This document shows positions 1 through 64,000 of a stretch of 64,000 nucleotides of DNA, one piece after another. The notes below the pieces were generated by a model. That model was given only the letters and a program-made list of their open reading frames with translations. It searched no databases and had not been told where the DNA came from. The stretch lies in NCBI GenBank assembly GCA_016219965.1, contig JACRJM010000015.1, positions 62,001 through 126,000 of the forward strand, in the 5' to 3' direction. The position numbers were made by a program, and so were the translations under genes. Position 1 is the first letter of the stretch; every line of letters starts with the position of its first letter. The stretch is from Candidatus Schekmanbacteria bacterium (GTDB lineage: Bacteria; Schekmanbacteria; GWA2-38-11; J061).

Positions 1-1
1 A

Positions 2-151
2 ATGGCTATGGCAAAGGCAATTCTTCTCTTGTTAAGAGATGAGAAACTAAGACAAATAATGGGAAAAAAGGGTAGGGAAAGGTTTGAGATAAATTTTAAA
101 GCTGAATCTATGGTCCGGAAAACAGAAGATGTTTACAGAACATTTGTATAG
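2..151 (+). CDS. C-terminal end of a glycosyltransferase (partial)
   Basis: An open frame enters at the left edge and stops at 149-151. The last 50 residues contain RDEKLRQIMGKKGRERFEINF followed by a charged tail, which is the usual C-terminal helix of GT-B (GT4) glycosyltransferases; the GT4 gene at 1484-2710 ends in a very similar way (LRKMIGKNARKKIIENFS). Only this helix is visible, so donor and acceptor cannot be inferred. It starts a run of polysaccharide genes on the plus strand. The family call rests on a short stretch. Confidence 0.6.
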   Translation: MAMAKAILLLLRDEKLRQIMGKKGRERFEINFKAESMVRKTEDVYRTFV

Positions 152-158
152 GAAATTT

Positions 159-1382
159 ATGTTAAAAAAAAGAAATTATTTGAATTTATTTTTTTGTATT
201 TTATTTTTATTAGCCAACCCACCTTCTTCAATTTCCAAAATATTTTATGTAAGTAAATCTGGAAATGACCATAATCCAGGTACAAGTGAAAAACCTTTCT
301 ACTCTATTCAGAAATCAGTAGATTCTTTAAAACATGATGGAGATGAAATATTAATATTCCCAGGAGATTATTATGAGTCGGTTTTAATTAATAATTCAAA
401 AAAAATAATTGGCGTTAAAATAAAAAGCACAGATGAGATAGTTAATATTTTTCCAGATGATACAAAGCCTGCATTGACTTTAAAATACGCTATTAATTGG
501 AGAATTGAGGGAATAAACTTTTGCGGAAATAATGCAAAAGATATTGTATTAATATATAGGTCACCCGGAAGCATTATAGAAAATTGTATGGTTAGTGGTG
601 GCAGTAGCAGCAGCATTGCTTTCAGAGCTGTATATATTCTGAGTTCACCAAACTTTGTAATAAGTAACTCCACAATTGATGCATTTTCTGAGAATAACAT
701 AATGGCTTTTATGTCAGAGAACTTGTTAATTAAAGGAAATAATTTGAGCAATTCGAATGCTATAACAATTGGTTTTGATGCAGGATGTAATTATACTGTT
801 TGCGAAGAAAATTATATACACGATAGACTCTTGCCTGGAATAAAAGAAAGAGTAATTATTCAGTGCAGAGAAAACATTGGTTCAACGATAAGACGCAATC
901 TGATTGTTGAAAGACAAGATAACTCTTTCTTAGATGCGATTTTGATAAGAGGACCTGGAAATCCTTCAAAAAGCGTTTTGGTTGAAAATAATACATTGAT
1001 TGGTCCTTCATCGCAGACGGCCATTGGGATTGCAGCGAACACATTGTCATCTGTATGCAGAAATAATATTGTGGTTGGATTTAGAAATGCTATAAAAGTT
1101 AAATTTCCTTCTACACCATTAGCTAAACCTGAAGTTAAAGTGGATTGTAATGATTTCTATAATATCGCTGGTTCAGTTTATGATGATAATGTTGGTCTAT
1201 GTAAGATAGGTAGCGCAAATATATCGAGTGACCCACTTTTTTCAGATACAGTGTATTATAAGCTAAATCCAGGAAGCCCCTGTATTGACTCCGGGGATCC
1301 ATCTTCAGCATTGCTCCCTGGAGGTGGAAAACGTATTGATATTGGCAGGCATGAATATTATCAGCAAGTGCAATTGCCATAG
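159..1382 (+). CDS. Secreted right-handed beta-helix repeat protein
   Basis: About 407 residues. The frame opens at 129, but the ATG at 159 is followed at once by a signal peptide (basic MLKKRN, then a hydrophobic run ending near SSISK), and starting there reduces overlap with the upstream gene to nothing. The mature part opens with IFYVSKSGND and continues with Asn-rich repeated turns (IENCMVSGG, ISNSTIDAF, IRRNLIVE, VENNTLIG) typical of pectate-lyase-like parallel beta-helices. It ends with SPCIDSGDPSS and DIGRHEY, the usual closing motif of secreted beta-helix proteins. No PEP-CTERM tail is present. It is a clear paralogue of the N-terminal half of the 945-aa protein at 17868-20705. Its place among glycosyltransferases suggests a polysaccharide-binding or -cleaving role, but no catalytic residues could be assigned. 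Confidence 0.85.
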   Translation: MLKKRNYLNLFFCILFLLANPPSSISKIFYVSKSGNDHNPGTSEKPFYSIQKSVDSLKHDGDEILIFPGDYYESVLINNSKKIIGVKIKSTDEIVNIFPDDTKPALTLKYAINWRIEGINFCGNNAKDIVLIYRSPGSIIENCMVSGGSSSSIAFRAVYILSSPNFVISNSTIDAFSENNIMAFMSENLLIKGNNLSNSNAITIGFDAGCNYTVCEENYIHDRLLPGIKERVIIQCRENIGSTIRRNLIVERQDNSFLDAILIRGPGNPSKSVLVENNTLIGPSSQTAIGIAANTLSSVCRNNIVVGFRNAIKVKFPSTPLAKPEVKVDCNDFYNIAGSVYDDNVGLCKIGSANISSDPLFSDTVYYKLNPGSPCIDSGDPSSALLPGGGKRIDIGRHEYYQQVQLP

Positions 1383-1383
1383 A

Positions 1384-1415
1384 GTTAGCGAGCGAATTCA
1401 ATATAATGACAAAAT
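1384..1415 (+). repeat. Direct repeat copy 1 (GTTAGCGAGCGAAT-N7-AATGACAAAAT)
   Basis: GTTAGCGAGCGAAT, seven bases, then AATGACAAAAT. The same two blocks with the same 7-base spacer occur at 14112-14143. There the ATG inside the second block is the start codon of a histidine kinase. Here it opens only a short frame. Similarity continues loosely for another 15 bases. Confidence 0.8.
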
Positions 1416-1480
1416 TCTTACATTATGAAGAATCCCTATCTCATGTTGTGGTAGTATCAATTTATTTAAGTGATGAATAA
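1406..1480 (+). CDS. Possible 24-residue leader or gene-start remnant
   Basis: A short frame starting at the ATG inside the direct repeat encodes MTKFLHYEESLSHVVVVSIY and four more residues. It stops three bases before the ATG of the GT4 gene at 1484, a spacing that would allow translational coupling. It could equally be a non-coding remnant of a duplicated gene start, since the same repeat carries the start of the kinase gene at 14134. There is no independent coding evidence. Confidence 0.25.
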   Translation: MTKFLHYEESLSHVVVVSIYLSDE

Positions 1481-1483
1481 TTT

Positions 1484-2710
1484 ATGGCAATTAAAGTTGC
1501 TTATATTGTTGCAAGGTTCCCATCTGTGTCTCAGACATTCATACTTAGAGAGATTTTGGAATTATGTAATCAAGGTTTTGACATAACGATATTTCCTCTA
1601 AAATCTAAGCCAGACAAGCTTACTCACAATGATGCAAAAAAGGTCTTAAATAAAGTTTATAGTATTTCACCATTTTCAATAAAAGTACTAATGTCTCAAA
1701 TTTATTTTTTTCTTACCTCACCTTTGAAGTATTTTTATTTGATATATTTTGTCGTAAAAAATAATTTAAGAAATCCTTATGCGTTAACTATATCACTTGG
1801 ATTAATTCCAAAATCTGTGCATATTGCACTCATGATTAAACGTCAGAAAATATGCCATATCCATGCGCATATGGCTACATTTCAAGCATCATGTGCATTG
1901 TTTATATCTGTTCTAACTGGTGTTCCTTTTTCTTTTACTGCACACGCCACTGACATTAGAGGAGATCAAGCTGATAGGACTCATGATGGGACAAATATGC
2001 TACAGGAAAAATTAGAAAGAGCAAAATTTATTGTTACATGTACAGATGATAATGTGATTTATTTGAGAAATAAACACAGAGATATTGCGCCAGAAAAAAT
2101 TATACTAAACTATCATGGGATAGATACTGATAAATTTTCTCCAAAAAAATGTGAAGAACAGCCTCCTCTTATATTGGCTGTTGGAAGATTATTAGAATGT
2201 AAAGGTTTTGAGTATCTAATAGATGCTTGCAAAATTCTTAGAGAGAAGAATTTGAGTTTCAAGTGTATGATTGTAGGGGATGGGCCTGATAAAGGTATAC
2301 TGAAGAAAAGAATTGATAATTCTGACTTGGGAAATATTGTTGAATTAGCTGGCGCAAAATCGCAGGAGGAATTGATAGAATTGTATAATAAAGCTTCTCT
2401 TTTTGTTTTGCCGTCCATTTCTGAAAGTCACTTTGGGATACCCAATACTCTTTTTGAGGCAATGTCAATGACAGTTCCGGTTATTGTTTCAAATCTTCCA
2501 GCTGTTAAAGAGCTTATAGTTTCACGGGATGAGGGTATCGTAATCCCTGAAAAAAATGTTTATATTTTGGTTAAGGAAATTGAACAGCTTTTGAGAGATA
2601 GTCAGTTAAGGAAAATGATTGGGAAAAATGCTAGAAAAAAGATTATAGAAAACTTCAGCGTTAAAGAGAAAGTTAAAGAATTAAGATATATTTTTGAAAA
2701 TAAAATATGA
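1484..2710 (+). CDS. Glycosyltransferase family 4 (GT-B fold)
   Basis: 408 residues, a normal length for GT4. The N-terminal half starts KVAYIVARFPSVSQTFILRE, a pattern seen in WcaL-like exopolysaccharide glycosyltransferases. It also has the HIHAHMATFQA and FTAHATDI segments of the acceptor domain. The C-terminal half has LILAVGRLLECKGFEYLI and MIVGDGPDKG. The donor-binding E-x7-E region appears as SISESHFGIPNTLFEAMS with a following PVIVSNLPAVKELI. It should transfer an activated sugar in the cytoplasm during exopolysaccharide assembly. Its stop overlaps the next start by four bases (ATGA), so the two are coupled. The exact sugar is unknown. Confidence 0.9.
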   Translation: MAIKVAYIVARFPSVSQTFILREILELCNQGFDITIFPLKSKPDKLTHNDAKKVLNKVYSISPFSIKVLMSQIYFFLTSPLKYFYLIYFVVKNNLRNPYALTISLGLIPKSVHIALMIKRQKICHIHAHMATFQASCALFISVLTGVPFSFTAHATDIRGDQADRTHDGTNMLQEKLERAKFIVTCTDDNVIYLRNKHRDIAPEKIILNYHGIDTDKFSPKKCEEQPPLILAVGRLLECKGFEYLIDACKILREKNLSFKCMIVGDGPDKGILKKRIDNSDLGNIVELAGAKSQEELIELYNKASLFVLPSISESHFGIPNTLFEAMSMTVPVIVSNLPAVKELIVSRDEGIVIPEKNVYILVKEIEQLLRDSQLRKMIGKNARKKIIENFSVKEKVKELRYIFENKI

Positions 2711-3843
2711 CTTTTATTTTTTATTTACTGATTTTTATAGTTGTTTATGTGTATTTCGGATACTACTCGTTGCTCCGAATGCTGGAAATCTTTTCAAGGC
2801 AAAAAATAATTATTGGAGACTATGTTCCTACCGTTACTCTGTTTGTTCCTGTTTTTAATGAAGAAAAGATTATTAGAAAAAAAATTGAAAATTCAATTGG
2901 AATTGACTATCCAAAAGAAAAAATTGAGATTGTTTTTTATTCTGATAACTCGTCTGATGAGACAGATCAGATAATAAATGAATATATAGGTACAGGAATA
3001 AAACTTTATAGGGCGGATACTAGAAGGGGAAAAAATTATCTAATAAATAATTCTTTTGAAAAAATGAATGGTGATATTATCGTATTTTCTGATGCAAATT
3101 CACTTTACAGAAAGGATGCTATAAAACTTTTAGTGAGAAACTTTAAAGACCAAACAGTAGGGTGTGTTTGCGGAAAACTGGTTTATATAAGTGATGCAAA
3201 TTCTTTAGTCGGCAAAGGGGAGAGTTTATATTTTAAATATGAATCTACTTTAAAAAGGCTAGAGAGTGTTTTTGGAAGTGTCGTTACTGGAAACGGGGCA
3301 ATTTATGCGATACGTAAAAATTTACTTTCGCAGTTACCTGAAGAAGTACCTAATGATTTTGCTCATCCAATTGAAATAAAAGCAAAAGGATTTAAAGTGA
3401 TTTATGAACCATTAGCTATTGCTGAAGAAAGGGCTACTGTCTCTACTGCCGAAGAATTTAGACGACGAGTTAGAATCGTACTTAGAAGTTTCACAGCGTT
3501 TATTTTTTATCAAAAAAAATATAATATTTTAAAAAATTCATATTCCTTTTTCTTTATTTCTCATAAGCTTTTAAGATGGTTCATTTTCCCTTTAATGGTT
3601 CTTATTTTTTTTATAAATCTTTCTTTGAATGGATATTATGCTAATATATTGTTATATATTCAGTGTATCTTTTATATTAGTGCGTTAATTGGTTTTATTT
3701 GTCAAAAAATGGACTTTAAAATTAAGGTATTTTATATTCCTTTTTATTTTTGTTTAATAAACTTAGCGGGAGCTTTGGGTATATTGAAATACTTTATAGG
3801 GAAAAAAGAAATTATGTGGGATATAGCGGAAACAACCCGATAA
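2707..3843 (+). CDS. Membrane glycosyltransferase family 2
   Basis: 378 residues. It has one N-terminal membrane segment (about residues 2-24), a GT-A domain and two or three C-terminal membrane segments (about residues 290-365). Visible motifs are VTLFVPVFNEEKIIRKKIEN at the nucleotide-binding strand, VFYSDNSSDETD, a DXD-like IVFSDANSLY, and a GNGAIYAIRK acceptor loop. The late ERRATV/FRRRVRIVLRS region corresponds to the (Q/R)XXRW-type helix of processive enzymes, though a clean QXXRW is not seen. This is the layout of cellulose-synthase-like or hyaluronan-synthase-like chain enzymes. It is coupled by ATGA overlap to the GT4 gene upstream. Confidence 0.88.
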   Translation: MTFIFYLLIFIVVYVYFGYYSLLRMLEIFSRQKIIIGDYVPTVTLFVPVFNEEKIIRKKIENSIGIDYPKEKIEIVFYSDNSSDETDQIINEYIGTGIKLYRADTRRGKNYLINNSFEKMNGDIIVFSDANSLYRKDAIKLLVRNFKDQTVGCVCGKLVYISDANSLVGKGESLYFKYESTLKRLESVFGSVVTGNGAIYAIRKNLLSQLPEEVPNDFAHPIEIKAKGFKVIYEPLAIAEERATVSTAEEFRRRVRIVLRSFTAFIFYQKKYNILKNSYSFFFISHKLLRWFIFPLMVLIFFINLSLNGYYANILLYIQCIFYISALIGFICQKMDFKIKVFYIPFYFCLINLAGALGILKYFIGKKEIMWDIAETTR

Positions 3844-3875
3844 TTTTATTAAAATTATAATTATGCAAATATTAT

Positions 3876-4463
3876 ATGGAAAATAGAAAGAACTCAACTC
3901 CAAGAAACAATCCAAAAGTCACAGATTATTTTGAGGTGCTTAGGTTTATTTTCTCATTTTCTCTTTATAAGGAGCTGATATTTAAATTCGCTTATTTTAT
4001 TCATGATCATGTGGCTCCTTTAAAAGAAATGCATATAGCAGGTAATCCTCGTATTCATCCGTCTGCATCATTGCGGTGCGGTAAAAATATCTATTTGGGA
4101 AATAATTCACATATTAACCAGTTTTGCTGTGTATGGGCAAGCCCGGAATCAAAAATTGTTATAGGTGATAATTTATTAATGGGGCCTGGCGTAAAGATAT
4201 TTTCTTCAAACCATGGGACAGATAAAAATACTCCGATGAATCTTCAAAAATTTTCTGAGAAAGATATAAAAATTGGCAATGATGTTTGGATAGGTGCAAA
4301 TTCAGTAGTCCTTTCCGGTGTTGACATAGGAGATGGTGTAATTGTTGCTGCAGGTTCAGTTGTAACGAAAGATATTCCTTCATTTACTATAGCTGGAGGT
4401 GTACCTGCAAAAGTTATTAAGCAAAGAGAGAAAAAAATCCTTGATGAAATTATAGGTAAATAA
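3876..4463 (+). CDS. Hexapeptide-repeat O-acyltransferase
   Basis: 195 residues with isoleucine-patch hexad turns ([76 protein letters not shown]) ending in [11 protein letters not shown]. This is the left-handed beta-helix of the maltose/galactoside/WbbJ acetyltransferase family. The catalytic His is probably the one in SSNHGTDKN. It most likely acetylates a sugar of the exopolysaccharide made by the neighbouring glycosyltransferases, in the cytoplasm with acetyl-CoA. Two bases separate its stop from the exosortase start. Confidence 0.9.
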
Positions 4464-4465
4464 CT

Positions 4466-5305
4466 GTGAGTAATAAATCTAAAAGAGATACATTTTTTTT
4501 TATTGTAGTTCTAATTACGTTTCTTCTACTTTACAGTAAAACGATTATTTGGTTAGGAAGTCGATGGTACAATGATGAGGATTACTCTCACGGACCATTA
4601 ATTCCACTTGTTTCAGGTTATCTTATATGGATAAAAAGGGACAAACTAAAGCAAATAGAACTATCGACAAATATAGTAGGGCTCTATTTGCTGATCGTGT
4701 CTCTTTTAATCCATGTCTTCAGTATAAGGGCGGAGGTTAGTTTTACATCAGCGTATTCATTAATTTTGTCAACTGCTGGTATAGTCCTTTATTTTTTTGG
4801 CCGCAATTTATTTAACGAAGTAATTTTCCCAATCGGTTATCTTGTTTTTATGGTTCCTTTTTTCCAGTTTATTATTGATCCATTGTCAAATAAACTGAAA
4901 CTGTTTTCAGCTTACTTGTCAGCAGAAATAATCGATCTTGCAGGTATTCCAGTGTATAGGGATGGTGTTATGTTGCATCTTGCTACAGGCTCTCTTGAAG
5001 TTGCAAATCCTTGTAGCGGAATAAGATCAATAATATCGCTTTTAGCTCTCGGAACTATATTCTCATATTTTTCGACTACTACAATGACGAATAGAATTTT
5101 GCTAGTTTGTTCTACAATTCCTCTTGCCGTTGTTGGCAATTTGGCAAGAATAGTTTTTTCAGGAGTAATGACAAATGCAGGTATAGATGTTACTACTGGA
5201 TTCATACATACTCTCACTGGTTTAATCGTTTTTGCAGTTGCATTTGCAGGCCTTATTGGTGTCAGGAAACTTCTTATATGGAAAAGCGAAATAAAAAATA
5301 TTTAA
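4466..5305 (+). CDS. xrtA: Exosortase (EpsH/XrtA type)
   Basis: 279 residues, a multi-pass inner membrane protein with a GTG start. It carries the three conserved exosortase residues: Cys183 in NPCSGIRSI, Arg228 in GNLARIVFSG, and His248 in GFIHTLTG. The N-terminal WYNDEDYSHGPLIPL motif is also typical. Exosortases are thought to cleave the PEP-CTERM signal of exported proteins at the membrane. The gene context with epsI, prsK, prsR and, in opposite orientation, prsT points to the XrtA subtype. EpsI is a separate gene whose start lies inside the last 28 bases of this one, rather than a C-terminal fusion as in some XrtA proteins. No PEP-CTERM substrate is visible in the window. Confidence 0.93.
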   Translation: MSNKSKRDTFFFIVVLITFLLLYSKTIIWLGSRWYNDEDYSHGPLIPLVSGYLIWIKRDKLKQIELSTNIVGLYLLIVSLLIHVFSIRAEVSFTSAYSLILSTAGIVLYFFGRNLFNEVIFPIGYLVFMVPFFQFIIDPLSNKLKLFSAYLSAEIIDLAGIPVYRDGVMLHLATGSLEVANPCSGIRSIISLLALGTIFSYFSTTTMTNRILLVCSTIPLAVVGNLARIVFSGVMTNAGIDVTTGFIHTLTGLIVFAVAFAGLIGVRKLLIWKSEIKNI

Positions 5306-5931
5306 TAGTTATTGCATGTCTTTCTATTGTGACATGTTATTCATTATTAATATTTAAACCAAGTGACCGCTCTTTTGTCGCTCAACGCTTAAAAGAATTT
5401 CCACGAAACTTTGGCAAATGGGAATTTATAAGAGATGTGGAGATGCAAGAACAAATAATAAGCGCACTGGACCCCAGTTCAATAGTTTTTAGAGAATATA
5501 GAAATCCTGAAGGCAAAAAAATGTGGCTTTGTATAGTGTACCACCAAAATGATAGATGGGGTGCTCATGATCCACAAGTATGTTATAAATCGCAGGGTTG
5601 GGATATAGCAAATTATGGTGGCAAGTATGAAACCACTCAGATTCATATAAAAGAAACAGATGTTGATATAAACAGATTCTATGTAAGCAAGGGAGGGTTT
5701 AAAGAGGTTGTTTACTACTGGTGGTTTGGTTCAAAGAAAAAACAGATGACAACAAGGTTTCAACAAATGCTTGATCTTGCCATTAATGGAGTTCTTTACG
5801 GTTATAACGACAGCGGTTTTATTCGAGTATCGATAAATCTTGAAGAAGGACACGAAGACGAATGTAAAAAGGCTGGGTATGAATTTGCAAAAGCAGTATC
5901 CTCTCTTATAGTAGCCTATCTTCCGGACTAG
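5278..5931 (+). CDS. epsI: EpsI family exosortase-associated protein
   Basis: About 217 residues. The frame is open much further upstream inside the exosortase gene, but the ATG at 5278 gives MEKRNKKYLIVIACLSIVTC, a clean N-terminal anchor, and fits the EpsI length. The body has LKEFPRNFGKWEF and VYHQNDRWGAHDPQVCYKSQ, with the conserved HDPxxCY of this family (DUF3485), and VYYWWFGSKKKQM. EpsI proteins always accompany exosortase or exopolysaccharide operons. They are predicted to be periplasmic and membrane anchored; the reaction is unknown. The 28-base overlap with xrtA implies coupled translation. Confidence 0.9.
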   Translation: MEKRNKKYLIVIACLSIVTCYSLLIFKPSDRSFVAQRLKEFPRNFGKWEFIRDVEMQEQIISALDPSSIVFREYRNPEGKKMWLCIVYHQNDRWGAHDPQVCYKSQGWDIANYGGKYETTQIHIKETDVDINRFYVSKGGFKEVVYYWWFGSKKKQMTTRFQQMLDLAINGVLYGYNDSGFIRVSINLEEGHEDECKKAGYEFAKAVSSLIVAYLPD

Positions 5932-5933
5932 AA

Positions 5934-8057
5934 ATGGTAGGACTTATTTTAGCACCATCAGCGCTGTGTTTCATTCTTCTGATTCCTCTTAGCTTCTATG
6001 TTTTAAGCAAGAATCCCAAGGAACTTCCTAACATCTCTTTTGCAATTGCCACCGGGACTTTGGCATTAGTTGAGTTAGGGAAGTTTATGTTTCTCCTTAA
6101 TCCAGTGTCTTGGACAGCAGATATATGGCTTAAATGTTTTTGGGGTGGATTAGTATCAATGCCGGTATCGTGGCTTTTCTTCAGCCTCATATTTGCAAGA
6201 GAAGGCTATAATCCAATAATTACGAAATGGCGTTGGGGCCTGACAGGGGTTTCACTCGCATCAGCGGCAGCAATTCTCGTTGTTACTAAAGATGATAAAG
6301 CTATTTATCCTGCTGTTGTCGGCAAAACTCCGGGAGTAGTTCTTGGGGCTGACAGCTATTTTATGTGTATATATCTTATGCTCGCATTTGTCCTCGTAAT
6401 AGTTAATTTTGAAAACACATTAAGAAACGCATCGGGCCCAATTAAAAGACAGATAAAATATGCAATAGTTGGAATAATTGGAGTCTTCTCATTCTTTATA
6501 TATATTTTGACTGAAGCACTTTTATATTCTTTTATCGCAGTTAAACTTTTATTTGCCGGTTCATGCATCACTATAATTTTAACACTGGTCCTATATTTTT
6601 CTATTATAAGATACCGTATGCTCGATGTTCACGTCTTCATTTCCAGATATGTTATTTACAGGTCAGTTTCAATCCTTGCAGTTGGCATCTATTTATTATT
6701 AACTGGAACATTGTTACAGCTTACTGAGGTTCTTGGAGGTAGTTTTTACCAATATTTTAAACCGGTAATGGTTTTTGTCGCAGTAGCTTTGTTCGCAATA
6801 TTGTTACTATCAGACAGAGTGAGGCGAAAACTTCAAATATTTATTAGTAAGAATTTTTTTGCCAATAAATATGATTACCGTTACGTCTGGTCTCAATTTA
6901 CAGAAAAACTTGGCTACACGGTAAAGATTAATGAAATGTTGCCGGAAATTGCCGAGATGATTGCCGGAATTATGTGGGTTGAATCAGTTTCAATCTGGTT
7001 GTATGATGAGGAAGTTAAGGGATACAAGGTGGCAGAATATTTTAATCTCATGGAGATGAAAGATGTAATAATAAAAAGTGACGATTTTATTGTTAAAGCA
7101 CTTGAAGAACAGGAAATATTAGATCTTACAAAGCTTACGGAAAGTTCGGATGTTCAAGATTTAGACAAGGCTATATTTATGTCTAACACCTTAAATGCAC
7201 GTGTAGTGGTCTCAATGAAAAATCAAGAGGGGTTAATGGGTTTTATTGCAGTTGGTAGCGAAATAACTGGAGAACATTTTAATTATGAAGATTATGAACT
7301 GCTTCAGACATTAGCAAGGCAATCGGCAAACCTAATTCAAAATGCTATGCTTTCTGAAAGATTAATGATTTCACAGCAAATGGAATCTGTTACCAGAGTT
7401 GCATCATTTATAATTCATGATCTCAAGAATCTTATATCAACACTGGATATGCTTTTAGATAATAGCAGGGAATATATTGATAATCCTGAATTTCAGAAAG
7501 ACTTGATAATCACACTCGAAAATACTGTAAAAAAGATGCGCAGGATGATGGAGAGAGTTTCTACAAAACCGCAGGAGACAAATTTTATCTTTGAACCTGT
7601 CAACTTAATTAATATAATTAGAAATAGCATCGAGGAGGTCCGTCTGGAGAATAATCCTAAAGTTAAATTGATGAAATCCTTTGACGAAAATGACTCAGTT
7701 GTAACTATGGGAGATGAAAAATCATTGAATAAAGTTTTTACAAATATCTTGATAAATGCAATGCAGGCTTTGCCTTCAATTGGAGGAGTTATAGATATTA
7801 GCGTAAACAAAAATAACGATAGAATTAATGTTTCTATTTCAGATAATGGGAAAGGAATAACACAAGACTTCATAAAAAAAAGTCTTTTTAAACCATTTCA
7901 GACTACTAAAGAGGGAGGTTTAGGTATAGGATTGTACCAATGCAAAACTATTATTGGAGCACATGAAAAGGCAACATTAGATGTCGAAAGCGAAAAGGGG
8001 AAGGGAGCAAAATTTATAATAAGCTTTCCTATCAGTGAAAGAGGTGCAGTAAATTGA
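5934..8057 (+). CDS. prsK: PEP-CTERM system histidine kinase PrsK
   Basis: 707 residues. Several membrane segments fill roughly residues 1-300. A GAF-like domain follows at about 330-475, with LLQTLARQSANLIQNAMLSE at its end. The kinase core has its phospho-acceptor His495 in the H-box FIIHDLKNLISTLD, an N-box NILINAMQALP, and G-boxes ISDNGKGI and GGLGIGLYQCKTII. This arrangement and the position directly after epsI match PrsK. It should phosphorylate PrsR (next gene, TTGA overlap) and so control sigma-54-dependent exopolysaccharide or PEP-CTERM genes. Only two bases separate it from epsI. Confidence 0.92.
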   Translation: MVGLILAPSALCFILLIPLSFYVLSKNPKELPNISFAIATGTLALVELGKFMFLLNPVSWTADIWLKCFWGGLVSMPVSWLFFSLIFAREGYNPIITKWRWGLTGVSLASAAAILVVTKDDKAIYPAVVGKTPGVVLGADSYFMCIYLMLAFVLVIVNFENTLRNASGPIKRQIKYAIVGIIGVFSFFIYILTEALLYSFIAVKLLFAGSCITIILTLVLYFSIIRYRMLDVHVFISRYVIYRSVSILAVGIYLLLTGTLLQLTEVLGGSFYQYFKPVMVFVAVALFAILLLSDRVRRKLQIFISKNFFANKYDYRYVWSQFTEKLGYTVKINEMLPEIAEMIAGIMWVESVSIWLYDEEVKGYKVAEYFNLMEMKDVIIKSDDFIVKALEEQEILDLTKLTESSDVQDLDKAIFMSNTLNARVVVSMKNQEGLMGFIAVGSEITGEHFNYEDYELLQTLARQSANLIQNAMLSERLMISQQMESVTRVASFIIHDLKNLISTLDMLLDNSREYIDNPEFQKDLIITLENTVKKMRRMMERVSTKPQETNFIFEPVNLINIIRNSIEEVRLENNPKVKLMKSFDENDSVVTMGDEKSLNKVFTNILINAMQALPSIGGVIDISVNKNNDRINVSISDNGKGITQDFIKKSLFKPFQTTKEGGLGIGLYQCKTIIGAHEKATLDVESEKGKGAKFIISFPISERGAVN

Positions 8058-9415
8058 CAAAAAAACAAAAACTCTTAATTGTTGAAGATGACCGTGAAGC
8101 ATTAAGGCAGTTAGATTGGGCATTTTCTAGGTTTTATAAAGTTATAAAGACTGATACTGAGGAACAGGCCATTGAATTATTTATTGAACAACAGCCGCGT
8201 GTAGTATTGCTCGATCTTTCTCTTAGCGATGACCAGGAAGAACAGGAAGGGTTTAGAATATTGGAAAAAGTGTTAAGCCTTGATCCTCTTACTAAGGTTA
8301 TTGTTGTTACAGGACATGATGAGGACAAAGCAGCTATCAAAGCAATAAGACTTGGTGCATGGGATTATTATATTAAACCTGTAAAGCCGTCAGAATTAAG
8401 AGCTATGGTAGATAGGGCTTACCATATAAGTGACATTGAGGAGAAAAGCTTAACCAATGCAAGAAAAGAGTTTGACGAGAACAAATATGGTGAGATTGTA
8501 GGAGGATGTCCTGAAATTAAAGAAGTAATGCAGTTTATTGATAATGTCGCTGGAACTGAGACAACAGTATTAATCCTTGGTGAAAGTGGCACCGGGAAAG
8601 AACTAGTGGCTCGTGCTATCCATAATTCCAGCAAGAGAAAAGAAAAGCCTTTCATTGTAATAAACTGTGGTGCAATCCCTGAAAACCTGCTGGAAAGTGA
8701 GCTTTTTGGACACGAGAAAGGTTCTTTTACAGGAGCTTACGCACAAAAAAAAGGAAAATTGGAGTTGGCGGAAGAAGGAACTATATTCCTTGATGAAATA
8801 GGTGAAATTCCACCAATACTTCAAGTAAAATTGCTCAGGTTCCTTCAGGAGAAAGAGTTTGAACGTGTTGGCGGCACAAAGCAGATTAAAGTTAATGCGA
8901 GGATAATAGTTGCAACTAACAGAGATTTGAAGACTGATATGAATGAAGGTAAATTCAGAGAAGACCTTTATTATCGTTTGAATGTTGTTTCAGTAACATT
9001 GCCGCCTTTAAGAGAGAGGGGAAATGATGTAATACTGATTGCAAGATTTTTGGTAGACAAATATTGTGCTGAAAACAATATTCCTCCAAAATCTCTGAGT
9101 AGAGAAGCAGAGCTGGCAATTAGAAAATATCAGTGGCCAGGGAATATAAGGGAATTGGAAAATCTCACAAAAAGAGCAATAATCATGTCTCCAGGGAGTT
9201 TGCTTTTCCCCTCTGACCTGGGATTAAAAGAAACGGCAGAGTCAAAATGCCTCTTAACACTAAAAGAAGCAAAAGAAGAAATAGAGAGGAAATGTCTGCT
9301 TGATGCTCTTGAAAAAAATAATGGATTTGTAAGCAGAGCTGCTAAAGATTTAGGTGTAAGTAGAGGAACATTTTACGATTTATTGAAAAAACATGGGATT
9401 GAAATTGAAGAATAA
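8054..9415 (+). CDS. prsR: PEP-CTERM system sigma-54 response regulator PrsR
   Basis: 453 residues, TTG start overlapping the prsK stop by four bases. The receiver domain (1-120) has EDD at 11-13, phospho-acceptor Asp54 in VLLDLSLSD, and the KPVKP loop. The AAA+ domain has Walker A GESGTGKE at 176-183 and ELFGHEKGSFTGA. The sigma-54 contact loop therefore reads GSFTGA (223-228) rather than the usual GAFTGA. The C-terminus is a Fis-type helix-turn-helix (FVSRAAKDLGVSRGTFYDLL). It activates sigma-54 promoters when phosphorylated by PrsK. The companion regulator at 15381 retains GAFTGA. Confidence 0.93.
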   Translation: MTKKQKLLIVEDDREALRQLDWAFSRFYKVIKTDTEEQAIELFIEQQPRVVLLDLSLSDDQEEQEGFRILEKVLSLDPLTKVIVVTGHDEDKAAIKAIRLGAWDYYIKPVKPSELRAMVDRAYHISDIEEKSLTNARKEFDENKYGEIVGGCPEIKEVMQFIDNVAGTETTVLILGESGTGKELVARAIHNSSKRKEKPFIVINCGAIPENLLESELFGHEKGSFTGAYAQKKGKLELAEEGTIFLDEIGEIPPILQVKLLRFLQEKEFERVGGTKQIKVNARIIVATNRDLKTDMNEGKFREDLYYRLNVVSVTLPPLRERGNDVILIARFLVDKYCAENNIPPKSLSREAELAIRKYQWPGNIRELENLTKRAIIMSPGSLLFPSDLGLKETAESKCLLTLKEAKEEIERKCLLDALEKNNGFVSRAAKDLGVSRGTFYDLLKKHGIEIEE

Positions 9416-9535
9416 ATTCTTGGAATTTAGATTCTTCATATAAAACATACTGAGTACTAATTGTGTTTATAGTTCATATCCCAGTCAATAGTTTTAGTTT
9501 AATTTGTCACCTGTAGCTAATAATAAAAAAAGTCG

Positions 9536-11047
9536 ATGGGAAAAAACAATAAAAAAATTTTACTTATTACTCCCCCTTATTACAGATTATATAACAGTAG
9601 ATATTCGCTCAATCGTTATCCCCTGTCATTAGGTTATTTGTCAGGAGCAATATTGGATAATACTTCATGGGAAGTTATGACTTACAATGCTGATTTCTGT
9701 CAAGATAATGAGCAGCTGCAAGTTAGTTATTTAGCAGGAGAAGGATTTAATAATTATCTAAAAAACATCAATGATCTGACAAGCAGCATATGGGATGAAG
9801 TTAAAGAAACGATAAGGGATTTTAATCCTTCTGTAATAGGATTATCCTGTATGACTCAGAATTTTAAGGGAGCATACAACATTGCCAAAATTGCTAAAGA
9901 ACTAAATGAGGATATTCTTGTTATAGTTGGCGGTCCACATGCAAACATGTTTTTATCGGAAGTCTTAGACTATCCTTACATTGATATATGTGCTGTCGGA
10001 GAGGGAGAGGAAACTATTGTCGAATTGTTAAATACTATTGACGGTAACAATGATTTTAATACTGTTACGGGAATTATATATAGAATAGATGGGAAGGTTG
10101 TCGTGAATCAACCGAGAGAACTTCTTAAAGATTTAGATTCTCTTTCTTTCCCTCATAAATATGCTCATAAGGTTTTAAAAAATTATGATAGATATCCAGT
10201 CGAAGCTTTCCACAACATTTTTGCTATAAGAGGGTGTCCTTTTAACTGTATTTTTTGTGGTTCTATTTATATTTGGGGCAGAAAACCAAGATATCGTTCT
10301 ATAGACAATGTAATTGAAGAGATAAGAAACCTGAGCAGAATGGGGGTTAAAAGAATAAGCTTTGAAGATGATTCGTTCGGGATTAAAAAGTCTTATATCT
10401 TGGAGTTAGCTGAAAAAATTAATGTAAATTGCCCCAGTGTAAAATGGTCCTGCGAAATGCACGTAAAAACCGTTACTGAAGAGATTGTGTCTGCTATGAG
10501 CGATTCTGGTTGTTGCAAAATTACATTGGGTGTTGAATCCGGGAACAACGATATTTTAAAGAAGATACGTAAAAAAAATACAATAGAAGATTGCATCCAT
10601 GCGGGCAAAATTATATCGAAGTTCAATATTGAATTAGGTGCATTCTTTATGGTTGGGTTTCCATGGGAGACAGAAGAAACCCTGAAAGATACAATTAGGG
10701 CAATGAAGAAACTTAATGCTGATTATTCAGTGTATAGTATTTTTACACCATATAAAGGGTCTGAAGCTTTCAGTATCTGCAAAGATATGGGGTTGATAAG
10801 CGATGATTATGATTTTTCCATATATAATCACCAGAGTCCATTAAACTGTTTCTGTAAAAATATTTCCAAAGAAAGATTTAGAAAAATATGTTCTAAAATG
10901 GAAAGGATAAGCGATAAAAGAGGTATCTATTATCAATTAATCAAACCGTTAACATCTTTAAAAACCATCAGAAAAATTAAAAATAAAGGGCTGAAAGGAG
11001 TCATTAAAAAAGTCAGAAACTTAGCTTTAGCATCAACTAAAAAGTAA
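9536..11047 (+). CDS. B12-binding radical SAM protein
   Basis: 503 residues. Residues about 8-160 form a cobalamin-binding-like domain (SLGYLSGAI, VIGLSCMTQNFKGAY, VIVGGPHANMFLSEVL, CAVGEGEETI). The radical SAM core has Cys234, Cys238 and Cys241 in IRGCPFNCIFCG. Further conserved segments are ISFEDDSFG, KITLGVESGNNDILKKIRK and FMVGFPWETEET. This is the BchE/HpnJ/magnesium-protoporphyrin cyclase-like class. Several related genes lie in polysaccharide loci and probably modify lipids or sugars. The substrate is unknown. A 120-base gap separates it from prsR; no terminator is visible there. Confidence 0.88.
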   Translation: MGKNNKKILLITPPYYRLYNSRYSLNRYPLSLGYLSGAILDNTSWEVMTYNADFCQDNEQLQVSYLAGEGFNNYLKNINDLTSSIWDEVKETIRDFNPSVIGLSCMTQNFKGAYNIAKIAKELNEDILVIVGGPHANMFLSEVLDYPYIDICAVGEGEETIVELLNTIDGNNDFNTVTGIIYRIDGKVVVNQPRELLKDLDSLSFPHKYAHKVLKNYDRYPVEAFHNIFAIRGCPFNCIFCGSIYIWGRKPRYRSIDNVIEEIRNLSRMGVKRISFEDDSFGIKKSYILELAEKINVNCPSVKWSCEMHVKTVTEEIVSAMSDSGCCKITLGVESGNNDILKKIRKKNTIEDCIHAGKIISKFNIELGAFFMVGFPWETEETLKDTIRAMKKLNADYSVYSIFTPYKGSEAFSICKDMGLISDDYDFSIYNHQSPLNCFCKNISKERFRKICSKMERISDKRGIYYQLIKPLTSLKTIRKIKNKGLKGVIKKVRNLALASTKK

Positions 11048-11111
11048 ACCCCTCTCGAAAACAAAATTGTTTTTTATCTCGTATTTTCTTCTATTTTAGA
11101 AATAAAGCCTT

Positions 11112-13931
11112 TTACATTCCGTTGAGCAGTTTTCTTACTTCATCTAATTCAGGAAAATTTGTTGACAGACTAAGGGCTTTTTGAAATTCAGATTTCGCCC
11201 TGCTTTTATCTCCTTCACGCATATAAGCTAAGCCCATATGATAATGAATTGTTGGGTCATCGGGAACAAGTTTTAAGGCTTCCTGGAACTTTTCTTTGGA
11301 TTCTTTAATCATTCCTTTTTTAAAGTATACCCAGCCTAATGTATCAATGACCCCTCCGTTATTTGGAGCCAGTTTTACGGCTTTTTGAGCCATACTTACT
11401 GCTTCATTCATATTCTTTCCAGTTTCTGCATATACCCATGCAAGGTTATTTTGAGCAAGGGGAATATCCGGAGATATTTTTATTGCTTCGTTGTAGTTTA
11501 AAATGGACTTGTCAAAATTTTTCTGGGTTTGATAAATTGATCCAAGCTTAGTATATATATCAGCTCGTATTAATTGCAGTTCCTTATCACTGTTTTTAGG
11601 AATTAACTCTAACGCTTTATTGTAATGATTAATAGCTTCATCTCTGTTGCTGCGTTTCATAGATAGTTCTGCAAGATTGATTGCAGGGAGTGGTGATTTC
11701 GGAAATTGAGCTGAAGCTTTTTCTAGGATTCCCATGGCATTAGCATAATCCCCTTTTTCCGAGTAAATTTTGCTTTGAAGTGTATAAGGTAACAAAGAAT
11801 TTATTTTAGGACCTTGAACTGCTTTTGCAATCTGAAGGGCTTCGTCGAAACGTTTGAGCGATGTCAATAATGATATTTTCTGAACTTTTATTTCTACTGA
11901 ATCCGGGGATTTTGTAAGGGCTTTATCTATCTGCTCAAGCGCCTGATTAAAGTCCTTCTTAACAGCATAAAGAGAAGCCAGTCTAAGATAACCAAGGGGT
12001 TTATCTGGCTGTAAGGATATTATCTTTTGATATGTTTGTTCTGCTTCATCCATTTTTTTATTTTTTACATAGAATGATGCTAAATAGTCATAACCAGCAA
12101 TAGCCTTCTCATCACTTTTTATCATTCTTTCAGCAGTTTCTTTAAGCTTATCATCCTGATTTGACTTTGCATATATACTTGCCAGATCAGCAAGCAATAC
12201 ATTATTGGCGGCAGTCTGCTTGATTCCGTTTTCAAGTATATCTATTGCCTGCTTGGTGTTCTCCTTCTGGAGGCTCAGTGCTGCAAGTCTCTTTATTAAA
12301 CCTATATTAGCAGGTGATTTAGCAAGTGCTTTACTAAGAATGTTTTCAGCTTTTCCTATGTCCTGTTGTTTTATATAGATTGTAGACAAGTTAATGTAAG
12401 ATGAAATAACATCAGGCGATTTCCCAATAGCTGTCTGATAAATATCTATTGCTTTAGCAGGCTCGTTTTTTCCAAAATAGGCAGAACCCAATAGATTCAA
12501 CAAAGTAGGATTATCTTTAGAGCGTTTTAATCCTTCTTGGCACTCTGATATTGCCTTATCATACTGTTGTGATTGTAAATAATAAGCAATAATTGTAATT
12601 CTTGCATCTAGAAAATTCGGATTTACCTCAAGTGCTTTTTCAAATTCACTAATAGCATTATCATTTTTCCCGGTTGATGCATAAAACTTTCCAAGGTTCA
12701 AATAAGATGGAGCAAATTCCGGATTGATTTCTATGGCTTTAGATAATTCCTTCTCAGCTTTGTCAAATTGTTTTGTCTGGGCATATGCCTGGGCAAGAGT
12801 AGCGTAAGCCAGAGGATTATCAGGTGCAGACTGTGCTATTTTCTGGAATTCCTGGAGGGCTTCATCATTCCATCCCTGTTTCAGATAAAGCGTACCTAAA
12901 TAAAGATTGGCCAAAGTAAAAGACGGTTTTATTCTCAATACTGTCTTTAATTCAGTTATTGCCTGCTGCATGTTGCCCTTTTCCGCTTGCGCCAAAGCGA
13001 AATAAAATCTTGCTTCAGCGAATCCGGGTCCTTTTTTTACAGATTGTTCTAATTCTGAAAACGCAGCATCAATTTTGCCCTGTCTAAGACGGGCAACTCC
13101 CTTAAGGTAATTTCCTCCTGCAAGCTTAAAGTCTATTTTGTTGAGGGTTTCCCCCTCCTCGATCGCTGCATCAAATTTTTTCTGGTCTAAATAAAGTGAA
13201 CCTAGAAGAAAACGTGTGTCATAGTGATTAGGATTAATCTGTAAGGCCTTTTTAAAAGTTTGTTCGGCGTTTGTATAATCTTTTTTCTGAATATAGAAGT
13301 TTGCTAAGCTTAATATTCCCTCAAAGTCCTTTGGGGCTAATTCCAGAGATTTTTTGTAGAAGGCTTCTGCTTCATCAAATTTCTTTTCGCGCATATATAG
13401 ATGCCCCCTGCTTATGTAAACCTTAGAAAAGGCAGGGTCCATTTGAATGACCTGCTTGAAATATGAATCTGCTTTATCGAAATCATTTTTTGCTGTCCAG
13501 GCCATTCCTATAGCATTTAAACACTGTTTGTTATTAGGATCTTTTTTTATTAAACTTTCCAGACTTTTCAGTGCATCGTCCGCTTTCCCTCTGCTCAAAT
13601 TTATAAGTCCCATTTGCAACAGAAGATCATTGTTTTCAAACTTAAGTCCATTTGCTTTTTCAAACTGTTCGAGTGCTTTATCGTACTCCCGTCTCCCCAT
13701 GTACGATTTTCCGAGATAATACAATGTCTCTCCAGACTGGGGGTCAATTTTTAATGCATTCTTAAGTTCAATTATGGCTCCGTTATATTCTTCTTTTTCA
13801 ATTAAGCTCTTGGCTTTGATTATATGTTTTTCAATTTTTTCTTTTGGACTTTGGCAGGAAGTTAGTATAAATAGTGTTAGCAGTATATTCACAGAAAGAA
13901 ATGAGAAACGGAATATGGCTGATTTTTTCAT
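11112..13931 (-). CDS. prsT: TPR-repeat lipoprotein PrsT
   Basis: 939 residues. The signal peptide ends in a lipobox LFILTSC with Cys26. The rest is an uninterrupted array of about two dozen tetratricopeptide repeats, for example FDEAEAFYKKSLELAPKDFE and NDNAISEFEKALEVNPNFLD. Length, lipobox and neighbourhood fit PrsT, the TPR protein of PEP-CTERM/exosortase loci, thought to help assemble or export the polysaccharide at the outer membrane. It is transcribed toward the radical SAM gene (convergent, 64-base gap). A promoter is suggested at 13979-14007. Confidence 0.9.
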   Translation of the reverse strand: MKKSAIFRFSFLSVNILLTLFILTSCQSPKEKIEKHIIKAKSLIEKEEYNGAIIELKNALKIDPQSGETLYYLGKSYMGRREYDKALEQFEKANGLKFENNDLLLQMGLINLSRGKADDALKSLESLIKKDPNNKQCLNAIGMAWTAKNDFDKADSYFKQVIQMDPAFSKVYISRGHLYMREKKFDEAEAFYKKSLELAPKDFEGILSLANFYIQKKDYTNAEQTFKKALQINPNHYDTRFLLGSLYLDQKKFDAAIEEGETLNKIDFKLAGGNYLKGVARLRQGKIDAAFSELEQSVKKGPGFAEARFYFALAQAEKGNMQQAITELKTVLRIKPSFTLANLYLGTLYLKQGWNDEALQEFQKIAQSAPDNPLAYATLAQAYAQTKQFDKAEKELSKAIEINPEFAPSYLNLGKFYASTGKNDNAISEFEKALEVNPNFLDARITIIAYYLQSQQYDKAISECQEGLKRSKDNPTLLNLLGSAYFGKNEPAKAIDIYQTAIGKSPDVISSYINLSTIYIKQQDIGKAENILSKALAKSPANIGLIKRLAALSLQKENTKQAIDILENGIKQTAANNVLLADLASIYAKSNQDDKLKETAERMIKSDEKAIAGYDYLASFYVKNKKMDEAEQTYQKIISLQPDKPLGYLRLASLYAVKKDFNQALEQIDKALTKSPDSVEIKVQKISLLTSLKRFDEALQIAKAVQGPKINSLLPYTLQSKIYSEKGDYANAMGILEKASAQFPKSPLPAINLAELSMKRSNRDEAINHYNKALELIPKNSDKELQLIRADIYTKLGSIYQTQKNFDKSILNYNEAIKISPDIPLAQNNLAWVYAETGKNMNEAVSMAQKAVKLAPNNGGVIDTLGWVYFKKGMIKESKEKFQEALKLVPDDPTIHYHMGLAYMREGDKSRAKSEFQKALSLSTNFPELDEVRKLLNGM

Positions 13932-13978
13932 TTATTTCTCCGCAATAGGGTTAATTTAACTTAGTATTATGAAACCGA

Positions 13979-14007
13979 AAGTTATAGAGTTCAATTTTCT
14001 TTGTCAA
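13979..14007 (-). promoter_or_regulatory. Putative sigma-70 promoter for prsT
   Basis: On the minus strand TTGACA (14007-14002), a 17-base spacer and TAACTT (13984-13979), about 50 bases before the prsT start. The -35 box is perfect, the -10 box weak. Confidence 0.45.
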
Positions 14008-14111
14008 GATTACTTTTTATATTTTTGTTCATATTATTTTACCACATAACTGGTTTATAATTTACTTATTAATTATGAATAATGAGTGCATTTCACTTGG
14101 TCTGCTATCGG

Positions 14112-14143
14112 GTTAGCGAGCGAATATAATTAAATGACAAAAT
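14112..14143 (+). repeat. Direct repeat copy 2, spanning the start of the kinase gene
   Basis: GTTAGCGAGCGAAT, a 7-base spacer and AATGACAAAAT, identical in both blocks and spacing to 1384-1415. The ATG of the second block is the start codon of the histidine kinase. Conservation of the non-coding first block suggests a copied or shared control region. Confidence 0.8.
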
Positions 14144-15378
14144 CCATAGATATGAATAATCCCCCAACTTCCGCTACGAGCGTTTCAAATGGATCATCTG
14201 AAAAAAATAATCTATTTTATGAAAAAGAGTTTGTAAGAAGAATTTTCACCATTCTTTTCCTGCTCGTCGGAGTAACTACAATACATTATACTACTCCGTT
14301 AGCTTTTACACAGTATCATTATGTTTTTGCCAGAATGTACTATATCCCAATAATACTTGGCTCCTTCTGGTATGGTCTGAAAGGAGGGTTCATAGTATCA
14401 TTTTGTTCGGCAGTACTTTATGGCCCTCATATTTTCTTCCAATGGCGGACAGCCGGCATGGGCACATTAAACGAATACCTTGAGATAGCGATTTATATGG
14501 CTGTAGGTATTGTTACAGGTTTTATGGCTGATCAGGAGAAAGTTCTGAGATTTAAGTATCAGAAGGCTGCTGATGACCTTGAGAAATCCTATGAAAAACT
14601 TAAGGAGCAGGCAAGACAGCTCCTTGAAAAAGAACAGCAACTTATACGAGCAGACAGACTTGCCACTATGGGGGAGCTTGCTGCAAGTTTAACCCATGAG
14701 GTTAGAAATCCTCTCGGCTCAATATTGGGGAGTGCGGAGATACTTAAGGATGACTATAAACCGGGTGACGTGAAATATGAGTTTCTTGAAATAATGATAA
14801 AAGAAGCCAACAGGTTAGACAGAGTAATTAATAACTTTTTGTCATTTGCACGGTCTAACAAACCTGATATCAAGGAATTTGATATTAATTCCTCGATCCT
14901 TGACATAAAGGAACTTGTGGAAATTGGAGCTGCTAAAAAAGGTATAACCATCAACACAAACCTTGATGGCAAAATAGGGAAAATCAATGCCGACGAAGAG
15001 CAGATAAAACAAGCTATTTTAAATGTTCTTTTAAACTCCATCCAGGCCATGGATAAAAATGGGAGAATCACTATTTCCACGTTCCAAGAAAGCAGCGGGA
15101 CCTCTGCAAGAGATTTATCTGAACAGGAAATTACAGTCGGGAAAATGCCTGCTGTGCAATGTGTCAATATATCGTTTACCGATAATGGCTCAGGTATAAT
15201 TCCGGAAAACATGGAAAAAATCTTCAATCCTTTTTTTACTACAAGAGAGAACGGCACTGGATTGGGACTTTCCATAACACGAAGAATAATAGAAAATCAT
15301 AGAGGTTCTATTCATGTGCAGTCAAGAGTGAATGAGGGTACTACTTTTGTTATTAAACTTCCTCTCAGGGAATTTTGA
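14134..15378 (+). CDS. Membrane sensor histidine kinase (NtrB/ZraS-like)
   Basis: 414 residues. The N-terminal region (about 36-131) has several membrane segments with FARMYYIPIILGSFWYGLKG, a pattern common in uncharacterised membrane-embedded sensors. A coiled-coil linker (about 135-172) follows. The catalytic core has His188 in SLTHEVRNPLGSIL, an N-box AILNVLLNSIQAMD, and G-boxes FTDNGSGI and TGLGLSITRRII. It pairs with the sigma-54 regulator that overlaps its stop codon. The ligand is unknown. The start is fixed by the direct repeat and by the absence of an upstream alternative. Confidence 0.9.
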   Translation: MTKSIDMNNPPTSATSVSNGSSEKNNLFYEKEFVRRIFTILFLLVGVTTIHYTTPLAFTQYHYVFARMYYIPIILGSFWYGLKGGFIVSFCSAVLYGPHIFFQWRTAGMGTLNEYLEIAIYMAVGIVTGFMADQEKVLRFKYQKAADDLEKSYEKLKEQARQLLEKEQQLIRADRLATMGELAASLTHEVRNPLGSILGSAEILKDDYKPGDVKYEFLEIMIKEANRLDRVINNFLSFARSNKPDIKEFDINSSILDIKELVEIGAAKKGITINTNLDGKIGKINADEEQIKQAILNVLLNSIQAMDKNGRITISTFQESSGTSARDLSEQEITVGKMPAVQCVNISFTDNGSGIIPENMEKIFNPFFTTRENGTGLGLSITRRIIENHRGSIHVQSRVNEGTTFVIKLPLREF

Positions 15379-15380
15379 AA

Positions 15381-16745
15381 ATGGATAATTCTGACATAAA
15401 GATATTGTTGATTGATGATGACGACAGTCTGAGGAGGGTTATAGAACATAATCTTTGCGAAGAAGGATATAAAGTTATTTCAGCTTCCGGAGGCAGTGCC
15501 GGAATAAAAATCCTGATGGAGAGCGAGTTTGACATAGTAATTACTGATTTGAAGATGCCTGACATTGACGGCATGGAAGTTCTCGGGACTGTTAAATCCC
15601 ATAATAAGGATATACCGGTTATTATGATAACTGCATTTGGCACCATAGAACAGGCAGTCGCTGCATTAAAATCCGGAGCTTTCGATTATCTTACTAAACC
15701 TTTTAACCGCGACGAACTTAAAATAACTGTAAAAAAGGCACTTGAACTTAGAAGCCTGCGCGGTGAGAATTTAAGGCTGAAGGCTGAGCTTTCAGGAAAA
15801 TTCAGTTTTGATTCGCTTATCTATGGAAGCCCTGTTATGAACGATATAGTTGAACTGCTCCGTAAGGTGTCTTATTCAGATTCAACTGTAATGCTTCTCG
15901 GGGAGAGTGGGACAGGAAAAGAACTTATAGCAAAAGCCATTCACTACAACAGCCCGAGAAACAAGGGGCCATTTGTGATAGTAAACTGCGCTGCTATACC
16001 TGATGAACTTTTGGAAAGCGAGCTTTTCGGACATTCTAAAGGTGCCTTTACCGGAGCTTACAGCGAAAAAAAAGGAAAGTTTGAATATGCAGATTCAGGG
16101 ACAATTTTTCTCGATGAAATTGGGGATCTGAAACCTTCCCTGCAGGCAAAGCTGCTTCGTGTATTGCAGGAAAAAAAAATAGACAAGGTCGGCAGCTCCG
16201 TACAGGTTGATGTTGATGTGAGGATAATTTCTGCGACTAACAGGGATTTAAAAAAAATGATTTCAGATAGTTTGTTCCGGGAGGATCTGTTCTACCGTCT
16301 CAGCGTAATTCCGGTAAGGATTCCGCCTTTGCGTGAAAGAAGGGACGATATCCCTCTCTTGCTGGACTATTTTATTAAGAAAAACAGCAAACAAAGAAAG
16401 CTTGTGGTAACTTCGGAAGCCCTTGCAATACTAACTAATTACAGCTGGAGAGGGAATGTAAGAGAGTTAGAAAATCTCATTGAAAGGCTTACTGTCATTA
16501 AAAGTGATTCCACTATAATACCAGCGGATCTGCCCGAAGAAATGACTTCATGTTCATCTGTTGCAGGAGGTGTTATTTGTGCTTTACCTGAAGAAGGACT
16601 TTCTCTCGATGAACTGGAGCGGGATATTATTTTAAAAGCCCTTGAAAAAAATGAATGGAATCAGTCAAAGGCAGCGAAATATTTGGATATGACCAGGCCT
16701 ACGCTTATATACCGTATGGAAAAATATAATATTAAAAAACCTTAA
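15381..16745 (+). CDS. Sigma-54-dependent response regulator (AtoC/ZraR-like)
   Basis: 454 residues from the ATG at 15381; a TTG at 15375 would overlap the kinase stop by four bases and is also possible. The receiver has an IDDDD acidic pocket, phospho-Asp in IVITDLKMPD and the LTKPF loop. The AAA+ domain has GESGTGKE and an intact GAFTGA loop (GHSKGAFTGAYSE). The C-terminal Fis-type helix-turn-helix is NQSKAAKYLDMTRPTLIYRM. It is the partner of the kinase just upstream. The last 14 bases overlap rnhB on the other strand. With PrsR it makes two sigma-54 activators within 8 kb. Confidence 0.93.
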   Translation: MDNSDIKILLIDDDDSLRRVIEHNLCEEGYKVISASGGSAGIKILMESEFDIVITDLKMPDIDGMEVLGTVKSHNKDIPVIMITAFGTIEQAVAALKSGAFDYLTKPFNRDELKITVKKALELRSLRGENLRLKAELSGKFSFDSLIYGSPVMNDIVELLRKVSYSDSTVMLLGESGTGKELIAKAIHYNSPRNKGPFVIVNCAAIPDELLESELFGHSKGAFTGAYSEKKGKFEYADSGTIFLDEIGDLKPSLQAKLLRVLQEKKIDKVGSSVQVDVDVRIISATNRDLKKMISDSLFREDLFYRLSVIPVRIPPLRERRDDIPLLLDYFIKKNSKQRKLVVTSEALAILTNYSWRGNVRELENLIERLTVIKSDSTIIPADLPEEMTSCSSVAGGVICALPEEGLSLDELERDIILKALEKNEWNQSKAAKYLDMTRPTLIYRMEKYNIKKP

Positions 16746-17334
16746 AGTTTTTTACCTGTTTGAAAGTTTTTCTATGGATTTCGCAGGGACCAATCTCCAT
16801 TATTTTCATGATATGTTCTTTTGTAGGATAGCCTTTATGCCTGTCAAAGCCATACTGCGGGTATAAGGTATGCATCTCCATCATGAACTTGTCCCTTGTC
16901 ACTTTTGCAAGGATAGAAGCAGCCGCTATAGAATAGCTCTGTGCATCTCCCTTTATTATAGTTTTCTGAGGTATTGAAGAATCTATTGCAACTATACCGT
17001 CTATTAAAAGGTAATCAGGTATCTGGTTTAAACCTTTAACCGCTTTTTCCATGGCAAGCTTTGAAGCCTGCAAAATATTTATTTCATCTATTATTTTTTC
17101 ATCAACTTCTGAAATAGAATAGGAAAGAGCTGTTCCAATGATCTTGTTAAAAAGATAATCTCTTTTTGAAGAAGAAAGTTTTTTTGAATCGTTAAGACCT
17201 TCTATGCGATGATCCGCAGGAAGTATAACGGCTGCTGCATGCACCGGACCGGCAAGCGGACCTCTACCGGCTTCATCTATTCCGGCAATAAATCTAAAGC
17301 CCTTGCAGAACCCTTCTTTTTCGAACAGGTCCAT
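16732..17334 (-). CDS. rnhB: Ribonuclease HII
   Basis: 200 residues, a usual length. The active-site signature GIDEAGRGPLAGPV gives the first Asp-Glu pair. LLIDG and AAASILAKVTRDKFM provide the remaining acidic residues, and YGFDRHKGYPTKEH is the conserved C-terminal motif. It removes ribonucleotides from RNA-DNA hybrids in the cytoplasm. It follows rplS by 17 bases in the same direction, a very common gene order. Its 3' end runs 14 bases into the regulator gene on the plus strand. Confidence 0.97.
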   Translation of the reverse strand: MDLFEKEGFCKGFRFIAGIDEAGRGPLAGPVHAAAVILPADHRIEGLNDSKKLSSSKRDYLFNKIIGTALSYSISEVDEKIIDEINILQASKLAMEKAVKGLNQIPDYLLIDGIVAIDSSIPQKTIIKGDAQSYSIAAASILAKVTRDKFMMEMHTLYPQYGFDRHKGYPTKEHIMKIMEIGPCEIHRKTFKQVKNFKVF

Positions 17335-17351
17335 TAAGGTATCAGGTTATA

Positions 17352-17696
17352 TTATTTCTGCTCTTGAACCTTGGCTGCTTTGCCAAATTTACTGCGAAGA
17401 TAATAGAGTTTTGCCCGCTTTACGACACCTTTTTTGGAGATCGTGATTTTTTGCAGAAGCGGTGAAAAAACCGGGAATATTCTTTCTACACCGATACCGT
17501 TTGATATCTTTCTGACGGTAATAGTTGACCTGGGACCCTTGTTCTTTATGGCAATTATAGTTCCTTCGAATACCTGTATCCTCTCCTTGTCACCTTCAAG
17601 GATTTTAAAGTGGACCTTTACTGTATCGCCAGGTGTATACTGCGGATAATCTTTAGAATATTTTTCACCTGTAAACTGATCAATCGTTTCAAACAT
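17352..17696 (-). CDS. rplS: 50S ribosomal protein L19
   Basis: 114 residues, typical for L19. Conserved segments are YTPGDTVKVHFKILEGDKER, VFEGTIIAIKNKG, FTVRKIS-type strand TITVRKISNGIGVERIFPVF, and RAKLYYLRSKFGKAAK. It lies at the 30S-50S interface. In most bacteria rplS directly follows trmD; here the 945-aa beta-helix gene on the opposite strand separates the two. It has its own promoter at 17727-17755. Confidence 0.98.
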   Translation of the reverse strand: MFETIDQFTGEKYSKDYPQYTPGDTVKVHFKILEGDKERIQVFEGTIIAIKNKGPRSTITVRKISNGIGVERIFPVFSPLLQKITISKKGVVKRAKLYYLRSKFGKAAKVQEQK

Positions 17697-17726
17697 GATT
17701 TAAGTCTCCTGAAAAACTGAAAAACA

Positions 17727-17755
17727 TATGTAATCTAACGCCAGATGTTTGTCAA
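17727..17755 (-). promoter_or_regulatory. Sigma-70 promoter for rplS-rnhB
   Basis: Minus-strand TTGACA (17755-17750), 17-base spacer, TACATA (17732-17727), about 30 bases before the rplS start. A dedicated promoter makes sense because rplS is cut off from the trmD block. Confidence 0.65.
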
Positions 17756-17867
17756 ATAAATTATTATTACTTTTTCAGTATTATTTAAAAAGTGACAACA
17801 AAAAAAAATTAATGTATTTTCTTACTTTATTCAATAAATTGTAGATGAATAGCAAAGCGAGGTACTC

Positions 17868-20705
17868 ATGAAATACAAAAAAATATTCTATATGTTTATT
17901 TTGATGCTGATTGCTATCAGTGCATGGACGTTCGAAGCCGGAGCAGAAATATTCTATGTTTCCAAGACAGGAGATAACAGCAATGATGGGTCTGCCATTG
18001 CTCCTTTTCTTACAGTACAGAAAGCTATTGATTCGCTGACTGCGGATGGTGATGAGGTATGGATATCGCCTGGTGACTATAATGAAGCAGTTATATCGGG
18101 TAATACTTCAACTGATAGATTACGGAATATTAAGGTAAAAGGAACTGCTGATGGAGTAATTATAACTGCACCGGCGACTAAATCTGCATTCAAATTAAAT
18201 TATGCTGATAACTGGGTTTTACAAAATATTAAGTTAGTTGGTAATGGGGAAACCAGTAATGTAATAGTGGATGTGATGCAATCTCCAGGTGCACGCATTG
18301 AAAATTGTACGGTAAGCGGTGGAAGCACCAGCAATATTTGTTATAGGGCTGTTTATATTCTCAGTTCGCCAAACTTCATAGTTAAAAACTGCACGATTGA
18401 TGCATACTGCGAAAATAGTATTTTCAGTTCGGAATCCAATAATTTACTGATTAAAGGGAATGATGTTAGTAATGCAGACTCTATTACAATAGGTTTTGAT
18501 AAAGGATGCGATTATACGACGTGTGAAGAGAATTATATTCATGACCGGATTACACCGGGGCAGAATGAGAAAGTTATCATTCAGTGCAGAGATAATGTCG
18601 GTTCAATACTAAGGAGGAATTTGATTGTAGAATTTAGCACTTCTTTCCTTAATGCAATACTGGTAAGAGGACCTTCAATCCCGGCAGAGGATATCACAGT
18701 TGAAAATAATACATTGATAGGTCCAGGAGCACAGACAGGTATAGCATTTGCTGCTAACTCTTTATCATCAATCTGCAGGAATAATATTGTCTCCGGTTTT
18801 TATTATGCGGTAAGGACTCTTTATCCGTCATCTGAATTACCTAGCCCGGAGGTTGAGCTCAATTTTAATGATTTTTATGACTGCACGACCTCTGTTAGCA
18901 ATACCGTTAATTTATTTAATATAGGAAGTTCAAATATATCGAGTGATCCCTTATTTGCCGACACAGCGGAATACCGGCTAAGTGAAGGAAGTCCCTGTAT
19001 TGATACTGGAGATCCGGCTTCATTGGTACCGACTGGTGGAGGGACAACTGTTGATATGGGCCGATGGGAATACAGGGATTCTATTTATGAGAATAATCAA
19101 TCCAGCATTTATCTTTCATCAATCTTGATTGATTTTGGAACAGTTGAAGATGGACAGACTAAATCCATTGATTTGACATTAAGCAATGAGGGGAATGCTG
19201 ATCTCTCTGTATCATCAATTGGTATAAGCGGAAGTTCAGCCTTTACTTTGAATTCTTCACCTGCGGTGCCTTTTACCATTACTGCTGAAGCCTCAATTAC
19301 TCTGCAGGTTGATTATAAGCCGATAGAAGCCCTATCTGATACAGCAACGATAATTATTACCAGCAACGATCCTGATCAGGGGACAGCATCTGTTTTACTC
19401 ACCGGAACCGGCACTCCAAGCGTTGTACCTCATATAAGTGCAGATAAAGAATCTTTAGACTTTAAAACAGTAATTGTAGGTTCATCAAGAACTTTATCCG
19501 TTACTATAAGTAATACGGGAATTGATGATCTCGTAGTCTCAAATTTACTGATTTCAGGAAGTTCTCTATTTGACCTTAACGAACTTGTCCCGGAAACACC
19601 ATTTACGGTTTCAATCGGTTCATCGGTGATAATACCGGTTGATTTTGTCCCTTATAGTGCTGAACCAAGTGCAGGAACTCTCACTATTGAGAGTGATGAC
19701 CCCGACCAGCCTGAGCTTGATGTATCGCTTAGCGCTGAGGGTTATGATTTAACAGTAAAGCCCAAGATCAATGTCAGCACTGAATCTTTGGACTTCGATA
19801 AAGTAGTTTATGGTTTGACAAGTACATTGACAGTAATTGCAAGCAACACCGGAAATACCGCATTGTCCATATCAAATATTTCGATTACAGGGAGTTCAGA
19901 CTTTTCTTTGGCTGAACTAGATATGACATTTCCCTATTCAGTGCCTTTTGGTTCATCCCTTAACATACCGGTAATTTATAATCCTTCAGGTATTACTCCA
20001 ACCAGTGCTACCATTACTATTAACAGCGATGATGAAGACGAACCGCAGGTTTCTGTACTGCTGAATGGAGGAGGATATGATGAAGAGAATTCTCCGATAG
20101 ATCTTGGTATAGAATCGTTTACAGTAGACAAACGAATAGGTTTAACAAGCACAAAACCAATAGAAATTGGAATAACAGTCAAAAATAATGGAGTTATAAA
20201 ACGAGGAAGCAGTGCTAATGTTGTCGGATTCCAGAATGATTTACAAGTTTATGACGAGACTATAGATATTTCAGGTGATAACAGTGCTTCTTATTGGTTT
20301 CCATCTTATACCCCCGAGCTTAAAGGTCAAATTCTCTGGCTTGCCAGCATAAAAGACAGCAGCGATGAATTTAAACAGGAAACAGCGATGACTTATGTTT
20401 TTTCCGGAGATGTGTCTCCGGTATGGGTGACCCCAAACAAGACAAGCATTGCAGCAGATGAAAAAATGACATTTAAAGCATTTATAACAGGAAAGAAGAT
20501 AAAGAAAAAAAATCTTGCATGGTATGTGAATAATATTCCCGGTGGAAACAGCACTGTGGGAACGATAAAGCCTTCAAAGAACAGAAAGAGCGGTGTTTAT
20601 ACAGCACCTTCTGTACTGCCGTATCCATCTACAGTTGTAATAACATTTGTAAATAAGAAAAAAACATCGCAATACGGAAGTGCTGAGGTAACAATTGAAG
20701 AGTAG
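17868..20705 (+). CDS. Large secreted beta-helix protein with three HYDIN/ASPM-like domains
   Basis: 945 residues with a signal peptide (MKYKKIFYMFILMLIAISAW, cut near EAGA). Residues about 27-400 are a parallel beta-helix closely matching the 159-1382 protein, including EIFYVSKTGDNS, SPCIDTGDPAS and a closing DMGRWEY. Three repeated immunoglobulin-like modules follow, starting near IDFGTVEDGQTKSIDLTLSN, LDFKTVIVGSSRTLSVTISN and LDFDKVVYGLTSTLTVIASN; each ends with a DD(P/E)D(Q/E)-type turn (SNDPDQG, SDDPDQPE, SDDEDEPQ). These are ASPM-SPD2-hydin/choice-of-anchor-D-like domains. The final 200 residues hold further Ig-like strands. No PEP-CTERM or sorting tail is present. It sits alone on the plus strand between trmD and rplS, breaking a conserved block. 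Confidence 0.88.
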   Translation: MKYKKIFYMFILMLIAISAWTFEAGAEIFYVSKTGDNSNDGSAIAPFLTVQKAIDSLTADGDEVWISPGDYNEAVISGNTSTDRLRNIKVKGTADGVIITAPATKSAFKLNYADNWVLQNIKLVGNGETSNVIVDVMQSPGARIENCTVSGGSTSNICYRAVYILSSPNFIVKNCTIDAYCENSIFSSESNNLLIKGNDVSNADSITIGFDKGCDYTTCEENYIHDRITPGQNEKVIIQCRDNVGSILRRNLIVEFSTSFLNAILVRGPSIPAEDITVENNTLIGPGAQTGIAFAANSLSSICRNNIVSGFYYAVRTLYPSSELPSPEVELNFNDFYDCTTSVSNTVNLFNIGSSNISSDPLFADTAEYRLSEGSPCIDTGDPASLVPTGGGTTVDMGRWEYRDSIYENNQSSIYLSSILIDFGTVEDGQTKSIDLTLSNEGNADLSVSSIGISGSSAFTLNSSPAVPFTITAEASITLQVDYKPIEALSDTATIIITSNDPDQGTASVLLTGTGTPSVVPHISADKESLDFKTVIVGSSRTLSVTISNTGIDDLVVSNLLISGSSLFDLNELVPETPFTVSIGSSVIIPVDFVPYSAEPSAGTLTIESDDPDQPELDVSLSAEGYDLTVKPKINVSTESLDFDKVVYGLTSTLTVIASNTGNTALSISNISITGSSDFSLAELDMTFPYSVPFGSSLNIPVIYNPSGITPTSATITINSDDEDEPQVSVLLNGGGYDEENSPIDLGIESFTVDKRIGLTSTKPIEIGITVKNNGVIKRGSSANVVGFQNDLQVYDETIDISGDNSASYWFPSYTPELKGQILWLASIKDSSDEFKQETAMTYVFSGDVSPVWVTPNKTSIAADEKMTFKAFITGKKIKKKNLAWYVNNIPGGNSTVGTIKPSKNRKSGVYTAPSVLPYPSTVVITFVNKKKTSQYGSAEVTIEE

Positions 20706-20775
20706 CGCATTAAAACTTCTCAAAAAAAGGGAAGGGTTGCATCTTCAGTCAGAGACGATGTTAAAAAATAGTTAA

Positions 20776-21342
20776 TTAAGCTTTTCCCAATAGTCTGTCA
20801 ATTATAATTGCAGAGGCAGCCCTGACTGATAAGTGGTTGTAATCCGTATTCCCTGTTATTGGTTCAAGAATTATGTCAGCTTTTGTTATTATTTCTTCAG
20901 TCATGCCCCATCCTGTCCCAAAAAGAATGAATACTGGCCTGGGTGTTTCTCTGATCATTTCTCTTGCGGACTTGAAACTTATATTCCCTTCGATATTACG
21001 TGCAGCCGTTGCGATTGTCAGAGGCATTGAACCATCAGCAGATTGTATGTTTTCTATAACTTCATCAATATTTTTTTTAACCTTCACGAGGCTCAGTGCT
21101 TTTGCTCTTAATGGGTTTTGTTTTGCACCTGTTCCAATTGTCCAGTGATTGATTATTTTATTAAGGAGTTCCTCTTGCAGGTCAAAAGGGGTTATCATAA
21201 ATACCTTCTCAATGCCGTAAGTCATTGCTGTCCTCGATAAGTCATGGATGTCAAGATTTGTAATTGATGTTCCTATGATATTCCCGTCTTTGCCGAGAAT
21301 AGGGTAATGGAGAAGACCTATATAAGCTCTGGTGTCAGTCAT
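20776..21342 (-). CDS. SPOUT-like RNA methyltransferase (Methyltrn_RNA_4 family)
   Basis: 188 residues. Visible features are GTSITNLDIHDLSRTAMTYG at the N-terminus, RPVFILFGTGWGMTEEI in the middle and DYNHLSVRAASAIIIDRLL at the end, the last resembling the SAM-binding knot of SPOUT methyltransferases. Proteins of this type are often encoded directly after trmD. The RNA target is not known. It overlaps the trmD stop by eight bases and so is translated with it. No transcription terminator was seen in the 70-base gap to the convergent 945-aa gene. Confidence 0.82.
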   Translation of the reverse strand: MTDTRAYIGLLHYPILGKDGNIIGTSITNLDIHDLSRTAMTYGIEKVFMITPFDLQEELLNKIINHWTIGTGAKQNPLRAKALSLVKVKKNIDEVIENIQSADGSMPLTIATAARNIEGNISFKSAREMIRETPRPVFILFGTGWGMTEEIITKADIILEPITGNTDYNHLSVRAASAIIIDRLLGKA

Positions 21343-22084
21343 CTTTTTCTGTTTCTTTCATTAACTTTTCGAGCAATGCTTTGTCTTTATCAGAAAGTTT
21401 AACAGTTTCTAAAAGATCAGGACGTCTTTTCATGGTCCTCCTAAGCGATTCTTTAATCTTCCACTCATTGATTTGCTTATGATTCCCTGAAAGCAGCACG
21501 TCTGGGACTTTCATTCCCTGGAACTCTGGCGGACGGGTATACACCGGAGAGCTTAAAAGTCCATTGAAGAATGAATCATTCTCCGCAGATTCAATATTCC
21601 CTAAGGTGCCCGGCAGCATTCTCATCACTGAATCGATGACGACCATAGCCGGCAGTTCTCCGCCGGTAAGCACATAGTTTCCTATGGATATTTCATGATC
21701 AACGATACTTTCCCTCACACGTTCATCAATACCCTTATACCTTCCGCAAAGGAGGATCAGACTCTTTTCTGCTGCCAGTTCTATGGCTTTTTTTTGGCTG
21801 AAAAGCTCTCCATCAGGGGTGAGAAAAACTGTTTTGGCAGATTTAGAAACATCCCTTGTTTTTAGAGCCGTTATGCATCTGGTTATAGGTTCCGGTTTCA
21901 TAACCATTCCGGCCTCTCCGCCGTACGGGTAATCATCCACTACTTTATGCCTTCCCTCTGCATAGTTTCTCAGATCAACTATGTCTATTCCTGCTATCCC
22001 CTTTTCGATTGCTTTACTGATTACGCTCTGTTCAAGGTATGATTTGAAGGCTTCGGGGAATATCGTAATAACGGTGAAAAACAT
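21335..22084 (-). CDS. trmD: tRNA (guanine-N1)-methyltransferase
   Basis: 249 residues. It starts MFFTVITIFPEAFKSYLEQS and has VDDYPYGGEAGMVMKPEPI, LLCGRYKGIDERV, and SIGNYVLTGGELPAMVVIDS, the deep-knot SAM site. It methylates G37 of tRNAs reading CNN codons. Three bases separate it from rimM. Part of rpsP-KH-rimM-trmD, one of the most conserved bacterial gene strings. Confidence 0.98.
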   Translation of the reverse strand: MFFTVITIFPEAFKSYLEQSVISKAIEKGIAGIDIVDLRNYAEGRHKVVDDYPYGGEAGMVMKPEPITRCITALKTRDVSKSAKTVFLTPDGELFSQKKAIELAAEKSLILLCGRYKGIDERVRESIVDHEISIGNYVLTGGELPAMVVIDSVMRMLPGTLGNIESAENDSFFNGLLSSPVYTRPPEFQGMKVPDVLLSGNHKQINEWKIKESLRRTMKRRPDLLETVKLSDKDKALLEKLMKETEKDD

Positions 22085-22087
22085 GGT

Positions 22088-22600
22088 TCACACATATTCA
22101 GGTTTTTTTATCGTGATTCTTTTGTCTTTGGTGCTTACCTCTAAGATGAAACTCTCAATTGCCGGAACTAAAATCTCACCACTTTCAGACTTTATGACAA
22201 ATACATCATTTCCTGCGGTTTTGTATATTTCTTTTACGGTGCCAAGGGCCATCCCTTCTTCATCGAATACACTGCATCCTATAACGTCATCAAGATAATA
22301 ATGGCCGTGAGGTAGCGGCATTGCATCGGATTCTGATATCGTAATTATCGAACCTTCAAACTCCCACGCGGCTACTGGTGTATCAATCCCTTTAAACTTG
22401 ATAATCAGGATGTCTTTATGGAATCTTACAGACTGAATTTCTGTGATAATAACGGTGCCGTTTTTTTTTTCGATTATAACTGATGAAAGATTCAAGAAAC
22501 GCTTAGGGTCGTCTGTAATAGGGTAGACAGTAAGTTCTCCCTTTTGGCCTCTGGGCTTTAAAACTTTTCCTATGACGATTGTGTCAGCATCGGCGCTCAT
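22088..22600 (-). CDS. rimM: 16S rRNA processing protein RimM
   Basis: 170 residues. A longer frame begins at 22660, but the ATG at 22600 overlaps the KH-gene stop by the usual four bases (ATGA) and gives MSADADTIVIGKVLKPRGQK, the expected RimM start. The N-terminal barrel has KGELTVYPITDDPKRF. The C-terminal PRC barrel has HYYLDDVIGCSVFDEEGMAL and LVPAIESFILEVSTKDKRIT. It assists 30S maturation at ribosomal protein S19. Confidence 0.96.
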   Translation of the reverse strand: MSADADTIVIGKVLKPRGQKGELTVYPITDDPKRFLNLSSVIIEKKNGTVIITEIQSVRFHKDILIIKFKGIDTPVAAWEFEGSIITISESDAMPLPHGHYYLDDVIGCSVFDEEGMALGTVKEIYKTAGNDVFVIKSESGEILVPAIESFILEVSTKDKRITIKKPEYV

Positions 22601-22827
22601 TCCACTATTTCCAGCGAAACCTTTTTTTTGCTGAGAGAAGAAGATGCATTGAGAAGACATCTTATAGCTTTGATGGTTTTGCCATTCTTTCCTATTATAC
22701 GACCTCTGTCGTCAGGAGAGACCTTTAATTCTATGACAGTAACGCCTTTAACTTCCTTGTCGTTAACTGTGACAGAATCCGGATTCTTTGTAATTGATTT
22801 TGCGAGAAAGGTTACTAAGTCTTTCAT
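22597..22827 (-). CDS. khpA: KH-domain RNA-binding protein (KhpA-like)
   Basis: 76 residues, the usual size. It begins MKDLVTFLAKSITKNPDSV and has the KH signature RGRIIGKNGKTIKAIRCLL with the GKNG loop. KhpA-type proteins bind RNA with KhpB in other bacteria. The position between rpsP and rimM is the standard one. Confidence 0.93.
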   Translation of the reverse strand: MKDLVTFLAKSITKNPDSVTVNDKEVKGVTVIELKVSPDDRGRIIGKNGKTIKAIRCLLNASSSLSKKKVSLEIVE

Positions 22828-22858
22828 TGGCTGATACGTGACTACTGCTTAAGTACAG

Positions 22859-23122
22859 CTAATTTGAAACTGCAGGAGTTTTAAAAAATCCTGACTTCTT
22901 AAGCAGCGATTTTACCGTGTCTGACGGTGTGGCGCCTTTACTAAGCCACTCTCTTATTTTATCTTCCTTAAGGGTGCATTGGTTATCGGTCTGCTGAGGT
23001 CTGTAGAAGCCTACTATCTCGATGAACCTTCCATCTCTTGGCATCCTTGAATCGGCTACTACTATTCTGTAGAATGGTTTCTTTTTAGTGCCCCCTCTTG
23101 TAAGCCTTAAAACAACTGCCAT
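22859..23122 (-). CDS. rpsP: 30S ribosomal protein S16
   Basis: 87 residues: [40 protein letters not shown], then [20 protein letters not shown]. These are the invariant S16 segments. It is the first gene of the rpsP-khpA-rimM-trmD transcript. A good promoter lies about 75 bases upstream. Confidence 0.98.
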
Positions 23123-23198
23123 CTTCTTTTTCTCCTTTGTAAAAACAATCTATTCCACCAGTAACAACAGGTGCGTAATATTTTTTGCTGAATGTAGC

Positions 23199-23228
23199 TA
23201 TATATTAGATTCTCTTGTCATTTGTCAA
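23199..23228 (-). promoter_or_regulatory. Sigma-70 promoter for the rpsP operon
   Basis: Minus-strand TTGACA (23228-23223), 18-base spacer and TATATA (23204-23199), upstream of rpsP. It lies between rpsP and the secreted FN3 gene, so the ribosomal genes do not depend on read-through from ffh. Confidence 0.65.
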
Positions 23229-23255
23229 GCGAAAGGGTTGAATGAACCTACTTAT

Positions 23256-24428
23256 TTAATTTGAAATGGTTATCTCAGCCTCATTTGAGCTAAGAGATGT
23301 TATCTCGTCCTTGACATAGGGTTTACCGATATAAGCTTCCACCTTGTAAGTGTAGGTTACCGGCGCGGAACTGACGCTGACTGTATCGGTGTAGGTTGTA
23401 ATCGTGTTGGTAAGTATTATCTGATCGGGGGTGCTGACCGTATGTGAGATTTTTTCAAACCCCACTGAATCACTGCTTTTCCTGAATATTATGTATCCCT
23501 GCTCAATGTCGCTGTTATCTAACCATTGAAGGATTAATGAATTACTGCTCCCTGCATCTGTAATGACTGAAATATCTGTAGGGATATCTAAATCAGAAGG
23601 TAATTGCTCTTCCCATGTTGCCCACACGCTTATTTTTCTATGATTCATGTCCTTTTTCTTAAGGCCGGTATTGATTTTGAACCTCTTTGTTTCTTTATAT
23701 TTTAAGACATTATCCCTTGAATTGCCGTATATGACATCACTGCTTCCTTCCTTTTGTGAGCCAAAGAAAAGAATTTCACCATTACTTGTGTCTTTTATTT
23801 TTACATATATGGTGGTATTCCATATATCAAGGCCTGAGTTGTTGGTTATTTTTCCATAAACTTTCTTGTTTCTTAATGTAAACTTACCGGACCCGACGGG
23901 TTCTATTTTTATATTTTTATTATTGACGCGCAGAGGAAGTGTCTGGTTTTTATTTGATGTTGGTTGAATTTCTATTACACCCAGGGTATTTGTCATTGCG
24001 TCAAAATTAACCGAAAATGTCCCTTTCTCTCCCCTTTTAATTGTAGAAGTTACAATGCTTTCTGTTGAATAAACAAGCCTCCTCGGTTCATCTCCGGTTA
24101 CTGATACATTTTTTGAACTGATTGGCGACCCATTACTATCCTTTAAAATGACATTTATTTTTACATCAGTAAGCCAGCTATATTTTTTTTCTTTTTTGCT
24201 TTGCACTTCTCCGTACACATGAAACTTATTCCCCTTTTGAATTACATTTAGACTGTCTTCAATGATTTCTATTTTTTTGTCATCATCAATAATCTTTATT
24301 TTTCTGCTGTCTATTGTGACTTGGCCAGGTGTTCCGACACAGCCGCTCTGTGCTCTGTCACTCCTCACTGTTCCAAGAAGCGGAAGCACCAAGGTGATTA
24401 TCATTATAATTTTACTTATCTTTTTCAT
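23256..24428 (-). CDS. Secreted FN3-domain protein of unknown function
   Basis: 390 residues with a signal peptide (MKKISKIIMIITLVLPLLGT). Residues about 45-275 contain beta-rich segments resembling transport or transglutaminase-associated Ig-like folds (FHVYGEVQSKKEKKYSWLTD, KVYGKITNNSGLDIWNTTIY). The last 100 residues are a fibronectin type III-like domain (LILQWLDNSDIEQGYIIFRK and TYTYKVEAYIG). I do not recognise the protein. It probably works in the periplasm or at the surface, perhaps as a secretion substrate, since gspD and gspC are close. It lies 18 bases after ffh and separates ffh from rpsP. Confidence 0.8.
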   Translation of the reverse strand: MKKISKIIMIITLVLPLLGTVRSDRAQSGCVGTPGQVTIDSRKIKIIDDDKKIEIIEDSLNVIQKGNKFHVYGEVQSKKEKKYSWLTDVKINVILKDSNGSPISSKNVSVTGDEPRRLVYSTESIVTSTIKRGEKGTFSVNFDAMTNTLGVIEIQPTSNKNQTLPLRVNNKNIKIEPVGSGKFTLRNKKVYGKITNNSGLDIWNTTIYVKIKDTSNGEILFFGSQKEGSSDVIYGNSRDNVLKYKETKRFKINTGLKKKDMNHRKISVWATWEEQLPSDLDIPTDISVITDAGSSNSLILQWLDNSDIEQGYIIFRKSSDSVGFEKISHTVSTPDQIILTNTITTYTDTVSVSSAPVTYTYKVEAYIGKPYVKDEITSLSSNEAEITISN

Positions 24429-24446
24429 TTGACCTTCCTTTAAATG

Positions 24447-25796
24447 CTACATCTTCATAAAAGGGAATTTCATTCCTCTTCCCATCTTTTTTGGTGATGA
24501 GAATGTTTTAAGCATTTTTTTCATTTGTGCAAACTGTTTTATTAGTCTGTTTACGTCCTGAATGGTTGTGCCGCTCCCCTTTGATATTCTTTTCCTGCGG
24601 CTTCCGCTGATTATGGTGTAGTTTGCTCTTTCCCTGGCTGTCATCGAGCTTATGATTGCCTCTATTTTTTTGAGATCCTTTTCGCCGACGTCCAGATCTC
24701 CGCCAAGCCCCATCTTCTTAAGGTTGCCCATCCCAGGGATCATTCCCATGATCTCTTCAATAGGTCCCATCTTTCTGATTTGGAGAAGCTGGTCCTTAAA
24801 GTCTTCAAGGGTGAAGGTCTCCTCCCTTATTTTCTGCTGGAGCGCGCGCGCCTTTTCCTCGTCAACCGATGACTGGGCTTTTTCAATCAGTGTCAGCACA
24901 TCTCCCATCCCGAGTATCCGCGAAGCAATTCGCTCAGGATGAAAGGGCTCTATGGCATCAGGTTTTTCGCCCGTAGTTATAAACTTTATTGGTTTTCCGG
25001 TAACAGCCCTCATAGATAGCGCGGCACCTCCTCTTGCATCGCCATCCATCTTTGTCATTATTATTCCTGTTATGCCTATCTGTGCGTCGAATTCACGGGC
25101 AATGTTTACAGCGTCCTGGCCCGTCATACTGTCACTGACAAGCAGTTTTTCAGAAACAGGCAAAGCCGATGTGATCCCTTTAAGTTCATCCATGAGGTCG
25201 TTATCTATATGGAGTCTTCCGGCTGTATCTATTATAAGTATGTCATGGGCTCCGTCTCTTGCTGATTTGTATGCACTTTCTGCTATAAAAAGAGGTTTGT
25301 CCTTCGGAGATGCGGGATAGATATCAATATCAGTTTTTTCTGCCACTGTTTTTAGCTGGTCCATCGCAGCAGGACGGTAAACATCAACTGAAACAAGCAT
25401 TGGGTTATGTCCTGATGTTTTCAGCATCCTGGCGAGTTTACCTGCAGTAGTGGTTTTGCCTGAGCCCTGAAGTCCCAGAAGGAGAATTACCGCCGGAGGT
25501 TTGGTACTGGACAACTCAAGCTTCTTATACTCATGACCTAATAGTTCTATTATCTCTTCGTTCACGATTTTAATAATCTGCTGACCGGGACTAAGAGACT
25601 TTAACACTTCCTGTCCCAGAGCTTTTTCTTCAACCGATGCGATGAAATCCTTTACTACCTTGTAGTTTACATCAGCCTCAAGGAGTGCCATTTTTACTTC
25701 CTTGAGGCCGTCTTTTACATCGTGCTCGTTGAGTTTTCCGCTTTTACGAAGCTTCGCAAAGGCGGTTTCTAATTTTTTTGAAAGGTTCTCAAACAT
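24447..25796 (-). CDS. ffh: Signal recognition particle protein Ffh
   Basis: 449 residues. The N domain starts MFENLSKKLETAFAKLRKSG. The GTPase domain has LLGLQGSGKTTTAGKLA, DVYRPAAMDQL, LIIDTAGRLHIDNDLM, and TKMDGDARGGAALSM. The methionine-rich M domain closes the protein (IPGMGNLKKMGLGG, GSRRKRISKGSGT, MKKMLKTF). It targets nascent membrane proteins with 4.5S RNA and FtsY. Only five bases after gspD, an unusual operon partner. Confidence 0.98.
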   Translation of the reverse strand: MFENLSKKLETAFAKLRKSGKLNEHDVKDGLKEVKMALLEADVNYKVVKDFIASVEEKALGQEVLKSLSPGQQIIKIVNEEIIELLGHEYKKLELSSTKPPAVILLLGLQGSGKTTTAGKLARMLKTSGHNPMLVSVDVYRPAAMDQLKTVAEKTDIDIYPASPKDKPLFIAESAYKSARDGAHDILIIDTAGRLHIDNDLMDELKGITSALPVSEKLLVSDSMTGQDAVNIAREFDAQIGITGIIMTKMDGDARGGAALSMRAVTGKPIKFITTGEKPDAIEPFHPERIASRILGMGDVLTLIEKAQSSVDEEKARALQQKIREETFTLEDFKDQLLQIRKMGPIEEIMGMIPGMGNLKKMGLGGDLDVGEKDLKKIEAIISSMTARERANYTIISGSRRKRISKGSGTTIQDVNRLIKQFAQMKKMLKTFSSPKKMGRGMKFPFMKM

Positions 25797-25801
25797 TGAT
25801 A

Positions 25802-28543
25802 TTACTCTGCCGGAGGACCGGGAACAGGAGTGGGCAGAATAGGCTCTTCCTTTTTTTGTACAACAGGTTCAGTTGGAGGAATCTCTGTCTTTTTTTCAGC
25901 CTCTGTTTTCTCCGGTCCTTGAGTTACTGCAAGGACTGGTTTATCCGCAGGTTTCACTTTCATCTCTTCTGCAGTAACTGACTTGTTAGTAGGCTTTACT
26001 TCCATTTCTTCTGCAGCAGGTTTTTTTACTTCTGTTTTATGAGCGGGTGCTTTCTCTTCAGCTCCGGGTTCCTGTTCCTTCTGAGGTGTCTGTTCGAGAA
26101 GTTTTGATTGATCATCAAGCATAGGAATTGGAGCGTCATCCTTCCAGAACTTGTATTTGCCGTCTATGATTGTCCTGTAGAATATATCTTTTTTGTTTTC
26201 ATCATCTTCCCTGAACTTTTTAGCAACCTCTTTTTTATCCTTTGAAAGTTTTGCGAACTCGACAGGTGTGTTTATTATTGTAGGTTTCAGAAAAATAAGA
26301 AGATTTGTCTTTTCTTTCGTGTTGCTTGTTTGTGAAAAGAACCAGCCTATCCATGGAAGGTCTCCGAGACATGGGATCTTGGTAATGCTCGGTGAATTGG
26401 TTTCCCTGATAAGTCCGCCTATTACGATTGTTTCCATATCTTTAACAACTACGGTTGTCTTTGCTTCCCTTTTTGATGTTTCCACCCCCTGATCTGATGT
26501 TGAACCGGGAATGACATTTTCAACTTTCTGTTCCACTGTCATTTTCACAAAGCCGTCTTTATTGATGTGCGGAGTAAGCTTCAAGTTTAATGCCACATCC
26601 CTGAACTCGAAGGTATTTACCGTGTTTGCAGTGTCCGACACAATTGTTGAACTGCGTATGAACCTCCGGTTCTCGCCAACAGTTATCTCTGCTTCTTCAT
26701 TATCTGCAGTTATTATCTGCGGCTGGGCAAGGACATTCACGCCGCTTTGAGTTGCAAGGGCAGTTCCAAGAGCCGCAATGTTCAATACCTGTGTCCCGTC
26801 TGCCAGTGTGATAAGACCCTTGGTTATTGCAACAGAGGCTCCCGAAGGCAATGTCGGGATTTTACCTGCTGTTGTAGAAAGGAGTCCCTGGAGAGAACTG
26901 AAATTGGTCAGACCTATTGCCCTCACCTTGTTCAGAGGATTGCTTGCGTCTTCAAGGTCTTTAAGCAAATTAAGTTCAACTCCAAGTTGAACCATTTTGT
27001 TCTCACTGACTTCAACTATAAGGGATTCAACAAAGACCTGCGCTTTCATTATATCAAGCTTGGCAATAATGTCTTTAAGGAGCAGGTAGTCTTCGGCAGA
27101 AGCTGATATGATAAGGGCATTAGTTGATTTGTCAGCAGATATGATAACATCTCTTCCGAATAGCGGCGCTGACGGTTGTGCTTCTCCGGGTTTCGCTGCA
27201 CCTGTGGTTCCTGCTTTTGGGGCTTTGCTTACTATCCCGTTTAAAACTCCGGCAAGATCTTCAGCTACTGCATTATTAAGATAATAAACATTCACTTTGC
27301 TTGTTCCCTTTTCAACAGGAGAATCAAGCTTTTCAAGCAGCTCTTCTATCCGCTTGGTGGTCTGTAAGTCAGCTACTATTATAAGTGCATTTAGTCTTTC
27401 ATCAGGTATTATTTTGGGTCCTTCAGCTTTGCCTCCGCCTGACGTGGTACCTGGTTTTGCCCCCTTTACGCTTTCTACGCCAAGTTTTAATGCCTGTTCC
27501 AATATGTCTTTAAGTTCACTTGAAAGCGATTTTGCAGAGGCATTTTTAAGAGGCAGTACAGTTATAACAGGTCTTTCCTCAAGCCCTGCCACATCGATTG
27601 CGTCTATTATTTTAAGAAGCCGTTTTATATTCTCTGCTGTGTCGCTTATGATAAGAGTGTTTGTAGGACTATATGATGAGATGGTTCCTGTCTTTGGGCT
27701 CACTAATTGCGCTACCGCACCTTTGATCTGTTCCGCACTTGCATATTGAAGGTGTGTAACATAGGTTATTAGCTGTGCCGAGTCAGGCAGTTCCTTCCCG
27801 TCTTTGCCTAGTATTGTATCTATTGCACCCTGCCTTGCATCCAGTGCTTTTACTATCCTTATTGATTCTTTGCTTTCAATAACGTTATATCCCCGGTAAT
27901 CGAGGACTGAAAGAAAAACATTCCAGGCTTCTTCCTTTGAAAGTTTTTTTGGTGCAATTATTGTTATCTTGTCGCGAAATGTATCGTCATAGATCATGTT
28001 CTTTCCCATGAGGTCTGAGAACATGGTTATCAGATCTTTGACCTCACCTTTGAAATCAAGAGTGATGAACTCTCCCTGCTGCGCGATGTTAGTCTTTGGA
28101 GGATTGCCTGGCTGAGGTGGTATAGGTGATGCCACCGGAGCAGGTCTTGGCGGCATCGGCGGTCGTGTAGGAGCTGCGGGTTTTTGAGCTGCGGCATTAT
28201 CTGCTTTTACGGCACGTTTTTCTGATGGAGTCATCTTTGTTTCTTGCTGCTCATCGGCCTCTGTCTCTTCCTCACTGTCAGCTTCTTCTTCGTCATCAGA
28301 GCTATCTTCTTCATCTTCAGCATCCATCTCATCATCATCTGCTTCTACTTCTTTTTTCATGCTGCCGGCTGGTTTTGCAGGTGCTGCCGGTTTTCTGAGA
28401 GTAGAAACTATAGGTTTTTTCTTTGGCTGGTCATTGTTATCTTTCCCGTATGTGGAACCTTTTGAAAGGAGGAGAAGTAAAATAATACAAAGCAGGGACA
28501 TTAAAACTCTTTTAATATCATTCACCTTATTTCCCTTTAGCAT
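25802..28543 (-). CDS. gspD: Type II secretion system secretin GspD, with acidic linker
   Basis: 913 residues, longer than a typical GspD of 650-750. After the signal segment comes a disordered linker (about 35-155) whose middle (about 65-102) is almost all Asp and Glu, followed by a Pro-rich part. The N0 domain begins near FITLDFKGEVKDLITMFSDL, followed by N1-N3 domains (LQYASAEQIKGAVAQLVSPK, LPLKNASAKSLSSELKDIL, NVYYLNNAVAEDLAGVLNGI). The C-terminal secretin core has QVFVESLIVEVSENK, ALATQSGVNVLAQPQIITAD, VVVKDMETIVIGGLIRET and PCLGDLPWIGWFFSQT. A low-complexity Lys/Glu/Pro tail of about 130 residues follows with two near-repeats of AEEMxVKPxxKxV. It forms the outer membrane channel. gspE, gspF and the pseudopilins are not in the window. 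Confidence 0.95.
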   Translation of the reverse strand: MLKGNKVNDIKRVLMSLLCIILLLLLSKGSTYGKDNNDQPKKKPIVSTLRKPAAPAKPAGSMKKEVEADDDEMDAEDEEDSSDDEEEADSEEETEADEQQETKMTPSEKRAVKADNAAAQKPAAPTRPPMPPRPAPVASPIPPQPGNPPKTNIAQQGEFITLDFKGEVKDLITMFSDLMGKNMIYDDTFRDKITIIAPKKLSKEEAWNVFLSVLDYRGYNVIESKESIRIVKALDARQGAIDTILGKDGKELPDSAQLITYVTHLQYASAEQIKGAVAQLVSPKTGTISSYSPTNTLIISDTAENIKRLLKIIDAIDVAGLEERPVITVLPLKNASAKSLSSELKDILEQALKLGVESVKGAKPGTTSGGGKAEGPKIIPDERLNALIIVADLQTTKRIEELLEKLDSPVEKGTSKVNVYYLNNAVAEDLAGVLNGIVSKAPKAGTTGAAKPGEAQPSAPLFGRDVIISADKSTNALIISASAEDYLLLKDIIAKLDIMKAQVFVESLIVEVSENKMVQLGVELNLLKDLEDASNPLNKVRAIGLTNFSSLQGLLSTTAGKIPTLPSGASVAITKGLITLADGTQVLNIAALGTALATQSGVNVLAQPQIITADNEEAEITVGENRRFIRSSTIVSDTANTVNTFEFRDVALNLKLTPHINKDGFVKMTVEQKVENVIPGSTSDQGVETSKREAKTTVVVKDMETIVIGGLIRETNSPSITKIPCLGDLPWIGWFFSQTSNTKEKTNLLIFLKPTIINTPVEFAKLSKDKKEVAKKFREDDENKKDIFYRTIIDGKYKFWKDDAPIPMLDDQSKLLEQTPQKEQEPGAEEKAPAHKTEVKKPAAEEMEVKPTNKSVTAEEMKVKPADKPVLAVTQGPEKTEAEKKTEIPPTEPVVQKKEEPILPTPVPGPPAE

Positions 28544-28548
28544 ATTTA

Positions 28549-29466
28549 TTAGTCCTTTAATTCATAATTCAGTGTAATATTTCTTCCGCCGCGCTCTACC
28601 TCTACAGTAATAGAGCTCTCTTTTGAGAGACTCTGGTAAGCCTGATAAGCATTTTCCGGCTTTTCAATTCTCATACCATTGATACTTTTTATAACATCAC
28701 CATTTATGATTCCTATCTTTGACATTATGCCTCCGGGCTTTATCTGTGATACCCTGAACCCCTGAGCCTTGTCTCCCGCCATTACAGGCTCAAGGCGCAT
28801 TTGCTTCATGAAATCTCCCATATTGTCAAGGTGGAGCGATGACCGTTCTATCACACGTCCTTTCTCTGCAACCGGAGCCGGAGGATTGACTGGTTTGCCT
28901 GCTTTACCCGGAGCGGAAAATTTATTTATAACATTTACCGGTGCGATGTCCAGCACAAGCTTTTCAATGTTTCCGTTAAGCTCAAGCACTACGGCACGTT
29001 TCAGAATGCTTAAAACCCTTCCTCCGTTGATTGGCGAATCCACATGGTAAGAATTAACATCTTCTCCCTTTCTTATGACAGCTATGTTGGATTTTTTATC
29101 GTCTTTTTTGTCACCCTGTGTTGTGCCAACGAGCTGGAGTCCTGACTGAGAAAGCGGTATTGTATCAAGATTGATATTTTTCAAATCTATTTTTTTAAGA
29201 TTTGCCTGCATGCTGCTTTCAGCCGGCGTATGGAATATGTCGCGATCGACAATAATCTTATAGTCATTTATTGTGGAAGGTACCGACTGAATTTGAGTCT
29301 CTTCCTTTTTTTTTTTCTCTTCAACTGCGGCGGGCTTTGATATACCCGGAATTATAACAATCTTAAGAAGAGCTGATGTTATGTCTGCAAGTTGGTAGCA
29401 GAAAATAGTTATCAGAATAAGGTAAACTGCCCCAAAATTTTTGCCAATCTGTCTTATGTATTCCAT
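28549..29466 (-). CDS. gspC: Type II secretion system protein GspC
   Basis: 305 residues. There is one membrane segment near residues 13-35. The HR domain has YKIIVDRDIFHTP and GLQLVGTTQGD, and the C-terminus is a PDZ domain (GFRVSQIKPGGIMSKIGIIN, GDVIKSINGMRIEKPENAYQ). GspC links the inner membrane platform to the secretin. It precedes gspD by five bases in the same transcript, followed by ffh. A promoter is seen at 29497-29526. Confidence 0.93.
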   Translation of the reverse strand: MEYIRQIGKNFGAVYLILITIFCYQLADITSALLKIVIIPGISKPAAVEEKKKKEETQIQSVPSTINDYKIIVDRDIFHTPAESSMQANLKKIDLKNINLDTIPLSQSGLQLVGTTQGDKKDDKKSNIAVIRKGEDVNSYHVDSPINGGRVLSILKRAVVLELNGNIEKLVLDIAPVNVINKFSAPGKAGKPVNPPAPVAEKGRVIERSSLHLDNMGDFMKQMRLEPVMAGDKAQGFRVSQIKPGGIMSKIGIINGDVIKSINGMRIEKPENAYQAYQSLSKESSITVEVERGGRNITLNYELKD

Positions 29467-29496
29467 ATTGTAATAAGCGCTAAGAATTAAAATTTG

Positions 29497-29526
29497 ATAC
29501 TAATGGCTTAGGGTTTAGATTGTCAA
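29497..29526 (-). promoter_or_regulatory. Sigma-70 promoter for gspC-gspD-ffh
   Basis: Minus-strand TTGACA (29526-29521), 18-base spacer, TAGTAT (29502-29497), about 30 bases before gspC. Confidence 0.6.
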
Positions 29527-29597
29527 GGGAAAAAACTTAATAGAAGCAATAAAACGCCTTGATATTATTGAATAAAATATATCAACAGACTAAGCTT

Positions 29598-30833
29598 TCA
29601 TTCAATGTTGTTCTGTGAGCCGGGGACAAAGGGAGTTGAGATATATTGTTTAGCATAGTTTTTAACATATACATTTTCTTCACCTATTTCGTTCAAATCT
29701 ATTACCTTCCGGTAATATTCTTTTGCAAGCTCTCTGTTTTTAAGAGCATCATTTATCATGCCGAGCTTCATGTTTGACCACTGGATTACCCAGTCGTTGC
29801 TATTGCCTTTTGCGGCAGTGATGGCATTTAAATAAAATGGCATTGCATCTGCATATTTATTCTGTTCAAATAATATCTCACCCTGCAGGTATTTTGTCCT
29901 CGGCCCCCATTGGTCTATAATGCCCTGGCTTCTCTTGCTGATTTTGTCTTCTATGTCTGCTGCGATAACAAGCGCCTTCTTTTCATCTCTCATTTTGGAA
30001 TAGGCAATTGCCAGAGTATACAGGAACCTTGGATTGTCCGGATATTTTTGAACCAGTACATTCAGATGTTCTATGGCTTTTTCAGGTTTTTTCTCAAAAT
30101 ACGTATATATGCTTGCAAGGACTATCCTCGCTTCAGGAGCAGCGTACGTTCCTTTAGCAGCGCATTGTTCAATTTGTTGGATGCCTAGATCGCTGTCACC
30201 TTTCAAAAATAAGAGGAATGACAAGACCTTGATTACCGAAGGTACGCGGGCAAGAAAATAATTATACATCCCGAGTCCCAGCATAATGTCATAATTTGCC
30301 GGAGCAAGATTTTCTGCATCAAGAAGCAGATTGTTCCCTTTTTTCCCATAATAATAAGTCTGGAGCCAGCTCCGTTCTATGAGAGCAATTCTCCCCTTGA
30401 AACCGTATGCCCCGCCCAGGTAGAAGACAGCATCACCATTTTCAGGTTCTGCATTATGTTTTTTTTCAGCAACTTCTATAGTTTTATCCAGCCACAGATC
30501 GAGATCCTTAATGGCATTCCTGTCATAGTTGAAGAATAGTTTTCCCCAATAGATCATTGCGGTGTAAAAATACGGAGCCGGATCATCCGGTCTTTTTTCA
30601 CGGAGATTGCCAAGCACTTGCCCTGCTTTTTCAAATTCGAGGTTGTAAATGTAATCCACGCCTTTTTTCAGAGGATCTTCAGAACCGTTGTTTCCAACTG
30701 CATTTACAGTTTGCGGCAGGAAAAGAAATATGACTGAAAATAGCGCTAAGAAGTATCTCTTAAGCAGTAAAGAAGAATTAGTTAAAGGTGATCTGACCTT
30801 CAAATATCTGAGCAGGCTTGTAAGTGTTTTCAT
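29598..30833 (-). CDS. Secreted TPR protein of unknown function
   Basis: 411 residues. The frame starts 56 bases inside the upstream gene. Its hydrophobic signal segment (YFLALFSVIFLFLPQTVNA) begins near residue 27, so translation may really start later or be coupled. No ATG, GTG or closer in-frame start was found except a TTG at 30803. TPR-like helices fill the body (FEKAGQVLGNLREKRPDDPA, PEKAIEHLNVLVQKYPDNPR, RELAKEYYRKVIDLNEIG). It probably acts as a periplasmic scaffold. It forms an operon with the secreted protein at 30778-31503. Confidence 0.8.
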   Translation of the reverse strand: MKTLTSLLRYLKVRSPLTNSSLLLKRYFLALFSVIFLFLPQTVNAVGNNGSEDPLKKGVDYIYNLEFEKAGQVLGNLREKRPDDPAPYFYTAMIYWGKLFFNYDRNAIKDLDLWLDKTIEVAEKKHNAEPENGDAVFYLGGAYGFKGRIALIERSWLQTYYYGKKGNNLLLDAENLAPANYDIMLGLGMYNYFLARVPSVIKVLSFLLFLKGDSDLGIQQIEQCAAKGTYAAPEARIVLASIYTYFEKKPEKAIEHLNVLVQKYPDNPRFLYTLAIAYSKMRDEKKALVIAADIEDKISKRSQGIIDQWGPRTKYLQGEILFEQNKYADAMPFYLNAITAAKGNSNDWVIQWSNMKLGMINDALKNRELAKEYYRKVIDLNEIGEENVYVKNYAKQYISTPFVPGSQNNIE

Positions 30834-31503
30834 CGACTTCTATTCCAAGGCTTGTTCCGGACAAACTGATTGTATAAGTATAGGTTCCTGAAAATGTTTT
30901 ATCTTTAACTCCCCATGAGCTTAAGCTTTTTAATATTTTATCCTTAAACACACTGATGTCAAATGTCAGTTCATCCGTCCCGCTTTTCAGCAAAGGCCCT
31001 GTAGAGTCATTTGTTATATGCCCGGTGATTTTTCGTATGGTTCCTGTCGGTGAACGGTAAATATATTTAACGCTCTCTTTGTTGCCAGTGTCAATAGGTA
31101 CTGCCAGGTTTGGTGTGCCGTCTTTAATCCCTATTTTTACATTATTTATAATTCCCCGGAACTTCTTGTTAGTTGAAGAAGTAACAAGAAATGAGAAAGT
31201 CACAGCAGCTTTCTTGGCAGCGGTCTTAATCGGCTCCATTTTGATATGGATTTTAGGGAGAGCTTCCGAGCTGAAAGGTGTCAAAGGATCAGGGTTAATA
31301 TCGCTTACCTTCTTGTTTTTCAGATTTCCTGGGTCTAAAGCCACGCTTTCTAAATCGGTTGTAGCTGATTCAAAACTTATTTCGTTGTCGGCAAGTGCCA
31401 TAAAAGGTTTTGCACTATTTTTTGCATATACACCGGCAGTAAAAATTACGGCAAATAGAACCACCACTGTAAGCGTGAAGTGTTTTTGTCTCCTGTATGT
31501 CAT
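30778..31503 (-). CDS. Secreted hypothetical protein
   Basis: 241 residues with a signal peptide (KHFTLTVVVLFAVIFTAGVY, cut after YAK). The rest is beta-rich with FKGIINNVKIGIKDG-like and FSGTYTYTISLSG strands and no known motif. I do not recognise the family. Its stop lies inside the start region of the TPR gene downstream, so the two are probably made together. The start fits the signal peptide. Confidence 0.7.
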   Translation of the reverse strand: MTYRRQKHFTLTVVVLFAVIFTAGVYAKNSAKPFMALADNEISFESATTDLESVALDPGNLKNKKVSDINPDPLTPFSSEALPKIHIKMEPIKTAAKKAAVTFSFLVTSSTNKKFRGIINNVKIGIKDGTPNLAVPIDTGNKESVKYIYRSPTGTIRKITGHITNDSTGPLLKSGTDELTFDISVFKDKILKSLSSWGVKDKTFSGTYTYTISLSGTSLGIEVDENTYKPAQIFEGQITFN

Positions 31504-31645
31504 ATAAAAAAAATAGCATCTTCAATAGAATTAAGCAAATACAAAATAGGCAAAATGCTTTTTAAGATACAATTGTGTAGATTTTTTTTAGAAGCATATT
31601 ATTATTAGTTACAAAATATGCTTTGACAGTGTGGAAAAATGTTTG

Positions 31646-31675
31646 TTGACATCAGAATATGGTGGCTGTTATATC
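31646..31675 (+). promoter_or_regulatory. Sigma-70 promoter for the small lipoprotein and OmpA-type gene
   Basis: TTGACA (31646-31651), 18-base spacer, TATATC (31670-31675), about 60 bases before the ATG at 31739. Confidence 0.6.
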
Positions 31676-31738
31676 TTAAATATGTTTGCGGTGTGTAAGA
31701 AATTAATATTTTTTGAACGTACGAAGGAGGTGTTGGAG

Positions 31739-32020
31739 ATGAAGAAATGTTTTTTTGTTCTAATGATGGTTTCTTTTATATTTGCAGGAATTATAGGTTG
31801 TGCAACTTCTGCAGCTCCTCAGATTTGTGAAGTAAGCAAAATATTAAATGAAGCCTGGGAAAACGGAGCAGATACAAAAGCTTCCATGGAGTATTACAGC
31901 GCTCAATCCTACCTTAAATCTGCAAAAGATGAAGAGGAGGAGTATGATTTTGATGCAGCGAAAGTTTTTGCAGCAAAGGCGCTTGAGCAGGCAAAGAAGG
32001 CTTTGGAAAAGTCAAAGTAA
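31739..32020 (+). CDS. Small lipoprotein, DUF4398-like
   Basis: 93 residues from the ATG at 31739, preceded by AAGGAGG. A longer frame from 31631 would place the signal peptide internally and is not preferred. The lipobox is FAGIIGC with Cys21. The mature part is helical and charged (MEYYSAQSYLKSAKDEEEEY, FAAKALEQAKKALEKSK), like DUF4398 proteins that precede OmpA-type genes. It probably sits at the outer membrane inner face with the OmpA-type lipoprotein encoded 39 bases downstream. Confidence 0.85.
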   Translation: MKKCFFVLMMVSFIFAGIIGCATSAAPQICEVSKILNEAWENGADTKASMEYYSAQSYLKSAKDEEEEYDFDAAKVFAAKALEQAKKALEKSK

Positions 32021-32059
32021 AATATTTAACTAACTGGGAAATTTGAGGAGGAAAAGATA

Positions 32060-33010
32060 ATGCGTAAAATAAGAAGAGGGTTGTCTGTTGCTGCGTTAGC
32101 AGTGGCAGTAGCCCTGATTTTTTCCGGATGTGCTGCGCAATTGATGGGACAGCTCGATGCAGACAAGGCAAAGCTTGCAGAGCTGGCAAAACAAAGAAAT
32201 GATTATTGTCCTGAAGGTGATAGGCTGTTTGCCGAAGTTCAGGCTCTTATTGAGCAGGCAGGCCATGAGATAATTGACGAAGGAAACCAGAAAGCTCATG
32301 CCGCTGATTTGCTTGCCAAGGCTGAAGCAGGAATGGCGGCTTCCGCAAAGGCTTATGCAGAATGCAAACCTCCTAAACGTTATCATGCTCCAAAGGCTGC
32401 TTTCTCGATGCCGTCTGAAGCGATAGAAGGTGAAGAGGTTATGATAGACGGAAGTGCATCATCTGATGAAGACAACGACCCACTTACATTTGCGTGGAAT
32501 CTTGGCGACGGGAGTTCTGCTTCAGACAAGATGGTAAAACATGCGTTTGCTAAAGGAACATACAAGGTGACTCTCACTGTTTCCGACATACTCTATTCTT
32601 CTGAGCCTGTATCAAAGGAGATAGTTGTAAAAGAAAAGTCTCTGCCTGAAGTTATCAAACTGAAGGAAATCAACTATGAAAATGTCCACTTTGCATTTGA
32701 TCGCGCTGATTTAAATCCTGATGCGAAAAAAATTCTCGATGAGAACCTAGTTGCAATCAAATCCCATCCCGAATACAGCGTTGTAGTCATTGGGCACACT
32801 GATAGCGTTGGTACAGATGAATACAATAATAAGCTTTCAATGAAAAGGGCGGGAAGCGTTAAGAAGTATTATGAAAAAGGCGGGATTGCTGCAAGTTTAA
32901 TTGAAGCTATAGGCAAGGGTGAGAAAGAGCCTGCCGCAGACAACTCCACCAAGGAAGGTCGTGCGAAAAACAGAAGGGTTGAGACAGAGCTTCACCTGAT
33001 AAAGAAGTAA
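32060..33010 (+). CDS. OmpA-family lipoprotein with PKD domain
   Basis: 316 residues. Lipobox LIFSGC gives Cys24. A helical region (about 30-105) follows, then a PKD domain (about 108-195) with IDGSASSDEDNDPLTFAWNL and HAFAKGTYKVTLTVSD. The C-terminal OmpA domain has VHFAFDRADLNPDAKKILDE and IGHTDSVGTDEYNNKLSMKR and GRAKNRRVE, the peptidoglycan-binding Asp/Arg motif. It anchors the outer membrane to peptidoglycan. A PKD domain inside a Pal/OmpA-type protein is less usual. A strong terminator follows. Confidence 0.92.
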   Translation: MRKIRRGLSVAALAVAVALIFSGCAAQLMGQLDADKAKLAELAKQRNDYCPEGDRLFAEVQALIEQAGHEIIDEGNQKAHAADLLAKAEAGMAASAKAYAECKPPKRYHAPKAAFSMPSEAIEGEEVMIDGSASSDEDNDPLTFAWNLGDGSSASDKMVKHAFAKGTYKVTLTVSDILYSSEPVSKEIVVKEKSLPEVIKLKEINYENVHFAFDRADLNPDAKKILDENLVAIKSHPEYSVVVIGHTDSVGTDEYNNKLSMKRAGSVKKYYEKGGIAASLIEAIGKGEKEPAADNSTKEGRAKNRRVETELHLIKK

Positions 33011-33037
33011 AAAACAAATACAGATAATAAAGCTGAT

Positions 33038-33073
33038 AAACGAGCCTCCTCTGCAAAGAAGGGGGCTCGTTTT
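33038..33073 (+). terminator. Rho-independent terminator after the OmpA-type gene
   Basis: The arms AAACGAGCCTCCT and GGGGGCTCGTTTT pair around an 11-base loop and run into T-rich sequence. It closes the two-lipoprotein transcript. Confidence 0.85.
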
Positions 33074-33171
33074 ATTTATCTATTATATTTGACTTTCAAT
33101 CCTTATTTATTTAATGTTTGCGTACTAACGTTCTAATAGATAGTTACTCAACCCTCGCGGAGGAGAAAAGA

Positions 33172-34191
33172 ATGAATTTTGATTTTTTCAGAGAAAAAAA
33201 ATGGTTCCTTGTGCTTATGCTTGTTTTTCTTGCAAGCCCGGGATTAATATCATGTAATCTTCTTAAGGATAAGGATGCCGCAATTAAGGTTAATGATCAG
33301 AAGATTACACAAAAAGAGTACAAAATGATCTTTGCTAAAGAGCTTGAGGATGCTTCAAACAGTTTCAAGAGATTCGGCAAAGAGCTTAAACTCGATACCC
33401 CTGAGGGAAAGTCTATTATTGAAAAGGTAAAAGAGAGTATCAAGGAAAGGATGATAGACAGACTGCTGGTGCTTGATGCTGCAATGAAGAAGAACTATCC
33501 AATCGATGAAAAAGAACTTGATCAGATGTTCTCCCAATTTAAATCAAAGATGGGGGATGAGAACTTCAATAAGTTTTTGGCCCAGCTCGGAGTGGATGAG
33601 AGTTATGTAAAAAATGATTTTAAAAAACAGATGGTGGTGCAAAAATACCTGGCTGAAACATTCAAAGATTTGAACGTAAATCAGACTGAAATTGAAGCTT
33701 ATTTTAAACAGAATAAGCAAAAATATGATCATCCGGAGATGATAAGGGCAAGCCATATTCTGGTGAAATCAGAACAGGAAGCCAAAGATGTACTCAAGGA
33801 GCTCAAGAAAGGTGCTGATTTCTCAAAACTTGCAGTTGATCGCTCCATAGATCCATCAGCAAAGCAGAACAAAGGAGACCTTGATTATTTTCCCCGCGGT
33901 GTAATGGACAAGGATTTTGAAAATGCCGTGTTCGCTTTGCCGGTTGGGAAAATGAGTGATGTTGTGAAAACACGTTACGGATATCACATAATTAAGGTAG
34001 CCGATAAAAAGGCGCCTCAGGACGCTACAGTCGAAGAGGCGAGGGATGACATAATCACGACGCTTTCGGCAGAGAAAAAAAGGAATATTCTTGAAAAGCT
34101 GCTAGCTGATCTTAAAAAGGATGCAAAAATCGAAATTAACATTGAGCAGGAGGAAGTCGGCAATGACGCGGGCAGTGTGGAAAAAAAGTGA
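33172..34191 (+). CDS. Peptidyl-prolyl cis-trans isomerase lipoprotein (SurA/PpiC-like)
   Basis: 339 residues from the ATG at 33172, preceded by GGAGGAGAA; the frame opens at 33118 but that start has no signal. Lipobox SPGLISC gives Cys28. The N-terminal chaperone part has INDQKITQKEYKMIF-like sequence (VNDQKITQKEYKMIFAKELE) and helices. The parvulin domain (about 190-300) has IRASHILVKSEQEAKDVLKE, GGDLDYFPRG-like GDLDYFPRGVM, and TRYGYHIIKV. It helps fold outer membrane proteins. Its last 29 bases overlap the small CQLGCF gene. Confidence 0.93.
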   Translation: MNFDFFREKKWFLVLMLVFLASPGLISCNLLKDKDAAIKVNDQKITQKEYKMIFAKELEDASNSFKRFGKELKLDTPEGKSIIEKVKESIKERMIDRLLVLDAAMKKNYPIDEKELDQMFSQFKSKMGDENFNKFLAQLGVDESYVKNDFKKQMVVQKYLAETFKDLNVNQTEIEAYFKQNKQKYDHPEMIRASHILVKSEQEAKDVLKELKKGADFSKLAVDRSIDPSAKQNKGDLDYFPRGVMDKDFENAVFALPVGKMSDVVKTRYGYHIIKVADKKAPQDATVEEARDDIITTLSAEKKRNILEKLLADLKKDAKIEINIEQEEVGNDAGSVEKK

Positions 34192-34381
34192 TGACCCCAG
34201 AGTAAAAGAACTTTCAGAGCGTATTGAAGACAAAGCCAGGAAAAAAGCTGTTGACGGAAAGATTAAGTGTGCAGAAGCGTTTGCTCTTGCTAAAGAAGAA
34301 GGTGTATCTATCATGAATATAGGACAGGCACTTAATCTGCTGAACATTAAAATATCTTCTTGCCAGCTTGGCTGTTTTTAA
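34163..34381 (+). CDS. Small conserved-looking protein ending in CQLGCF
   Basis: 72 residues from the ATG at 34163; the frame is open to 34121, but GGAGGAAG lies just upstream of the ATG. Sequence is mainly helical (DPRVKELSERIEDKARKKAV, EAFALAKEEGVSIMNIGQAL) and ends NIKISSCQLGCF. The helix pattern with a following CxxxC pair looks like a minimal winged-helix or metal-binding module. I recall short proteins with this ending in other anaerobes but cannot name the family. It overlaps the isomerase gene and precedes the MoxR-like gene by 44 bases, so it may belong to that operon. Confidence 0.65.
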   Translation: MTRAVWKKSDDPRVKELSERIEDKARKKAVDGKIKCAEAFALAKEEGVSIMNIGQALNLLNIKISSCQLGCF

Positions 34382-34425
34382 TAATTGCACTGAAAAGTAG
34401 TTAAGAGACAACCAACGGATTTCTT

Positions 34426-35433
34426 ATGATAAAAGAAGAACTGCGCAAAAAGATTCTCGATACGGTCAGGAAAAAAGAGGACCCTCTTGAAGGGTTTTAC
34501 TGCGATGATGAAACCAAAGAAGCTATCCTTGCGGTCCTTGTAGCAGGAAGGCATCTTCTTCTTGAAGGGCCTGCGGGTGTCGGGAAGACGACTGCAGCCC
34601 GCATAATTGCAAAGCTTCTTCCTCCAATGGAAACAGTTGATGGGTGCAGGTATGTATGCAGTCCTGAAAAGCCTGCATGCCCTGACTGTATCGGAAAATC
34701 AAAACTCAAAAAAGTAACAATACCTGGAGTCCAGCGTTTTGTAAGGGTACAGGGTTCATCTGAACTTTTGCCCGAAGATCTCATTGGAGATATAGATCCT
34801 GTCAATGCCATGAAATACGGGATACATGATTACAGGTCATTTACTCCGGGGAAGATACAGAAAGCCAACAGGAAAATCCTTTTTATAGACGAGCTTAACC
34901 GTGTACCGCAAAGGACGCAGAACACTCTTCTTCAGGTCCTTGAAGAGGGGGTTACGACAATCGGAGGCTTCGACATAGAGGTAAATGTGGACACCCTTGT
35001 CATTGCAACCGACAACCCCGAGGAATATGCCGGAGTAGAGAAGATATCGGAGACTTTGAGCGACCGTTTTGAAAGAGTGCTTATAGGCTACCCAACACGC
35101 GACCAGGAAATAGAGATTATAGAGAGATACGGAAGGAAGCTTGATGGAGTAAAGATACTGAAGAAACAGGTTGAGGCGATTGCTGACATATGCCGCAGGG
35201 CACGCAGGGAAGAGGAGCTCGAGAACCCTCCCAGCGTTCGTACATCGCTTTCGATTTATGAGCAGTCCCAGGCTGTGTCAAAGTTGAGAGATAAAAAAGA
35301 AGTTGATAAGGAAGATGTGGTCGACTCTGCAAGGCGCGTGCTTGCCGGAAAAATTTCGATTTCAGGCGATAGCTCTTACTTTGAAGACCCGGAGGGCTTT
35401 GTAAGAAAAGTTCTCGATTCAGATGAGAAATGA
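34426..35433 (+). CDS. MoxR/ChlI-like AAA+ ATPase with four-cysteine insert
   Basis: 335 residues. Walker A is GPAGVGKT (48-55), Walker B ILFIDELNRVP, and a sensor region IATDNPEEYAGVEKI with DRFERVLIGYP arginine finger follow. Directly after Walker A comes CRYVCSPEKPACPDC (Cys74, 78, 85, 88), a likely zinc site like the one in magnesium chelatase ChlI/BchI relatives. MoxR ATPases work with VWA proteins to remodel or load a target; the VWA partner follows with an ATGA overlap. The target is not evident: no chelatase H subunit or porphyrin gene is nearby. Confidence 0.9.
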   Translation: MIKEELRKKILDTVRKKEDPLEGFYCDDETKEAILAVLVAGRHLLLEGPAGVGKTTAARIIAKLLPPMETVDGCRYVCSPEKPACPDCIGKSKLKKVTIPGVQRFVRVQGSSELLPEDLIGDIDPVNAMKYGIHDYRSFTPGKIQKANRKILFIDELNRVPQRTQNTLLQVLEEGVTTIGGFDIEVNVDTLVIATDNPEEYAGVEKISETLSDRFERVLIGYPTRDQEIEIIERYGRKLDGVKILKKQVEAIADICRRARREEELENPPSVRTSLSIYEQSQAVSKLRDKKEVDKEDVVDSARRVLAGKISISGDSSYFEDPEGFVRKVLDSDEK

Positions 35434-38312
35434 TTGTCCCCACCATAAATGATTTACGGTTGCTTGTGCTGCGCAATGAGTACCCTGATGTACTCGATTC
35501 GATCTTTAAAAAAGCTATGCGCCGCAAAAGCCCTCTACTGCCGGATTCCCTGAAAAAAAGGGGAACTATTAAAGCTGAAATCAAGGACCTGACGAGCTTT
35601 CTCGACAACAGGCTCGCTTCCCTTGTGGAAGGATGGGTTAACGGCAAAGCGAAGAAGGGGGAAGGGGATCTTTCAGGCTGCGAGACCTTTTTCCTGGGGC
35701 TTCCTGAAATCAGCGCTAATGTGCCGGCGATTGTCCGCATGGTAATAGACGAGATAAAGCCATCATGCATAGCTGTCTCAATATCGCCGATGCAGGAGTT
35801 CTCCGCGAATATGTTCCATTCATTGAGCCCTTATAATTTCATAGGAATACCTACTAACTTCAATACCGTTTACGCTGACGGCAATGAATCATCCATTTAC
35901 AGCACTTATTATCCGGGAAGCATATGGGAGACAATCATAATCGAGGCATTGCAGAGAGACATCCCGGTTGTTCCGGTGGGTTACCCAAAGAAAAGATTGC
36001 GCATAGGAGAGCAGAGAAGCCCGGGTTTTCTTGAGAATAAACAGAGGCTCGAAGGCATATCAAAGCGCATATCAGAGGCTGTTGATTCGCAGGGAATGGA
36101 CTGCAAGGGATTTGGCGCAGTCCACAGTTTTCTTGCAGAGCTTTCAGAAAGATATCAGAAAAGTTATTTTGCAGACCAGGAGACAGTGAGAGAAATAGTT
36201 GATAAAGCCGTATATTGCGCAAGCAGGCTTGCAGATCTTTCTTCGGTTTTAGGTAAAGGGAAGATACTAGTTGCCGGCAACATCAGCTACATCTATGAAG
36301 CCATGAGAATCTATGAAACACTGAAACGCTCAGTAATACCTTCTGTTAATGATGAAGGTGAACTCTATTCCAAACCATCTTCTGAGAAAAGCATATATGG
36401 GCTTCGTTTCCTTCCTGACACACTCTCGGCAGCCTACCAGCTTTACGCGGATAAGAATATATCGTCTACGACTGCGCAGAAAATATTCGGGAATGCACTC
36501 AAAGAGTGGGCTTCCAAAGTCAGGGAAAGCTCGATCACGAATGACAATGCGGCAAGTATAATGCTCGATATAATAGAGATGACAAGAAATCATCCTGACC
36601 TTCTTCATGGCGCAAGTGTGAGGGCGAGCATAGCTATAAAGGAAGTGCATGACGCGATACTTGCTCTTACGGGGAAAATGGAGCGCTTCACCATTGAAAG
36701 GGCTGCAAAGGTTACGCTTCCGAGCCGCGTGGTCAGGCGCCCCGGTTCACAGAAGAGCGAGGATGAAATCATCGATGAGATAATAAAGGCCGCAGTTTAC
36801 GGTATCAAGGGAGAAAAGATTGATGATGACGACCACCGCATAAATTATAAGAAGGTCCCTCTCTCCAAAGAAGATGTCTTGAATGCCCTCGAATATTTGA
36901 AAGACAAGGCGCTTGAGAATGAGAAGTCACCCGGAGAAATAAATGAAAGGGACCTGTTCGCCACCGGCGACCTTGATGATGAGCGTATAAAGGAACTCCT
37001 TGACCGCTATGCGGAGGCAGCTAAGACAAGGCATGAGGGACTGGAAAGAATGCTTAATGACCTTGTAAGCCGCGGCTACATGAGCAATATGACGCCAAAC
37101 TCACTTAAGCTTACTTCGAAAGGTATAAGCGAGCTTAGAAAGAACCTTGAGAACATGAGACGAAAGGGTCTTATAAGCGAGGAGGAGTTAAAAAAAGGGA
37201 TAGAGGAGCTTGAGAAACTCCAGAGTGACAGCACTGCATCAAAAGCTCCGGACGGAAAACTGATGGAGCTTGTTGCTGACCTTATGGATGTTCAGCATAA
37301 ATTCAAGAGCGAGGACTGCTCTCTTGAGGATGCTTATGTCCATTATGTCGTCAAAGAGAACAAGGGGGAGGATGTGGACAATGACAAACTGAAATACCAG
37401 AACCTGCATGTCCTTCTCTACCAGCTTCAGAACAGGGGAGTAGTTAAGATCCATGACAAAGGGAAGATAAACTTTACCATAACAGGAAAGAGCCTGGACT
37501 GGCTTTTAGACGAGTTAATCCGAAAGACCAATGCAAGCGGGCTCTTGAAAGATGCTTTTAAGCAGGACAGGTTTTCCGCCAACATAGTTGACATCCGTCC
37601 CTACATGAGAGGTGATAACTTCGGCGACATCTCCGTCAACCATACGCTTAGAAAGCTGTTAAGGAACAGGAAGAGCCTTGAGCAGATCGATTTGAAAGAC
37701 CTCATGTCCTATCTCAAACTCCCTACGAGGACTGAGGACATAGTACTTTGTCTTGATGTAAGTGCTTCCATGAGGAAACAGGCAAAGCTCAGGTTTGCAA
37801 AGATTGCCGTTACTGCACTTGCAAGAGCGGCTATAGATAAAAATTACCGCGTAGGTCTTGTGGCTTTCAGCAATGAGGCTGAACAGATATTCCCGTTGGG
37901 AAAGAGCTATCACGGTATAACCGATGCGGTGGTTAAACTGCGCGCTGACCAGTACACCAACATAGGGAAGGGGATTGAGTGTGCCCGCAAGATGCTGATT
38001 CGTGAGAAGGCTCCATATGAGAAGCACATCGTTCTTATAACTGATGGGCAGCCCAATGCGGCGCCCGGCATAGGAAACAGGGTATCGTCATCTGCCGAGA
38101 TGAAGCGCGAAGACGTGGGACACAGATTTGCCCTTGTCGAGGCACGAAGGACAGTAATGCGGGATATAAAGATTTCCATTCTTCTTATAAGCGAGCCCGG
38201 GAATCCCGGAGTTGATTTTGCGAAGAAAGTTGCAAACATAGGGAAGGGGAGATTTTTCAGGGTAAGCACTGCTGAAAAAATTCCTCTAAGCGCCCTTAGA
38301 ATGATGTCTTAA
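35430..38312 (+). CDS. Giant VWA-domain protein, ChlD-like, with TraB/DUF5682-like N-terminus
   Basis: 960 residues. Residues about 90-200 contain IVRMVIDEIKPSCIAVSISP and IIIEALQRDIPVVPVGYPKK. That pattern resembles the TraB/ChaN/DUF5682 group, where an anti-parallel core asks which molecule to act on; this is an inference. The middle is long, helical and charged with several winged-helix-like segments (MLNDLVSRGYMSNMTPNSLK and KYQNLHVLLYQLQNRGVVKI). The C-terminal VWA domain has the MIDAS Asp776, Ser778 and Ser780 in CLDVSASM, Thr in QYTNIGKGIECA, and Asp in LITDGQPN. It is translationally coupled to the MoxR/ChlI-like ATPase. The function of the pair is unknown. Confidence 0.88.
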   Translation: MIVPTINDLRLLVLRNEYPDVLDSIFKKAMRRKSPLLPDSLKKRGTIKAEIKDLTSFLDNRLASLVEGWVNGKAKKGEGDLSGCETFFLGLPEISANVPAIVRMVIDEIKPSCIAVSISPMQEFSANMFHSLSPYNFIGIPTNFNTVYADGNESSIYSTYYPGSIWETIIIEALQRDIPVVPVGYPKKRLRIGEQRSPGFLENKQRLEGISKRISEAVDSQGMDCKGFGAVHSFLAELSERYQKSYFADQETVREIVDKAVYCASRLADLSSVLGKGKILVAGNISYIYEAMRIYETLKRSVIPSVNDEGELYSKPSSEKSIYGLRFLPDTLSAAYQLYADKNISSTTAQKIFGNALKEWASKVRESSITNDNAASIMLDIIEMTRNHPDLLHGASVRASIAIKEVHDAILALTGKMERFTIERAAKVTLPSRVVRRPGSQKSEDEIIDEIIKAAVYGIKGEKIDDDDHRINYKKVPLSKEDVLNALEYLKDKALENEKSPGEINERDLFATGDLDDERIKELLDRYAEAAKTRHEGLERMLNDLVSRGYMSNMTPNSLKLTSKGISELRKNLENMRRKGLISEEELKKGIEELEKLQSDSTASKAPDGKLMELVADLMDVQHKFKSEDCSLEDAYVHYVVKENKGEDVDNDKLKYQNLHVLLYQLQNRGVVKIHDKGKINFTITGKSLDWLLDELIRKTNASGLLKDAFKQDRFSANIVDIRPYMRGDNFGDISVNHTLRKLLRNRKSLEQIDLKDLMSYLKLPTRTEDIVLCLDVSASMRKQAKLRFAKIAVTALARAAIDKNYRVGLVAFSNEAEQIFPLGKSYHGITDAVVKLRADQYTNIGKGIECARKMLIREKAPYEKHIVLITDGQPNAAPGIGNRVSSSAEMKREDVGHRFALVEARRTVMRDIKISILLISEPGNPGVDFAKKVANIGKGRFFRVSTAEKIPLSALRMMS

Positions 38313-38333
38313 CGATACTGCTTCAATACTGCC

Positions 38334-39233
38334 ATGTCACTTATAAATGACCAATTGCTGAAATACCTTGAAATGCTTGATGTGGAGAAAGGGCTTTCAA
38401 GGAACACGCTCGAATCCTACGAGAATGATATCTCAGATTTCATCAGCCTGATGGGTAAGAAGGGGAAGTCTGCCCCTGATGAAATAACCATAAGCGATGT
38501 AAGGGTATATCTATCTTCACTGCGGGACCGGAAACTTGCAGTTTCGTCAATCATTAGAAAACTCGTTTCCATCCGGGGGTTTTTTAAGTACCTGCTGAAA
38601 CAGGGGATTATAAAAGGCAATCCGCTCGTAAGGATTGAAAACCCGCGCCCCTGGAGAAGACTTCCTGATGTACTCTCTGAGGAAGAGGTAGAAAGGCTTA
38701 TCAATGCCCCGGACATAAAGACTTTGCTTGGCATACGCGACAGGGCTATGCTTGAAATCCTTTATGGCTGCGGTCTGCGCGTCTCTGAGCTTACCGGGAT
38801 CACTGTGAATGACATTGATTTTGAATCCGGTATTCTAAAAGCAAAAGGCAAAGGCTCCAAGGAAAGACTTGTCCCGATAGGCGATCAGGGTTTAAATGCG
38901 CTGTCAGATTATGTTAAAAAAGAGCGGATTCTTTTTCAGAAGAAAAAAATTAATTCCATTTATCTTTTCCTGAACAGATCAGGGAAAAGGATTTCGAGAC
39001 AGGGAGTCTGGAAAATGCTTAAAAGGTATTGCAGAAAGGCAAAGATAAAGAAACGGATAACTCCTCACACATTCCGGCATTCCTTTGCCACGCATATGAT
39101 AGAGAGGGGAGCCGACCTCAGAGCTGTCCAGCTTCTCCTGGGCCATGCTGACATATCTACGACACAGATATATACTCATGTGTCTTCGCAGATGATAAGG
39201 GAGGTATATAAGAAATATCATCCGAGGGCGTAA
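38334..39233 (+). CDS. xerD: Site-specific tyrosine recombinase XerD/XerC
   Basis: 299 residues, the normal Xer length. The N-terminal SAM-like domain has LSRNTLESYENDISDFISLM. The catalytic domain has Arg149 (CGLRVSELTG), Lys near KGKGSKERLVPIG, His245 and Arg248 (HTFRHSFATHM), His271 (LLGHADIS) and the nucleophile Tyr280 (TTQIYTHV). It resolves chromosome dimers at dif. No extra integron patch typical of IntI is present. It follows the VWA gene by 21 bases; hairpin repeats follow it. Confidence 0.93.
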   Translation: MSLINDQLLKYLEMLDVEKGLSRNTLESYENDISDFISLMGKKGKSAPDEITISDVRVYLSSLRDRKLAVSSIIRKLVSIRGFFKYLLKQGIIKGNPLVRIENPRPWRRLPDVLSEEEVERLINAPDIKTLLGIRDRAMLEILYGCGLRVSELTGITVNDIDFESGILKAKGKGSKERLVPIGDQGLNALSDYVKKERILFQKKKINSIYLFLNRSGKRISRQGVWKMLKRYCRKAKIKKRITPHTFRHSFATHMIERGADLRAVQLLLGHADISTTQIYTHVSSQMIREVYKKYHPRA

Positions 39234-39240
39234 ATTACAG

Positions 39241-39305
39241 CAGGTTTGGCAGATGCCACGCAGGCTTAAAACTTCATGCGCCTGCTGCGGCATCTGCCAA
39301 ACCTG
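39241..39305. repeat. Large inverted repeat, loop core type A (copy 1)
   Basis: The left arm 39241-39265 and right arm 39280-39305 pair. Their outer 17 bases (CAGGTTTGGCAGATGCC / its complement) match perfectly. The loop holds GCTTAAAACTTCATGCGC, a core seen again at 61608-61625, 61726-61743 and, reversed, near 61918-61935. It lies directly after xerD. Confidence 0.85.
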
Positions 39306-39318
39306 TTCAAATCAGTTG

Positions 39319-39380
39319 CGGCTTGGCTGCTTCCCCGTCAGGCACCTGCTGTTCAGTGCCAGAGGGGAACTGTCAAGCCG
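39319..39380. repeat. Large inverted repeat, loop core type B (copy 1)
   Basis: Left arm CGGCTTGGC...GGCAC (39319-39345), loop CTGCTGTTCA, right arm GTGCC...GTCAAGCCG (39356-39380). The central GGCACCTGCTGTTYAGTGCC also occurs, reversed, at 60664-60723. It follows the type A hairpin by 13 bases. Confidence 0.85.
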
Positions 39381-39434
39381 GCTGGTGAAAATGTACTTCT
39401 GAAGGAATGGAAAAACTGAAAGATTGCAAAACTG

Positions 39435-40625
39435 ATGAGTAAATCAAAGACCATAAAAAACATACGCAGATACTTTGTCTATATTCTCGTGAGAGGGCTT
39501 TACGGCGCTATCTATTTTCTCCCTTTTGGGGTGAAGAGCCTTATTGGGAAATTTGCAGGAACCGCATGCTTTTATCTTATGCGAAGTGCGAGACTTACAG
39601 CTCTTTCAAATATCGAAACTGCCTTCCCCGGTATAACGGCTGAGAAAGCGGACAGAATTGCCCGTGCATCATTCCGGAGCATGGGGATGAATGTACTTGA
39701 AGCCTTGCATCTTCCGCGGATGTCCAAAGAAGATATCAAGAACATGGCTGAGTTTGAAAACCTTGATGTTTTCAAAACTGCGATGAAAGAAGGGAAAGGA
39801 TTGGTTGTTATCACAGGTCATCTGGGAAACTGGGAGTTTTTTCAGGCTGTAATGTCTGTAAGGGGTTTCCCAACAACAGTCATTGCGCAGCACTATTCAA
39901 ATCCATGGATTGATAAAATGATAACGGAGATAAGGGAATCAAGCGGAGTGCATGTGATAGTGAGGAGAAGAGGGAAGGAAAAAGAGGTTATGAAGAGTGC
40001 GCTCGATGCTTTGAAGAAAGGTCAGCCTCTCGGGTTCCTCGTTGACCATTACGCTAAAAAAGGAGGGATAGCAGTTCCATTTCTTGGCGGCGAGACAAGT
40101 ACGCCTTCCGGCCCTTCGATTTTTGCCATGAGGTCAGATGCGCCTGTTCTTTTTGGATATGCTATGAGGAAAAATGGAAAATTTAAAGTCAAATTCCGCC
40201 ATCCTATCAAAGTTGTAAGCTCAAATAACAGGGACTGTGCCTTATATTTAAACGCCGCGCGTTTCCTTGAAGAAGTGGAGTCTGAGATAAAATCCCACCC
40301 TGAGCAGTGGGCTTGGATGCATAATTTCAGGAGGAAACATAAAAAAGGGATAAGGCGTGCTGAATTTGAAAATCTTCCCATCGTTGAGATATATTCCAAG
40401 AAAGACTGTTGTCTTTGCGATGAGGCAAAAAATGAGCTTTCTGACATATTGGCGCGTTACCCATTTAAAATGAAAGTCACTGATATTACCTATGACAGCG
40501 AAAAACTTGGGAAATACGAAACTGAAGTTCCAGTAGTATTCATAGATGGTAAAAAGACTTCCAAACTGAAATTTGATAAAATGCGCTTTCAAGAAAAGAT
40601 AATAGAGAGGCTTGCGGAACAATGA
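39435..40625 (+). CDS. LpxL/HtrB-like acyltransferase fused to a glutaredoxin-like domain
   Basis: 396 residues. Residues 1-305 are a lysophospholipid/lipid A acyltransferase: a membrane-near N-terminus (VYILVRGLYGAIYFLPFG), the catalytic HX4E His129/Glu134 in TGHLGNWEFF, and AVPFLGGETSTPSGPSIFAM near the second motif. Residues about 313-396 form a DUF836/glutaredoxin-like domain: VEIYSKKDCCLCDEAKNEL with a CxxC at Cys325/Cys328, then TEVPVVFIDGKKTSKLKF with the cis-Pro. LpxL-like enzymes add a fatty acid to lipid A in the inner membrane. The thioredoxin-fold tail is not usual. It overlaps truA by four bases. Confidence 0.88.
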   Translation: MSKSKTIKNIRRYFVYILVRGLYGAIYFLPFGVKSLIGKFAGTACFYLMRSARLTALSNIETAFPGITAEKADRIARASFRSMGMNVLEALHLPRMSKEDIKNMAEFENLDVFKTAMKEGKGLVVITGHLGNWEFFQAVMSVRGFPTTVIAQHYSNPWIDKMITEIRESSGVHVIVRRRGKEKEVMKSALDALKKGQPLGFLVDHYAKKGGIAVPFLGGETSTPSGPSIFAMRSDAPVLFGYAMRKNGKFKVKFRHPIKVVSSNNRDCALYLNAARFLEEVESEIKSHPEQWAWMHNFRRKHKKGIRRAEFENLPIVEIYSKKDCCLCDEAKNELSDILARYPFKMKVTDITYDSEKLGKYETEVPVVFIDGKKTSKLKFDKMRFQEKIIERLAEQ

Positions 40626-41356
40626 CCAACATAAGGCTGAAAATCCAGTATGATGGTACCGATTATTCTGGCTGGCAGATACAGCCAAGCGATAAAACCA
40701 TTGAAGGGGAAATTACTGTTGCCATAGGTCAGATTTTCCAGAGGGAAGTAAAGCTGATAGGTGCTTCACGGACTGATGCCGGCGTTCATGCGCGAGGACA
40801 GATAGCAAACTTCAACATTGACAGAAATGTTGATGTGCAGACTTTAAGACGTGGACTTAATGCAATTCTTCCGCACGACATTTCCATACAAACTGCTGAG
40901 GAAGTAGATAAAGATTTTCACTCCCGGTATAATTCTAAGGGGAAGGTCTATAATTATTTTATCTGGAACAGGGACTATAAAACTCCCTTTTACAGCAGAT
41001 ACTCATGGCATTATCATCCGCCACTTGATATTGCAGAGATAAACAGATGTGCCCTTTTCCTCAAAGGTGAAAAGGACTTCTCGAGCTTCCGCGCTTCAGG
41101 GTGTGATTCATCATCTCCCATCCGCAGGATAGATTTGTTTACAATAAAAAAAGAAGACGGGTTCATTAAATTTGTTGTGGAAGGCAGTGCTTTTATGAAA
41201 CAGATGGTGAGGAACATGGTGGGGACACTGGTGCAGGTAGGAATCGGAAAGATGAAACCGGAGCAGATTATAGAGATTCTAGAGGCCAGGGATAGGAGGG
41301 CGGCGGGGCCGACGGCGCCGGCGCAGGGGTTGGTTCTGGTTTCAGTAAAGTACTAG
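40622..41356 (+). CDS. truA: tRNA pseudouridine(38-40) synthase TruA
   Basis: 244 residues. The catalytic Asp52 lies in GASRTDAGVHARGQIANF. Other conserved parts are IQYDGTDYSGWQIQP, FHSRYNSKGKVYNYFIWN, and FVVEGSAFMKQMVRNMVGTL. It modifies the anticodon arm of tRNAs. The C-terminus is followed by the 125-nt palindrome at 41369. Confidence 0.97.
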   Translation: MTNIRLKIQYDGTDYSGWQIQPSDKTIEGEITVAIGQIFQREVKLIGASRTDAGVHARGQIANFNIDRNVDVQTLRRGLNAILPHDISIQTAEEVDKDFHSRYNSKGKVYNYFIWNRDYKTPFYSRYSWHYHPPLDIAEINRCALFLKGEKDFSSFRASGCDSSSPIRRIDLFTIKKEDGFIKFVVEGSAFMKQMVRNMVGTLVQVGIGKMKPEQIIEILEARDRRAAGPTAPAQGLVLVSVKY

Positions 41357-41368
41357 CTTGGGCAGTGG

Positions 41369-41493
41369 GCAAATGCGAGCTTTGGCGTGATGCTTCGTCA
41401 GCGGCCAACTCTCAAATGCTCACATACAGAAAAAGTATGCTCCGCTTTGCTCGTTGTCCACTTCCTCGCCTGACGCACAAATCTCGCATTTGC
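41369..41493. repeat. 125-nt imperfect palindrome after truA
   Basis: Two 59-base arms (41369-41427 and 41435-41493) flank a 7-base A-rich loop. The ends GCAAATGCGAG and CTCGCATTTGC match perfectly, the loop-side CATAC/GTATG match, and about three fifths of positions pair overall. Frames through it, including 41365-41619, look like chance translation. The whole 301-base gap to the subtilase gene is otherwise empty. Confidence 0.8.
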
Positions 41494-41657
41494 GGAAAAA
41501 TAAGTACTATCCACGTTAGTGTCAAATTATTATCTTCTTGTGGTCGAGAGCGACCGAGGGAGCATGGCGATCTCAGTAGTAAATCTGTTAATAATTTTTA
41601 TTTTCTAAAAGTACTTTAAAAGTAATAAACTTTGTGGTTGTATTATTTTTTATAATT

Positions 41658-44126
41658 TCAAATTGAAATCTGTATTGGTATTTCTAGTTTATTTGCAACT
41701 TCTGTATAGATATCCATTGATGTTTCTGGGGTTTTTATCGTAATTACAAGAGCGTATCTTGCTTTCTTATTCCATTTTCCAAGTTGATGTCGTTCACGCC
41801 ACCATCCGATAATGGGATATACTGCTATAAGTCCTCTTGAAGCAAGATCGGCAGCTGTTCCACTCCACCAGTCAGAATGGATAGAACCTCTGTTACGTAC
41901 ACTTCCAAGCTGCCAATCTTTTATATCACTATCAGATGTTTTTCCTTCTTCTTCATCTCGTGATGCTTTGTTTATGCGCTTCCTAAATTGTGTTTCATTT
42001 TCAGAAGCTGTTTTTACATCAAATCGTAGTTGATGCGAAGCATATCTATAACGCCCTTTCCATCCTCTACTTCCCGGATTTGGTTCTATGTAATAAGAAA
42101 GGGTTACTCTCATATCGACTTTTGTGCTTCCAAGACTTTGCAAGATTTCTTTAGGCCAGGGAATCCTATGAAGATGCATGTCTCTTGTTTTGTAAAAATT
42201 ATCTTGCTTGTCGAATGGTTGAAGTGCATCTTGTACTATTAACGTTAGTGAATTCCTTGCACTCCATAGAGCCTCCTTAAGATCCGGAACACCATATCCG
42301 CAATATCTTAGAAGGTTTTCAGCATCATTGCGTCGCGTTGATGAATTAAACCGAGCCTTCATAGGCTCTGTCCATTTTGCTGAATGAATCAACAGCGCTC
42401 GAATTGTCTCAGGCCATAGTTTAGGATAATATGCTTGTATTGTTGCAGCTATTCGCGAAGCAAGTGCTGTAGCTGCACTTGTTTCTCCAGTCGTGCTGAA
42501 TTGTTTCACAAGTGGTAAATAATAAGTTGATAGCAAACGAAGACTATCAGGATTCTCAACAATTTTAGTTGTATGATTAATAGCTTTATTGCCGCCTTCA
42601 AGCACAATCTCTGGTTTAATCGGCCATTGTTTTTCCCATGTCATTGACGTGCAACTTATTGGATTTAAATCACCTGCTTGAGCTACGGGAATAAAATTTG
42701 GATATAGGCTTTGATCTATGTTCGATTTTTCAGTATACGCCCCAACAGTTAATGCATTCCATGATTGTCCAGGATCATGAATTTCATCGAGCATGTTATA
42801 GTTAGGATAGTGGATACACATGTTTTCATTTGTATTTCCTGCAGATATTATGAATAAACGTTGATTATTGTCATCAGCTCCTGAACACAAAGAATCCACA
42901 GCTGCCGACCAAGAAGATGGTTTGCCACGATCCCTGAAATCTTCTGTTGCTACAGCCATGCATAAAGTGCGATTTCGTTCTGGGGCTGCAATTTCAGCAC
43001 GGGCAACTGACTCAGCTGTAACACAGCCATACAGCTTCGGATCGTTTTGTCCACTCGGTGGAAGGATTTTAACAGATTCAAGTAAATGTGTTAATTGTAT
43101 TGGTTCATTTGACAACAACACAGACAGGAGGTCTCCATAAATAGCAAGACCTGCCATTTCCGTTCCATGCCCATGATGATCTGCAACATTCCAATTAGAA
43201 TGGTAAGAATGCATATCAACTAGATTCAAGGCAGGCTTAATCAATGGATGTCCATTATTTATCCCTGTATCTAAAATACAAACAGCAGGCGCATTATTTG
43301 GCGGTAATTTTATTCGCGATAATACTTCTTCTACCCATTTAGCTTGATCATATGATGATATGTTCATGAAAAAATCTGCAGTTTCTTTAGCTTTACGAAG
43401 CTCGGCTATACAATTAAGCAAGTCAATAGATTTGCTCATTTGTTCTCTATTCCCATAAGCGAGTATAATTAACCGTTCGGGAAATGCGATGTGTTCATTG
43501 CCGACGCGAATACCTATCTTTTCTGCGTATTCTTTAAAATAATCTAATTTTTTCTGCTTATCGCTTTTACCCCGTAGCCATACCTCCCACCAAATATCCT
43601 GATCTTCAGAAGGAAAATCTTCTTCTTTATCCATCCATAAAGCTTTAAGGGCTGCTCTGTGAATGTCGGAAATACTATCAATCAAGTTCTGGTTTTTGGG
43701 GTGATCCGTATTTTTCCTATTTTCATTTAGATATTTATCAACACGCTTAACGAAATATGCAAGTTTCCCTTCTGGAACAAAAACAACAGCATATGTCTTC
43801 CCCTCAATTTCTTTTGTTGCACAGAGTTCAATTCCATTACGTAAATATTCAAGACTATCAATTTTTAGTGGAAAGTTAGATTCACTTTCAAACTGAAGGT
43901 AAATTCCATTCCCAGCATCAATACCGAAGGCCTTTTTCTCAATTTTGAGTTGCTGTTCTTCTATAATAAGTTCAAGGCGGTTTTTTAAGAATGTTCCATG
44001 CTCTTTTCTCTTTCTGTTTGGCAATTTGAAAATATCACTCCCAGTTGTTCGAGAGGTGTACTGTTCTGTAATAGCTGTGTTTTTTAGTATCAAATGAGGA
44101 AGTTTAGTGGAATCTTTATCGGACAT
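41658..44126 (-). CDS. ietS: Subtilisin-like serine protease IetS-type (anti-phage)
   Basis: 822 residues. The catalytic triad of S8 peptidases is visible: Asp286 (VCILDTGIN), His320 (DHHGHGTEMAG), Ser550 (GETSAATAL), with the oxyanion Asn431 in SAGNTN. About 280 residues precede the protease domain and 230 follow. No signal peptide is present, so it acts in the cytoplasm. Size, order and the immediately upstream AAA ATPase (7 bases) match the IetAS defence and plasmid-incompatibility system. Base composition is more AT-rich than truA or dnaE, which fits transfer. Confidence 0.9.
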   Translation of the reverse strand: MSDKDSTKLPHLILKNTAITEQYTSRTTGSDIFKLPNRKRKEHGTFLKNRLELIIEEQQLKIEKKAFGIDAGNGIYLQFESESNFPLKIDSLEYLRNGIELCATKEIEGKTYAVVFVPEGKLAYFVKRVDKYLNENRKNTDHPKNQNLIDSISDIHRAALKALWMDKEEDFPSEDQDIWWEVWLRGKSDKQKKLDYFKEYAEKIGIRVGNEHIAFPERLIILAYGNREQMSKSIDLLNCIAELRKAKETADFFMNISSYDQAKWVEEVLSRIKLPPNNAPAVCILDTGINNGHPLIKPALNLVDMHSYHSNWNVADHHGHGTEMAGLAIYGDLLSVLLSNEPIQLTHLLESVKILPPSGQNDPKLYGCVTAESVARAEIAAPERNRTLCMAVATEDFRDRGKPSSWSAAVDSLCSGADDNNQRLFIISAGNTNENMCIHYPNYNMLDEIHDPGQSWNALTVGAYTEKSNIDQSLYPNFIPVAQAGDLNPISCTSMTWEKQWPIKPEIVLEGGNKAINHTTKIVENPDSLRLLSTYYLPLVKQFSTTGETSAATALASRIAATIQAYYPKLWPETIRALLIHSAKWTEPMKARFNSSTRRNDAENLLRYCGYGVPDLKEALWSARNSLTLIVQDALQPFDKQDNFYKTRDMHLHRIPWPKEILQSLGSTKVDMRVTLSYYIEPNPGSRGWKGRYRYASHQLRFDVKTASENETQFRKRINKASRDEEEGKTSDSDIKDWQLGSVRNRGSIHSDWWSGTAADLASRGLIAVYPIIGWWRERHQLGKWNKKARYALVITIKTPETSMDIYTEVANKLEIPIQISI

Positions 44127-44133
44127 AAAAAAT

Positions 44134-45117
44134 TTACTTATGTATTAGTGATTTACGTTCAGAAATAGAACGTATGACATCATTAGTCTCAAGGTTTTTT
44201 CGATCGTCGATTATATTTTCCTTGACTGCATCTTCACAGGCTCTTGTAATTTCAGCATAGCTAAGTCCTGACGAAAAATCAGCGAGTTTTTGCCAGTCAA
44301 TATTGTTTTTAATATAAGAAGCTAGTCTTGCTTTAAGCGTATCAATAATCAGCTTTTTATTTGGGAGGGTGTATTGAATAACGTCATCGAAGCGTCTGAA
44401 AAGAGCATGGTCAAGGATTTCAATATGGTTAGTTGCTGCAAGAATTAGACTATCAGATTCATCTTGTTCTATAAATTGCAAAAAACTGTTAAGAACCCTG
44501 CGAATTTCACCTACATCATTTGTGATTTTCCGCTGAGAACCGATTGAATCAAATTCATCGAAAAGATAAACACCACGTGTTTCTGTTATTGCATCAAATA
44601 CCAGCCTAAGTTTTGCCGCTGTTTCTCCCATGTATTTTGTTATAAGCCCTTCGAGACGGATTTCAAATAGAGGAAGAGAAAATTCCCCGGCTAATGCGGA
44701 GGCTGACATGGTTTTCCCTGTTCCAGGTGGCCCTATTAAAAGAAGCTTTCGTCTTGGAGAAAGTCCATGTGCACGTAATTTTGAGAGCTGTCGCTGCTCT
44801 TTGACTATTCGAGACAAACGGGCAGAAAGATCTTCGCTAAGAATCATATCTGAAATACGAATTTTGGAATATGAGATTGATAGAAGCGTTGAGAGATCAC
44901 CACGCGGGCTTGCTATTGGAATTGGTTTTTTTATTAGTCGATCTTTTTGCTGATTAACTTTGGCATCATCTATTATGTTTTTCAAATCATGAGCAAGTTT
45001 GCTATGTCCAAGTTTTGCCTCATGTGCAGCCACCTGCATAGCAATGGCAAAAAAATGTTCGTGGTCACCATCTGCATAGCTTTTTAATAAAGCCTTAAGT
45101 TGATTTGCACTAGCCAA
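44134..45117 (-). CDS. ietA: AAA ATPase IetA-type (anti-phage)
   Basis: 327 residues from a TTG at 45117, chosen because GGAG lies about six bases before it and because the frame before it (open to 45165) starts with a TTG that has no ribosome site. Walker A is LLIGPPGTGKT, Walker B VYLFDEFDSIG, sensor 1 LAATNH, and the arginine fingers RRFDD. N-terminal helices (about 1-60) precede the ATPase, as in IetA. It is predicted to sense or process a target and control the IetS protease. Only seven bases separate the two genes. Confidence 0.9.
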   Translation of the reverse strand: MASANQLKALLKSYADGDHEHFFAIAMQVAAHEAKLGHSKLAHDLKNIIDDAKVNQQKDRLIKKPIPIASPRGDLSTLLSISYSKIRISDMILSEDLSARLSRIVKEQRQLSKLRAHGLSPRRKLLLIGPPGTGKTMSASALAGEFSLPLFEIRLEGLITKYMGETAAKLRLVFDAITETRGVYLFDEFDSIGSQRKITNDVGEIRRVLNSFLQFIEQDESDSLILAATNHIEILDHALFRRFDDVIQYTLPNKKLIIDTLKARLASYIKNNIDWQKLADFSSGLSYAEITRACEDAVKENIIDDRKNLETNDVIRSISERKSLIHK

Positions 45118-45482
45118 TTTTTCTCCTTTTTTTAAATTGTAAAATAGTTTAGAAAGAATTTGCAATATATATATCTATTAATTTTATCCGTTGCTTCAAG
45201 AAAGAAAAATATATGAATTCTACGAGGTTAAAGAAATATTAAAAGGAGTCACAGGTTTAAATGTTACTTTCTCAAGAGAAACAGTTGCTTTCGGCAATAA
45301 GAAGATAAGAAAAGTTTTTAACCCTTATAAAATTATTAAGTGTTATTACAATTGCCACAGTTTCTTTAATATCCCTTGTCAATTATCACTACACTAGTCA
45401 TACATCAGGATTAAGGTCTAATCATTAATCAGATCCAAACGAAATGTATGAAAATGTTAAAAACAATATATAATATAAAATC
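45118..45482. other. Gap between ietA and the 118-aa gene
   Basis: 365 bases, AT-rich. It holds the likely ietA control region: on the minus strand a TATATATAT run lies just upstream of 45165. The 68-codon plus-strand frame (45191-45397) shows no ribosome site or convincing composition and was not called. Nothing else was seen. Confidence 0.5.
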
Positions 45483-45839
45483 ATGAAAGAGATTGAGAAA
45501 GATGTGGTTGTGAGCGGGGCGCCGCGTGATGAGCTAAAGCGCTGTAAAGAGATGCTGGACAGCCTTGAGAAGGCTGTGTCAAAGCTTCCTAAAGGTGAGA
45601 TTGTCAGGCGCAAAAAGATATACAGGGGAAAAGAGCATTGTTATGTTTCCATCAAGCATCGTGAGGGACATAAGTTTGTAAGCAAGCAAATACCAAATGA
45701 AGACGTGTATGAAGTTACGGAAAAGCTAAAGCTCAGGCAAAAGTACGAGAAAGAAATAAATGTCTGCAAGAAGAAGATTGTATGTCTCAACAAAATCATC
45801 AATAGCAGCAAAAAAGGAAAAGGGTCATTTTCCCGATAA
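45483..45839 (+). CDS. Small hypothetical basic coiled-coil protein
   Basis: 118 residues, start at the ATG 45483. The N-terminus is helical (LKRCKEMLDSLEKAVSKLPK), the centre has IVRRKKIYRGKEHCYVSIKH, and the end is helical and lysine-rich. The layout of a helix, a basic beta segment with a Cys and a second helix recalls DUF6788-like proteins found next to IS elements, but no such element is present. Function unknown. It is a lone gene followed by a perfect 10-bp hairpin. Confidence 0.6.
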   Translation: MKEIEKDVVVSGAPRDELKRCKEMLDSLEKAVSKLPKGEIVRRKKIYRGKEHCYVSIKHREGHKFVSKQIPNEDVYEVTEKLKLRQKYEKEINVCKKKIVCLNKIINSSKKGKGSFSR

Positions 45840-45854
45840 CATTTCAAACAAACT

Positions 45855-45883
45855 CCTCGCCTGAACCGTGTGCTCAGGCGAGG
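45855..45883. terminator. Perfect 10-bp hairpin, bidirectional or minus-strand terminator
   Basis: CCTCGCCTGA (45855-45864), a 9-base loop and TCAGGCGAGG (45874-45883). On the minus strand it is followed by GGAGTTTGTTTG, T-rich, so it can end the haem-motif gene at 45915-46676. The plus-strand side lacks a T run. Confidence 0.6.
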
Positions 45884-45914
45884 GATGTTATGTTCCTGGT
45901 ATAAAAATTACTTA

Positions 45915-46676
45915 TTATTTAGACTTTGCTTTGACAGGGTCAAATAACTCACTATTGGAATTGTTATCTATAGTTTCCAGTTTGTAAAAATAAGTTTTTC
46001 TTTTTTTAACAGTTTTGTCTTTGTACTTATATGTTGCGCCGGAATTACTTCCGTTGGCAGGAATAAGCGCATCATTTATTTTAGTATATTCGCCGGACTT
46101 CTCCCCGGAACGCCAGATATTAAATCCTTCATTGTTTATCTCAGACGCTGTCTTCCATTTTAATGCGATATTGTTTTTCTGAGATTTTGCTTTGAAGTAT
46201 AACAGTTCCACAGAAGTTGTTACCGGATCCAGGGTGCCTGCTACTAAAGTGATTGGGTTTTGTCCGGTTGTAGTGGCCCCGCTTTTGTTATAGTTTGTAT
46301 TGTTTGCTCCGGTTCTCCAGCCAGGCTGTGTATTATATGTGACTATCTCCTGCCAATTCGACCAGCCGGTAGGATCCCCGTCAGAATTAAGAGCCTCTAC
46401 TGCAACGAATGCTGCTGTAATTGTTGCGCTGTTAACACCTGTAGCGCCTCCCAATTGAGCCCTTACAGCCCAACCATAGGCGTTAAAGGTTGATTTGGTT
46501 CCATTAAAATGACATAAAACACATTGAGATGAAGTGGTGGCACTGATGTTAGTGGCAGCTGTTGATGTCGGATATTTCGTCTTCCATGCTGTGAGATACG
46601 AACTTTCCCCAAATGCAGAACTGCATAAACCAACTAATGTGAGACATACCGAGATGACTATAGCTTTTCTTTTCAT
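45915..46676 (-). CDS. Secreted protein with single CXXCH haem motif and FN3-like tail
   Basis: 253 residues. A signal peptide (MKRKAIVISVCLTLVGLCSS) is followed by Cys52, Cys55 and His56 in SQCVLCHFNG, a single c-type haem attachment motif. The region YLTAWKTKYP to FNAYGWAVRA resembles cytochrome-like repeats found in surface proteins of metal-cycling bacteria. Residues about 160-250 form a fibronectin-like domain (LKWKTASEINNEGFNIWRSG, TYKYKDKTVKKRKTYFYKLE). It is a lone gene with AGGAGGATAG before the start. Confidence 0.78.
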   Translation of the reverse strand: MKRKAIVISVCLTLVGLCSSAFGESSYLTAWKTKYPTSTAATNISATTSSQCVLCHFNGTKSTFNAYGWAVRAQLGGATGVNSATITAAFVAVEALNSDGDPTGWSNWQEIVTYNTQPGWRTGANNTNYNKSGATTTGQNPITLVAGTLDPVTTSVELLYFKAKSQKNNIALKWKTASEINNEGFNIWRSGEKSGEYTKINDALIPANGSNSGATYKYKDKTVKKRKTYFYKLETIDNNSNSELFDPVKAKSK

Positions 46677-46982
46677 CTATCCTCCTTTGATGTTAAAAAT
46701 GCTTTTAAAAAAAAATACAACAATTCACTGCTCAGATAAAAATGCAGCGTAAATGCAGTACTGATGCGGTCAGTTTATTAATTACCAATTAAGTCACCTT
46801 TGTTTCGATAGTAAATAATTTAAACGTCGTCAACCTCAATATGCATTTTATTTTTAAAAGCTATGAACAGGCATTAATTTAAGGAATTACAGCAAATATA
46901 AATTATAGCCTGTATAGTTTTAGATGGAAAAGAATATTGAGGTTGCTAAAGAAGAAACGGAATAATCAGAATTACTTCTGCG
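46677..46982. other. Gap between two minus-strand genes
   Basis: 306 bases of AT-rich sequence. It should hold the promoter of the haem-motif gene. I see no clear promoter boxes, repeat or RNA in it. Confidence 0.4.
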
Positions 46983-47450
46983 TCAGGGGATTTTATTTAA
47001 CAGCTTCGCAAATTTGGTTCCGCCAAGATATTTCTCAAGCTCATCAACTGAACTGCATACTGCATCAGCGAGAAATTTTACTACCCAGTTTTCAGCTAAA
47101 GGGGAAACGGCTATTATTATTTTGCCGCATTTCTTAGCTTCCCACATCTCAATACCTGTTCCCATACTTGCTTCAGGAAGGTATGCTACAAGGACGTCTG
47201 CACCCGAGGCAGTTTCAACAAGTTCTAAAAAAGTCCTGTTCCCTTTTTCATAGCTGTAATTTATCGAGTCCGGATGCTGTTCGATAGGACAAATAATATG
47301 AGAGTTAGGGAAATGTTTCTTTATTGTCTGTTTTATGCTGCGCCTGTAATCCTGCGGATGTATTTTTTTCTCACTTATTGAGCCCTGTATTATTCCGGCT
47401 AAGAAGAATGTAAGCCTGTCTTTATCTGAGTCCTGCTTTTTAACGTCCAT
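46983..47450 (-). CDS. Nucleoside 2-deoxyribosyltransferase-like protein
   Basis: 155 residues. It shows the family's pattern: TFFLAGIIQGSISE at the first strand, ADVLVAYLPEASMGTGIEMW with the catalytic-type Glu region, and GKIIIAVSPL. It is most like short cytoplasmic proteins of that fold; the true substrate is unknown. It overlaps no neighbour; the phosphoesterase gene starts upstream in the same direction with a 15-base gap, so they are likely co-transcribed. Confidence 0.75.
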   Translation of the reverse strand: MDVKKQDSDKDRLTFFLAGIIQGSISEKKIHPQDYRRSIKQTIKKHFPNSHIICPIEQHPDSINYSYEKGNRTFLELVETASGADVLVAYLPEASMGTGIEMWEAKKCGKIIIAVSPLAENWVVKFLADAVCSSVDELEKYLGGTKFAKLLNKIP

Positions 47451-47465
47451 GCTTAATGTCCAAGC

Positions 47466-48203
47466 TTAACGTCCATGAAAGAGCCTTTCTGCAAGCGATT
47501 CCGGCAGGTCCTCCTGCCGTACCTTGCCGGCTGTTTTTTCTATATCATATTTTACCGGATGGTAGGTTACTGCAAATGTTGCCTCGTCATAAGTGATAAA
47601 TGATGCGGCAGAGTCGCCGTCCCGCGGCTGGCCCACACTGCCCGGATTTACAAGATATTTCCCGTAAGGATTAAGCTTGAACATCCTGATACTTTCTTTT
47701 TGGGCCTCATACTTTTCTGAAAAGAATATGTTCCTGTAATGTGTGTGTCCGAAAAAACATACCTTTACCGCAGGGTTATTGTTTTCCATATAGTTTAAAC
47801 AGTTTGATGCAGTTGTCTCACTATATATGTATTCATCAGGATCGCGCGGCGAGCCGTGGACAAGAAGAACAATACCTTTCAGGGATAGATTTTGAGGAAG
47901 CTCACGCAAAAACTTTCTATTGTCTTCATTGAGTTTTCCTCTTGTCCATAGAATAGCCTTTTTTGCGGATGTGTTAAAGAAGAGAGGTTCTTCCAGTCCG
48001 CAGGCAACTCTGTCATGGTTGCCCATGATTGATGGGATGTTCCTTTTTCTTATCAATTCAACGCATTCGTTGGGATTGGCGTTGTAGCCAACGATATCCC
48101 CCAGGCAGTAGATTTCGTCAGGGGCAATGCTGTCTATCTCTGCAAGTACAGATTCAAATGCTTCGAGATTTGCATGTATGTCTGAAATAATGGCTATCTT
48201 CAT
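47466..48203 (-). CDS. YfcE/MJ0936-like metallophosphoesterase
   Basis: 245 residues. The metal-binding motifs are in order: ISDIHANLEAFESV, YCLGDIVGYNANPNE, GNHDRVA, LVHGSPRDPDEYI, GHTHYRN, and VNPGSVGQPRDGD. This is the calcineurin-like phosphodiesterase family, with manganese or iron likely. The physiological substrate cannot be inferred. Confidence 0.93.
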   Translation of the reverse strand: MKIAIISDIHANLEAFESVLAEIDSIAPDEIYCLGDIVGYNANPNECVELIRKRNIPSIMGNHDRVACGLEEPLFFNTSAKKAILWTRGKLNEDNRKFLRELPQNLSLKGIVLLVHGSPRDPDEYIYSETTASNCLNYMENNNPAVKVCFFGHTHYRNIFFSEKYEAQKESIRMFKLNPYGKYLVNPGSVGQPRDGDSAASFITYDEATFAVTYHPVKYDIEKTAGKVRQEDLPESLAERLFHGR

Positions 48204-48369
48204 AGAAATTTAACTTATAGATATATTAAACTTTTTTCAATTATAAGGGTAATATCATGAAAAAAATCTTGTCCAGTTAAATAAAAAAAGCAATAAATGA
48301 TTAATTAAAAATGAGTTTATAAATTTTATCGTTAGTGGTGAACAGAAAACAATGAAAGGAACGAGGAAT

Positions 48370-48798
48370 ATGAAGATTACCCTGGAAAAAATGATTGCAA
48401 AGCTGAATGACGACATTGAATGGGAATATCAAGCTCTTATACAATATATACAACACGCCTCACTTATAGCCGGGGCGCAATATGATGCGATACAGAAGGA
48501 ACTTCTGATTCATGCAACGGAAGAGCATAATCATGCGGTGTTGCTTTCAACGCAGATTGTCTCGCTGGGCGGATTCCCAAGCGTCAAAATAAAGGATGTA
48601 AAGGTTTCAAAGAAGAGCCTTGAGATGCTTAGACAGGACCTTGCCGGGGAAATACATGCAGTTGAACGTTACAAGGAGCGCATTTACGAGGCTGAACAGT
48701 TAAGGGAGTACGGGCTTCGCAGAATTCTCGAAGATATACTTATCCAGGAAGAAGAACATAAGAGGGACCTGCAGAACGCGATAGAACAGGCAAAGTAA
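48370..48798 (+). CDS. Ferritin-like/bacterioferritin-type protein
   Basis: 142 residues from the ATG at 48370 (preceded by GAGGAAT; the earlier ATG at 48352 lacks a site). The four-helix diiron pattern is visible: EWEYQALIQYIQHA, EEHNHAVLL, EIHAVERYKERI, EEEHKRDL. Proteins of this kind store iron or protect against peroxide. It is a lone plus-strand gene between two minus-strand genes. Confidence 0.88.
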   Translation: MKITLEKMIAKLNDDIEWEYQALIQYIQHASLIAGAQYDAIQKELLIHATEEHNHAVLLSTQIVSLGGFPSVKIKDVKVSKKSLEMLRQDLAGEIHAVERYKERIYEAEQLREYGLRRILEDILIQEEEHKRDLQNAIEQAK

Positions 48799-48804
48799 AA
48801 AACC

Positions 48805-49572
48805 CTATCGTCTTGGATAAACCCCGTTCTTTGTCACACAGACAAGGACGGGACGTTTTATGCTGGAAGCAGCTTCTGGCTGGATGCCTGCTGTCTTAAG
48901 AGCGGATGTGACTCTTTCTGCGATCTTGCCGGGAGACCAGATTGTGTTGAATATCCGGTCATAGAGAAGGAACTCCACGATATTCGTGTACCAGTCTTCA
49001 ACCTCCACCCTGTAAGCGAAAATCGCCTGGGCTTTGCTGATTTTCAATATTTTTTTTAAAAGCTCTGTGTTGTTGCCTACCTCGCAGGATGAAAAAATCA
49101 GAATCTTCCCTTCAAGAAGATCTTTAAATACATGTGCATCCCTGTCAAGATCCAGGGACTCGAATGTGAAGTGAAGCTTGGTAGTCTTTTTTTTAAGATT
49201 TATCCTTCCGTGAGACATTATATGGATTATCCTCAAACTCTTGTTCCTGTTGATCTCCTCCTTTAAAAAACGGGTAAATCCATATCGTGTGTGAACCCTT
49301 TCATAGATCACATCAATATTGTAAGCGTGCAGTGCCTGCGCCATCATCTCTCCGTAAATCCTTTCAGAGCGAAGACTCCGGTCGAGTCTTGATTCAAGGA
49401 TGAGCACTGAATCCTTTGCCTTTTTCAGAAGCTCCACGAATATGGCAAGCTTTTTCCCGGTATCTGTCGCGATGGAGCGCTTCTTGCCACTCACGCCTGC
49501 AACTACACCCCTGTATGGAGTTCCCTCATGTACGAAGCTCACTTTTTCGCCTTTGTAAAATTTTTTCTTCAT
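48805..49572 (-). CDS. CHAT/caspase-like peptidase with SH3-like N-terminus
   Basis: 255 residues. The first 45 residues (KGEKVSFVHEGTPYRGVVAG) look like an SH3-type barrel. After that a caspase-like core shows His121 in RIIHIMSHGR and Cys163 in ILIFSSCEVGNN. That His-Cys dyad is the CHAT/caspase active site. The next strand QAIFAYRVEVEDW leads to a helical end. No signal peptide is seen, so it acts in the cytoplasm. It might be an effector of regulated proteolysis or a defence element, but no sensor gene is adjacent. Confidence 0.72.
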   Translation of the reverse strand: MKKKFYKGEKVSFVHEGTPYRGVVAGVSGKKRSIATDTGKKLAIFVELLKKAKDSVLILESRLDRSLRSERIYGEMMAQALHAYNIDVIYERVHTRYGFTRFLKEEINRNKSLRIIHIMSHGRINLKKKTTKLHFTFESLDLDRDAHVFKDLLEGKILIFSSCEVGNNTELLKKILKISKAQAIFAYRVEVEDWYTNIVEFLLYDRIFNTIWSPGKIAERVTSALKTAGIQPEAASSIKRPVLVCVTKNGVYPRR

Positions 49573-49698
49573 ATCTAATATTTACCATAAAATGCGTGAA
49601 AAATCATTTTCATATATTATTTTATCTGCCTTGCGCAAATGACTTTTCTCTGGTAATAAAAATGAAATTACCTTTACCAATAAATACCAATAAAACTT

Positions 49699-50481
49699 AT
49701 GGAAAAAAATAATAGAAGTTTTGACAGGACAGTTGAAATAATGGAGAAGTTGAGAAGCCCGGAAGGATGCCCGTGGGACAAAGAGCAGACAACTACCTCT
49801 TTAAAACCCTATCTTGTGGAAGAGGCCTATGAGGTGCTGGAAGCGATTGACAGCGGCAGCCCTCACAAATTAAAGGAAGAGCTCGGCGACCTTCTCCTTC
49901 AGGTTGTTTTCCATTCGCAGATAGCTTCTGAGGAGGACAAATTCACAATTGATGATGTTTTAAAAAATCTTAACGAAAAACTCGTAAGACGTCATCCTCA
50001 CGTATTTGACGACCTCAAGCTTTCCACACCCAAGGAAGTGCTGGCAAACTGGGAGACCATAAAAAAGAATGAGAAGAATAGCGACGGGAAGGCATCCGTG
50101 CTTGAAGGCATACCGCGTTCCCTTCCTTCACTGCTTTTCGCATTCACGCTTCAAAAAAGAGTCGCGCGTGTAGGATTTGACTGGGAGAACGTAGAGGGGG
50201 CGCAGGATAAACTCCTTGAAGAGATAAAAGAGTTTGAACAGTCGGTTGCCAAGATGAATCCCGTTGACATGGAGGAGGAGCTTGGAGACATACTCTTCAG
50301 CATTGTCAATGTTGCAAGGTTTTACGGTCTCCATCCTGAAGAGGCCCTGAAAAAGACATGCATGAAATTCATCAAGCGTTTCCAATATATAGAAGAGAAG
50401 GCAGGGGAAGAGGGGAAAGAACTTGAAGGAATGTCCCTTGAAGAGATGGATAAATTCTGGAATGAAGCTAAGAAAGTTTAA
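49699..50481 (+). CDS. mazG: Nucleoside triphosphate pyrophosphohydrolase MazG
   Basis: 260 residues, two MazG domains. The first has SPEGCPWDKEQTTTSLKPYL and VEEAYEVLEAI, and then ELGDLLLQVVFHSQIA. The second has EEIKEFEQ and MEEELGDILFSIVNVARFYG. It hydrolyses NTPs, mainly dNTPs or damaged ones. dnaE follows by 16 bases, so the pair forms an operon. Confidence 0.96.
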   Translation: MEKNNRSFDRTVEIMEKLRSPEGCPWDKEQTTTSLKPYLVEEAYEVLEAIDSGSPHKLKEELGDLLLQVVFHSQIASEEDKFTIDDVLKNLNEKLVRRHPHVFDDLKLSTPKEVLANWETIKKNEKNSDGKASVLEGIPRSLPSLLFAFTLQKRVARVGFDWENVEGAQDKLLEEIKEFEQSVAKMNPVDMEEELGDILFSIVNVARFYGLHPEEALKKTCMKFIKRFQYIEEKAGEEGKELEGMSLEEMDKFWNEAKKV

Positions 50482-50497
50482 CATCATTTGATCGGCC

Positions 50498-53400
50498 ATG
50501 ATGGACCATATTGATTTTGTGCATCTGCACAACCATACGCAGTACAGCCTCCTTGACGGTGCGCTGAAGATAGAAAATCTTATTGATACCGCCATATCCC
50601 TTAAGATGCCTGCCATCGCGATAACTGACCACGGCAATATGTTTGGGGTGATAAAATTCTATCAGAAGTGCATGGCTAAAGGGATTAAGCCCATAGTGGG
50701 CTGCGAAGTCTATGTGGCGCCCGGGAGCCGTTTCGATAAATCGCCAAGAAAAGGGGAAGGGCAAAACTATTATCATCTCATACTTCTTGCCAAGGACAGC
50801 AAAGGCTATCACAACCTCCTTAAGCTTGTTTCAGCGGGCTACACTGAGGGGTTTTACTACAAACCGAGGATTGACAAGGAAATCCTTTCGCGCCACAGCG
50901 AAGGTTTGATAGGGCTGTCTGCCTGTCTTCACGGCGAGATACCGTCGCTCCTTCTTTCAGGCCAGACCGAGGAAGCGGAGAAAACGATAGGTTTTTTCAA
51001 CGATGTTTTCGGCAAGGGAGACTTCTACATCGAACTCATGGATAATGCTATCGAGAGGCAGAAGGAAGCAAACAGGCTTCTCATTGAGACAGCAAGGAAA
51101 CTTTCAGTACCGATAGTTGCGACCAATGACTGTCATTATCTTAAACGCGAAGATGTGCGTGCCCATGAGATGCTCCTCTGCATAGGCACGAAGAGTACCA
51201 TGAACGATGAAAAAAGGTTCAGGTTCCAGACAGGGGAGTTCTATTTTAAAACTCCACACGAGATGCGGGAAGCATTCAGAGGATATGAGGAAGCTCTGCA
51301 CAATACTGTCGAGATAGCTGAAAAGTGCAATCTCCAGCTCGGTTTCGGGAAAACGCTTCTTCCCATGTATGTTCCTCCTGAGGGAATGGACCTGAAACAG
51401 TATCTTGAAAAACTTGCAAGGGATGGGCTTGAAAAAAGGTTCAGCGTCATGAACTTGAAGCCTGAAGGAAATGACGAATCAAAGAAAAAAAGGGAAGAGT
51501 ATCTCGCCCGTCTTGAAATGGAACTCAAGGTAATTGAGTACCAGGGCTTTGAGGGCTACTTTCTCATAGTATGGGATTTTATAAACTATGCAAAACAGAA
51601 CAATATACCGGTAGGACCGGGAAGGGGCTCTGCCGCCGGAAGTCTGACTGCATACTCTCTGGGTATCTCGGATATAGACCCCATCCGTTACGGACTGCTT
51701 TTCGAGAGGTTTTTAAATCCTGAGAGAAAGAGCATGCCTGATATAGACGTGGACTTTTGCGAAGCGCGCCGGGAAGAGGTCATATCCTATGTAAGGAAAA
51801 AATATGGCTCTGAGAACGTAGGGCAGATAATCACTTTCGGCACCATGAAGGCAAAGGCGGTTATAAGGGATATAGGAAGGGTGAAGGGAATGAGCTACGG
51901 GGATGTCGATGCCATCGCGAAACTTATTCCTAATGAACTCGGTATAACTCTTTCAAGGGCAATAGAGAAAGAACCGCGCCTTAAGGTCCTCATTGATGAA
52001 CGGGAAGAGGTAAAGGACCTTTTCAATGTAGCTATGACCCTTGAAGGTTTGAGCAGGCAGATGTCAACCCATGCCGCAGGTGTCGTGATATCGCCTGAGC
52101 CGCTTGCAAATTTTACTCCGCTTGCAAGGAACATTGACCAGAAACAGGGCGAAGGGAATAACGGAGAAGTCCTTACGCAATACGATATGAAGGACATTGA
52201 AAGCATCGGGCTTCTCAAGATGGATTTCCTCGGCCTTAAAACTCTCACAGTCCTCGACAAGGCAGTAAAACTCATAAAGAAGACGAGAGGGATTACACTT
52301 CAACTGGATACCATCCCCCTTGATGACCCTGAAGTTTACAGCTTCCTCTGGGAAGGAAAGACAGCAGGAATATTCCAGCTTGAAAGTTCGGGGATGCGCG
52401 ATGTGCTGAGGAAGATAAAGCCTACCGTCTTCGAGGATATTGTCGCGCTTATCGCTATTTACCGTCCCGGTCCGCTGGAAAGCGGGATGGTTGACGACTT
52501 TATCGCTGTCAAGCATGGCAGAAAAGAAGCAAAGTATGAGCACCCTCTGCTTGCCGAGATATTGAAGGAAACTTACGGTGTTATCCTCTATCAGGAACAG
52601 GCGATGAAGATCGCAAATGTTCTCAGCGGATTCTCGCTTGCGGAAGCAGACATTCTCCGCAAAGCCATGGGAAAGAAGAATCAGGAACTTATGGCTACGC
52701 AGGCAAAGAAGTTCGTTGATGGCGCTGCAGAAAGAAAGGTGGACAAAAAGGTCGCACAGCGAATATTCGACCTTATAGAGAAATTCTCCGGTTACGGCTT
52801 TAACAAATCCCACAGCGCGGCTTATGCAGTGCTCACATACCGCACATCATATTTAAAGCACCACTATCCGCAGGAATTCATGGCATCGCTTATGACAAGC
52901 GACATAAACAATACAGACAAACTCGTAAAGTATATCAATGAATGCAGGGAGATGGGGATGAACATACTCCCTCCCGACATCAACCACAGCATGGGAGAAT
53001 TCACCATTGAAAATGGTTCTATTCGCTACGGACTCACAGGGGTAAAGAACGTCGGTATGCAGGCAATAGATTCCGTTGTTGCAGCAAGGGAGAGCGGCGC
53101 AGGGTTTAGAGACATATTTGATCTCTGCGAGAGGGTAGACCTTCGTGTCATGAACAAGCGTGTAGTTGAGAGCCTCATACAGTGCGGCGCATTCGACTGT
53201 TTTAAGATGCCGCGCAGCGCCATGATGGCAGGGCTTGACGGGGTTCTTGAAGAAGCCCAGAAGGCAAAGGAGGAGCTTGCTGCGGGACAGATCAGCCTTT
53301 TTGGAGGCGAAGGAACTATTTCAGAGGGTATATTCAAAAAACTTCCAAACATGCCAGAATGGGAAGAACATGAACTGCTCACCCGCGAGAAAGAGCTTTT

Positions 53401-54094
53401 AGGATTTTATCTCACAAGCCATCCGCTTGCCCGTTATGAAGAACTTTTAAAGAGATATGCTGATTTTGATCTCTCCGCATTTTCCGGTCTGGATGAAAAA
53501 GAAGAGGATACTGCTGCTGTTGAAGCGGAGGTATTAAATAATGCAGGCGGTGCTTCGCATCATGTACAGAACTCCAATATGCAGGATGGGAAGGTAGTGC
53601 ATGTAGGAGGATGCTTGAAAAACGTGAAATCCATAAAGAACCGCAAAGGCGATGATATGGCTTTCTTGGAGCTCGAGGACCTCAACGGAAAAGTCGAGGT
53701 AACAGTTTTTGCAGATGCGTTCAGAGAGGCTTCGACTCTCCTGCAGAAGGACAGGCTTGTTTTTCTCAAAGGGAGGCTCCAGGACAGGAATGGAGTGTTT
53801 GGCATCATCGCAGAGAAGATAATCCCCATTGAAAGGGTGCGCGAAGAGTTCACTGAAAAGATATCGATAGAAATAAATTCTGCCGGGCTCAGGAAGGAAG
53901 ATGTCAAGGCATTGAAGGATATCCTTTCTCATCAGGGGAGCGGAGGATGCCGGGTGCTCTTCACTGTCCATACAAGAGAGGGTCTTGTAGTCAATCTCAA
54001 ACTCGATGATAAAGCAAGAGTGAAACTTACAGACAAGCTCATAGCTGATGTTGAAAAGATATTCGGGAACGGCTCAGTCAGCTGCCTCCTTTAA
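50498..54094 (+). CDS. dnaE: DNA polymerase III alpha subunit DnaE
   Basis: 1198 residues. The N-terminal PHP domain begins HIDFVHLHNHTQYSLLDGAL. The polymerase active site has Asp415 and Asp417 in MPDIDVDFCEARREE, plus GPGRGSAAGSLTAYSLGISD and FERFLNPERKSMP. The thumb and fingers (ALRKAMGKK-like ILRKAMGKKNQELM) and helix-hairpin-helix regions follow. The OB domain near residues 1020-1110 has FLELEDLNGKVEVTVFADAF. It is the replicative polymerase. Its last 21 bases overlap the NlpC/P60 gene on the other strand. Confidence 0.98.
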   Translation: MMDHIDFVHLHNHTQYSLLDGALKIENLIDTAISLKMPAIAITDHGNMFGVIKFYQKCMAKGIKPIVGCEVYVAPGSRFDKSPRKGEGQNYYHLILLAKDSKGYHNLLKLVSAGYTEGFYYKPRIDKEILSRHSEGLIGLSACLHGEIPSLLLSGQTEEAEKTIGFFNDVFGKGDFYIELMDNAIERQKEANRLLIETARKLSVPIVATNDCHYLKREDVRAHEMLLCIGTKSTMNDEKRFRFQTGEFYFKTPHEMREAFRGYEEALHNTVEIAEKCNLQLGFGKTLLPMYVPPEGMDLKQYLEKLARDGLEKRFSVMNLKPEGNDESKKKREEYLARLEMELKVIEYQGFEGYFLIVWDFINYAKQNNIPVGPGRGSAAGSLTAYSLGISDIDPIRYGLLFERFLNPERKSMPDIDVDFCEARREEVISYVRKKYGSENVGQIITFGTMKAKAVIRDIGRVKGMSYGDVDAIAKLIPNELGITLSRAIEKEPRLKVLIDEREEVKDLFNVAMTLEGLSRQMSTHAAGVVISPEPLANFTPLARNIDQKQGEGNNGEVLTQYDMKDIESIGLLKMDFLGLKTLTVLDKAVKLIKKTRGITLQLDTIPLDDPEVYSFLWEGKTAGIFQLESSGMRDVLRKIKPTVFEDIVALIAIYRPGPLESGMVDDFIAVKHGRKEAKYEHPLLAEILKETYGVILYQEQAMKIANVLSGFSLAEADILRKAMGKKNQELMATQAKKFVDGAAERKVDKKVAQRIFDLIEKFSGYGFNKSHSAAYAVLTYRTSYLKHHYPQEFMASLMTSDINNTDKLVKYINECREMGMNILPPDINHSMGEFTIENGSIRYGLTGVKNVGMQAIDSVVAARESGAGFRDIFDLCERVDLRVMNKRVVESLIQCGAFDCFKMPRSAMMAGLDGVLEEAQKAKEELAAGQISLFGGEGTISEGIFKKLPNMPEWEEHELLTREKELLGFYLTSHPLARYEELLKRYADFDLSAFSGLDEKEEDTAAVEAEVLNNAGGASHHVQNSNMQDGKVVHVGGCLKNVKSIKNRKGDDMAFLELEDLNGKVEVTVFADAFREASTLLQKDRLVFLKGRLQDRNGVFGIIAEKIIPIERVREEFTEKISIEINSAGLRKEDVKALKDILSHQGSGGCRVLFTVHTREGLVVNLKLDDKARVKLTDKLIADVEKIFGNGSVSCLL

Positions 54095-54607
54095 AATCCT
54101 GCGGGCCCCTAAAAAAGTTTTTTCCCAGTAATAATCATATAAGCTGTCTCTGGTTACTCCGCGCGATTTTGAGGCATGATAAAATTCCCCTCTTTCGCTG
54201 TAGATCCCCACATGACCGGGTGCCGATGGCTTTGTACTGCTTCCGAAAAAAAAGAAAAATGGCATAAGGCAGCATGAATGGTTTTCGGTTTTTACCGACG
54301 TGTCAAAGAAAAGAAGATCTCCGAAGAGATAATCCTTGTCTTCAACCTCTTTGCCTGCCTTGAACTGCTCTGCCGTAGTCCTTGGTATGCTTACGCCTGC
54401 GCTGGCATAGACTTTCTGTGTAAATGCCGAGCAGTCTATTCCGTTCTGTGATGTGCCGCCGTATCTGTAAGGCGTATTAATATAAGAGTCCATGGTCGTC
54501 TTCATTGCCCGCCTCTGCTCGTCAAGCGTCGGCCCGCATGATGAGAAAAGAGCGATTGAAAAAAGCAGTAGAAAAAAATATTTAAGAAATCCGTATCTTT
54601 TTTTCAT
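54074..54607 (-). CDS. NlpC/P60-family peptidoglycan hydrolase lipoprotein
   Basis: 177 residues. Lipobox LFSSC gives Cys24. The NlpC/P60 core has Cys59 (NGIDCSAFTQKVY), His132 (GHVGIYSERG) and His144 (EFYHASKSRG), the catalytic Cys-His set. It should cleave peptide cross-links near the outer membrane inner face. Between GDLLFFDTS and GHVGIY lies an unusual 28-residue insert containing CCLMP and a run of Phe, coded by an A-rich homopolymer region on the plus strand (54245-54260). The insert could be real, or reflect a local sequence error. Confidence 0.88.
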   Translation of the reverse strand: MKKRYGFLKYFFLLLFSIALFSSCGPTLDEQRRAMKTTMDSYINTPYRYGGTSQNGIDCSAFTQKVYASAGVSIPRTTAEQFKAGKEVEDKDYLFGDLLFFDTSVKTENHSCCLMPFFFFFGSSTKPSAPGHVGIYSERGEFYHASKSRGVTRDSLYDYYWEKTFLGARRILKEAAD

Positions 54608-54682
54608 AATAATAACAGCAGATTGTTTTTGATGAGTATATCATACCACATGACGATTTCATTACCAAGTACAACTCAGACA

Positions 54683-54710
54683 TTGACAATTGGACTAATA
54701 GAAAGATAAT
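54683..54710 (+). promoter_or_regulatory. Putative sigma-70 promoter for the nucleotidyltransferase-glmS cluster
   Basis: TTGACA (54683-54688), 16-base spacer, GATAAT (54705-54710), 40 bases before the start. A good ribosome site (TTAGGAGGG) follows. Confidence 0.55.
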
Positions 54711-54750
54711 TTAAGGATAATTTAGTATTCCCATTAGGAGGGAAATTTAA

Positions 54751-55962
54751 ATGAAGGCAGTTATACTTGCAGGAGGCAGAGGGAGCAATCTAAACCCCAT
54801 AACTGAAACCCGCGCGAAATCGATGATAAACATATGCGGTAAGCCTATCCTTGAATACATAATCAGGGGCTTGAAAGATGCCGGCGTAAGCGATTGTATT
54901 ATGGTTGTTGATCACCAGAAGGAAATGATAAAGAACCACTTCGGCAGGGGTGAAAAATGGGGAATGTCTTTAAGCTATGCTGAGCAGGATAAAAAGAAGG
55001 GTATAGGGGGAGCAGTTCTCTCTGCATCGGACAGGTTCTCAGAGGGGGGATATTTTCTTCTTGTTTACGGCGACATAGTTTTCTCGTCAAACATCTTCCT
55101 TCCAACTTTAATGTCCTTCAATTCCCTCAAAGCGGCTGTGGCAACAATATGTATCCCTCCTGCTCCGGGAGAATATGGGAACATCTACATGAACGACGAG
55201 GTGCAGATAACCCGCATAATTGAAAAGCCTGACCATGATAGATTAGGCAATTATATTCTTGCAGGTGTGTTCGTGCTGCCTGTGAGCTTCTTTGATATCC
55301 TGAAAGATGTTGGGGGAAAGATGGAGGATGCCTTTGAGAAACTTCTTCAGAATAATGGGCTCCATGCGTCCATATATGAAGACGACTGGATAGACATTGG
55401 TTATCCCTGGAACATAATCGATGCCAACAAGATATGCATGAAAGAGATAGACAAGACTGTAATATCCAATACTGCCAAGTTTGAGAACAACGTAACGATC
55501 AATGGACCTGTTGTAATAGAGGACGGCGTTGTCGTGAAAGCGGGAGCAACCATAAACGGGCCATGCTATGTGGGTAAGAATTCATTTGTAGGGAACAATG
55601 CGCTTATAAGGGAATACACTTCATTGGGTGCGGAGAGCCTTGTGGGGTTCGGAGTTGAGATTAAAAACAGCATCATATTTGAGAGGGCCAACATAGGAAG
55701 GCTTTCCTTCATAGGCGACAGTGTAGTCGGAGAAGGGGTTGACATAAGCCCATGCGTTGTAACTGTCAACAGGGACATTAACAGGGAAACCATTAATACC
55801 ATGATAAAAGGGAAGAAGGTTGACAGCAAACTCCAGAAGCTCGGCGCATTTATCGGGGATGGTGCGATCATCGGGGCAAGCAACACGATTCTTCCGGGAA
55901 CGATCATTCCACACAACGCGAAAGTGCCCCATAAAAGTTCACTCTCAAACTCTGATTTCTGA
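54751..55962 (+). CDS. Sugar-1-phosphate nucleotidylyltransferase with LbetaH domain (GlmU-like)
   Basis: 403 residues. The N-terminal Rossmann-type domain starts MKAVILAGGRGSNLNPITET and has ARAKSMINICGKPILEYI, the nucleotide and Lys motif, then VYGDIVFS and IIEKPDHDRLGNYI. From about residue 240 it has a left-handed beta-helix (VTINGPVVIEDGVVVKAGAT, VGEGVDISPCVVTVNRDIN). This matches bifunctional GlmU-like enzymes, or archaeal/thermophilic sugar nucleotidyltransferases. Its place beside glmS points to UDP-GlcNAc or a related sugar. glmM is not nearby. Confidence 0.85.
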   Translation: MKAVILAGGRGSNLNPITETRAKSMINICGKPILEYIIRGLKDAGVSDCIMVVDHQKEMIKNHFGRGEKWGMSLSYAEQDKKKGIGGAVLSASDRFSEGGYFLLVYGDIVFSSNIFLPTLMSFNSLKAAVATICIPPAPGEYGNIYMNDEVQITRIIEKPDHDRLGNYILAGVFVLPVSFFDILKDVGGKMEDAFEKLLQNNGLHASIYEDDWIDIGYPWNIIDANKICMKEIDKTVISNTAKFENNVTINGPVVIEDGVVVKAGATINGPCYVGKNSFVGNNALIREYTSLGAESLVGFGVEIKNSIIFERANIGRLSFIGDSVVGEGVDISPCVVTVNRDINRETINTMIKGKKVDSKLQKLGAFIGDGAIIGASNTILPGTIIPHNAKVPHKSSLSNSDF

Positions 55963-55988
55963 AACAGATTTAATAGAAAGAATCTGAC

Positions 55989-57800
55989 ATGTGCGGAATA
56001 AGTGCGATAATAGGAAAAAATGACATAGTGGAGAAGCTCTATAACTCCATCAAGAACCTTGAATACAGAGGCTATGATTCCTGCGGGCTCGCTGTGCTCG
56101 GAGCAAATGGAATAGTTGTGCGGAAGAATGTCGGTTCAGTAGAGCAGGCGAATGAAAAAGAAAAGTTTGTCGAGCTTTCAGGCAATGTCGGCATTGCGCA
56201 CACGCGCTGGGCAACGCACGGCGGAGTGTCAAAGGAGAATTCTCATCCGCATACAAGCTGTAACGGTGATTTTACAGTTGTCCACAATGGGATAGTTTCA
56301 AATTACATGGAAATAAAAGAAGAGCTTATCGCTTTAGGCCATATTTTCACATCGCAGACTGACACGGAAGTGATCCCTCATCTTATAGAAGAATGTTTCA
56401 AGCAGACCAAAAACGTGGAACGTGCATTGAGGGAAGCTCTTAAGAAGCTTAAGGGCACTTATGCCTTTGCCATGATTACGATTTATGACAAGGGAACCAT
56501 ATACTGTGCCCGCAATGAAAGCCCGCTTGTACTCGGTATAGGAAGAGAAGGTATGTTTGTTGGTTCAGATGTAAATGCTTTCATAGACTATACCAAGAAC
56601 ATAGTGTTCCTCAACAACGGTGAATACGCCATCGTGAGTGCTGACAGCTTCATAATAAAGGAGATGAGCAGGGGCGAAGAGGTAAAGAGGGACATAACCA
56701 AGATAGAGTGGGATGCCGAGATGGCAAAGAAGGGCGGCTACCCTCACTATATGCTGAAAGAGATTTATGAACAGCCAATGACTATCCAGAACGTCATGAA
56801 GATAGAGAAAAGCAGTATCGAAAGACTGGCGTCAATGATTGCCGAATCCCGCGTAACCTATCTTACCGGAGTAGGCACGACCTATTATGTGGCAATGGCT
56901 GCGCAGTATTATTTTTCGAAGATCGCAGGACAGTTTCTGCCGGCAATATCATCAGATGAATTTGAAAATGTTGCGATAGCAGGCAAGGACAGCCTTGTTG
57001 TGGCAGTCTCGCAGTCGGGTGAGACGTATGACACGCTGAGGGCGTTAAGAGCTGCTAAAAAAATGGGTGCGAAAACAACGGCTATAGTGAACGTAATAGG
57101 CTCTTCAATGTCCCGCGAAGTTGATTTTGCCATAATGCAGGGTTCCGGTCCTGAGATATGCGTGCTAAGCACAAAAGCGGCAATGGCCCAGATACTCATA
57201 TTGATAAGGACAGCCCTTGAGCTTGCAATCATAAAGGGTGACAGGGACAAAAAAGAAATAAAGAAAATCGAGAGCGCTGTGGCGGAAATGCCTGGACTGA
57301 TTCAGACACTGCTAAATGAGTATCAGGGTATTATAAGAAATATTGCTTACAGAAATGCGGCTGTTAAGAACTGGCTCTATCTTGGACGCGGAATTTATTA
57401 TCCTGTAGCCCTTGAAGCAGCGTTGAAGATGAAAGAAGTGACATACATTCATGCCGAAGGTATGCCGGGTGGTTTCATGAAGCACGGCACCATATCCCTT
57501 ATTGATGAAAGCATGAACAGCCTTGTCTTTGTTCCCACGCAGCATGAAGAGCCGATCTATGAACTTACGTTAAGCGGGGTCGAGGAGATAAAGGCAAGGA
57601 AGGGGAAAGTCATAGGGATACATTTTGGCGCACCGCGCGGACTCTTTGCCGAGGAGGTCAAACTCCCTGAAGTGCCGGAGATAATCGCTCCGCTTTTCCA
57701 GCTTGTGGCAGGACAGCTTTTTGCTTATTACACTGCAACAGCATTGAAGAGAAATGTTGACAAACCGCGTTCTCTCGCGAAATCAGTTACGGTGGCATAA
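55989..57800 (+). CDS. glmS: Glutamine-fructose-6-phosphate aminotransferase GlmS
   Basis: 603 residues. The nucleophile Cys2 follows the initiator (MCGISAIIGK). The glutaminase domain has RYDSCG-like YRGYDSCGLAVLG, GIAHTRWATHGGVSKENSHP, and DTEVIPHLIEE. Two SIS domains have VGTTYYVAMAAQYYFSK, VAVSQSGETYDTLRAL, LGRGIYYPVALEAALKMKEV and HAEGMPGGFMKHG, ending with PRSLAKSVTVA. It makes glucosamine-6-phosphate for peptidoglycan and lipid A. It sits between two beta-helix-containing genes. Confidence 0.98.
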   Translation: MCGISAIIGKNDIVEKLYNSIKNLEYRGYDSCGLAVLGANGIVVRKNVGSVEQANEKEKFVELSGNVGIAHTRWATHGGVSKENSHPHTSCNGDFTVVHNGIVSNYMEIKEELIALGHIFTSQTDTEVIPHLIEECFKQTKNVERALREALKKLKGTYAFAMITIYDKGTIYCARNESPLVLGIGREGMFVGSDVNAFIDYTKNIVFLNNGEYAIVSADSFIIKEMSRGEEVKRDITKIEWDAEMAKKGGYPHYMLKEIYEQPMTIQNVMKIEKSSIERLASMIAESRVTYLTGVGTTYYVAMAAQYYFSKIAGQFLPAISSDEFENVAIAGKDSLVVAVSQSGETYDTLRALRAAKKMGAKTTAIVNVIGSSMSREVDFAIMQGSGPEICVLSTKAAMAQILILIRTALELAIIKGDRDKKEIKKIESAVAEMPGLIQTLLNEYQGIIRNIAYRNAAVKNWLYLGRGIYYPVALEAALKMKEVTYIHAEGMPGGFMKHGTISLIDESMNSLVFVPTQHEEPIYELTLSGVEEIKARKGKVIGIHFGAPRGLFAEEVKLPEVPEIIAPLFQLVAGQLFAYYTATALKRNVDKPRSLAKSVTVA

Positions 57801-58505
57801 ATGCCGGACAGAATACCTTCTGAACTTCTTGCAAAAGAATTCTTTGAGTCAATCCCTGATTTTTTAAAAGAGCTAATCAATGATGAAATGCCTGTTTGGG
57901 AGGCGCTGAAAAAACTCAAGGCATTTATCTCTGCTTCAGTTAAACGTGAAATAAAGATTGATATTCCGCAAGGTGTTTATCTAAGCGGCAACGACATCTC
58001 AATCGGCGAGGGGACAAAAATCGAGCCGGGAGTGATGATAAAATCTCCGGCAATAATTGGAAAGAACGTAGAGCTTAGGCAGGGTGCCTATATCCGCGGC
58101 GATGTCATCATCTCAGACAACTGTGTAGTAGGCCATGCCAGCGAACTAAAGCATACCATAATGCTTGACGGCGCACATGCGCCGCATTTCAATTACCTTG
58201 GAGACAGCATCCTCGGGAAAAAAGTGAACCTCGGTGCAGGGACAATACTTTCCAATTTCAAGATGACCGCTGAGAAGAATATAAAGATCAGGTTTAAGGA
58301 TACTGTCATTGATACGGGGTTAAGAAAGTTTGGAGCAATGCTCGGCGACAATTCCGAGACAGGCTGCAATGCAGTGTTGAATCCCGGCACAATGGTTGGG
58401 AGGAATTCCCTCATTTATCCCCTTTCCCTTGTGCGCGGCTACATACCGCCAAATACGATTTACAAAGTAAGGCAGCAGTTCTCAAACCTAACACGAAATT
58501 CCTGA
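57801..58505 (+). CDS. LbetaH acetyltransferase, GlmU C-terminal-like
   Basis: 234 residues. After a helical N-terminus a left-handed beta-helix is evident: YLSGNDISIGEGTKIEPGVM, VELRQGAYIRGDVIISDNCV, HAPHFNYLGDSILGKKVNLG. The AHAPHFNYLGDS-type motif and GAGTILSNFK match the acetyltransferase domain of GlmU. It follows glmS without a gap. With the upstream nucleotidyltransferase it makes a split version of GlmU functions; the exact order of reactions is inferred. Confidence 0.82.
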   Translation: MPDRIPSELLAKEFFESIPDFLKELINDEMPVWEALKKLKAFISASVKREIKIDIPQGVYLSGNDISIGEGTKIEPGVMIKSPAIIGKNVELRQGAYIRGDVIISDNCVVGHASELKHTIMLDGAHAPHFNYLGDSILGKKVNLGAGTILSNFKMTAEKNIKIRFKDTVIDTGLRKFGAMLGDNSETGCNAVLNPGTMVGRNSLIYPLSLVRGYIPPNTIYKVRQQFSNLTRNS

Positions 58506-58527
58506 ATCCATACGCATCTCTTTCAGG

Positions 58528-58555
58528 TTGACAATGGAGTAAAAATCAATAGAAT
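58528..58555 (+). promoter_or_regulatory. Sigma-70 promoter for tRNA-Leu
   Basis: TTGACA (58528-58533), 16-base spacer, TAGAAT (58550-58555), 15 bases before the tRNA start. Confidence 0.6.
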
Positions 58556-58570
58556 ACGCAAACGCAAAAA

Positions 58571-58652
58571 GCCGAAGTGGTGGAATTGGCAGACACACCA
58601 TCTTGAGGGGGTGGCGCCGCGAGGCGTGCGGGTTCGAGTCCCGCCTTCGGCA
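58571..58652 (+). tRNA. tRNA-Leu (anticodon GAG)
   Basis: Acceptor arms GCCGAAG and CTTCGGC pair fully. The anticodon stem CCATC/GGTGG encloses TTGAGGG, giving anticodon GAG. A long variable arm (class II) and a TTCGAGTC T loop follow. CCA is not encoded; discriminator is A. The BtuF-like gene starts about 40 bases later. Confidence 0.95.
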
Positions 58653-58693
58653 TTAATGCTTCATAAGTTCCTTCCTTCTAACCTTGATTGACA

Positions 58694-59602
58694 ATGAAAA
58701 TTAAATTGCGTTGTTTGGTGCTCACGTTGGCGGTCTTATCGATTATAGCGCCGCAGAGAAATTCCTTTGCTCTATCGAGCGGTCATTTTGTTGATGAACT
58801 CGGCAGAGATGTATATATCCCTTCTGAACCGAAGCGGATAGTATCACTTGCTCCGAACATAACGGAATTACTTTTTGCACTCGGTCTTGGAGACAGGATA
58901 GTGGGTGTTACGAACTTCTGCAATTACCCTAAAGAAGCTCTCTCAAAGCCAAAAGTCGGGATGCTTCTAAATCCGGATATTGAAAAAATACTTTCCCTCA
59001 AGCCTGACCTTGTTGTGTGGCTTTCGGAAGGAGACAACAAGCCTGCCTTTGAAAAGCTAGAAAAGACTGGAATTAACCTTTATATTATTGCTCCAAAAGA
59101 TATTAGCAGCCTCGTTAAAACAATTAAAAGGCTTGGAGATATATGCAGGAAAGAAAAAGAGGCAGATGTCCTTGTGAAATCAATTGAAGAACGGCTTAAA
59201 AACATAGCGGCAAAAGTTGATAAGCTTGGAAAACCGAGAACACTTTTTCTTCTTGATATCAATACCCCTGTATCAGCTTCTGTTGGTTCTTTCCCAGATG
59301 AGATGATAAGGATTGCAGGTGGTTTGAATGTTATAAAAACAACTTACTCAAAATATCCGCGAATAGGATGGGAAGATATAGCCCGGTCGTCTCCTGAAAT
59401 AATCATAGTCGCAAGGCATACCGAGGAAACGGAAAAGAGTTTCAGGATGTTTAAGCGTGAGGCTGCGGTAACAGTAACTCCGGCTTCCCAGAAAGGGAGG
59501 GTCCATCTGGTTGATGGGGATATAGTGAGCAGAATGTCGCCAAGGACAATGGATGGTGTTGAAGAATTTGCGAGACTCATTCATCCTGAGGCTTTTAGAT
59601 GA
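58694..59602 (+). CDS. btuF: Periplasmic substrate-binding protein, BtuF/FhuD-like
   Basis: 302 residues from the ATG at 58694; a TTG at 58688 is possible. A signal peptide ends near NSFA. The substrate-binding fold has RDVYIPSEPKRIVSLAPNIT and LLFALGLGDRIVGVTNFCNY, IEKILSLKPDLVVW, then PRIGWEDIARSSPEIIIVAR. This is the helical-backbone family for vitamin B12, heme or Fe-siderophores. Adjacent permease and ATPase genes make an importer. The BtuF name is by neighbourhood and sequence likeness; the cargo is not proven. Confidence 0.85.
   Translation: MKIKLRCLVLTLAVLSIIAPQRNSFALSSGHFVDELGRDVYIPSEPKRIVSLAPNITELLFALGLGDRIVGVTNFCNYPKEALSKPKVGMLLNPDIEKILSLKPDLVVWLSEGDNKPAFEKLEKTGINLYIIAPKDISSLVKTIKRLGDICRKEKEADVLVKSIEERLKNIAAKVDKLGKPRTLFLLDINTPVSASVGSFPDEMIRIAGGLNVIKTTYSKYPRIGWEDIARSSPEIIIVARHTEETEKSFRMFKREAAVTVTPASQKGRVHLVDGDIVSRMSPRTMDGVEEFARLIHPEAFR

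Positions 59603-64000: not shown

Follow-up and report, generated by a model that had tools for sequence, protein, structure and literature searches.

Late acyltransferases of the LpxL/LpxM/LpxP type (PF03279) take acyl-ACP as donor, and H122, E127, R159, and D192 of Acinetobacter baumannii LpxM constitute two proposed catalytic dyads (PMC6286764). Mutation of the equivalent residues in Escherichia coli LpxL abolishes activity (PMC6286764). The mycobacterial phosphatidylinositol mannoside (PIM) acyltransferase PatA (5F2T, 5OCE) is a member of the same superfamily. The solved relatives of the protein described here, LpxM (5KN7) and PatA included, contain no glutaredoxin domain. DUF836, or Glrx-like, proteins (PF05768) form a small, little-studied thioredoxin-fold family with a CxLC motif (PMC8945050). 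These proteins, such as mouse C330018D20Rik (1WJK) and the Deinococcus DR_0057 type, are free-standing and about 80–110 amino acids long.

The window, which is the whole 64,000-nucleotide stretch of DNA analysed, contains a gene in which the DUF836 domain is instead the tail of an acyltransferase. This is a new arrangement of two known families, with a predicted function, and no description of such a fusion was found in the papers searched. The gene occupies positions 39435–40625 of the forward strand, on which all features of the window described here lie unless stated otherwise. The open reading frame listing and the translation give one uninterrupted frame of 396 codons from ATG to TGA. The protein is built from a predicted N-terminal helix, a Lip_A_acyltrans domain (residues 9–297, 39459–40325), a basic interdomain linker (residues 298–313, 40326–40373), and a Glrx-like domain (residues 317–389, 40383–40601). 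Both domains score above their Pfam cut-offs in the single frame, in agreement with the first-pass annotation, which had proposed a fusion of an acyltransferase with a glutaredoxin-like domain. The gene lies between a XerC/XerD-type tyrosine recombinase gene (38334–39233, PF00589), found upstream in G001 and G002 as well, and the gene of the pseudouridine synthase TruA (40622–41356), also found downstream in G003. The truA start and the stop codon that ends the fused frame overlap (ATGA). Neither neighbour has an evident role in redox or lipid chemistry, and as read from their sequences they offer no pointer to function.

The acyltransferase domain matches PF03279 with 173 bits (E = 1.1e-50, cut-off 22.3 bits) over model positions 9–291 of 295. 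His129 and Glu134, named earlier as the H-X4-E residues, lie exactly in that motif (GHLGNWE, 39819–39836). In the alignment, H129, E134, R167, and D204 are invariant across the four orthologues of the phylum and fall on H122, E127, R159, and D192 of LpxM, whose chain numbering was taken to differ from that of the literature by a constant 6. Among solved structures, the sequence matches PatA (5e-13) and A. baumannii LpxM (4.6e-11), and these matches end ahead of the glutaredoxin domain. An AlphaFold2 model of the acyltransferase part, with block pLDDT mostly about 70–89, retrieves PatA in a Foldseek search (5f2z, E = 2.6e-15, TM-score 0.85 by target) and also LpxM (5kn7), so PatA is the best solved match in both sequence and structure. 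Given the four invariant catalytic residues and the PatA and LpxM matches, this part very probably belongs to the LpxL/LpxM/PatA superfamily as an active enzyme. The model also predicts a helix at residues about 3–27 (39441–39515, pLDDT about 54–69), likely a membrane-association helix by analogy with LpxM (PMC6286764). Fold, H-X4-E motif, Arg and Asp positions, and this predicted helix are thus all shared with the LpxL/LpxM/LpxP enzymes.

The protein was previously called an LpxL-type, lipid A acyltransferase. The superfamily assignment stands; the narrower name does not, as every NCBIfam equivalog score is far below its cut-off. The best is NF006270 with 126.7 bits against 248, and TIGR02207 reaches 105.6 bits against 297.8. 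The protein is therefore not classed strictly as LpxL or LpxM. LpxC occurs in each of the phylum's four genomes, which makes lipid A synthesis probable and sets the phylum apart from the PatA setting. Lipid A is a plausible substrate and is graded no higher because the nearest solved relatives are both PatA and LpxM; with PatA scoring slightly above LpxM, another acceptor is conceivable. LpxC itself is encoded within frames of 731–755 amino acids in the four genomes. In that of the window, it is the C-terminal part of a 732-residue protein (L116:541–2739; G000:C3, about 189540–191738), preceded by an N-terminal NtrC-type response regulator with REC, sigma-54 AAA+, and Fis-type HTH domains. At LpxC, four genomes of other phyla (G008, G034, G050, and G140) have comparable frames, as judged by frame length only.

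The C-terminal domain matches PF05768 with 53.9 bits (E = 2.4e-14, cut-off 26 bits), or 57.1 bits when the domain is searched alone, and the orthologues in G001 and G003 score 69.6 and 62.0 bits. Three cysteines, C325, C326, and C328, lie at the motif (Cys325-Cys326-Leu327-Cys328, 40407–40418), and Cys325 and Cys328 form the CxxC pair, as annotated at first pass. C325, L327, and C328 are invariant in the three fused proteins. So is P366 (40530–40532), which lies in the EVPVVF segment at the place expected for the cis-proline of a thioredoxin fold and is a candidate for it by sequence position. The CxLC motif and a small thioredoxin-type fold are shared with DUF836 proteins (PMC8945050), and among solved proteins 1WJK is the closest in sequence (phmmer, 1.1e-4). 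A single-sequence model of the domain has low confidence (mean pLDDT 62.6), and its best structural matches are glutaredoxins, 1WJK, and thioredoxins, each individually weak. The C-terminal quarter is unresolved in the full-length AlphaFold2 model because the underlying alignment contained unfused relatives only.

All four genomes of the phylum encode a GSH-S_ATP domain protein. Neither of two Pfam families of glutamate-cysteine ligase was found in them, and the supply of glutathione is therefore doubtful. Each also has a gene in which a glutaredoxin is joined to a thioredoxin-reductase-like flavoprotein (L020, L022, L023, and L024). The genes of these flavoprotein fusions adjoin apparent ribH and nusB, as read from translations.

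The four genomes of the phylum are that of the window (G000, assembled in 18 contigs) and three others (G001, G002, and G003). The first-pass annotation had suggested a check of homologues for the same fusion, and it is present in three of the four, which represent two families and three genera. G003, of the same family as G000, contains a fused frame with 58% identity, its N-terminus cut by a contig end. G001, of the other family, contains a fused frame with 43% identity in the acyltransferase part and 41% in the glutaredoxin part. Since two other genera have the same two-domain frame, the fusion is no local accident. Compared for rate, the two domains show identities of 58.0% and 57.5% to G003 and of 41.3% and 42.3% to G001, and thus change at the same pace. 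Between G000 and G003, the glutaredoxin domain has a dN of 0.31, below a dS of 2.55 (NG86), a comparison that is indicative only, as dS is near saturation. The linker is about 36 residues longer in G001. Repeat-like insertions in the coding frame of that orthologue (L009:1420–1510) comprise a PPTPPLAKGGWGD stretch at the N-terminus and the lengthened linker.

In G002, the contig begins inside the linker, where a 19-nt direct repeat occurs in two copies, and a TAA lies 11–13 nt from the contig end. The gene of this genome may be fused or may have lost the fusion. The two repeat copies stand in tandem in the linker at the contig end (L008:1–60).

An internal start producing a separate glutaredoxin was considered and rejected. 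The G000 gene has no in-frame stop, ATG, GTG, or TTG downstream of Met295 as far as the CxxC motif, the linker included, and the G001 gene has no ATG, GTG, or TTG downstream of the Met corresponding to Met295 up to the motif. The linker region of G003 contains a single in-frame GTG (V302), which was judged weak. A split gene pair with a clear stop, the contrary arrangement named at first pass, is not found inside the phylum, where three genomes are fused and the fourth is cut by its contig end, and outside it the two parts are seen only apart. No unfused but neighbouring acyltransferase/DUF836 pair was found in the genomes sampled. The fusion could still have originated by deletion of a stop.

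In a phylogenetic tree, a single clade with 100/100 support unites the acyltransferase domains of the four orthologues. The acyltransferase paralogues from the LPS operons of the same genomes form a separate group (100/99). This second, LpxL-type copy has a heptosyltransferase-like (GT9) gene as its neighbour, accompanied by lpxK in G001 and G002; gene names in these operons were read from translations. The simplest history suggested by these sequences is a single fusion event before the two families split. G000 contains a third, divergent Lip_A_acyltrans paralogue on a long branch (L003; G000:C10:179993–180856).

A profile built from the three fused proteins was run on 386 genomes, mostly a few per family from other phyla, and found a match in 301. 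No listed match from another phylum covers the whole model in an open frame. These matches stop near position 300, and the few longer ones contain stops, so that no fusion is seen in the 382 genomes from other phyla among the matches listed. PF05768 is found in the same 386 genomes mostly as stand-alone proteins. Loci fetched from other phyla around DUF836 genes contain no acyltransferase within about 1.5 kb. Long frames at such loci (L105–L110) were dismissed as fusions, as they contain no acyltransferase and consist of DUF836 surrounded by mostly unrelated open frame or, in one case, joined to a YHS partner. A search with the glutaredoxin alignment in 384 genomes from a related phylum, labelled Omnitrophota from tree neighbours (L004/L005), returned almost only short glutaredoxin-like frames among the matches listed. 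One 410-residue frame (L131) was rejected as an unrelated thioredoxin-like membrane protein. A contig scan of genomes found only distant unfused Omnitrophota relatives, and a scan of viral contigs found no relatives. The fusion is thus specific to the phylum, as far as sampled.

Why the two domains are joined can be explained in several ways. A lost stop between two genes through assembly or sequencing error has virtually no probability: nothing specific favours it beyond a genome in 18 contigs, and it is refuted by the same frame in the orthologues of G003 and G001, which are independent genomes of two other genera. The first-pass annotation had proposed that the redox domain gates lipid acylation, in which case oxidation of C325/C328 would shift the conformation and switch the acyltransferase on or off. 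A CxxC motif of the redox-active type is indeed covalently joined to the enzyme in three genera. A cis redox switch, however, is expected to need a partner cysteine, and C325 and C328 are common to all three fused proteins yet have no conserved partner. In an alignment of these three, complete or nearly complete, the acyltransferase cysteines C45 and C268 of G000, C180 of G003, and C68, C237, and C266 of G001 share no three-way column. In addition, linker length varies among relatives by about 36 residues, and DUF836 is normally a small free-standing protein that is unfused elsewhere. These observations speak against gating, which we rate as quite improbable, though an allosteric effect may operate without a second cysteine. 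The broader idea, that the activity or location of the acyltransferase is coupled to thiol redox state through its built-in glutaredoxin, is also unlikely.

The variable linker, which is extended in G001 and carries a tandem repeat in G002, would also suit a fusion without meaning, in which an adjacent small glutaredoxin gene was joined in the ancestor of the phylum and the domains keep their ordinary jobs. The confinement to one lineage and one clade, the equal and independent conservation of both domains, and the uninformative neighbours xerC and truA fit this explanation as well. A useless join would nevertheless be free to split or decay, whereas this one has been kept, and both active sites with it, in no fewer than three genera belonging to two families, and the lack of any unfused adjacent pair leaves the supposed starting point unseen in the sample. 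We consider a meaningless join possible but doubtful. Handling of the donor thiol is far less probable: the glutaredoxin domain would keep the phosphopantetheine thiol of ACP or that of CoA reduced, or dock the carrier next to the acyltransferase. Having a domain that binds thiols close to the carrier is logical for enzymes that use acyl-ACP (PMC6286764), but the sequence gives no evidence of such a role and known late acyltransferases do without the domain.

The explanation we favour, with a probability of roughly 0.5, is a membrane-associated protein of two functions, a late-type acyltransferase with a tethered, independent dithiol glutaredoxin and no cis switch. The absence of a shared acyltransferase cysteine, the variable linker, and the equal conservation rates are all consistent with two domains working independently. 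In this two-function protein, the N-terminal part would be a second late acyltransferase with an LpxM-like role, which would use acyl-ACP as donor and act alongside the canonical LPS-operon LpxL on the cytoplasmic side of the inner membrane. The loose basic linker would hold the glutaredoxin domain in the cytosol near the membrane, where the domain could carry out thiol-disulfide exchange on another protein or a small molecule. It would probably be re-reduced by the genome's own thioredoxin-reductase/glutaredoxin fusion protein. The tether would position the glutaredoxin domain rather than switch the acyltransferase.

The arrangement is conserved within a little-sampled phylum and joins envelope lipid synthesis and thiol redox chemistry in a single polypeptide. 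Should the redox domain have the envelope machinery as its target, the protein would provide a handle on how membrane lipid make-up is linked to redox state. If it does not, the fusion would mark shared descent within the phylum. Were redox coupling true, redox state would directly control how outer-membrane lipids are acylated in one phylum of bacteria.

Elsewhere in the window, on the reverse strand (41658–45165), the gene of a subtilisin-like serine protease (822 amino acids) adjoins that of an AAA+ ATPase (343 amino acids), as read from their translations. The two may constitute a functional protease/ATPase pair.
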